The notes under the pieces: model-generated
What the model saw: the letters and a program-made list of their open reading frames with translations, nothing else
Databases searched by the model: none
What the model was told of the DNA's origin: nothing
Made by a program: the position numbers and the translations under genes
In this document: one piece after another, positions 1-30,949 of the stretch
Layout: each line of letters starts with the position of its first letter
Position numbering within the stretch: the stretch's first letter is position 1
Origin: a virus
Strand: one strand, 5' to 3'
Length of the DNA: 30,949 bases
Virus record (IMG/VR): IMGVR_UViG_3300010157_004183
Location: 1 to 30,949 of that record

Positions 1-120
1 TCCTAATCAAACTCCTGTTAATCCTCAACAGTTAATTCTTCCTAATCAAACTCCTGTTAATCCTCAACAGTTAATTCTTCCTAATCAAACTCCTGTTAAT
101 CCTCAACAATTAATTCTTCC
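1..120 (+). repeat. 39-bp in-frame tandem repeat, about 3 copies, truncated by the window edge
   Basis: Units begin at 1, 40 and 79, and a partial unit follows at 118. They encode the 13-residue unit PNQTPVNPQQLIL. The copies are almost identical, differing for example by one G/A change in the third. Near-identity at the DNA level suggests recent expansion by slippage or recombination. The array continues past the left edge, so the copy number is unknown. It is coding and has no spacers. Confidence 0.95.
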
Positions 121-3100
121 TAATAACCCACGCACAAAATCTGTTTCATATCCACAACTATATAAATTAGAATCTAATGAAACTAGCCCTTGGTTCAATA
201 ATTCTCCTCTTGAAGAAACAGATCCAAGTATTAATATTAATAGACGAAGATTACCACAAACGGCTATACATACAAAATTAATTCAAATAGAAAATGAGAT
301 TAATTCAGGACAACAATCGGATATAGAAAAAAAAGCGGCCAAAATTGAAAATAGATTACCGCCAACATCTTTAGAGTGGGGAATTTCTCAAAAACCAAAT
401 CTTTTTTCTGGTATTAGTGAGGCTTTTGGGGGCGGATTAAAAAATATACTTAGCATGGTTTCAGTAGTAGGGCTTTTGGAAGTTGGTTTTCAGGCTGTGG
501 CTTTTTCTATTCAGAATAGTGTTTTTGCATTGGTTAATATGGCAAATGAAAGTTTGTCCATCGCTGAAAACTTGGAACGAGTAAAAATTAAACTGAATTT
601 TATTGAAGATAATGCAACTAAATCTAAAGATATTTTTAAATCTTTTGCTGAACAATCCAAAACTTTAGGAACTAATCTAGAAATAACCACTAGTCAATAT
701 ATTGATTTAAAACAAGCAACAACAGGAACTATTCTAGAACCTCAAAGTAAAAAAATAATAGACCAATTTCAGCAAAGTTTTACCGCACAACAATTAGATC
801 AATCATCTAGGAATCAAGCAATTGGTGTTATTACAGATATAGCGTCCGGTACACCGATAACACCTGAAAAATTAACTCGTACTTTTTCGCAAGCTTTACC
901 CGGTGGATTAGAAATAGCTGCTAGAAGCCAAGGGTTAAGTCAAGATCAATTTCTCCAATTAGCTCAGCAAGGTGGATTAAACAGAGAAACATTTTTACCT
1001 AGATTGGCACAAGAGGCGCAAATTGAATCTCAAGGTAAACTAGAAGACGCTTTAAATTCACCTTTAGTAAAAATAGATCAGTTTTCAGCAAGAATTAAAG
1101 AATTACAAGATAATTTAGGACAAGGTACTTTAAGTGCTATTGGTAATTTACTTACTCCTCTCAATGCTTTATTTGATATTTTTGCTAAAAACAGTACAAT
1201 TATCACAGCATTTTCTTTGGTAATTGGAAATCAGTTACTTTCGCCTTTTGTTACAGTTATAAATTTAGCAAAAGGGCTTACAAGCGCAGTTTTTGGTTTA
1301 TTTATGCAATTAGGTATGACACCTGGTGAAGCTATATTTAATGGATTAAAAACTGGATTAAGAGTATTAGGTACTGAAGTAATCAAACTTGGTGTTAGCT
1401 TTGCTGCTTTCTATGCCGCAATTAAAGCTTTTGAGTTAGGAAAACAGTTCTTCTTTGACCAAGATGAGGACATCAAAAAAGAACGGGATAAAGCAGAAAA
1501 TAGGCTAAAAACAGTCGGTCAAACTCCGGAAGATAAATCTAAAGTTTTTAATATTGAAAATTATAAGCCTACAACTACTGGAGATTTTTGGGGTGATTTT
1601 AATAAAAATGTTGCTGATATTCAAGAACAATTAAAAAACAATCCTAATGTTACCGGACTAGATAAAATTAAATCAGCGTTTACTGTAGCATCTCAATTTT
1701 ATTCACTTCCTGAACAAGAACGCAATTCAGCTAATGTAAGTAAAACAATACAAGCTGATATTAATTATGCAAATAGTCAAGAAATTAAACAATATAGTAA
1801 TCCTGAGTTTAATAAACAAGTTCAACAAGAAATAGGAAACTATAGATCTCAGGAAAGACATTTATTAAGAGAAATTGAATATAAAGAAGAAACGGGACAA
1901 GATGCAACTAAAGATAAAGCTAAGTATAATCAAATTCAAGAAAAAGAACAATCTGTAATAACAACTAAATTCCCGCAATTAGCTAATCTTCAAGCAGCTA
2001 AAGATTCTTTAGAAAAAACAACTATCCCAGATATTATTAAAGGTAGCGATACTGAAGCTATTAAAAATGAAAAATTAACACAAGCTTATAAAGCTTTAGC
2101 TGGCATCAATACAGCTATAGACCAAATTAATCCTATAATCAATCAAACGGGGACTGCGTGGTTAGCATTAAATCGAAAAATATTTGATATTAGCCAAACA
2201 TTTGCAAATTTAGACTATAAACTTCAAAATGAAACAGCTTTAGCTCATATTGATATATTAGGTAATCAAATTCAAGGACAATACGGACAACAAGGCGCAC
2301 AATTATCTCAATTTCAATTAGATAATAATATAGGAAAAGAAAAAGAACAAACTTATAAAACTACTTTAAAAATAGAATATGCTGAATTGAGGAAAAATCT
2401 AGAAGCACAAGCTTCAGGTAGTTCGATGAGTAATGCCCAAGAATTTGCAAAACCTAATAGTTTAGGGAAAAATGTTATTAAATCAATTCAATCGGGTGAT
2501 TTGTCTCCTCAATCAATTCAAGCTTTTATAGAAAAATACCAAGGAAAAACTACATTTTCACCTGACCAATTAGGTATTTTAAAATACGCTAAACAAGTAG
2601 CTGAAGACCAACAAAAATATTTAGATATTCTTCAGGGGAATAAACAAACTGAATTAAATCTTATACAAGTTCAAATTGCTATTACCCAAGCAGCTAAACT
2701 TCGTCTCAATTCTTTAGTTCAATCTCTAGCGGATTTCAAAAACACTCAAGCTGATATTGCAAAAAATCAAGCTGTAGTCTCGCTTAATCGTCTTCAAGCT
2801 TCAGGAAGTATTGGTAGTTTAGCAGCACAAGGTCAAACGGCACAGATTAATGTATCTGACAGCAGCGCTAGATTTGCAGCCGCCAATGACCAATTAAAAG
2901 GACTTCTAGACAATCTTGATAAATATGATGCTAAAACTATTAGTCAGTTCAAGGATATTTTAGGCGTATCTCAAAATATTGATTTAAAAAACTATTTACA
3001 AAAAACATCAGCTAATTCCATAGAAGCTAGATTTGCTAACCCAACACCTGAACAAGCAGGATTAATAGAAACTGGCAATCCTAATTTAATTCCTTTAAAA

Positions 3101-6100
3101 GAGACGGGAAAAGAAATTGCTAATACGGCTCAACAATCTAGACAAAGCAACGAGGGACAATCTGCGGCACTAAAAGAATGGCAAGATTTTCAAGTCTCAC
3201 TACAAGATTCTTTAGTCAGTTTGGCAAAAAACATTAGAGGGTTAAATGAATCTTTTGCTGATATGGGTCGCACTCTTAATAAGCAATTATTGGATGCTCA
3301 GAACGCTTTAAAAGAGGCTCAAGCCAATCTTTCAGCTAATCAATTTAAAGTCGATGTTCAAGGCATTTTAACACCCGGTCATAGTGGTTTCTTTAGGGAA
3401 TTAGAAGGTATCATCAATGATTATGTAAGCCAAATTAACCAGATTAATTCTCAGTCTAATCGGACACAATCGGACAGATTATCGGTTCAAGACCAAACCA
3501 TACAACTAACTAGAGAGATTAGAAACCTAGAAGAACAAAGAGTAGAAGCTAGTCGTGAGATGGCTAAATCTCTTTTAGGAACTGCTAGTTTAATAAATGG
3601 TCAATCTGATTTACAAGTTAAAACTTGGGAAGCAATTACTAGTAAAATTGGTTCAGCAGGAATATACGCTGGTAAAATTGCTGATATTTTTGCAGGGATT
3701 TTAGGGAAGTTTCAAGGTAAAAAAGAACCGACTAATCAAGAATTGAGCGGGTTAGCACCTAATCAAAAAGGACAAATCTCTACAGGTAATATATCACCTT
3801 TATCTGTGCCTAGTAACGCAAGTAATCCACCTATTTCTTCATCTAAAACTAATGGGATTCCACCTGAAATTCGTGCTTTTGAAGAGATAATTGGGTTTGC
3901 TGAGACTAGGGATTATAAAGATCCCTATAAAGCTGGACCTGCTTTTATGCCCCAATATAAATTGAACTTAAATCAATTTCCCACGGATTTAAAATCAAAT
4001 TGGAATTATGGCAGATACCAAAATGATAATGAAGATGCTCAATATTACGGGTTTAAAAAGAAATATAAAGACCTTTCTCCAGCTAATCAGGATAAAATGA
4101 CTGCTGATATCCTATCTGATGAGCAGAGATTCCCAGGTGGTTTAGAAGCTATTAAAAAAGCTTTTAGCACTCGTAAACTTGAAGATTTACAGAAAGCTTT
4201 TGATATCTACAATAAGTTTTGGGTAAGTCTTCCGGGTGGATCTCAAAATGGTAATGGTCAAAATATTGAGGCTAATCTTCCCAATCTAGCTAAAGTGGGA
4301 TATAGAGCAATTAATCAATTACAATCATCTCTCCCCGTTCCCGCTTTACCGCCAATTACACAACCAACATCCATTATTAATAAGCCTACAAAACCTATTG
4401 AACCAGATGAAGGTTTAGGTCAATTTAACGATAATAGACAGGGGCAAGTTCCCGTAACTCCTGTACAAACTGAAACTCAACAAATTATTTTTACACAACC
4501 TGCATTACCGATTGAGCAATTTAATCAACCTTTTAACCTGCCTGCTATTCCTTCACAAACTAGCGTATCTCCCACTATTACTTCTTCAGAATTTAGCGAT
4601 AAAGTTCAAAAAATAGAATCTTTAAACTATCAACGAAATGATGTAGAAAAGAAAAATATTGTTGTACAAACTAATTTGGCTGGTCAAGATGCTTCTAATA
4701 AATTAGAAAATCAGCGACTTGATACACTTCAAAAAATCAGAGAAAATCAACGCCAATATTTAGATATTGCTAGTAGAAGCGTTAATGAACTTCAAAATAT
4801 TTTAGATAAAGCCAAAGGATATCAAACTTACCAAGAGCAGATTAATCAAGCAGCTAGAGAAACTACTCAAGAATACAAAGCACAAAAAGAATCTATAGAA
4901 GATAATATCACTCAATTTGAAAGAATGCGTGATTCAAGTACTGAAAATATTAAAACAATACAACAACAAATAGATTTATTAACAAAGCAAGGAAAACCAA
5001 TACCTATAGAATTAACTACTGATATTAAAACAGGTCAAGAACTCAATAAACAAATTGACCAATTAATAGGAAAAGATGGAAACTCAGGTTTATTACAACA
5101 AAGATTAGGTGCAGTTCAACAAGCTGAACCTATTGCAAGACAATCTACACAATCTCAAGAAACTTTAAATAAAGCTATTCAAGCACAACAAGAACTTACT
5201 AAAATTAGATCTGATTTTGTACAAGCCAAAATTGAAAACGGTGATGATCCTTTAGGTGCATTAGGACAAGAAGCGGCAATTCTGCAAGCTAAATTAGATA
5301 ATCTTGCTCGCACTAAAGATGCTGAAGAAATGATCCGAGGACTTGGTGGTGAAGCGGTTTTAGGTGCAGCTAAAGTAAAAGAACTACGTGATACAGTAGA
5401 CCAAACTAACCAATTAAAATTGGAACAAGCTCAGAGAAACGGTAATAAATTTGAGGCTAATTTCCAATCAGGCTTTGAGCAGTTATTTAATGGCAGTACA
5501 ACTCTGTTTGGTCGTGGTGGTGGCAAAAGAGAACTAGAACTATTGTCTGAATCAGTAAAAACTATGTTTTCAGGACTTACCGAACAGGCTAGTAAGGCTG
5601 CTTCTAAATTTATCACTTCATTAATATTTGGAAATCAAGGTACAGGTGGATCGCCTATAGATGCAATAGGAGGGATTAATGTTCGTCAAGCAATTAGTGG
5701 TAATGCCGAACCAATTAACAAGATTGCTCCTCAAAATTTATCTAATAATCCTTTAGGTTTAACTAGTTCTCTACAAGGTATTGATTTTAGTAATGTTAAT
5801 GATTTAACTACAAATCTTACTAATCTTTCTGTTCTTGACTTTACTAATGCCAATAGTTTTGTAGATACTTTATTAGGAGTCGGGAACACAACAAGCCCCA
5901 CTGGAAAACAACCTCAAAATCAAGATATTCTTAGCAATTGGTTAGGGATTAATAATCAAACTTCTTCTGCCCAAACAAATGGAACCGGCAATCCTAACGA
6001 AAATCCTATACAGGCTGCCATGGTGGCGCTTACTGGTAATAAAGATTTTTCTAATACCAATCCTATTTCTGCTGCTTTGGCTGCTTTGGGCAATAATTCA

Positions 6101-7846
6101 GGGAGTCAAACATCTAATAATCCCCTTACACAAGCCATAAATCAGATATCAGGAAATTTAACACCTAAGCCTATTAATTTAGCTCAAAATGCAACAGATA
6201 ACACATTATCTAGTTCAATGTCTGGTCTTAATCAACAGGTAGTAGCTTTAACCCAATCTTTTGCTAATCTCAATGCTCAAGTTTCAACTAATGGAAATGT
6301 ACAACCAAGCAATCAAGCACTTACATTTGGTAATAATAACAATACACCATCAATTAATTTTGGTAGTAATAAAAATAGCAGTTATACTAATCCGATTAAT
6401 AATGACCTGCGAGACCTCAGTTTTACAAAACCCAGATCGCCTTTAAATTTTGGCGGATCTGCAACATCAAGAAGTGCAAGTTCCCCACTATCTTCTTTAA
6501 AAAATCTTTTACCAAAATCACAGCCTTCAGATTATTTAGGAATACCCGGACTACAGATAAATAATGGATTATTCCAGATAGCTGATACCGGTTTATTATC
6601 TAGTACTGCTAGTTTAGGAAGCAATATAGGAATTGCAGGGGCTAATGCTTTAGATGCTGCAGCAGGATTAATAGATTCAGCAGGTGCAGCGGCTGGCAGT
6701 TTGTTAGGTGGAGCTTTTGATGTCGGATCTTCTGCTGCTAGTGACGCTGGTTTAATTTTCAGTGATTTTATATTTAATAAAGGTGGTTTAGTTCCTAATT
6801 ATGCAGGAGGTGGTCAAGTTGATTATTCTGCATTGGGTGCCCAAGCGGCGGCGGCACTCAATCGGGAACAATCTGCTAGTGGCAAAACGCCTGTTTTAGC
6901 TGCTCTTACACCGGGTGAATATGTAGTTCCTTTACATGAAGTACCTGCATATCTTAAAGCAAAAGAGTCGGGAGTATTGCAAGCAGGTAATTACTTTGAT
7001 GGTGGTAAAGTACAGCAAGAAGTTGCAAATTTTGATAAAGGAGGATTAGTAGGCACTAAACCAACCAGTATGATTAAAACTCACAATTACTTTACAGGTG
7101 GTAAATTACAACATGAAATAGAGAATTTTAATACAGGAGGATTAGTAGGCACTAAACCAGCCAGTATGATTAAAACTCACAATTACTTTGATGGTGGTAA
7201 AGAACATCAAGAAGTTGCAAATTTTGATAAAGGGGGAATAGTAGGCACTAAACCAACCAGTATGATTAAAACTCACAATTACTTTACAGGTGGTAAAGTA
7301 CAACATGAAATAGAGAATTTTAATACAGGAGGATTAGTTAACTATAAAACCCAAAATTACGAGACAGGGGGATATGTCAAAAATGTTGAAAATTTTGTCA
7401 AAGGTGGCACTATTTCATCTGAAAGTTCTTATATCCAAGAAGGTCATAAAAAGTCTGTTGAAAATCATTTTAAAGGCGGTGTAGTAGAAAATATTTTTAA
7501 TTATGCCGATGGTGGTGTAATCAGAAATATACATAATTCTCCTAATGTATCTAGTGCGATGAATATCAATACTTTAGGAGTTAATCCAATACAATTAAAA
7601 CCTTACTTACAAACACAGCCTTTAAATAATATCAGTGTAAGAAACTATAGTTCAGGTGGTTATGTAAACCCAACTATTTATAGCCCTAGTCAAGTTCGCA
7701 CATCTGATGGACAAAACAGTACAGTAGTAAATAATAATTGGAATGTGAACTATACACCAAATTCTCAAGATTCCCTTAGTGATTCTCAAATCAAAGCAAG
7801 GAATCAAGCACAGATGCAGAGAAGTATTCACAGGTTTGGTGTATGA
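2..7846 (+). CDS. Phage tail tape measure protein with embedded GH104-like lytic domain (5' end outside window)
   Basis: The frame is open from base 2 with no stop, so the gene starts upstream of the window; the ATG at 455 is internal. At least 2614 residues are visible. The product should set tail length and leave the tail tip during DNA injection. Its first 50 residues are a Pro/Gln repeat. A hydrophobic stretch lies near residues 400-480, followed by long Gln/Asn-rich coiled-coil-like segments. Around residues 1285-1415 there is a domain with FAET (E1301), YGRYQ, LSPANQD and WVSLPGG, the pattern of GH104/lambda R-type lytic transglycosylases. The C-terminus has the usual tape-measure signature (KGGLVPNYAGGG, then LTPGEYVVPLHE) and a 32-residue Gly-rich repeat. 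It stands alone on the plus strand, opposite to the tail-tip operon, and ends in a terminator. Tape-measure identity is strong; the enzymatic assignment is from motif memory. Confidence 0.88.
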   Translation, partial: PNQTPVNPQQLILPNQTPVNPQQLILPNQTPVNPQQLILPNNPRTKSVSYPQLYKLESNETSPWFNNSPLEETDPSININRRRLPQTAIHTKLIQIENEINSGQQSDIEKKAAKIENRLPPTSLEWGISQKPNLFSGISEAFGGGLKNILSMVSVVGLLEVGFQAVAFSIQNSVFALVNMANESLSIAENLERVKIKLNFIEDNATKSKDIFKSFAEQSKTLGTNLEITTSQYIDLKQATTGTILEPQSKKIIDQFQQSFTAQQLDQSSRNQAIGVITDIASGTPITPEKLTRTFSQALPGGLEIAARSQGLSQDQFLQLAQQGGLNRETFLPRLAQEAQIESQGKLEDALNSPLVKIDQFSARIKELQDNLGQGTLSAIGNLLTPLNALFDIFAKNSTIITAFSLVIGNQLLSPFVTVINLAKGLTSAVFGLFMQLGMTPGEAIFNGLKTGLRVLGTEVIKLGVSFAAFYAAIKAFELGKQFFFDQDEDIKKERDKAENRLKTVGQTPEDKSKVFNIENYKPTTTGDFWGDFNKNVADIQEQLKNNPNVTGLDKIKSAFTVASQFYSLPEQERNSANVSKTIQADINYANSQEIKQYSNPEFNKQVQQEIGNYRSQERHLLREIEYKEETGQDATKDKAKYNQIQEKEQSVITTKFPQLANLQAAKDSLEKTTIPDIIKGSDTEAIKNEKLTQAYKALAGINTAIDQINPIINQTGTAWLALNRKIFDISQTFANLDYKLQNETALAHIDILGNQIQGQYGQQGAQLSQFQLDNNIGKEKEQTYKTTLKIEYAELRKNLEAQASGSSMSNAQEFAKPNSLGKNVIKSIQSGDLSPQSIQAFIEKYQGKTTFSPDQLGILKYAKQVAEDQQKYLDILQGNKQTELNLIQVQIAITQAAKLRLNSLVQSLADFKNTQADIAKNQAVVSLNRLQASGSIGSLAAQGQTAQINVSDSSARFAAANDQLKGLLDNLDKYDAKTISQFKDILGVSQNIDLKNYLQKTSANSIEARFANPTPEQAGLIETGNPNLIPLKETGKEIANTAQQSRQSNEGQSAALKEWQDFQVSLQDSLVSLAKNIRGLNESFADMGRTLNKQLLDAQNALKEAQANLSANQFKVDVQGILTPGHSGFFRELEGIINDYVSQINQINSQSNRTQSDRLSVQDQTIQLTREIRNLEEQRVEASREMAKSLLGTASLINGQSDLQVKTWEAITSKIGSAGIYAGKIADIFAGILGKFQGKKEPTNQELSGLAPNQKGQISTGNISPLSVPSNASNPPISSSKTNGIPPEIRAFEEIIGFAETRDYKDPYKAGPAFMPQYKLNLNQFPTDLKSNWNYGRYQNDNEDAQYYGFKKKYKDLSPANQDKMTADILSDEQRFPGGLEAIKKAFSTRKLEDLQKAFDIYNKFWVSLPGGSQNGNGQNIEANLPNLAKVGYRAINQLQSSLPVPALPPITQPTSIINKPTKPIEPDEGLGQFNDNRQGQVPVTPVQTETQQIIFTQPALPIEQFNQPFNLPAIPSQTSVSPTITSSEFSDKVQKIESLNYQRNDVEKKNIVVQTNLAGQDASNKLENQRLDTLQKIRENQRQYLDIASRSVNELQNILDKAKGYQTYQEQINQAARETTQEYKAQKESIEDNITQFERMRDSSTENIKTIQQQIDLLTKQGKPIPIELTTDIKTGQELNKQIDQLIGKDGNSGLLQQRLGAVQQAEPIARQSTQSQETLNKAIQAQQELTKIRSDFVQAKIENGDDPLGALGQEAAILQAKLDNLARTKDAEEMIRGLGGEAVLGAAKVKELRDTVDQTNQLKLEQAQRNGNKFEANFQSGFEQLFNGSTTLFGRGGGKRELELLSESVKTMFSGLTEQASKAASKFITSLIFGNQGTGGSPIDAIGGINVRQAISGNAEPINKIAPQNLSNNPLGLTSSLQGIDFSNVNDLTTNLTNLSVLDFTNANSFVDTLLGVGNTTSPTGKQPQNQDILSNWLGINNQTSSAQTNGTGNPNENPIQAAMVALTGNKDFSNTNPISAALAALGNNSGSQTSNNPLTQAINQISGNLTPKPINLAQNATDNTLSSSMSGLNQQVVALTQSFANLNAQVSTNGNVQPSNQALTFGNNNNTPSINFGSNKNSSYTNPINNDLRDLSFTKPRSPLNFGGSATSRSASSPLSSLKNLLPKSQPSDYLGIPGLQINNGLFQIADTGLLSSTASLGSNIGIAGANALDAAAGLIDSAGAAAGSLLGGAFDVGSSAASDAGLIFSDFIFNKGGLVPNYAGGGQVDYSALGAQAAAALNREQSASGKTPVLAALTPGEYVVPLHEVPAYLKAKESGVLQAGNYFDGGKVQQEVANFDKGGLVGTKPTSMIKTHNYFTGGKLQHEIENFNTGGLVGTKPASMIKTHNYFDGGKEHQEVANFDKGGIVGTKPTSMIKTHNYFTGGKVQHEIENFNTGGLVNYKTQNYETGGYVKNVENFVKGGTISSESSYIQEGHKKSVENHFKGGVVENIFNYADGGVIRNIHNSPNVSSAMNINTLGVNPIQLKPYLQTQPLNNISVRNYSSGGYVNPTIYSPSQVRTSDGQNSTVVNNNWNVNYTPNSQDSLSDSQIKARNQAQMQRSIHRFGV
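6989..7345 (+). repeat. 96-bp in-frame tandem repeat in the tape measure C-terminus
   Basis: The segment beginning GGATTAGTAGG (or a close variant) recurs at 7043, 7139, 7235 and 7331, exactly 96 bp apart, so each unit encodes 32 residues. Units alternate between two forms: FDGGK followed by QEVANFDKGG, and FTGGK followed by QHEIENFNTGG. This gives a 192-bp higher-order repeat. Each unit carries GTKP(T/A)SMIKTHNYF. Degenerate copies continue to about 7540 (ENFVKGG, NHFKGG, NYADGG). Confidence 0.95.
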
Positions 7847-7850
7847 TGAA

Positions 7851-7884
7851 AAAACTCTTAACCTATCAAGATTAAGAGTTTTTA
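7851..7884 (+). terminator. Intrinsic terminator after the tape measure gene
   Basis: An 11-bp perfect stem, AAAACTCTTAA (7851-7861) with TTAAGAGTTTT (7872-7882), starts 4 bp after the TGA stop at 7844-7846 and ends in a T run. The A run on the left arm could let it also work for the converging minus-strand transcript. Confidence 0.85.
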
Positions 7885-7905
7885 AAATTATTTATTGTTT
7901 GTTCT

Positions 7906-8196
7906 TTAGTCACTGTTAATCAATTTTTTTAAATCAACAATAAGTTTTTTGTAAACATCTATTGTTGATTTTATTTCTTTTATTTGTTTAGTGTCTTTCA
8001 TTGTTTTTGTTGTCAAAAGAGATGAAAATGAAAGTTTTTGTTTGTTTTTATCTGGTAAATTTACTGCAGATTCTACTTTGACATTTTCAAAAAAATCTAT
8101 TGTTTGTTCTATGGTTTTTAAATCATTTTCATAAATATTAACAAGTTTTTGATATTTATAAATTAAATTTTATATTTGTTTTGTTTTTAAAGTCAT
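7906..8196 (-). pseudogene. Small hypothetical gene interrupted by an in-frame TAA at codon 9
   Basis: Reading from ATG at 8196 on the minus strand gives MTLKTKQI, then TAA (8170-8172). The same frame then stays open for 87 Lys-rich, helix-like residues to the TAA at 7906-7908. No ATG occurs early in the open part, so normal initiation downstream is unlikely. The long AT-rich open stretch and its amino-acid make-up resemble a small phage protein, so I read this as a gene recently disabled by a nonsense change. Alternatives are a sequencing error or a non-canonical start. No function can be assigned. Confidence 0.6.
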
Positions 8197-8221
8197 GTTG
8201 ATTGTCTCTTAAGTAAATTAA

Positions 8222-8247
8222 TTGGCAGTTTACCTTCCCTCTGCCAA
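8222..8247 (-). terminator. Probable terminator of the small minus-strand cluster
   Basis: A 7-bp stem, TTGGCAG (8222-8228) with CTGCCAA (8241-8247), has a 12-nt loop. On the minus strand it follows the stop of the 65-residue gene and is followed by TTAATTT, a weak T tract. Confidence 0.55.
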
Positions 8248-8255
8248 GGATAAAA

Positions 8256-8453
8256 TTAAGGAAGATTGGGGATTTTTTTAGACAACAATCTTAATACTAT
8301 GTCCCATTTTAGAAATACTATTTTAGATAAATCATAGTATTTCCACGCTATTTTAATTTCTCCTCTTTTTCGTGCAGCTAAAGCTGCCAATCTAAGCAGT
8401 TCAGTTTGTGCCCAATAGTCAATGTGTTTTTGTTCTAATTCTTGTTTATTCAT
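8256..8453 (-). CDS. Hypothetical protein (65 aa)
   Basis: The product is a small basic, helical-looking protein of unknown function. Its ATG at 8453 overlaps the TAA of the preceding gene in a TAATG arrangement, which indicates translational coupling inside the minus-strand cluster that carries the Rad52-like gene. No clear Shine-Dalgarno sequence precedes it, in keeping with coupling. I recognise no domain. It is the last gene before the hairpin at 8222-8247. Confidence 0.65.
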   Translation of the reverse strand: MNKQELEQKHIDYWAQTELLRLAALAARKRGEIKIAWKYYDLSKIVFLKWDIVLRLLSKKIPNLP

Positions 8454-8644
8454 TAGCTATTTAACAATTTGTGAAAATTTTTAAGACGCATATCTTGCAA
8501 ATCTTGGTAACGCAAGATCTGTATAAGTTGTTTTTTGGTTGCTGTATTTTTAACAGCAATTTCAGTTTCAGCAACTAATTTTAACAATTGTTTTTTGTTG
8601 TATTTGTCGTAATTATCAAAGTAGCCCATTTCTTGTTTGTTCAT
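8453..8644 (-). CDS. Small protein with SAP/HeH-like helical motif (63 aa)
   Basis: The frame is open from an ATG at 8668 inside the upstream gene, but the ATG at 8644 has an AAGGAG box about 8 nt ahead, so I take it as the start. The sequence NKKQLLKLVAE, then about ten residues, then ATKKQLIQIL resembles the two helices of SAP/HeH/Rho-N type nucleic-acid-binding motifs. That suggests DNA or RNA binding alongside the neighbouring annealing protein. The motif is short and the call is tentative. It is coupled to the next gene by TAATG. Confidence 0.6.
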   Translation of the reverse strand: MNKQEMGYFDNYDKYNKKQLLKLVAETEIAVKNTATKKQLIQILRYQDLQDMRLKNFHKLLNS

Positions 8645-8655
8645 TATTTTTCTCC

Positions 8656-9084
8656 TTATTTTTGCCAAAGTTGACGTGACAATCCAGCAAGCGCACAGGC
8701 TCTTCTTAATGCCATGGCAGAAGCATTACTAGCTGGATCACCATAGCCGCTACAAGCAAGTAACTCTTCACCTGTTGCACTGAAACTAACTAAACGGTCT
8801 TCTCCATAAAAGGTAAGCTCCCCAATTACGATAAGTCGGGCGTTTACTTTGCGAGTAATCGGCTCACGTGCTTCTGTAACTGTTTGAATTTGGCTTGTGG
8901 CTTGAGTCTCACGGACTTCTTTGATAGTCCATGCCCAGTTGCCCAGTCCTGCACGGGCATCTAACAAATCTGCATAATCTGCCCAAGAAATAAACTGAAT
9001 TTCTGTACCTCCTTGTTTACGAGTACTAATTAAACTTTTAGGAACAGGTTGACGTAACCGTGTAAGGATTTCCGCAATTTTCAT
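8656..9084 (-). CDS. Rad52/22-family single-strand annealing protein (142 aa)
   Basis: This is a likely phage recombination protein that anneals complementary single strands during replication or repair. The C-terminal block GYGDPASNASAMALRRACA (residues 113-131), followed by AGLSRQLW, is the hallmark of the Rad52/Rad22 core. FISWADYADLLDARAGLGNW near residues 31-50 and a central beta region (ARLIVIGELTFYG) fit the same fold. At 142 residues it is a minimal core without a C-terminal extension. Its ATG overlaps the stop of the upstream 81-residue gene (ATGA). No exonuclease or SSB gene is visible beside it, so partners may lie elsewhere in the genome. Confidence 0.82.
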   Translation of the reverse strand: MKIAEILTRLRQPVPKSLISTRKQGGTEIQFISWADYADLLDARAGLGNWAWTIKEVRETQATSQIQTVTEAREPITRKVNARLIVIGELTFYGEDRLVSFSATGEELLACSGYGDPASNASAMALRRACALAGLSRQLWQK

Positions 9085-9329
9085 TACATGGACTCCTGTG
9101 TAGCAAGTTGGTGTAAAACTTTTTGCTGTGCTTCATGAGCGAGAAGTTTGGCTTCTCTGAGCACAGCAAATTTTGATCGTACAAAAACTTTTTCGGAAGG
9201 CATACCGTTTTTATAAACAACGGTAATATTCCACCCTATCCGTGCTTTAGTTATTAGGACCACACCAAGTCCTAAATTTTGAACAATATCTGTTTCTGGA
9301 GCAAACAGAGTAGAATTAGAATCAGACAT
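9084..9329 (-). CDS. Hypothetical protein (81 aa), first gene of the Rad52-like operon
   Basis: This is the first gene of a four-gene minus-strand operon. It is preceded by a GAGGT ribosome site about 9 nt before ATG 9329, and its stop overlaps the start of the annealing-protein gene (ATGA). The protein reads as a short beta-rich N-terminal half (GLGVVLITKARIGWNITVVY) followed by an Ala/Lys-rich helix. I do not recognise a family. The tight coupling suggests a role in DNA metabolism, but this rests on context only. Confidence 0.7.
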   Translation of the reverse strand: MSDSNSTLFAPETDIVQNLGLGVVLITKARIGWNITVVYKNGMPSEKVFVRSKFAVLREAKLLAHEAQQKVLHQLATQESM

Positions 9330-9357
9330 TTAATTACCTCGCAGGTTTTAAGTGTTT

Positions 9358-9396
9358 GAGGGGGAGAGTGTGATTGGTCGTCTTCTCTACCCCCTC
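9358..9396. other. GC-rich stem-loop between divergent genes
   Basis: GAGGGGGAGAG (9358-9368) pairs with CTCTACCCCCTC (9385-9396), giving 11 pairs with one bulged base and a 16-nt loop. It is conspicuous in this AT-rich window. It lies in the presumed 5' leader of the minus-strand Rad52 operon, 29 bp upstream of that operon's first ATG. It lacks a T tract, so it is not a normal terminator. A leader-RNA control element or a DNA cruciform site is possible. Confidence 0.6.
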
Positions 9397-9406
9397 TATA
9401 TTTGTT

Positions 9407-9425
9407 ATTATAAGAAAGTTATAAT
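9407..9425. promoter_or_regulatory. Candidate palindromic operator overlapping a -10 box
   Basis: ATTATAA (9407-9413) and TTATAAT (9419-9425) form a perfect 7-5-7 inverted repeat immediately ahead of the Cro/C1-type gene. The right half contains TATAAT (9420-9425), a consensus -10 sequence on the plus strand. The symmetric left half gives TTATAAT on the minus strand toward the Rad52 operon. This layout suits autoregulation and control of the divergent operon by the neighbouring repressor. It is inferred from position and symmetry only. Confidence 0.5.
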
Positions 9426-9429
9426 CATC

Positions 9430-9705
9430 ATGCAAGAGTTTAAACGTACGATTTTATGGAAAATCTTAAAAATTGTGAAAAAAGTATCTTTTAGAATAAA
9501 TGAATTAATGAATGCAAGAGGTTTAACTATAAATAAAATGGCTATTGAAACAGGACTTACTCGCCAGACGATTAGTCGGCTTTGTCACAATCGATCACAC
9601 AATGTAAGTTTTGAAACCTTAAGCATACTATTGGATTATTTTAATTGTGATATCGGTGATCTATTAAAAGTGGATGAGATCACCGAGATAGAAATCAACA
9701 AGTAG
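9430..9705 (+). CDS. Cro/C1-type (XRE, HTH_26-like) transcriptional regulator
   Basis: The protein contains a helix-turn-helix of the Cro/C1 type: RINELMNARGLTINKMAIET, then GLTRQTISRLCHNRS as the turn and recognition helix, and FETLSILLDYFNCDIGDLL as the closing helices. The frame is open from an ATG at 9352, but those first 26 residues overlap the hairpin and operator candidate, so the ATG at 9430 is preferred (91 aa). A TATAAT only 5 bp upstream of that ATG would make the transcript nearly leaderless, which leaves the start open to doubt. It probably controls the divergent minus-strand genes. Its last 42 bp overlap the 3' end of the converging winged-helix gene. Confidence 0.78.
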   Translation: MQEFKRTILWKILKIVKKVSFRINELMNARGLTINKMAIETGLTRQTISRLCHNRSHNVSFETLSILLDYFNCDIGDLLKVDEITEIEINK

Positions 9706-9936
9706 TAAGATATTAACATCTCTTTTTGCTATTTCAGTACGCCATTTGACGAACTTAAAATCTAGTCCTAGCTTAGATTTGATATCTCTTTGAGCGTTTG
9801 TACGACTAATACTAAACTCTTCAGCTATTTGTGGAATAGCTACACCAAACTCCCCATCTTCAGACAAAAGACCTTGAATTGTGTATAGTCCAATTTGAAC
9901 ATCTGCTATGGATGCTTTTTTGATATCATTAGTCAT
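9664..9936 (-). CDS. Winged-helix/HTH-like regulatory protein (90 aa)
   Basis: From ATG 9936 the product carries a helix-turn-helix-like segment, VAIPQIAEEFSISRTNAQRD, followed by KLGLDFKFVKWRTE, which could be a wing or an antirepressor-like tail. The frame extends upstream to 9990, but that part lies in a large hairpin, so the internal ATG is preferred. It converges on the Cro/C1 gene and shares 42 bp of coding sequence with it on the opposite strand. That layout raises the possibility of antisense control between two regulators. The exact family is not recognised. Confidence 0.6.
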   Translation of the reverse strand: MTNDIKKASIADVQIGLYTIQGLLSEDGEFGVAIPQIAEEFSISRTNAQRDIKSKLGLDFKFVKWRTEIAKRDVNILLLVDFYLGDLIHF

Positions 9937-9963
9937 GTTGATACTTTTTGATAGAGTTAATAC

Positions 9964-10002
9964 ACAACACAGGAGAAAGTTTGACAGCATCTCCTGTGTT
10001 GT
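9964..10002 (-). terminator. Strong hairpin at the end of the tail-tip operon
   Basis: ACAACACAGGAGA (9964-9976) pairs perfectly over 13 bp with TCTCCTGTGTTGT (9990-10002) around a 13-nt loop. On the minus strand it lies 31 bp past the end of the tail hub gene (stop at 10034). There is no good T tract on that side (GTATTAAC follows), so it could be a processing or stability hairpin rather than a classic terminator. Confidence 0.6.
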
Positions 10003-10033
10003 TAAAACAAAACTTGATTAAAAAATCAACAAA

Positions 10034-11929
10034 TCACAAAGGTAATGCAAGTTGTTGTCCTTTACCAACATAAGTACTGGCTTGGCTAAGGCGAATATAT
10101 GGCGGTGTACCTGAGCCATTAAAAACACCATTAAAATCAGCCATCATTTCTGCTGGAGTATAAACAAATGATTCAGTATTAGTTAAACGAGTATTAATTA
10201 AATTGGTATTAGACGGATCATAAGATTGAAACAAATACTGAGCAATTTCACCAGGTGCATAACCTATATCGGTGTAATCTTTTAAACCACCATTAAGATA
10301 AGTTCTGCGAATCCAATTTATTGTGATTGTGCTATCGGGATTAAATACAATATAAGGGTCTACAACGCTATATGGTTTAACCGAAACAGCTTGATAAGTA
10401 AAAGAAGTTGGATTAGTAATATCAGTTTCATCTACTCCGGCTGGTGCTAATTTATATAAAATAGTTTGATTAATATAAGATTGTTTAGCTGTTAATTTAA
10501 AAAGATTTTGTAATAATACAATTTGTTCACCGTTAGTGTGTTTATTCATTGCCCATTCAGTGCCACGCAATCCTCTAATAAGGTAAGAAAGTTTATATTG
10601 ATTAGCTCCTAATAACGTTACATCTCTAAAAGCAATTATTTCATCACCTACTAAAATTAAATTAGTAGATGCCAAAAATTGATCTGTGGTGCAATTATTT
10701 ATTACTTTGCTACTAGACACCACAAAACTATTAGAAGTATCAATAATACTTGCAGTGCCATTAGGCATAGTTCCAACTAATTCACCCACGGCATTACTAT
10801 TAGCTACATTAAGCGCAAAACTATATGTAGTGCCACCATCAGTAGAATAAAAAACCTGTCCTGTTGTAAAATTTGAATCAGCTTTAACTGCAAAATAAAT
10901 AGTAAATGGTGGATCATTATCTGAAATCAAAGGAATATCTAAAGGAATTAATGTTGCGTTTCCTACAACAGGAGGATATGTTATTGACGGTGTTTGTGGT
11001 ATGGCATTATTGGTAACTTGATTGGGCCCAAAAAACGCACTATTGTTATAAATATCGTATGATTGAACATGACTTTGGTTATTATCAGGAACTTGAACTA
11101 CCATTACTATTTGGAAATTAGTTCCTATATTTGGATTTAATCCGGGTTGTCCAGGATATAAATTGTTAGAATTTGTAGATACTAAACTTGTATCTAATGT
11201 AGATAAAAATTGACTAGGATCAAAAGTAGGTTGTGAACCATATACCACACCTGATCCAGCTGGGCCTAACAAAGGTATAAAAGTTCCGTTATTGCCCAAC
11301 ACACCCATAGAAATGCCATTACCGCTATTACCTTGAACTATTTGAAGATTATCAGCACTTCCTACAAAAGGTATAGAGGTTCTAGTATAAACAATTGAAG
11401 GTGTAAAATAATTTCCTGCAACACTTAAATATGTTTTAGTATTAGTATAAACTACAAATACATGATATAAATAAATAGTACTATATTGACTATTAATATA
11501 TTGATTGCCTTCAATTTGAACTATAAAATTTTCAGTTAAAGTAATTTTAGAAAGTTGTAAAGATAATTGGCGAGTACCAATATCTAAAGCAATAACATTA
11601 CCTAGTTTTAATTGCCCATACCAACAAGGAAGCAAATTAATTCCAGAATAAGTATTTCGTTGAACAGCAATTTCTGAAATTAATCTATTGGCAATTCCTA
11701 AAGTTTCACCCGGATTGCTTGATAAACGTGTTTGAATAGCCAATGGATTATTATTTACAGCAACAGGGTTTCTGGCATAAATAGTCCAAGTATTGTGTGA
11801 ATTCCCTAAATTAGTCATACTAATTTGCACTTCCGAGGGAAGTTCTCTAGCGTGAAGAATTTTTTCTTTAAATAAAGTACCAGATTGAGAATTATTTGCA
11901 ATTCTAGTTCCTAAATTACTTAAAGCCAC
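10034..11929 (-). CDS. Tail hub protein, C-terminal part (out-of-frame continuation of the upstream hub gene)
   Basis: This frame gives 631 residues from a GTG at 11929, but it is open without an ATG back to 12001. The 24 extra codons read LVSREEEDGTISFLQKNRPS and four more. That segment matches what normally follows the end of the upstream gene in Phage-tail_3/GTA gp15-like hub proteins, where a 'R-E-x-D-G-x-I-x-F' strand occurs mid-protein. The later beta-rich sequence includes a segment with DEIIAFRDVTLLGANQYKLS and LIRGLRGTEWAMNKH, typical of the C-terminal part of such tail proteins. A one-base minus shift at the T7 run joins both parts into about 934 residues. The piece is probably not made from its own GTG, since no ribosome site precedes it. 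Confidence 0.8.
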   Translation of the reverse strand: MALSNLGTRIANNSQSGTLFKEKILHARELPSEVQISMTNLGNSHNTWTIYARNPVAVNNNPLAIQTRLSSNPGETLGIANRLISEIAVQRNTYSGINLLPCWYGQLKLGNVIALDIGTRQLSLQLSKITLTENFIVQIEGNQYINSQYSTIYLYHVFVVYTNTKTYLSVAGNYFTPSIVYTRTSIPFVGSADNLQIVQGNSGNGISMGVLGNNGTFIPLLGPAGSGVVYGSQPTFDPSQFLSTLDTSLVSTNSNNLYPGQPGLNPNIGTNFQIVMVVQVPDNNQSHVQSYDIYNNSAFFGPNQVTNNAIPQTPSITYPPVVGNATLIPLDIPLISDNDPPFTIYFAVKADSNFTTGQVFYSTDGGTTYSFALNVANSNAVGELVGTMPNGTASIIDTSNSFVVSSSKVINNCTTDQFLASTNLILVGDEIIAFRDVTLLGANQYKLSYLIRGLRGTEWAMNKHTNGEQIVLLQNLFKLTAKQSYINQTILYKLAPAGVDETDITNPTSFTYQAVSVKPYSVVDPYIVFNPDSTITINWIRRTYLNGGLKDYTDIGYAPGEIAQYLFQSYDPSNTNLINTRLTNTESFVYTPAEMMADFNGVFNGSGTPPYIRLSQASTYVGKGQQLALPL

Positions 11930-11997
11930 AGTTAAAGTAATTGAAGGTCTATTCTTTTGAAGAAAACTAATAGTGCCATCTTCTTCTTCTCTAGAAA

Positions 11998-12007
11998 CTA
12001 AAAAAAT
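11998..12007 (-). other. Candidate -1 frameshift site (T7 run ending at a stop codon)
   Basis: On the minus strand the upstream hub frame reads CGT TTA TTT TTT TAG. Slipping back one base on the T7 run (plus-strand A7 at 12000-12006) turns TAG into TTA GTT TCT and enters the open downstream frame. It could be programmed ribosomal or transcriptional slippage, a real inactivating deletion, or a homopolymer under-call in the assembly. It is not a canonical X XXY YYZ heptamer, because the base before the two TTT codons is A. Confidence 0.65.
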
Positions 12008-12837
12008 AAACGTTCAATTTCCTCTACATAATCTTGATAAGTTTCACCTGAGCGCTTGTAGAGAAACCCTTGGCTATATAAACCACCTGGTATATCCGAT
12101 AAATTTAACTTAGAAGCATCAAATCCTGCTGATGTAAAAATATCTGTAATAATATCAGCTATTAATGGAGTCGGCCCAAATTTGCCATATACTTCAACAT
12201 CTACTTGGGGGAACCCTGTTCCTTCAAATTCAGCTAATGGATACCTATTTGTGACAATGTAACTTTTATCTTGAAAATTAGGAATATTAGTTCCTTCAAC
12301 ACTAGAAATTATTGTAGATATTGATTGATGAGGTTGACCTAAAAACCTTTCTGATAATTGTGCAAATCGTTTGGAATGATTATCAGTATAATAATTGCTA
12401 TTGTTTACGTTATAAGCGTCATTGTAATTTAATTGACCCTTCTGAAACATAACTAATCTGGTAAAAAAATTTAATCCTCTATATGGATTAGTTTTAGAAT
12501 CTTCATCAAAAATTTGTGTTCCGTTCATCCAGACTCTTTTGATTCCAGTTATTGGGCCACCTATCAAAAAAGCTGAAGTCATGTAATACAAATATTGTCG
12601 ATTATTACCACCAAAACCCTTAGACGCTGTTTGAATAGTTTGAATTAAAGGTAATGACCAAATCATGGGACAACCATTAATTCTTACTAAACCATAAGGT
12701 TGAACTATAGGCGAACCATACCCCGTCAATGGTTTAAGAGCAAGAGGATCTAATTGACCAATTTTTTGGACTGGTTGAAGTAAATGACTAAGGTATGAAC
12801 CAGCTAACCCGATTGCTAATGGAACTATTGCAGCCAT
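11998..12837 (-). CDS. Tail hub protein, N-terminal part (Phage-tail_3 / GTA gp15-like), frameshifted
   Basis: This 279-residue product starts at ATG 12837 and overlaps the NlpC/P60 gene by 13 bp. Features typical of the central tail-tip protein family are YGSPIVQPYGLVRINGCPMIW near residues 40-60, a membrane-like N-terminal helix (AAIVPLAIGLAGSYLSHLL), and the late block GFLYKRSGETYQDYVEEIER before the stop. Family members are normally several hundred residues longer and continue with the sequence found in the next frame, so this is the front half of a split gene. Gene order (DUF2163, NlpC/P60, hub) matches gene-transfer-agent and lambdoid tail tips. Confidence 0.82.
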   Translation of the reverse strand: MAAIVPLAIGLAGSYLSHLLQPVQKIGQLDPLALKPLTGYGSPIVQPYGLVRINGCPMIWSLPLIQTIQTASKGFGGNNRQYLYYMTSAFLIGGPITGIKRVWMNGTQIFDEDSKTNPYRGLNFFTRLVMFQKGQLNYNDAYNVNNSNYYTDNHSKRFAQLSERFLGQPHQSISTIISSVEGTNIPNFQDKSYIVTNRYPLAEFEGTGFPQVDVEVYGKFGPTPLIADIITDIFTSAGFDASKLNLSDIPGGLYSQGFLYKRSGETYQDYVEEIERLFF

Positions 12838-13238
12838 TCTTTTTTTATCCTATAAATTGCAGCTATTTTGTCTTTGTAAAAATTAATAGCTGTTATGTGT
12901 ACACCATGCAAATTATCAGCATGTATAATTTTATCATTACCTAAATATAAAGCAACATGACAAACTAATTGCCCATAATTAATTACTAAAATATCATCAA
13001 TATCGTAAGGTGATTGAACATTGTATAAAGATTTAATTGTTTCTAAAGTATTAATAATAGAATTAAATCTTGGAATTCTAGGATAATTAGGAACTGAAAA
13101 ATCTTTAGGTATAATGCCAGATTCTCTCCCTATACCTATTAAAAATCCTACACAATCACAGCCTAAATGTTTAGTAGATTGATTGTGTATCCATGGAGTT
13201 CCGACCCATTCTAAAGCAATTGATGATAATTTACTCAT
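12825..13238 (-). CDS. NlpC/P60-family cell-wall peptidase of the tail tip (137 aa)
   Basis: The protein is a compact cysteine peptidase expected to cut peptide bonds in peptidoglycan during infection. The catalytic Cys lies in GCDCVGF (C29). The catalytic His is in CHVALYLG (H94), and a third polar residue is probably H106 in IIHADN, the usual NlpC/P60 pattern. WVGTPW near the N-terminus is also typical. At 137 residues it equals the minimal domain and matches the GTA gp14 class. It starts 1 bp after the fused DUF2460-DUF2163 gene and overlaps the hub gene. Confidence 0.9.
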   Translation of the reverse strand: MSKLSSIALEWVGTPWIHNQSTKHLGCDCVGFLIGIGRESGIIPKDFSVPNYPRIPRFNSIINTLETIKSLYNVQSPYDIDDILVINYGQLVCHVALYLGNDKIIHADNLHGVHITAINFYKDKIAAIYRIKKEWLQ

Positions 13239-15173
13239 TTAATTAGGTACTATAGGACTACTAATATAAAAATCATTGTTTGGCATAAAATGCCCTTTTG
13301 ATGGTATACCACCAAAATTAATAGCATTATTATATAGTTGACTACAAGTAGAAAATTGTTTATCACATCCTCCTTGTAAAGTTACAGTATCACCTGCTGA
13401 CATTTGAAAAAAAGCAGGAATGTTTAAAGTTATTAAAGTAGTATTGGTTGCAGATTGATATACATTATCAAATATCATAAATGATAAATTTTCATTAGCG
13501 CCACTAGTAAATTGACAATAACCAGCCATTAATTGATGGTCAGGTATTGAAACATTATCAACCATTATAAATCGTGGTGTATTGGAAAATCCTGTAGCAT
13601 TGACAATAGTAGCTGTGTAAGCATAAAGAGATTTATTAACAGTACATTTACTATTTCCAAAATTGTAAGGACAATACGGAGAAGTTTTAACTGAAACAGG
13701 TTGTTTTAAAAGCGTTGCAGCTTCACTTAAATTTTCCATAGTGTAATTAGTATCACTGCTAATAATTTCCCCAACTACGCCAGTTTGCTCAACAATAGCT
13801 CCTAATAAAGTAGAGGGTGGGTTAGCGTAATCAATTACTGCAACAATAATTTTTGCGTTATCAAAAAAACCTGACGCTAGTTCCGCTTCTGTAATTTGTG
13901 AACTTTTAATTACAGTTTTTATTTCCTGATTATTAACAGCCCATGACAAATTTTGTTCTAACGCTGAAGGTTCAAATGCAGTGCTGGCATCATAAACTTG
14001 ATTATCTATTGTGATATCCCGATCGGCTGTTGTAAAACCATATGTTATTGATGAACTAATAGTTGGAACTGTGATGTTACATACCCTAGCTAATGTCATT
14101 AAAGGATTAGAAAGAATATCAGAAGGGGATTGTAAAGGATGATCTAATGTGGGAGTAGTGTTACCTCGATAAAGTTTAATTTCCAAAGGATTTAATTGAT
14201 ATACAAAATTAGTAGAAGTTAAACTGTAAGTTATTTCTTGAGTATTAAATCTAGCTAAAACAGTTTGTCCAGTCAAAGCTGTATCAGTGTAATAAAATTG
14301 CGCCCCGTTAGCTTTATTAGCTAGCCAAAATGTCAATAAAATGTTTAATTGGTCTTGGCTAAAAGTTTTTCTTTGACCAAATATTTGTCTAAAAATAGGT
14401 ATTTGTAGTCTTGTAGTTCTGTACCTAAAACCACTACTAAGAGTAATTATTTCAGTATCATAATCTGAATAATCTTCATTTTGAGCAAAATAATCTAATC
14501 CTGCGGGAAAAGAAACTACATTATTGCCCGTAGCAGGAGTGTCTTGCAAAACATCCAAAGGGTAAATGTAAGGTTTTTGTTTAATCTCTTTTAAAAGCAA
14601 TTTATTTACTTCAAAAGTACTTGGACTATTTACTCTGTATGTAAATTCATCACTATCAAAAGTAACAGGTACATAAAAACTAAAAATAGCTTTAATTAAA
14701 TTAGAACTAGATGATGGTGCTGTAGTAAAACTTATTTGCCCAACATCTAACAATGTCCAATTAGTTAATGTTGTTCCACCTTGGTTAATGCTTGATAAAA
14801 CTTTTACCTCAGTAATTGCCCGATAATGGATATTATTACCCACTTGATATTTTTTAATAATCTGAAAATTTTTTCTAGAACCATCTGGAGCCGGATATAA
14901 AAAACCTTGTTTATTGCTAAGGTAGTCGCTTTTATCTTCATACAAAAAACTATAATTAGATCCTTTGGCTAAATCATAAAAATTAGCAATATTAGTAACA
15001 TCAGCTTTAGTAAGAATTTTTCTGGCAAAATTAAAAGATCTAATAGGGTCTTGCCATTTTACAATTCTTTGTTCTACTCCAGAAGAATTGATTAACACCA
15101 AATTAGAAAAAGCTAAATTGATAGCGATACCAACACTTTCAACAATAGGAAAAGCTTGTGTAATATCAACCAT
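13239..15173 (-). CDS. Fused DUF2460-DUF2163/BR0599 tail-tip protein (644 aa)
   Basis: Residues 1 to about 90 look like DUF2460 (GTA gp12-like): an AFPIVESVG start, VEQRIVKWQDPIRSF and SNYSFLYEDKSDYLS. A second DUF2460-like half covers about residues 220-330 (AGLDYFAQNEDYSD, QRKTFSQDQLNILL). From about 365 onward it resembles DUF2163, and it ends with the BR0599 signature GGCDKQFSTCSQLYNNAINF followed by GG. These domains are normally two proteins (GTA gp12 and gp13); here they are one. Paired cysteines (CPYNFGNSKC and GCDKQFSTC) may bind a metal, as in related hub proteins that hold an Fe-S cluster. The gene is packed between LamG and NlpC/P60 genes with 1 bp or less of spacing. Confidence 0.85.
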   Translation of the reverse strand: MVDITQAFPIVESVGIAINLAFSNLVLINSSGVEQRIVKWQDPIRSFNFARKILTKADVTNIANFYDLAKGSNYSFLYEDKSDYLSNKQGFLYPAPDGSRKNFQIIKKYQVGNNIHYRAITEVKVLSSINQGGTTLTNWTLLDVGQISFTTAPSSSSNLIKAIFSFYVPVTFDSDEFTYRVNSPSTFEVNKLLLKEIKQKPYIYPLDVLQDTPATGNNVVSFPAGLDYFAQNEDYSDYDTEIITLSSGFRYRTTRLQIPIFRQIFGQRKTFSQDQLNILLTFWLANKANGAQFYYTDTALTGQTVLARFNTQEITYSLTSTNFVYQLNPLEIKLYRGNTTPTLDHPLQSPSDILSNPLMTLARVCNITVPTISSSITYGFTTADRDITIDNQVYDASTAFEPSALEQNLSWAVNNQEIKTVIKSSQITEAELASGFFDNAKIIVAVIDYANPPSTLLGAIVEQTGVVGEIISSDTNYTMENLSEAATLLKQPVSVKTSPYCPYNFGNSKCTVNKSLYAYTATIVNATGFSNTPRFIMVDNVSIPDHQLMAGYCQFTSGANENLSFMIFDNVYQSATNTTLITLNIPAFFQMSAGDTVTLQGGCDKQFSTCSQLYNNAINFGGIPSKGHFMPNNDFYISSPIVPN

Positions 15174-15174
15174 A

Positions 15175-15933
15175 TTAATAATTAAGCCCTAATCCTTTAT
15201 TAAATAAATAACTTATTTCTGTAGAAGAAAGCATCCTAGACCACAAACCAATTTGTTTAATCCAACCATTCCAGTAAATTCCAGATGTTCCAGGTCCACT
15301 ATAACCATTAAGAGCGCCAATCCATAAAGGTGAATTACTTGGACTAACAACAGTACCTGTATAAGTAGTAGAAACTGTAGCTAAAGCTGTAGAATTATTT
15401 GCATTATAAATATTTAGATACATTGTTTTATTACTTAATTTATGTTGTACTATGATTAAATACCAATTATTAGTAACTATTGAAATATTTGACGATAATT
15501 CATTATAAGAACTGCCGTTAAATAATTGCCAACTAATTCTATTATTATTTGTTGGATCATAATATATATCCCATTCACGTCCAGAAGAAACTACATCTTT
15601 TGCAATTATCCAATTATAATTAGAGCCACCAGCTAATGATAAAGGATTAACCCAACAAGATATAGCAAAATCACCATTTGTAAGCTGTAAAGAACTATTA
15701 GATGGTATTGTTAAATATTGATTTGTACCATTAAAAAAACAGCCATCAACAGGATTACCAATTGCAGAATTTTGTGAAGTTAAATTATTAGAATTTACTG
15801 AATCATATCTAATTCCTGATGATTCAGTAAGATTCCAATAAGCGTTTAAATTAGTAAGTAAAGATGTATAAGTTTTACTAATTGTAGAATCAGGTGATGG
15901 ATAAATACCACCAATAAGATTAATTGTTGCCAT
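15175..15933 (-). CDS. LamG/concanavalin A-like tail protein (252 aa)
   Basis: The protein is predicted to bind carbohydrate or host surface structures. Residues 30 to about 245 form a single Laminin_G_3/ConA-like jelly-roll: GCFFNGTNQYLTIP, FAISCWVNP, a WYLIIVQHK strand, and the closing IKQIGLWSRMLSSTEISYLF segment. The family is common in cyanobacterial phages and surface proteins. It lies 1 bp from both the fibre gene and the DUF2460-DUF2163 gene, so it is probably part of the adsorption apparatus at the tail tip. Confidence 0.85.
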   Translation of the reverse strand: MATINLIGGIYPSPDSTISKTYTSLLTNLNAYWNLTESSGIRYDSVNSNNLTSQNSAIGNPVDGCFFNGTNQYLTIPSNSSLQLTNGDFAISCWVNPLSLAGGSNYNWIIAKDVVSSGREWDIYYDPTNNNRISWQLFNGSSYNELSSNISIVTNNWYLIIVQHKLSNKTMYLNIYNANNSTALATVSTTYTGTVVSPSNSPLWIGALNGYSGPGTSGIYWNGWIKQIGLWSRMLSSTEISYLFNKGLGLNY

Positions 15934-15934
15934 A

Positions 15935-18900
15935 TTAAGTACTTGCCATTAAAATTTGAAAATTAGTTCCAATTAACGTCAACATTATAAAACCATTTCC
16001 TTTATTCAAAACTAAAGATCCTCCTGATGAACCATTTTGAATTGTATATCCTGAAGGAGCTACCAAAGTAAAATTATTTGATGCCCAACCATTAGAAAGA
16101 GTATTGCCACCAGCATCAACAAACCAATAAAGACCCCCACTAGTTGTCGGAAGTGTGACTGAAATAGCAGCACTACTAGTATTGACGGGATAAATATATT
16201 GACTAACTGGAGTAAAAGTTGAAGTTTGAATTGAAGCAACAGTCCACCCTGTTCCTGAACTAGTAGGAATTGCCGCCCAAGCTATTGAACCACCAGTTTG
16301 TATGGTAGGTACATATCCAACATTAGATACACTGGCTAAAGTGGCTATAGGAGCTAACCCAGATACTTCACTAGCTTGTATTGATAGTAAAGATTTAACT
16401 TGTGTGGGTGTAAGAGCAATAGGCGTAGCAGCACTACTAGTATTGTTACCTAAAATTGTATTAGCTGCTAAATTTGCCATCTGGGATAATCCCACGCTTC
16501 CACTAGGAATTGTTGCCTGAGCAGCCCAAGCAATAGTTCCATTAGATTGATAAGTGGGTACATATCCTGAAACTGCACCCGTATTAGATAAAGTGGCAAT
16601 TGCACCTAATCCCAACAAAGTACTTAATTGTGAAGATGACAATGCAATAGGATTAGCAGAAGATCCTGATATATTACCTAAAACAGTATTATTTCCAATT
16701 GTTCCTAAAGTTGCAAGTGAACCTAATCCCAACAAAGTACTTAATTGTGATGAGGATAAAGCTGTAGGACTAGCTGCATTACCAGAAATATTTCCTAAAA
16801 CTGTGTTGTTGCTAATTGTACTTAAAGTAGCTAAATTTCCTAATCCTAAAGCTGTGCTAACTTGGCTAACTGACAAAGCAGTAGGACTAGCCGTGCTTCC
16901 TGATACATTACCTAAAAAAGTATTATTACCAATAGTTGCAATGTCATTAAGAGTAATACTACCTGCTGTAATGGTTGTAGGATTATCCCAAGCAATACTT
17001 CCATTAGATTGAATAGTAGGTACATAACCTACATTACTGGAATTAGCAAGAGTAGCTAAACCACCCAATCCTAATAATGTACTTAATTGACTTGCTGATA
17101 AAGCGCTAGGTGTTTGCGATGACCCGCTTACATTACCTAAAACAGTATTATTACTAATAGCTGCAATATTTGACAAAGGTAAACTAGATAAACTAGCTAA
17201 ACTACCTAAACCAAGTAAAGTACTTAATTGATTTGTAGATAAAGCAATAGGACTAGCCGTGCTTCCTGATACATTACCTAAAACAGTATTATTACTAATA
17301 GTTGCAATATCATTAAGGGTAATACTACCTGCTGTAATGATTGTTGGATTATCCCAAGCAATACTACCATTAGATTGAATAGTAGGTACATAACCTACAT
17401 TACTGGAATTAGCAAGAGTTGCCAGACCACCCAATCCTAATAATGTACTTAATTGACTTGCTGATAAAGATGTGGGATTAGCAGCAGATCCAGAAACATT
17501 GCCTAAAACAGTATTGGTATTAATTGTCCCTAAAGTGGCTAAACTACCCAAACCTAGTAAAGTTTTAATTTGATTGCTAGATAAAGATGTAGGACTAGCG
17601 GAAGATCCGGAAACATTACCCAAAACAGTATTATTGGCAATATTGCCAAGAGCAATGCTAGTAGGATCTACCCAAGTTACTGCACCTGAAACCGTGCCAA
17701 TGACATAATTATTAGTGCTTGATGGGGCAATATCACTAGCTTGAATATTTAATATTGCTTTAGCTTGAGCAGCATTAATAGCTGTTGGTGCAGATGTTAC
17801 ACCAGTATTATTAGCAAGAAAACTATTAGCTGTTATTCCAGCTAATCTGTCTAAAGTAATTGTTCCCGATGTAATATAGGCATTAGTAACGCTTGAAAGT
17901 GTGGCTAAAGAACCAAGTCCTGTAATATCACTAGCCTGAATATTTAAAAGATTTTTAGCTTGAGTTACATTTAAAGCAATTGGTGATGCTGCAGCCGAGG
18001 TATTATTCCCTAAAAAAGAATAAGCTGAAATATTACCAATTGATCCACTAGAAATATTAGTAAGTTGGCTACCATCTACCGCTGGCAATTTGCCTGAACT
18101 ATCAAGTTGAACAAGGTTATTAGCTCCTGTGCCCACTGTATAATTGGATGTTGCTAAAGAATTTAATCCAGATACATCGCTAGCTTGTATTGATAGTAAA
18201 GATTTAACTTGTGTGGGTGTAAGAGCAATAGGTTGAGCAGAGCTACTAGTATTGTTTCCTAAAATTGTATTAGCATTAATATTAGGTAAAGTTGCATTAG
18301 AGCCAGCCGCACCTTTTAAATTGGTCACTATTGACCATGTATTACTGGATTTATTATAAACATCATCAGTATTTGTATTTAGATAAAAATCTCCATTTAC
18401 ACCATCACCGCTTAAAGGTGTTGCTGAGCCAAAATACCAAGTTGTACCATTAGTGCCATTAGTTCCTGATAAACCTGTTGCACCGGTTAAATTAGCAATT
18501 GCAGTCCAATTACCAGAAATTTTATTATAAACATCATTAGTAGTTGTATCAAAATAATAGTCACCATTAATACCTGTTCCACTAGTCGGAGTAGTTGAGC
18601 CTGAATACCAAGTTGAACCATTGGTGCCATTAGTTCCGTTGGAACCAGATGTACCGGAAGTTCCTTTAATATTTAAAGTAAGTGTCCAAGTTCCTGATAC
18701 TTTATTGTAAATATCATCAGTAGTTGTATTTAGATAAAAATCACCATTATTTCCCAATGTGGTATTTGGAATAGTTGAGCCTGAATACCAAGTTGCACCA
18801 TTAGCCCCTGCAGGTCCTTGTGGCCCTTGAGAACCTTGAGTTCCACCACCCCCACTACCACCAGAATATAAATTCCATGAACCATTATGGTAATAAACCC

Positions 18901-19198
18901 AACTAGTATCAGGTATTGACCAAACTACCAAACCTTCATAAGGGTTATAAAAAGTAAGCGTTCCATTATAGTAAAGAGCTATATTATTATCTTTTCCAGC
19001 CCACGCCCCTGTCCCTCCAGATGCCACAATATAGGCACCTTCAGCAGGAGGAGAGCCAGGGGGATTGTACATGGTACGAGATGTAACACCTTGATTTAAA
19101 ATGGAAACAGCTAGAGCAAGATTATTAATTAATTGCTCTTTCAATGCCTGTGAAGCACTAAGTAAAATTGCATTATTATTTAAAATAGTATCAGTCAT
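15935..19198 (-). CDS. Collagen-like repetitive tail fibre with DUF2793 head (1087 aa)
   Basis: Residues 20-115 match DUF2793: PPAEGAYIVASGGTGAWAGK, then an aromatic YYNGTLTFYNP region and WVYYHNGSWNLY. DUF2793 is a phage tail or fibre attachment domain. A Gly-rich linker and a collagen-like GxY segment (GSQGPQGPAGANGA) follow. Next come three blocks of about 55 residues with WYSGS or WYFGS, then G(D)FYLNT and VYNK. About ten Ser/Thr/Leu-rich units of the type NNTVLGNVSGSSASPTALS with LSTLLGLGSLATL form the shaft. The C-terminal 100 residues are non-repetitive beta-rich sequence and may be the receptor-binding tip. It is the first gene of the tail-tip operon, with a hairpin in its leader. Confidence 0.88.
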   Translation of the reverse strand: MTDTILNNNAILLSASQALKEQLINNLALAVSILNQGVTSRTMYNPPGSPPAEGAYIVASGGTGAWAGKDNNIALYYNGTLTFYNPYEGLVVWSIPDTSWVYYHNGSWNLYSGGSGGGGTQGSQGPQGPAGANGATWYSGSTIPNTTLGNNGDFYLNTTTDDIYNKVSGTWTLTLNIKGTSGTSGSNGTNGTNGSTWYSGSTTPTSGTGINGDYYFDTTTNDVYNKISGNWTAIANLTGATGLSGTNGTNGTTWYFGSATPLSGDGVNGDFYLNTNTDDVYNKSSNTWSIVTNLKGAAGSNATLPNINANTILGNNTSSSAQPIALTPTQVKSLLSIQASDVSGLNSLATSNYTVGTGANNLVQLDSSGKLPAVDGSQLTNISSGSIGNISAYSFLGNNTSAAASPIALNVTQAKNLLNIQASDITGLGSLATLSSVTNAYITSGTITLDRLAGITANSFLANNTGVTSAPTAINAAQAKAILNIQASDIAPSSTNNYVIGTVSGAVTWVDPTSIALGNIANNTVLGNVSGSSASPTSLSSNQIKTLLGLGSLATLGTINTNTVLGNVSGSAANPTSLSASQLSTLLGLGGLATLANSSNVGYVPTIQSNGSIAWDNPTIITAGSITLNDIATISNNTVLGNVSGSTASPIALSTNQLSTLLGLGSLASLSSLPLSNIAAISNNTVLGNVSGSSQTPSALSASQLSTLLGLGGLATLANSSNVGYVPTIQSNGSIAWDNPTTITAGSITLNDIATIGNNTFLGNVSGSTASPTALSVSQVSTALGLGNLATLSTISNNTVLGNISGNAASPTALSSSQLSTLLGLGSLATLGTIGNNTVLGNISGSSANPIALSSSQLSTLLGLGAIATLSNTGAVSGYVPTYQSNGTIAWAAQATIPSGSVGLSQMANLAANTILGNNTSSAATPIALTPTQVKSLLSIQASEVSGLAPIATLASVSNVGYVPTIQTGGSIAWAAIPTSSGTGWTVASIQTSTFTPVSQYIYPVNTSSAAISVTLPTTSGGLYWFVDAGGNTLSNGWASNNFTLVAPSGYTIQNGSSGGSLVLNKGNGFIMLTLIGTNFQILMAST
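16540..17650 (-). repeat. Near-identical DNA repeats in the fibre shaft
   Basis: Units encoding NNTVLGNVSGS and LSTLLGLGSLATL recur many times. A longer block coding for SNVGYVPTIQSNGSIAWDNP is almost base-identical at about 16989 and 17355, which are 366 bp apart. Such DNA-level identity favours recombination and copy-number change, a usual way to vary fibre length. Confidence 0.85.
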
Positions 19199-19212
19199 TT
19201 TTTAAGAAAAGC

Positions 19213-19236
19213 CCTCTTTTAAAAGTCAGAGGACAT
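19213..19236 (-). other. Terminator-like hairpin in the leader of the fibre gene
   Basis: On the minus strand GTCCTCT (19236-19230) pairs with AGAGGGC (19219-19213), including one G-T pair, and is followed by TTTTC, about 15 nt before the fibre ATG at 19198. A terminator inside a leader could act as an attenuator for the whole tail-tip operon or stop transcripts entering from upstream. There is no upstream minus-strand gene within 200 bp that needs a terminator. Confidence 0.5.
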
Positions 19237-19349
19237 TAAACCATATATATTTATTTGTATTGTACATGATTGCATTATGCACTTTGTTCTAGATGCGTAA
19301 AAAGAATGGCAAAATGAGATAAATCTGTAAAAACTGCTAAAATATGGAA

Positions 19350-19381
19350 AACCGCAAGAAAGTTTAGAGAGTCTTGCGGTT
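19350..19381. other. Strong stem-loop in the divergent intergenic region
   Basis: AACCGCAAGA (19350-19359) pairs perfectly with TCTTGCGGTT (19372-19381), 10 bp with a 12-nt loop, 27 bp before the ATG at 19409. There is no T tract on the plus strand; on the minus strand TTTTCC follows. It may be a leader element of the 274-residue gene or block antisense transcripts. The remaining intergenic DNA (19237-19349) shows no gene; I could not fix a promoter there. Confidence 0.55.
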
Positions 19382-19408
19382 CAAATTAATCCAAAACAAA
19401 GAATTAAC

Positions 19409-20233
19409 ATGAATAATCATAGCAAAAAAAAGATTGTAGCCAAAACTGGTGATCGAGTTAAGTTGACATACGCTGACAAAGAGTTTGAGGTCATCATTAT
19501 TGATCCCAATGGATTAGGTCAAGAGCAACCTAGCGTGGGGTTAGGGTTTAGGATGACGGAAAAATATATCGGAATTCCAAATGATACATTATCTAAATGG
19601 ACTTACGAAGATACGTCAATTAAGGGAGCTGGACAAAAAGAAAATAAATTGCTAGAACTTCCTTCTGGTAAGTGTTTCAGGGTGCTGCGAATAACCGGAA
19701 ATGATAGTAATACATATACGGTTATTGAAGTAAGTGATTGGTTTTCGTTAGCTATAGATCTTTTGATTAATCTGGGGAAATTAGGTAAACCTGCTAAAGA
19801 AAAAATCGGATCTTTTGTTTCGTGGTTTGCAGTCAAAGGATTTTATGCTGAAGCTTATACGGCTATTAAAGGAACTTACACCAAGAAAGATTCCCGTGCT
19901 ACTACCCGTTGGTTACAACTTCGGCAAGATGGAAAATACACCAGAAAAGAATACACTGATTTACTACAAGAACAAGGATGCATTGGGAATAATTATGCTT
20001 ATTGGACTGATCTCATCTACGTTGGGTTATTTGATTTAACCGCTAAAGAAATGAAGGAAGTTTGGGAATGTGTTGATGGTTCAAGAAAAATAGCCAGAAA
20101 CTATATCTCAAAAGAAAATGGGTTATTAGCGGTTAAAAGTTGTGAAGAATTAGTAGTTAAATTGTTTGCTGGTAATCTAAACGAAGCTCATCAAGTAGCA
20201 ATAAATTTTACTAGAAGAAAATATCTTAATTGA
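19409..20233 (+). CDS. Hypothetical protein (274 aa), possible DNA-binding/regulatory
   Basis: The start is the ATG at 19409, the first in frame. The N-terminal third is beta-rich (DRVKLTYADKEFEVIIID, then LLELPSGKCFRVLRIT), and the C-terminal two thirds are helical and basic (TTRWLQLRQDGKYTRKEYTD, ARNYISKENGLLAVKS). No catalytic motif is evident. A two-part layout like this, single-gene transcription with a hairpin leader and its own terminator fit a regulator or antirepressor, but I do not recognise a family. It is monocistronic and divergent from the tail operon. Confidence 0.7.
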   Translation: MNNHSKKKIVAKTGDRVKLTYADKEFEVIIIDPNGLGQEQPSVGLGFRMTEKYIGIPNDTLSKWTYEDTSIKGAGQKENKLLELPSGKCFRVLRITGNDSNTYTVIEVSDWFSLAIDLLINLGKLGKPAKEKIGSFVSWFAVKGFYAEAYTAIKGTYTKKDSRATTRWLQLRQDGKYTRKEYTDLLQEQGCIGNNYAYWTDLIYVGLFDLTAKEMKEVWECVDGSRKIARNYISKENGLLAVKSCEELVVKLFAGNLNEAHQVAINFTRRKYLN

Positions 20234-20237
20234 ACGC

Positions 20238-20272
20238 AAACCACCTTGACTATTTTGTTGAGGTGGTTTTGT
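20238..20272 (+). terminator. Intrinsic terminator after the 274-residue gene
   Basis: AAACCACCT (20238-20246) pairs with AGGTGGTTT (20261-20269), followed by T and GTT. It starts 4 bp after the TGA stop. Confidence 0.88.
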
Positions 20273-20326
20273 TCCTTGTGTAATAACTACCATAGAAAAT
20301 AAGAACATTCATTCAAACGGAGAAAA

Positions 20327-21514
20327 ATGGCAAGACAATTAGGATTATTTGACGATCAACGTGCAACTTCACAAGCAGCTATTCAAGAAACCATAGATTC
20401 ACTTCAAACCTATGGCAAGCATTACAAGAATTGGGCTATTGCTTATTCAGGTGGAAAAGACTCTACAACTTTAGTCACATTAATTCTTTACCTTTTAGAA
20501 ACAGAGCAAATACCCAAACCAGAATCTTTAACAGTACTTTATGCAGACACAAGACTAGAGCTTCCACCTTTGCATTCTGGAGCAATGGCAATTCTGGAAA
20601 AGGTAAAAGAACGGGGATATAAAACGCAAGTTGTACGAGCAGAATTAGACAAAAGATTTTTGGTGTATCTTCTTGGTCGGGGAGTGCCAGCGCCCAATAA
20701 CTCAACATTGCGATGGTGTACAAATCAAATCAAACTTGAACCCATGAAGCAGGCACTATTACAACTTTCTCAAGATAATGAAAGATTTTTGATGCTGACT
20801 GGTGTGAGAGTCGGGGAAAGCGCATCTAGAGATCAGCGAATTTCTACAAGTTGCTCAAAAAATGGTGCTGAGTGTGGGCAAGGTTGGTTTCAAAACGATC
20901 TAAATGGCATATCAGATACTCTTGCTCCGTTACTACACTGGAGAGTTTGCAATGTCTGGGATTGGTTAATGCTAGATGCTCCTCAATTAGGTTTTGATAC
21001 AGAGCTTTTATGTGATGTCTATGGCGGTGATGATGCAACAGAAATTAATGCCAGAACAGGTTGTATAGGTTGCCCTCTGACTGATAAAGACATGGCATTG
21101 GAGAACCTTGTCAAAGATTCTAAATATAAGTATCTGCGTCCACTTTTAGGAATGAAACCTATTTTTAGAGAAACTCGGAGGTTAGATAAGCGATTAAAAA
21201 AAGTCATTGAATATAAAAAAGATGGCAGTATTGGCACAAACCCCGGTAGATGTGGTCCTGTTATTTTAGAATTTCGCTTGGAATTACTAGAAAGAATTTT
21301 AACAATTCAATCTGAAATAAATATTGCAGCAAAAGAATTGGGTAAATTGCCCGTTGATATTTTGAATACAGAAGAAGAAGCCAGAATTAGAGAATTAATT
21401 GCATTAGGTACTTATCCCAACAAATGGTATGGAGATGAGGTTTTAGGCGATTCAATTGTCGAACGCTGGTATGAAGATGGTTCTGTACAATATCCTTTGT
21501 TTTCGGTAATTTAA
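20327..21514 (+). CDS. PAPS reductase/DndC-like ATP-pyrophosphatase family protein (395 aa)
   Basis: The protein activates a substrate with ATP through a PP-loop, SGGKDSTTLV at residues 41-50. RWCTNQIKLEP (C131), LTGVRVGESASRDQR, VCNVWDWL and GCIGCPLTDKD (C246, C249) follow in the order known from DndC, the Fe-S sulfurtransferase of DNA phosphorothioation. C176 and C183 may add cluster ligands. No dndB, dndD, dndE or cysteine desulfurase is nearby, so a DNA-sulfur role cannot be claimed; nucleobase or tRNA thiolation and use of PAPS are alternatives. The start has a GGAG box 6 nt ahead. It is followed after 1 bp by the next gene, so the two form an operon, with a second PP-loop enzyme 5 kb downstream near the cas genes. 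Confidence 0.82.
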   Translation: MARQLGLFDDQRATSQAAIQETIDSLQTYGKHYKNWAIAYSGGKDSTTLVTLILYLLETEQIPKPESLTVLYADTRLELPPLHSGAMAILEKVKERGYKTQVVRAELDKRFLVYLLGRGVPAPNNSTLRWCTNQIKLEPMKQALLQLSQDNERFLMLTGVRVGESASRDQRISTSCSKNGAECGQGWFQNDLNGISDTLAPLLHWRVCNVWDWLMLDAPQLGFDTELLCDVYGGDDATEINARTGCIGCPLTDKDMALENLVKDSKYKYLRPLLGMKPIFRETRRLDKRLKKVIEYKKDGSIGTNPGRCGPVILEFRLELLERILTIQSEINIAAKELGKLPVDILNTEEEARIRELIALGTYPNKWYGDEVLGDSIVERWYEDGSVQYPLFSVI

Positions 21515-21515
21515 A

Positions 21516-21878
21516 ATGGAAGAAGAATTAGATCCTCGTTCAGTTCCGTTGGGAGAATGGAGAGATGAACGAGAAGCATGGAAAAAACGACAATCCATTG
21601 GGGATAATCCATTCTGCAATCACGGTTGGTCTAGAGAATGGAAATATCACACACCTTTAAATGTTTGTGTGTATTGCAAAATTTCTAAACCAATTGACCA
21701 TAAAGAATTAAAAAAGTTAGAAAAATTCTTGACTAAAAGATTGGCAAAACTTAATTGTGCTGAATTTAATGACAAGAATAACACTGAACATATTAGTGTT
21801 TACAACAAATTACACACTGTCAAAGATTTACTTGCCCCAAAAGGTGTTCAGTTGAGTTTTGATTTTACTTTTGATTAA
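21516..21878 (+). CDS. Small zinc-finger-like hypothetical protein (120 aa)
   Basis: The ATG lies 1 bp after the stop of the DndC-like gene, so it is almost certainly co-translated. C34 and H36 in NPFCNHGW and C51/C54 in VCVYCK form a plausible CxH-x14-CxxC zinc site. Charged N- and C-terminal parts flank it. I do not recognise a family. The coupling hints at an accessory factor of the PP-loop enzyme, for instance in nucleic-acid recognition, but this is inference. Confidence 0.7.
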   Translation: MEEELDPRSVPLGEWRDEREAWKKRQSIGDNPFCNHGWSREWKYHTPLNVCVYCKISKPIDHKELKKLEKFLTKRLAKLNCAEFNDKNNTEHISVYNKLHTVKDLLAPKGVQLSFDFTFD

Positions 21879-21980
21879 CTAACTTTGTTCTAATCTAAAA
21901 GCTGCCATAATAGCAATTGTAAACCCCGTTATTTTTTGAGATAAGAATAACTGGATTGCGAAGAACATCAAAAGGGTTCT

Positions 21981-22002
21981 GCCACTCTAGCGGGTGGCTT
22001 TT
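21981..22002 (+). terminator. Intrinsic terminator after the DndC-like operon
   Basis: GCCACTC (21981-21987), loop TAGC, GGGTGGC (21992-21998), then TTTTC. The stem is 7 bp with one G-T pair. It is one of the few GC-rich patches in the window. Confidence 0.88.
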
Positions 22003-22024
22003 CTGTATTTAATAAATAAACCAT

Positions 22025-22282
22025 ATGTTATTTTGTTCTAATTGTAAAACCATGTGTGCGGTAAAAAATGGATTTACAAGCAGTGGCGCACAAAGATATT
22101 CTTGTAAAAAATGTAATCCTAAACCAATGCCACAACCTGAACCAAAAAAGAAACGTAAAAGAAACAGAAGTATAGGTAGATTAGCTCCAGAAATGGAAAC
22201 TTATAAATCTTCAGGGCAAATTATAAAAGAATGGTTAGAAAGTCAAGGAATATCAGCAAAAGATTTTTTGAAAATTAGGTAA
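22025..22282 (+). CDS. Zinc-ribbon protein, InsA-like N-terminus (85 aa)
   Basis: C4/C7 and C27/C30 form a CxxC-x19-CxxC zinc ribbon, and the intervening KNGFTSSGAQRYSCKKC resembles the N-terminal DNA-binding ribbon of IS1 InsA and related transposase ribbons. A Lys/Arg/Pro linker (KKKRKRNR) and a short C-terminal helix follow. No transposase, inverted repeats or target duplications are visible, so this is a stand-alone DNA- or RNA-binding protein rather than an insertion sequence. It follows a terminator and probably starts the transcript toward the glycosyltransferase gene. Confidence 0.75.
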   Translation: MLFCSNCKTMCAVKNGFTSSGAQRYSCKKCNPKPMPQPEPKKKRKRNRSIGRLAPEMETYKSSGQIIKEWLESQGISAKDFLKIR

Positions 22283-22329
22283 AAAATTTTCTGGTATATT
22301 TTGAATGAAATAAAAAATATATTAAATAT

Positions 22330-23385
22330 ATGACTGTTATCCAAAGGCTTAAATATCAAAGACCCGGAACTGTAGAGCATGGTTTATTTGAAAGACCTGA
22401 CTCAATTAATGAACCATTGTATGTTGTGACAACTATTTTTAATTCTGAAAGATTTAGAAGTAGATATTCACTTTATGAAAAATTTAAAAAATATATAAAG
22501 GATTCAGGTGCCATACTTTATACAGTCGAATTGGCATATGGTGAACGAGCATTTGCTGTAACTGAATCAGGTAATCCATATCATATTCAATTACGTACAG
22601 GAGATATTTATGACGTTGGAGATAAATTATGGTTTAAAGAAAATATGATTAATTTGGGAGTTCAGCGACTTCCATCAACTTGGAGATATTTTGCATGGAT
22701 TGATGCTGATATACAATTTGCTAGACCTGATTGGGTAGGTGAAACTTTACACCAATTACAAACTTATCATGTTGTTCAAATGTTTAGCGAGGCTTATCAG
22801 CTTACACCTAATTATAATGCACAACATAAATATCAAGGTTTTGCCCATTGGTATAACAATCTCTATAATGCAGATAGTTTAAAGGGCAATGTTTCTAAAT
22901 CATGTTATTCTAAAGAACTTATTAATGAAAAAAACAAATCAGATTGGTCACATCCGGGTTTTGCATGGGCAATGAGAAAAGATGCTTTTGATCATTTAGG
23001 AGGATTACTTGATTGGGCAGGTTTGGGATCTGCTGATTGGTATATGTGCCGAGCTTTTGCAGGATTTTATGATATTGATTATGTAGCCAAAAGCCTAGGT
23101 TCTTCAGGATGTAGAATGCTTACTGAATGGCAAAATAGATCTGAAAAATACATCAAAAGAAATATAGGATATATTGAAGGCGCTCTTTTACATTACTGGC
23201 ACGGTCAAAGAAAAGATAGAAATTATAAAGGGAGAGAACAATTTTTGATTGAAGCAGGATTTGAACCGGATTTAGATTTAAAACGGGATTGGCAAGGATT
23301 ATGGCAATTAACAGACCGTTCACAACAATTAAGAAATGGTATTCGCAAATATTTTAAACAGCGTAATGAGGATAATTTAGAATAA
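22330..23385 (+). CDS. Glycosyltransferase-like protein of phage type (351 aa)
   Basis: The protein is predicted to move a sugar from a nucleotide-sugar donor to an unknown acceptor. The N-terminus YVVTTIFNSERFRSRY resembles the start of GT-A folds. WIDADIQFARPDW holds a DxD metal/nucleotide-sugar motif (residues 125-127), HPGFAWAMRKDAFDHLGGL is the usual acceptor-side loop, and LLHYWHGQRKDRNY near residue 285 is typical of phage glycosyltransferases. Acceptors could be phage DNA, virion proteins or host surface. The next gene begins 1 bp after its stop, so they are coupled. Confidence 0.8.
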   Translation: MTVIQRLKYQRPGTVEHGLFERPDSINEPLYVVTTIFNSERFRSRYSLYEKFKKYIKDSGAILYTVELAYGERAFAVTESGNPYHIQLRTGDIYDVGDKLWFKENMINLGVQRLPSTWRYFAWIDADIQFARPDWVGETLHQLQTYHVVQMFSEAYQLTPNYNAQHKYQGFAHWYNNLYNADSLKGNVSKSCYSKELINEKNKSDWSHPGFAWAMRKDAFDHLGGLLDWAGLGSADWYMCRAFAGFYDIDYVAKSLGSSGCRMLTEWQNRSEKYIKRNIGYIEGALLHYWHGQRKDRNYKGREQFLIEAGFEPDLDLKRDWQGLWQLTDRSQQLRNGIRKYFKQRNEDNLE

Positions 23386-23386
23386 A

Positions 23387-23902
23387 ATGCTTGGATTTTT
23401 AACAGAAGAAAAACCTTTAGCTCTAGCAAGTGCTGTTACTTATTGGGCATTCAGATGCAGAGATAAACAACGCTCTCCAGCTATGGGCATGAAAACTTGG
23501 GAATATTTACAATCATCAATTGAAAATGCTGCTATCCCTTCTAGAAGCATTAATGATTATTTAGTTCATTTAAGTAAAAAACTAATTGTGCCAACTTTTC
23601 AACCTAAAGAATGGCGGCGTTTATTTGACGCTAAACAGGTAGTTTTAAGAGCTTCTAGGCTTGAAGATGGCAGCGTAGGTGATTTACTAGAAGTGACCAC
23701 AGATCAAGCCGTCAATTGGCAATCTTGGGAACCTATTCTCAAGCAATGGGGGGTAGAATTTGGCATTACTGAGAGGCATATACTTAAAGAATGCTTAACT
23801 AAATCCCAAATGGTTGCACTTTATTGCAGGCTTAAACACGAAGAAGATAAGTTATTATCAGCATACGAAAAAGAAGAAGAGGTAGAAACAATAGATGTCT
23901 AA
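23387..23902 (+). CDS. Hypothetical protein (171 aa) upstream of the cas module
   Basis: ATG 23387 lies 1 bp after the glycosyltransferase stop, and the 3' end overlaps the next small gene by 8 bp, so it is inside one transcription unit. The N-terminal 80 residues are helical (ALASAVTYWAFRCRDKQRSP). The middle is mixed (WRRLFDAKQVVLRASRLEDG), and the C-terminus is a charged helix. It has only two cysteines and none of the Csf1 zinc-finger pattern. Its position before csf2 makes it a candidate for a missing complex subunit, but sequence gives no support and a glycosyltransferase partner is as likely. Confidence 0.65.
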   Translation: MLGFLTEEKPLALASAVTYWAFRCRDKQRSPAMGMKTWEYLQSSIENAAIPSRSINDYLVHLSKKLIVPTFQPKEWRRLFDAKQVVLRASRLEDGSVGDLLEVTTDQAVNWQSWEPILKQWGVEFGITERHILKECLTKSQMVALYCRLKHEEDKLLSAYEKEEEVETIDV

Positions 23903-24133
23903 CAAAATATCTGGTAAAGATACAGCAGAATATTACATCAAAGTTCATTTATCTGATGATTCCAAAAAAAAGACGTTATTATATACAAAAAGTTGTTAAT
24001 TTTTTTAAGACAAGAAAAGTTAATTGAAAAAAAAACAAGATTGTCAAAAATTGGCGACAAAATAAATAATATACCTAATATTAAAGTATATTATGTTAAT
24101 GAAAATGGAACTGAAAAATATGACAAAATTTAA
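23895..24133 (+). CDS. Small hypothetical protein split by a -1 shift at a canonical A AAA AAG site
   Basis: From ATG 23895 (overlapping the previous gene by 8 bp) the zero frame stops at 23997-23999 after 34 codons. The -1 frame is open to TAA 24131-24133 and continues the same protein style: VIIYKKLLIFLRQEKLIEKK and on to YYVNENGTEKYDKI. The switch point is A AAA AAG at 23966-23972, in the correct phase and identical to the dnaX slippery heptamer, giving about 79 residues. A missing A in the A8 run (23964-23971) would give the same join. No clear downstream pseudoknot or upstream Shine-Dalgarno stimulator was found. Function is unknown. Confidence 0.6.
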
Positions 24134-24209
24134 AACAAACTTGTTTGTAATACTTAAATTACTGTTCATTTTAACTCTTGTAACTTTTTGGTTAATTCAA
24201 CTTTGGTAA
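24120..24209 (+). CDS. Putative 29-residue single-pass membrane peptide
   Basis: ATG 24120 overlaps the end of the frameshifted gene, and its TAA (24207-24209) lies 2 bp before the csf2 ATG. The peptide is a short basic head (MTKFKTN) followed by about 20 hydrophobic residues with aromatic ends (LFVILKLLFILTLVTFWLIQ). This is the shape of a single transmembrane helix. The tight spacing on both sides suggests a translated gene, perhaps coupling ribosomes into csf2. A chance AT-rich ORF cannot be excluded. Confidence 0.45.
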   Translation: MTKFKTNLFVILKLLFILTLVTFWLIQLW

Positions 24210-24211
24210 TT

Positions 24212-25378
24212 ATGCAACACTATAACCCTGATCAACGTCACAGAATCACCTTTCATGTAGTCTTAGAAACTCTTAGTCCACTTTCCCATATTGGCGAGGC
24301 TGTAGGCAACCAATCTAACCTCAAGACAATTACAATTACCGATATTGAAGGGCAGCCTTCACAAGTATTCTGTCTATCTGGTAACTCAATCAGAAACCGT
24401 ATCTTAAGGCGTGTGGGAATAGATGCCATGCTTGAACGTCTTAAAATACAAGTGTCACCCATATTGCACCATGTACTTTTTTGTGGTGGTGCATTAGACG
24501 GAGGAACGGCTAATAATCTTGAACTTGATAAAAAGATTAGACAGTTTCTTCCTCCTATTTCCCTCTTGGGCACAGCTAAAGCTAAAGGTGTATTTGGTAG
24601 TAAAGATGCTCAGATGATTCCTGGCAGAATTAATGTAGGCGATGCAATGTTAGTTTGCTATGAATCTGCGCTCAACATCTACAACACTTTTGAACCAGCA
24701 ATAGCCCTAGATGCTATTCAAGGATTATCAGAAATTAATCAAGCTAAAAAAGATTTAGAAGAGGCAAGAATTAATCAATTTTTATCAGGCACACAAAACA
24801 AACTAGATGACTCACAATATAAAGAAAAACTTAAATACTGGCTGCCATATTTGCAAGAAAAATTGAGACCATATTCTCACTGGCTTACCTACAATCAAAA
24901 AACTAGACGTGATAGTCACCATGACCCCAACTTAGTCAAACATTTACTTCCAGCAGCCATCAAAGAAGGTCAACAAAGTTTGTTTGGGGCTACTGAAGAA
25001 AAGCCAGATAAAGAAATTAAAGAAAAATCAAACCAAATGATTATGGGAAGTTGGTTAATCCAAGCAGGGGCTAAACTCTATTCTCGTTGGGATGCTTTTG
25101 TCACTGATGTTGAAGAGGGGTTTATGGCAGATGCTATCCTCAAGTGGAGTAGTTCTCCGTATGTAGGTGGTCAAGCAAATACAGGTTGTGGCAAGGTTGC
25201 TGCTAATATATACTATTCGTCTGAAGGTAAATCAGGAAACTGGATGTTGGTTGAAAATGGCACTCAAGTTTTAGGCGAAAGAGCAGCAGAAAAACATGAG
25301 AGATATGATGAGTATTTGGATAAATATGAAGAATATCTTAAAGATAATACTAGTGAAGTAAGAGGACTATTAGGATGA
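24212..25378 (+). CDS. csf2: Csf2 (Cas7-like) backbone subunit of a type IV CRISPR effector
   Basis: The frame can begin at TTG 24188, but ATG 24212 is preferred (388 aa). The RAMP fold is supported by VFCLSGNSIRNRILRR at residues 52-67, FCGGALDGG at 90-98, LPPISLLGTA near 113-122 and GRINVGDAM near 138-146. Late in the protein are NQMIMGSWLIQAGAKLYSRW and SPYVGGQANTGCGKV (GGQ at 319). That ordered set matches Csf2 of type IV systems, where Csf2 polymerises along the CRISPR RNA. A C-terminal charged helix follows. It is the first recognisable cas gene of the module, followed by a Cys-rich ORF and csf3. Confidence 0.82.
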   Translation: MQHYNPDQRHRITFHVVLETLSPLSHIGEAVGNQSNLKTITITDIEGQPSQVFCLSGNSIRNRILRRVGIDAMLERLKIQVSPILHHVLFCGGALDGGTANNLELDKKIRQFLPPISLLGTAKAKGVFGSKDAQMIPGRINVGDAMLVCYESALNIYNTFEPAIALDAIQGLSEINQAKKDLEEARINQFLSGTQNKLDDSQYKEKLKYWLPYLQEKLRPYSHWLTYNQKTRRDSHHDPNLVKHLLPAAIKEGQQSLFGATEEKPDKEIKEKSNQMIMGSWLIQAGAKLYSRWDAFVTDVEEGFMADAILKWSSSPYVGGQANTGCGKVAANIYYSSEGKSGNWMLVENGTQVLGERAAEKHERYDEYLDKYEEYLKDNTSEVRGLLG

Positions 25379-25421
25379 GCAAAAATATGAAAATGAGAGT
25401 TAGATTTAATGATGATTAATT

Positions 25422-25607
25422 ATGCACAAATCTTGTACAAATTGTAAACATTTTCATATATGGTCACCGCAATTTTGCAAAATGAATGAACCTGTTTTTA
25501 ATGAACTATTAGATTGTGTATCAACAGCTAAACAATGTAAATCTTGGAGTTTAAATGATCCCTCTACAAATCACAGCATATTTAGCCGCACCTTTAGCAG
25601 TTACTGA
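25422..25607 (+). CDS. Small Cys-rich protein between csf2 and csf3 (61 aa)
   Basis: C5/C8 in CTNCKHF, C19, C32 and C39 form a CxxC...C...C...C array of a small zinc-binding protein type seen in phages. It overlaps the csf3 start by 53 bp in another frame, which is deep for a real gene, so the last residues may be fortuitous. It occupies the place where a zinc-finger subunit (Csf1) could stand, but it is about a quarter of Csf1 length and I see no specific match. Confidence 0.5.
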   Translation: MHKSCTNCKHFHIWSPQFCKMNEPVFNELLDCVSTAKQCKSWSLNDPSTNHSIFSRTFSSY

Positions 25608-26262
25608 CAATTTCTCCCCTGCTATTGAAGGAATAATTGAATACTCGATTAGAGAATACCTAGGATTGCTTGACCCAAATCCAATCAAGTTAGAAGACAT
25701 TACACCGGTTACGCTTCCTTTACAACAGCATCTTAAAGGTTTTTATTATTGCAGTTCACCACACTACCTAGTAGAGCGAGAATCACAATCTAGATACAGA
25801 AAAAGGTGGGATTATCAAGAAAGACATTTAGATTGGGGCAATAAGAAAGCCAAATTTAGTGGAAGTGATGGACAATTCAAATCTTATGATCTTCCTTTAT
25901 TCCTGAGACACACTACCCGTATTGATTGGTTTGTTGTCGGAAACTTTGATGAGATTCTATCAGCATTAGATAGAGTGACACACCTAGGCAAAAAACGCTC
26001 TCAGGGATTCGGATTGGTCGAGAAATGGGTAGTAAAATCTATTGATCAAGATTGGTCACTGTGGGGCAATAAAGGGCAAATTATGCGTCCTATTCCAGCC
26101 AGTATTTATCAGGATGTATTTCACAAACCACTTCCACCTGACCTAGTTCTGACGGCTTGGCGATTACCATCTTGGCACGTAGAAAACCAGACCTTGTGTG
26201 TGGTGCCAAAAGGAAATGTACAACAAAAAATTGAAAGACCTGTATTGAGAAAACTTGGATAA
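25555..26262 (+). CDS. csf3: Csf3 (Cas5-like) subunit of a type IV CRISPR effector
   Basis: This 235-residue protein has the Csf3 pattern: an N-terminal LQITAYLAAPLAV strand; ESQSRYRKRWDYQE, then the FSGSDGQFKSYDLPL region near 101-115; TRIDWFVVGN, FDEILSALDRVTHL; and the glycine-rich GKKRSQGFGLVEKW at 145-158. Csf3 caps the 5' handle of the CRISPR RNA and contacts Csf2. No cleavage residues are expected where a separate Cas6 exists. The ATG 25555 overlaps the Cys-rich ORF, and the CysH-like gene follows 26 bp later in the same direction. Confidence 0.82.
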   Translation: MIPLQITAYLAAPLAVTDNFSPAIEGIIEYSIREYLGLLDPNPIKLEDITPVTLPLQQHLKGFYYCSSPHYLVERESQSRYRKRWDYQERHLDWGNKKAKFSGSDGQFKSYDLPLFLRHTTRIDWFVVGNFDEILSALDRVTHLGKKRSQGFGLVEKWVVKSIDQDWSLWGNKGQIMRPIPASIYQDVFHKPLPPDLVLTAWRLPSWHVENQTLCVVPKGNVQQKIERPVLRKLG

Positions 26263-26288
26263 ATTGTAAATATTTTATTTGAAAATGT

Positions 26289-27008
26289 ATGGATATAGAA
26301 CAAGAAAAACAATATTTTAAAGACTACGCTAAATTATCTGGCTTTAAAACTAAAGTAGAAAAAGCCAAAGAAACAATTAAAACAGCATTAGCAATAGATA
26401 AAGCTTATATTGGTATCAGTTGGGGTAAAGATTCTATTGTGCTCTTGCATCTTTGCCAACAAATTCAACCAGATATTTTAGCAATTTGTTATAGTTCTAT
26501 TGAACAAGAATATGTGGCGAATTATGCTGAGACAATTTCTAGATATTGTAAAACATTTACTCCCAATTATTTGGATATTAAAGCAAAAGAAGGAAATGCT
26601 GAGACTAATGACACAGTTAAAGACCGTATATCAGCAGTAATTGATTATCCTGTAGCTTTCGTGGGATTAAGAGCAGAAGAAAGTAAACCTAGGTTTATTA
26701 CCTTAAAAAAATACGGTTTAATTCATCAATACACATCAGGAAAATACAAAGGACAATATAGGATTGCTCCTTTGGCTTGGTGGACTTGGCAAGATATTTG
26801 GGCTTACATATTTTCTAATGATCTGCCATATCTTGATCTATACGATAAAATAGACCGACAATGGGGCAGAACTACAGCCCATGCTAAATATTTTTATTCT
26901 TCTAATAAAGATACAAGGTGGCAAAAAACTTCACTGGAAACAATGAAAGCTGTAAATCCGGTATTATATAATTATCTAATTTATAACGTACCTGAGGCTT
27001 TTACATAA
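26289..27008 (+). CDS. CysH-like PP-loop protein next to type IV cas genes (239 aa)
   Basis: The PP-loop is SWGKDSIVLLHL at residues 44-55 (SxGKDS, with Trp replacing the usual second Gly). VGLRAEESKPR and APLAWWTWQDIWAYIFSNDL follow, as in phosphoadenosine-phosphosulfate reductase-fold proteins. The C-terminal ECGxH-type catalytic Cys motif of true CysH is absent, so sulfate reduction is unlikely. CysH-like genes are a conserved but unexplained companion of type IV-B systems, which supports a link with csf2/csf3. Its stop overlaps the next start as TAATG, so it is translationally coupled to the Coq4-like gene. Confidence 0.8.
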   Translation: MDIEQEKQYFKDYAKLSGFKTKVEKAKETIKTALAIDKAYIGISWGKDSIVLLHLCQQIQPDILAICYSSIEQEYVANYAETISRYCKTFTPNYLDIKAKEGNAETNDTVKDRISAVIDYPVAFVGLRAEESKPRFITLKKYGLIHQYTSGKYKGQYRIAPLAWWTWQDIWAYIFSNDLPYLDLYDKIDRQWGRTTAHAKYFYSSNKDTRWQKTSLETMKAVNPVLYNYLIYNVPEAFT

Positions 27009-27784
27009 TGGTTATTGATTTTCTAAAAAGAATTTTAACTGATGACAATTTGTTTCAACAAATTATTGATTCCGATGACAAAATAAAAACTATTCAAAAT
27101 ATTGAATCTAATATTGATTTAGGTGAGTTATTTGAACCTGCTGAATCTTGTCCACCTGATAAATTATGGGCAATTTTTAGCCGTATTAGGTTTGAATATG
27201 TGCGACCGGTTAAGTTTAAATATATTCCTGCTACTTGTGTTGTGTCTATGGAAAAAATGCCTAGGATTTTTCCTTTTATGCCTGAAGAGGATTTAATGAT
27301 AGGTTTAAAAACTTATTTTTTAGAATCATTAAATCCTAAACAAGAAAATGTAGCTTTATTTCAAAAATTTTCAAAATGTGATGAAAATACAGTAGGGCTT
27401 ACTTTTTACGAATATTACAAAGCTAATAACGGACTAGATGCAATTGTAAAACCTTCTATGTTTCCTAGCAGTTATATTTTAATTCACGATTTTCACCACT
27501 TGCTTTTAAATGTTCCACCCACAACTAAAGGAGAATTAGAAGTATTAGCCTTTGAAGAAGGTTTGATCAATCGTACACAACCACCAATTTTATTACTGGA
27601 ACAACTTCAAATCTTTTTGGAATCTCAAGGGCATAAACTTTTTGAAACAGAAAGATTATGTAAAGCTTGGAATATTGGCGCTAATTGTCCGCAAGGTATT
27701 TTTGATGATTTTCCTTTATTGGACTATATCAACAAAAATTTAGACGAAACCCGAAAAGAATTAGGTGTTTCAAAATTAAACTAA
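27008..27784 (+). CDS. Coq4-like protein with intact HDxxHx11E motif (258 aa)
   Basis: H160-D161-x2-H164-x11-E176 (IHDFHH, then GELE) exactly fits the metal-binding motif of Coq4, a family that in ubiquinone synthesis organises the complex or processes the ring. Surroundings also fit: SSYILIHDFHHLLLNVPPTT before the Glu and LEVLAFEEGL after it. The rest of the protein is helical and has an unassigned N-terminal 130 residues. Phages make no ubiquinone, so its role here is unknown; cyanobacteria use plastoquinone. It is translationally coupled to the CysH-like gene (TAATG) and ends in a strong terminator before cas6. Confidence 0.72.
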   Translation: MVIDFLKRILTDDNLFQQIIDSDDKIKTIQNIESNIDLGELFEPAESCPPDKLWAIFSRIRFEYVRPVKFKYIPATCVVSMEKMPRIFPFMPEEDLMIGLKTYFLESLNPKQENVALFQKFSKCDENTVGLTFYEYYKANNGLDAIVKPSMFPSSYILIHDFHHLLLNVPPTTKGELEVLAFEEGLINRTQPPILLLEQLQIFLESQGHKLFETERLCKAWNIGANCPQGIFDDFPLLDYINKNLDETRKELGVSKLN

Positions 27785-27787
27785 TAT

Positions 27788-27821
27788 AAAATATCCTCAC
27801 TTTAATTTGTGGGGATATTTT
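27788..27821 (+). terminator. Intrinsic terminator between the Coq4-like gene and cas6
   Basis: A 13-bp stem, AAAATATCCTCAC (27788-27800) with GTGGGGATATTTT (27809-27821), has one G-T pair and an 8-nt loop. It begins 4 bp after the TAA stop, and the cas6 ATG lies only 14 nt past it. cas6 therefore needs read-through or is expressed conditionally. Confidence 0.85.
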
Positions 27822-27834
27822 ATGCAAATTATAT

Positions 27835-28410
27835 ATGCTAATTGACGTTGTTTTTCCTGTATCTGGCATTAGTCTAAACGCTGACCATAACTATTATCTC
27901 TTTGCTGCTCTTTGCTATGCAGTGCCTGAATTTCACACGCTAGAAAATTTTTCCTTTAATACAATTAACGGAGTGCCAAACAACCAAGGTTTAATCAAAT
28001 TGGGCAATCAATCAATCCTCAGAATCAGACTGCCTTTAGAATCATACAAACTAGTTAATACACTAAGTAATAAAATATTAATTATCAATGGAAACCAAAT
28101 TGAACTAGGTTTACCATCTTATCAAACTATACAACCTAAACAAATTTTAACTAGTCGGATAGTCACAATCAAGGAAGCCTACACTGGTGAAAATTTTGTA
28201 AAAAGTTGTCAATTTCGCCTACAAAACTTAAATATTAATGCATCTCTATTGATTGCCAGACGATTGAGTGTAAGAATCACCAAGTGCCGACCTTATAATG
28301 TTGTTGGGTTTACTACAATATTAAAAAACTTAACTCCTGATGACTCTATAAAAGTTCAGGAGTTAGGTTTAGGTGGGAAAAGGCGTTTAGGTTGTGGAGT
28401 GTTTGTTTAA
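27835..28410 (+). CDS. cas6: Cas6 endoribonuclease of the Cmx6 (type I-MYXAN-like) family
   Basis: Cas6 cuts CRISPR precursor RNA within repeats. This 191-residue protein opens with DVVFPVSGISLNADHNYYLF, holding the usual candidate catalytic His (H18) in DHxYxL. It closes with the Gly-rich loop GLGGKRRLGCGVF (178-190), the clearest Cas6/Cmx6 signature. A central IELGLPSYQTIQP and SRIVTIKEA agree with the same family. The ferredoxin-like RAMP pair is complete, so it is not truncated. It stands behind a terminator and last in the module, with no CRISPR array in the window; it may process host or distantly encoded arrays. Confidence 0.85.
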   Translation: MLIDVVFPVSGISLNADHNYYLFAALCYAVPEFHTLENFSFNTINGVPNNQGLIKLGNQSILRIRLPLESYKLVNTLSNKILIINGNQIELGLPSYQTIQPKQILTSRIVTIKEAYTGENFVKSCQFRLQNLNINASLLIARRLSVRITKCRPYNVVGFTTILKNLTPDDSIKVQELGLGGKRRLGCGVFV

Positions 28411-28421
28411 TTTTCTATAGC

Positions 28422-28445
28422 AAAAAAAGCGGTTGTTAGCCGCTT
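28422..28445 (-). terminator. Terminator between converging cas6 and the 112-residue gene
   Basis: AAGCGG (28427-28432) pairs with CCGCTT (28440-28445). On the minus strand it ends in a T7 run (plus-strand A7 at 28422-28428), so it best serves the minus-strand gene ending at 28465. It may also stop the cas6 transcript, with TTGTTA/TAACAA as an alternative fold. Confidence 0.75.
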
Positions 28446-28464
28446 GATAACAAATATTATTTTT

Positions 28465-28803
28465 TTAAAATTTAAAATCTATTCCTTCGGATTCAATATA
28501 ATTTTCATCTTTTAAAACTATATTAAATTTTTGTTTTACAGTTTCTTTAAATTCTGCCCAAATATCTTGAATTGCCCAATCTATGGCATTTTTATATTCA
28601 TCGTTATCAATTCTGTAAACAATTCCTCGATCGTCAACAACCTCTATTGTTTTTTGATAACTTGTCGTTGCTTTTTCTAAAACATCATTTATTTGATTTG
28701 GCTTTGTTAAGCCAGTTTCATGTTCATTAAAATCTATTGCAGCATTTAATTCAATGTCGTTGACTTTGAATGTAAAAAATACTATACCTGTTGATACTGT
28801 CAT
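28465..28803 (-). CDS. Hypothetical protein (112 aa)
   Basis: ATG 28803 has an AAGGAG box about 11 nt ahead. The protein is beta-rich at the N-terminus (STGIVFFTFKVNDIELNAAI) and helical and charged toward the C-terminus (AIDWAIQDIWAEFKETVKQ). I recognise no family. It has its own promoter at 28841-28869, sharing a 27-bp box with the promoter of the gene at 29271, so the two are probably expressed together under the regulator between them. Confidence 0.75.
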   Translation of the reverse strand: MTVSTGIVFFTFKVNDIELNAAIDFNEHETGLTKPNQINDVLEKATTSYQKTIEVVDDRGIVYRIDNDEYKNAIDWAIQDIWAEFKETVKQKFNIVLKDENYIESEGIDFKF

Positions 28804-28840
28804 TGCTTTTAGCTCCTTGGGTTAATCTCTAACTTTCTTT

Positions 28841-28869
28841 AGTTTAGTCGGTTATTTTGGTCTTGTCAA
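28841..28869 (-). promoter_or_regulatory. Sigma-70 type promoter of the 112-residue gene
   Basis: On the minus strand TTGACA (28869-28864), a 17-bp spacer, then TAAACT (28846-28841). The transcript would start about 30 nt upstream of ATG 28803. Confidence 0.7.
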
Positions 28870-28882
28870 GAGTTTTCAAAAA
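28856..28882 (-). repeat. 27-bp shared promoter box, copy A (inverted relative to copy B at 29193-29219)
   Basis: The reverse complement of 28856-28882 matches 29193-29219 at 26 of 27 bases. Both copies contain the -35 TTGACA of a promoter and about 12 bases upstream of it. They face outward from the RHH-like gene, so the box is a likely shared operator or activator site. Confidence 0.85.
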
Positions 28883-28894
28883 AATATTTTGGTA

Positions 28895-28909
28895 ATTCTA
28901 GGCTAGAAT
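28895..28909. promoter_or_regulatory. 15-bp palindrome upstream of the RHH-like gene
   Basis: ATTCTAG-G-CTAGAAT is a perfect inverted repeat with one central base, 25 bp before ATG 28935. TAGAAT within it (28904-28909) could be a -10 element. The site suits autoregulation by the RHH-like product, although no binding data can be inferred. Confidence 0.55.
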
Positions 28910-28934
28910 CAAAAGAGCACTAATTAGATTATAT

Positions 28935-29225
28935 ATGCCAGAAAAACAAACTACTCAAGATACCAAGACAGAAAACCGAGGTGGGTCTCGCCCCAATAGT
29001 GGTCGTAAACCTCGTTTACCAGAGGAAAAATGTACGCACCAGCTTAGTCTTGTGGTACAGAAATCTTTACACGACAAAATAGAGGAACTGTCAAAGGATT
29101 ATGGAAAACATAAAAGTACAGTAGCTGCTATCCTTTTGCAGCAATACCTTTCAGATGAGTACATTGAGTCAAGCAAAAATATTTTAAAAAACTTTTTGAA
29201 AACTCTTGACAAAACCAAAGAATAG
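28935..29225 (+). CDS. RHH/AT-hook-like DNA-binding protein (96 aa)
   Basis: The N-terminus holds RGGSRPNSGRKPRLPEEK, the AT-hook-like 'GGxRPxxGRKP' tail of small phage and plasmid DNA-binding proteins. Residues about 35-75 (HQLSLVVQKSLHDKIEELSK, then GKHKSTVAAILLQQYL) fit a ribbon-helix-helix fold: a beta strand, helix, turn and second helix. It is predicted to bind DNA as a dimer. Its coding end contains the -35 region of the next promoter (29206-29211), and outward-facing 27-bp boxes lie on both sides, so it is a good candidate regulator of both neighbours. Confidence 0.7.
   Translation: MPEKQTTQDTKTENRGGSRPNSGRKPRLPEEKCTHQLSLVVQKSLHDKIEELSKDYGKHKSTVAAILLQQYLSDEYIESSKNILKNFLKTLDKTKE
29193..29219 (+). 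repeat. 27-bp shared promoter box, copy B (inside the RHH-like gene's 3' end)
   Basis: This is the partner of the copy at 28856-28882. It codes for the last residues of the RHH-like protein (FLKTLDKTK) while also forming the -35 region of the downstream promoter. The 26 of 27 base match despite the coding constraint argues for selection or recent duplication. Confidence 0.85.
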
Positions 29226-29234
29226 AGTGATAAT
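29206..29234 (+). promoter_or_regulatory. Sigma-70 type promoter of the 148-residue gene
   Basis: TTGACA (29206-29211), 17-bp spacer, GATAAT (29229-29234), about 30 nt before the ATG at 29271. The -35 lies within the RHH-like gene. Confidence 0.75.
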
Positions 29235-29270
29235 AAAGAAAGTTAAGAAACACAACAAGGAGACAAGCCA

Positions 29271-29717
29271 ATGACTACTGCCAACAAAACCTTAGAAAAA
29301 TTAATTGATCAGTCTTATGATTTACAAGGTCTCATAAAAGCAAGTCAAATATTAACCACGATCGCTTGGGATCAATACCCAAGTAATGCTTTTAAACATT
29401 TAGTAGAAGAAATCAAAACAATCTTTCCTGAATTAGGAGAGCTTATTTCTGATAAAGGCATTACATTTACCGTACTATGGAATGATAAAACTTCTGCTAG
29501 TGGATATTTTCAAAAAGGTATTCAAATTGATACAGAAGAATGGTATTCAGACTATTCAAAAAATGATGTCATTAAAAAATTAAAAGAGTTTGAAGATACT
29601 TACGACCAAGTAAGAGATGCTTTTGAAAAGTTTCAATGTTCCGTGGAAAAAGAAATCAGAGAGTATCTAAATCAGAATGATATTTTGGATTCTGATTTAG
29701 ATAATTTAGTTGATTAA
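29271..29717 (+). CDS. Hypothetical protein (148 aa)
   Basis: ATG 29271 has AAGGAG at 29257-29262, the best ribosome site in the window, and a consensus-like promoter, so it should be strongly expressed. The acidic protein is mostly helical with a central beta segment (ITFTVLWNDKTSASGYFQKG). A charged C-terminal helix (DAFEKFQCSVEKEIREYL) follows. No family is recognised. Strong expression signals and a shared regulatory box with the 112-residue gene suggest an early or host-takeover function, which is inference. Confidence 0.75.
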   Translation: MTTANKTLEKLIDQSYDLQGLIKASQILTTIAWDQYPSNAFKHLVEEIKTIFPELGELISDKGITFTVLWNDKTSASGYFQKGIQIDTEEWYSDYSKNDVIKKLKEFEDTYDQVRDAFEKFQCSVEKEIREYLNQNDILDSDLDNLVD

Positions 29718-29726
29718 TATTTGTTC

Positions 29727-29753
29727 AGAGCCTTGAAATATAGGCTCTATTTT
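29727..29753 (+). terminator. Intrinsic terminator after the 148-residue gene
   Basis: AGAGCC (29727-29732) pairs with GGCTCT (29743-29748), followed by ATTTTG. The T tract is short. Confidence 0.75.
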
Positions 29754-29777
29754 GCTATAAAATAACGGAGAAAAAAT

Positions 29778-30086
29778 ATGAATGTAAATGCTTTTATGAT
29801 ATGGGCTGTTAAAGCTTATATATCAGCAGAAGATACATCAGAAGATTTATTGTTTTACGATCCTACATCTCAAGATTGGATAATAAAAAATAAATCTTCA
29901 AATGAAGAATTACCTAAAGTTTATCAGCAAATTGTTTCAATAGATGAGCTGTTTGATAATTTTGATAAATTTGTAATTCCAATCGATATCGCTAAAACTC
30001 CTAATGAAATGGCTGATAAATTGTTAGACTGCGTTTTTAGCTTTGCCAAAAAGGTAGATAAAATTTACCATCCAGAACTTTATTGA
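29778..30086 (+). CDS. Hypothetical protein (102 aa)
   Basis: ATG 29778 follows a GGAG box. The acidic protein (VNAFMIWAVKAYISAEDTSE, then FYDPTSQDWIIKN) is of unknown family. It lies between two terminators, so it is monocistronic or depends on read-through; no separate promoter was pinned down in the 60-bp gap. Confidence 0.7.
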   Translation: MNVNAFMIWAVKAYISAEDTSEDLLFYDPTSQDWIIKNKSSNEELPKVYQQIVSIDELFDNFDKFVIPIDIAKTPNEMADKLLDCVFSFAKKVDKIYHPELY

Positions 30087-30096
30087 AAAATGTTTG

Positions 30097-30121
30097 CCTA
30101 CTTTTTTAAGTAGGTTTTTTT
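30097..30121 (+). terminator. Intrinsic terminator directly abutting the next start codon
   Basis: CCTACTT (30097-30103), loop TTTT, AAGTAGG (30108-30114), then T7. The next gene's ATG begins at the following base, 30122. Confidence 0.85.
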
Positions 30122-30949
30122 ATGTTAGTTGCAAAATCCATTTACCTTTCTGGGCAGTTAGTTGCGGCTGCCCAGTGTGATTATCAATCCTATAAAATAC
30201 TAGGGTTAGTTTGCCCTTTTTGCTCTGAAGCAGTTTTTTTAAGAGCGGGAACTGTTCGGGATACTACGCTTAGAAATGGAAAAAAAGTAACACAATCTGT
30301 TCCTCCAAACTTTGCCCATTATTCTGAGGTTTTTGCGGGAACAGATTGTGAAATAAGGTCAAAATCTAAAGAAGGAAAAGAAAAATTAGAAAAATTGATT
30401 ATTGAAGCTAAAAATCAACGTTTAAAGCTTTTTAATCAACGACTTTGGGAATTGTTTAAAAAAGACAGAAACGTTCGAGAAAAAAAGCTGATAGATACTT
30501 CTAAACGTAATTTTAATTCTCTTAAAGAAGTAGAGGATTTATCGCGCATAACTCAAAAATGGTGGAAAAGTAATCTCCAAAAAGTTTATGCATACATCCA
30601 AGAAGTATCCGATTCTTTTGACAAGATTACTACAAAAGAGGCTCAATACAACTTAGGTTTATCTGGAGATGTGATACAAGAACAAAAAGAAATAAACAAA
30701 AAGTATTTTGACAATGTATCACAACAATTTCATATTCAAGTATGCAAAGAGATTGCTGATTTTCTTTGCACACCTACGGCTGCACTTGCTTTTTATCGGC
30801 TAGTGCAATGTGCAATTTATACAATGAGTTTTACGCCACCTGAGTTGGCAGATACATTAAAAATATTTATGCAAGAACCGGAATACTTGTCTATGACCAT
30901 AGCAGGACAAATATACGGAACTCATTGGATAAATATACTGAAAGATGAA
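30122..30949 (+). CDS. CoiA-like zinc-finger protein, cut by the right edge (at least 276 aa)
   Basis: The frame from ATG 30122 is open to the end of the window. Near the N-terminus LVCPFCSEAVFLRAG (C31, C34), NFAHYSEV (H66) and TDCEIR (C76) resemble the zinc finger that opens CoiA-like competence/restriction-endonuclease-fold proteins (CPxC followed by HFxH). A charged Lys/Glu-rich helix follows (SKSKEGKEKLEKLIIEAKNQ), as in that family. The nuclease core, if present, lies past the edge. It starts right after a terminator hairpin, so expression may need read-through. Confidence 0.72.
   Translation, partial: MLVAKSIYLSGQLVAAAQCDYQSYKILGLVCPFCSEAVFLRAGTVRDTTLRNGKKVTQSVPPNFAHYSEVFAGTDCEIRSKSKEGKEKLEKLIIEAKNQRLKLFNQRLWELFKKDRNVREKKLIDTSKRNFNSLKEVEDLSRITQKWWKSNLQKVYAYIQEVSDSFDKITTKEAQYNLGLSGDVIQEQKEINKKYFDNVSQQFHIQVCKEIADFLCTPTAALAFYRLVQCAIYTMSFTPPELADTLKIFMQEPEYLSMTIAGQIYGTHWINILKDE

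Follow-up and report, generated by a model that had tools for sequence, protein, structure and literature searches.

A divergent Coq4-like protein as the probable partner of one CysH class in a phage-borne, type IV-B-like CRISPR module

In type IV-B CRISPR systems, CysH is viewed as a PP-loop ATP enzyme rather than a sulfonucleotide reductase (PMC8175902), and its role in these systems is an open question in the literature (PMC8175902, PMC11656645). A viral example of type IV-B is that of Bathyarchaeia viruses (PMC10848311). Coq4 belongs to a different field. PMC12938788, citing Pelosi 2024, credits human COQ4 with oxidatively decarboxylating a prenylated aromatic acid, a quinone precursor, and also cites the long-held view of Coq4 as a scaffold in yeast. 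Crystals of the Nostoc Coq4 Alr8543 contained oleic acid and Mg (PMC9774615).

The locus described here lies in the window, a stretch of 30,949 bases that makes up the entire IMG/VR record IMGVR_UViG_3300010157_004183, which is classed as linear and is probably a fragment. Its tail proteins indicate a tailed phage. The module has the order cas11-csf2-csf3-cysH-coq4-cas6 (Table 1). Thus, the Coq4-like gene, which an earlier note had placed inside a CRISPR module, is indeed part of one, with cas11, csf2 and csf3 upstream of the cysH-coq4 pair and cas6 downstream. The start of csf2 was TTG at 24188 in the ORF listing, and the in-frame ATG is the one given in Table 1. Similar to type IV-B systems (PMC8175902, PMC7937560), the window possesses csf2, csf3 and cas11, and its cysH-like gene encodes no catalytic Cys. 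In addition, dinG, cas10 and recD were not found adjoining the csf genes, and a repeat scan of the window detected coding repeats only and no CRISPR array. Different from type IV-B systems, however, the window carries cas6, and the module is therefore called only IV-B-like. No csf1 was found by tblastn in the 30.9-kb fragment, and csf1 is present in the related contigs L005 and L014. The module also differs from type IV-B by its Coq4 partner and by a C-terminal part of CysH that is exchangeable between close relatives.

Table 1. Features of the type IV-B-like module in the window.
Feature	Position	Strand	Basis
cas11 (type IV small subunit)	23387..23902	+	PADLOC typeIV_Cas11, E 5e-10
csf2 (cas7)	24212..25378	+	PADLOC typeIV_Cas7, E 1e-43
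csf3 (cas5)	25555..26262	+	PADLOC typeIV_Cas5, E 2e-41
CysH-like PP-loop protein, 239 aa	26289..27008	+	PF01507 (PAPS_reduct), E 7e-15
cysH first 65 codons (PP-loop part), counterpart of the constant stretch of relatives	26289..26483	+	Alignment to relatives
Equivalent of the swappable cassette (rest of cysH from codon 66, with coq4)	26484..27784	+	Border inferred by homology
Coq4-like protein, 258 aa (long form)	27008..27784	+	Pfam PF05019, profile search, AF2 fold matches
HDFHH-x11-E metal-site motif	27485..27535	+	Translation; conservation in homologues
cas6 (Cmx6/MYXAN type)	27835..28410	+	PF09559, E 2e-52; TIGR02807 over cut-off

The S44, G46, D48 and S49 residues of the PP-loop motif (SxGxDS) in the CysH-like protein were invariant in 27 homologues, and G126, R128, E131, R135, W171, Y173, Y185 and R194 were also retained. 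Cysteines occur only at positions 56, 67 and 87 of the window protein and none of them was conserved among the 27 homologues, so the protein lacks the catalytic C-terminal Cys of bona fide CysH. An intact PP-loop without a conserved Cys is in line with the published view of the IV-B protein. The PAPS reductase-like proteins DndC and BrxP (BREX) of defence systems share the PP-loop and the PAPS_reduct domain with it, although the matches were weak and the window CysH differs from both in being short, in having no conserved Cys and in its tie to csf genes. The stop codon of cysH and the start codon of coq4 share TAATG and overlap by 1 nt, which confirmed in the sequence the translational coupling that had been proposed for this pair.

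The Coq4-like protein exceeded the cut-off of Pfam Coq4 PF05019 (27.6 bits, cut-off 22.9, E 2.2e-6), with a match confined to residues 159–256 of its 258 residues. Translation confirmed that the HDxxHx11E metal motif reported earlier is complete (H160-D161-F-H-H164-x11-E176). The motif, including H163 and G175, was invariant across seven phage homologues, all seven of which matched the Coq4 family at E ≤ 1. A profile of these seven homologues matched the solved structures PDB 6E12 (Alr8543; E 0.001) and PDB 3MSQ (Npun Coq4, Nostoc; E 0.049), and the motif was aligned in both. Given the invariance of the motif and the profile matches to solved structures, a chance motif was rejected. Moreover, the L042 homologue matched an annotated 'Coq4 family protein' of a Sphingobium plasmid (tblastn, E 8e-4). 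An AF2 model built from nine sequences (pLDDT 79.7, pTM 0.81) superseded a two-sequence model with a pLDDT of 49. Its top PDB matches in Foldseek were 6E12 (probability 0.99) and 3MSQ (0.97), and these matches were modest (E ~0.1, TM 0.36–0.49). By its family and profile matches, the window protein is a real but distant Coq4 relative, and the modest fold match marks it as a divergent member of the family rather than an orthologue. The likeness to Coq4 stated in the earlier note thus stood up in the family and profile comparisons, and the structure prediction that the note had proposed as a check did not speak against it. Similar to the Coq4 family, the protein has the HDxxHx11E site, C-terminal homology and a predicted helical fold. 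It differs in being only ~15% identical to the solved members, in the extra N-terminal region of its long form, and in having a phage gene that lies within a CRISPR module, where it is coupled to cysH. A viral fold library searched with the model and phage and plasmid collections searched by tblastn with the window protein returned no match.

Searches with csf2, csf3 and cysH yielded related loci, given here by L numbers, on three plasmids and about 40 viral contigs. A csf2 scan of genome contigs gave no match, and the survey of recurrence rests on the viral contigs and plasmids. Scans of viral and genome contigs with one or two sequences as query returned L005 only, or nothing. The recurrence asked about in the earlier note was found, with cysH followed by coq4 in seven other IMG/VR contigs (L005, L014, L015, L041, L042, L048 and L055), all but L005 being recovered via cysH or csf3 queries and not via coq4. 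L005 keeps the gene order of the window (53% identity for Coq4, 65–66% for CysH). The coq4 copy of L055 (around 9404–9877) may be broken, as a 178-nt deletion relative to L042 disrupts its frame, and cysH of this locus is intact. In addition, coq4 lies at the contig end, followed by cas6, in L062 and L064. Instead of coq4, a cupin gene is present in L002 (a Gloeobacter morelensis plasmid), L010, L016, L039, L044, L046 and L049, and L017 has a cupin in the partner slot that is inverted to the opposite strand. The L044 cupin had a single match among 72,556 plasmid records, at the Gloeobacter cysH locus. Finally, many IV-B-like loci have CysH without any partner gene, and the partner is therefore dispensable for the system itself.

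Nine loci (L039, L041, L042, L044, L045, L046, L048, L049 and L055) share one Cas backbone in which Csf3 is 95–100% identical. In this group, the first ~65 residues of CysH were also 94–100% identical (95–100% in pairs with different cassettes), whereas the rest was 32–41% identical between different cassettes, and the downstream gene varied among long Coq4, short Coq4, cupin or nothing. For instance, L042 and L044 were 99.3% identical over 2669 nt running through csf2 and csf3 and ending 195 nt into cysH, differed for about 0.8–1.3 kb after codon ~65 of cysH, and matched again from the start of cas6. The position of the border was the same in L039, L041, L045, L046, L048 and L049. In a second Cas backbone (L006 and L007, with Csf3 99% identical), CysH identity fell from 85% to 42% past the PP-loop; cysH of these two loci (9813–10550) has no partner gene. 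Assembly chimeras were rejected as the cause of the swaps, because the same alleles recurred in different samples with both flanks. Alignment of these loci showed a cassette slot between csf3 and cas6/csf1, with short Coq4, cupin or no partner as alternatives, and the exchange is clearly recombinational. The swap itself is visible in the relatives and not within the window.

Partner identity followed the C-terminal part of CysH. On the tree of this part, the partner label required five changes (minimum 4; mean of shuffled labels 13.6; none of 200 shuffles as low), a result that near-copies inflate, whereas 13 changes were required on the Csf3 tree from the same rows, the same as for shuffled labels. 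Several residues shared by CysH paired with long Coq4, such as T109, R113, A199 and L226, were absent from cupin-paired CysH, whose common feature was GD(H/R)VP or a close form. An exception was CysH of L015, which is paired with short Coq4 and grouped near the cupin class. Moreover, the ATG or GTG of the partner overlapped cysH by 1–26 nt in all 14 same-strand pairs examined. The comparison thus showed that coq4 and the C-terminal ~70% of cysH, as overlapping genes, behave as one cassette, in inheritance as well as in exchange. Such co-inheritance could be due to physical linkage alone if the interval between the conserved 5' part of cysH and cas6 were a hotspot that accepts any gene as cargo. 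The recombinational nature of the exchange and the unrelated GT2-like and MTase-like genes found in the slot would fit such a hotspot. This explanation is unlikely, since Coq4 and cupin partners keep their own CysH classes over diverged backbones (window, L005, L014 and L042 for Coq4; L002, L010, L016 and L044 for cupin), the gene overlaps are kept, and linkage less easily explains why it is the same two families that recur as partners. Coq4 also appears to be under purifying selection, with dN/dS of 0.04–0.27 estimated from 8 to 10 changes per pair.

The same pattern bears on the suggestion of host quinone interference in the earlier note, and on a reading of coq4 as an auxiliary metabolic gene that would tune host plastoquinone or ubiquinone. 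Homology to Coq4, the cyanobacterial origin of the solved homologues and the location of relatives on contigs rich in the cyanobacterial octamer HIP1 are consistent with that suggestion. HIP1 marks cyanobacterial DNA. The octamer GCGATCGC was abundant in many related contigs (up to 31 copies vs about 0.1 expected) and was absent from the window. Hosts of the relatives are likely cyanobacteria; for the window, this is only probable. Nevertheless, coq4 tracks the C-terminal type of CysH and overlaps cysH in each locus, cupins replace it at the same place, and no quinone gene was found near coq4 or elsewhere in the window. Quinone interference was therefore rejected as the leading view. It remains unsupported and, in our judgment, very improbable.

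Instead, we consider it probable that the gene encodes a divergent Coq4 that serves as a dedicated partner of one CysH class in a phage-borne IV-B-like module, and that the two form one exchangeable enzymatic unit. The proposal that a metal-site protein and CysH are paired in a modification step gained strength from the exchange of coq4 with the C-terminal part of CysH and from the cupins at the same place. In this unit, CysH would activate a substrate using ATP, as suggested by the intact PP-loop and the lack of a conserved Cys, and the metal site of Coq4 would perform or shield a second tailoring step, probably an oxidative or decarboxylating one. The first 65 residues of CysH may represent a shared part for ATP binding and docking, and the swapped part together with its partner would set the chemistry. 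Alternatively, a harmful CysH variant could be guarded by Coq4 in an antitoxin-like way, with Coq4 as a non-catalytic chaperone or inhibitor, as the overlapping, linked genes and the former view of yeast Coq4 as a scaffold (cited in PMC12938788) might suggest. Such a role is quite improbable, given a metal motif that is invariant over diverged copies and the broken coq4 of L055, next to which cysH stays open.

The enzymatic unit of CysH and Coq4 would most likely act on nucleic acid that the Csf complex binds, or on the DNA of the phage itself, thereby marked as self, and a small molecule would come next. In L040, a gene for a DNA N6/N4 methylase (8675–9289; PF01555, E 4e-8) occupies the cysH slot directly after csf3, and no cysH was found in this locus. 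Between an L006-type cysH and csf1/cas6, L052 has an MTase-like gene with DPPW (1212–1964; weak family match) and L037 has a GT2-like and a possible dioxygenase-like gene (3545–4698; weak matches). These neighbours are a weak pointer toward nucleic-acid modification, a target that rests on three loci, two of them with weak family matches. It is possible, and we propose only tentatively, that CysH and its partner act as a variable effector that is steered by the Csf complex and marks nucleic acid, so that a cassette swap would change the chemistry and leave the Cas backbone constant. The diversity of cassettes suggests an arms race, either with hosts or with rival elements. Alternatively, CysH with Coq4 or a cupin may make or destroy a small molecule, such as a signal, a cofactor or a host metabolite, which would be sensed or delivered by the Cas complex. 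Both Coq4 and cupins are metal proteins that work on small molecules, and relatives of CysH act on nucleotides and sulfate; the decarboxylation described for human COQ4 and the oleic acid and Mg in the Alr8543 crystal point the same way. The methylase and MTase-like genes of L040 and L052, and a module that has neither a transporter nor a sensor nor a nucleotide cyclase, speak against this alternative, which we regard as rather doubtful.

Cassette exchange occurs in bacterial loci that determine specificity, such as those for restriction-modification specificity subunits or toxin C-terminal tips. Similar to these, the loci in this study combine a constant N-terminal part with a swapped C-terminal part, a linked partner and near-identical flanks. 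Our literature search found no such cassette exchange for a CRISPR accessory gene. Among papers other than subscription papers and preprints, none was found that joined Coq4 with type IV CRISPR, or CysH and a cupin with it, which is weak evidence of novelty. On this evidence, a CysH-type, IV-B-like system with cas6 and an exchangeable CysH-partner cassette may be new. The cassette pattern suggests that, in some lineages, CysH works together with a defined partner gene. It also divides CysH into two parts, one constant and one variable, and provides natural swap experiments in near-identical backgrounds. The question of CysH function thereby becomes testable by expression, mass spectrometry and structure.

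Further genes were observed around the modules. In the window, a small Cys-rich (CxxC) ORF without a family match (25422–25607) overlaps the start of csf3, and the equivalent position in L005 is occupied by an unrelated ORF of 187 aa. A GT2-like gene (22330–23385; weak Pfam match, E 0.014) lies 1 nt upstream of cas11. A second, longer PAPS reductase-like gene is located at 20327–21514 (phrog_12882, E 6e-150), and its product shared 50–54% identity with Pseudomonas, Rhizobium and Microcystis phage proteins. One phage contig with a terminase (L014:12522–14393 and 14730–15500; L071:873–3304) combines a coq4-containing type IV module with a Cas12u2-like effector, which adjoins a CRISPR array of 11 repeats of 37 nt, and with FolE, QueD, QueE-like and QueC genes for 7-deazaguanine synthesis. 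The array was dropped as evidence for a guided type IV system, because it is directly downstream of the Cas12u2-like gene and may belong there; its spacers had no useful match among the collected loci. On the Gloeobacter plasmid, a PAPS reductase family gene is flanked by two methyltransferases. Finally, L034 (1280–8665) contains tandem modules, with three csf3 genes, two csf1 genes and a cysH gene from each of two classes in 7 kb.
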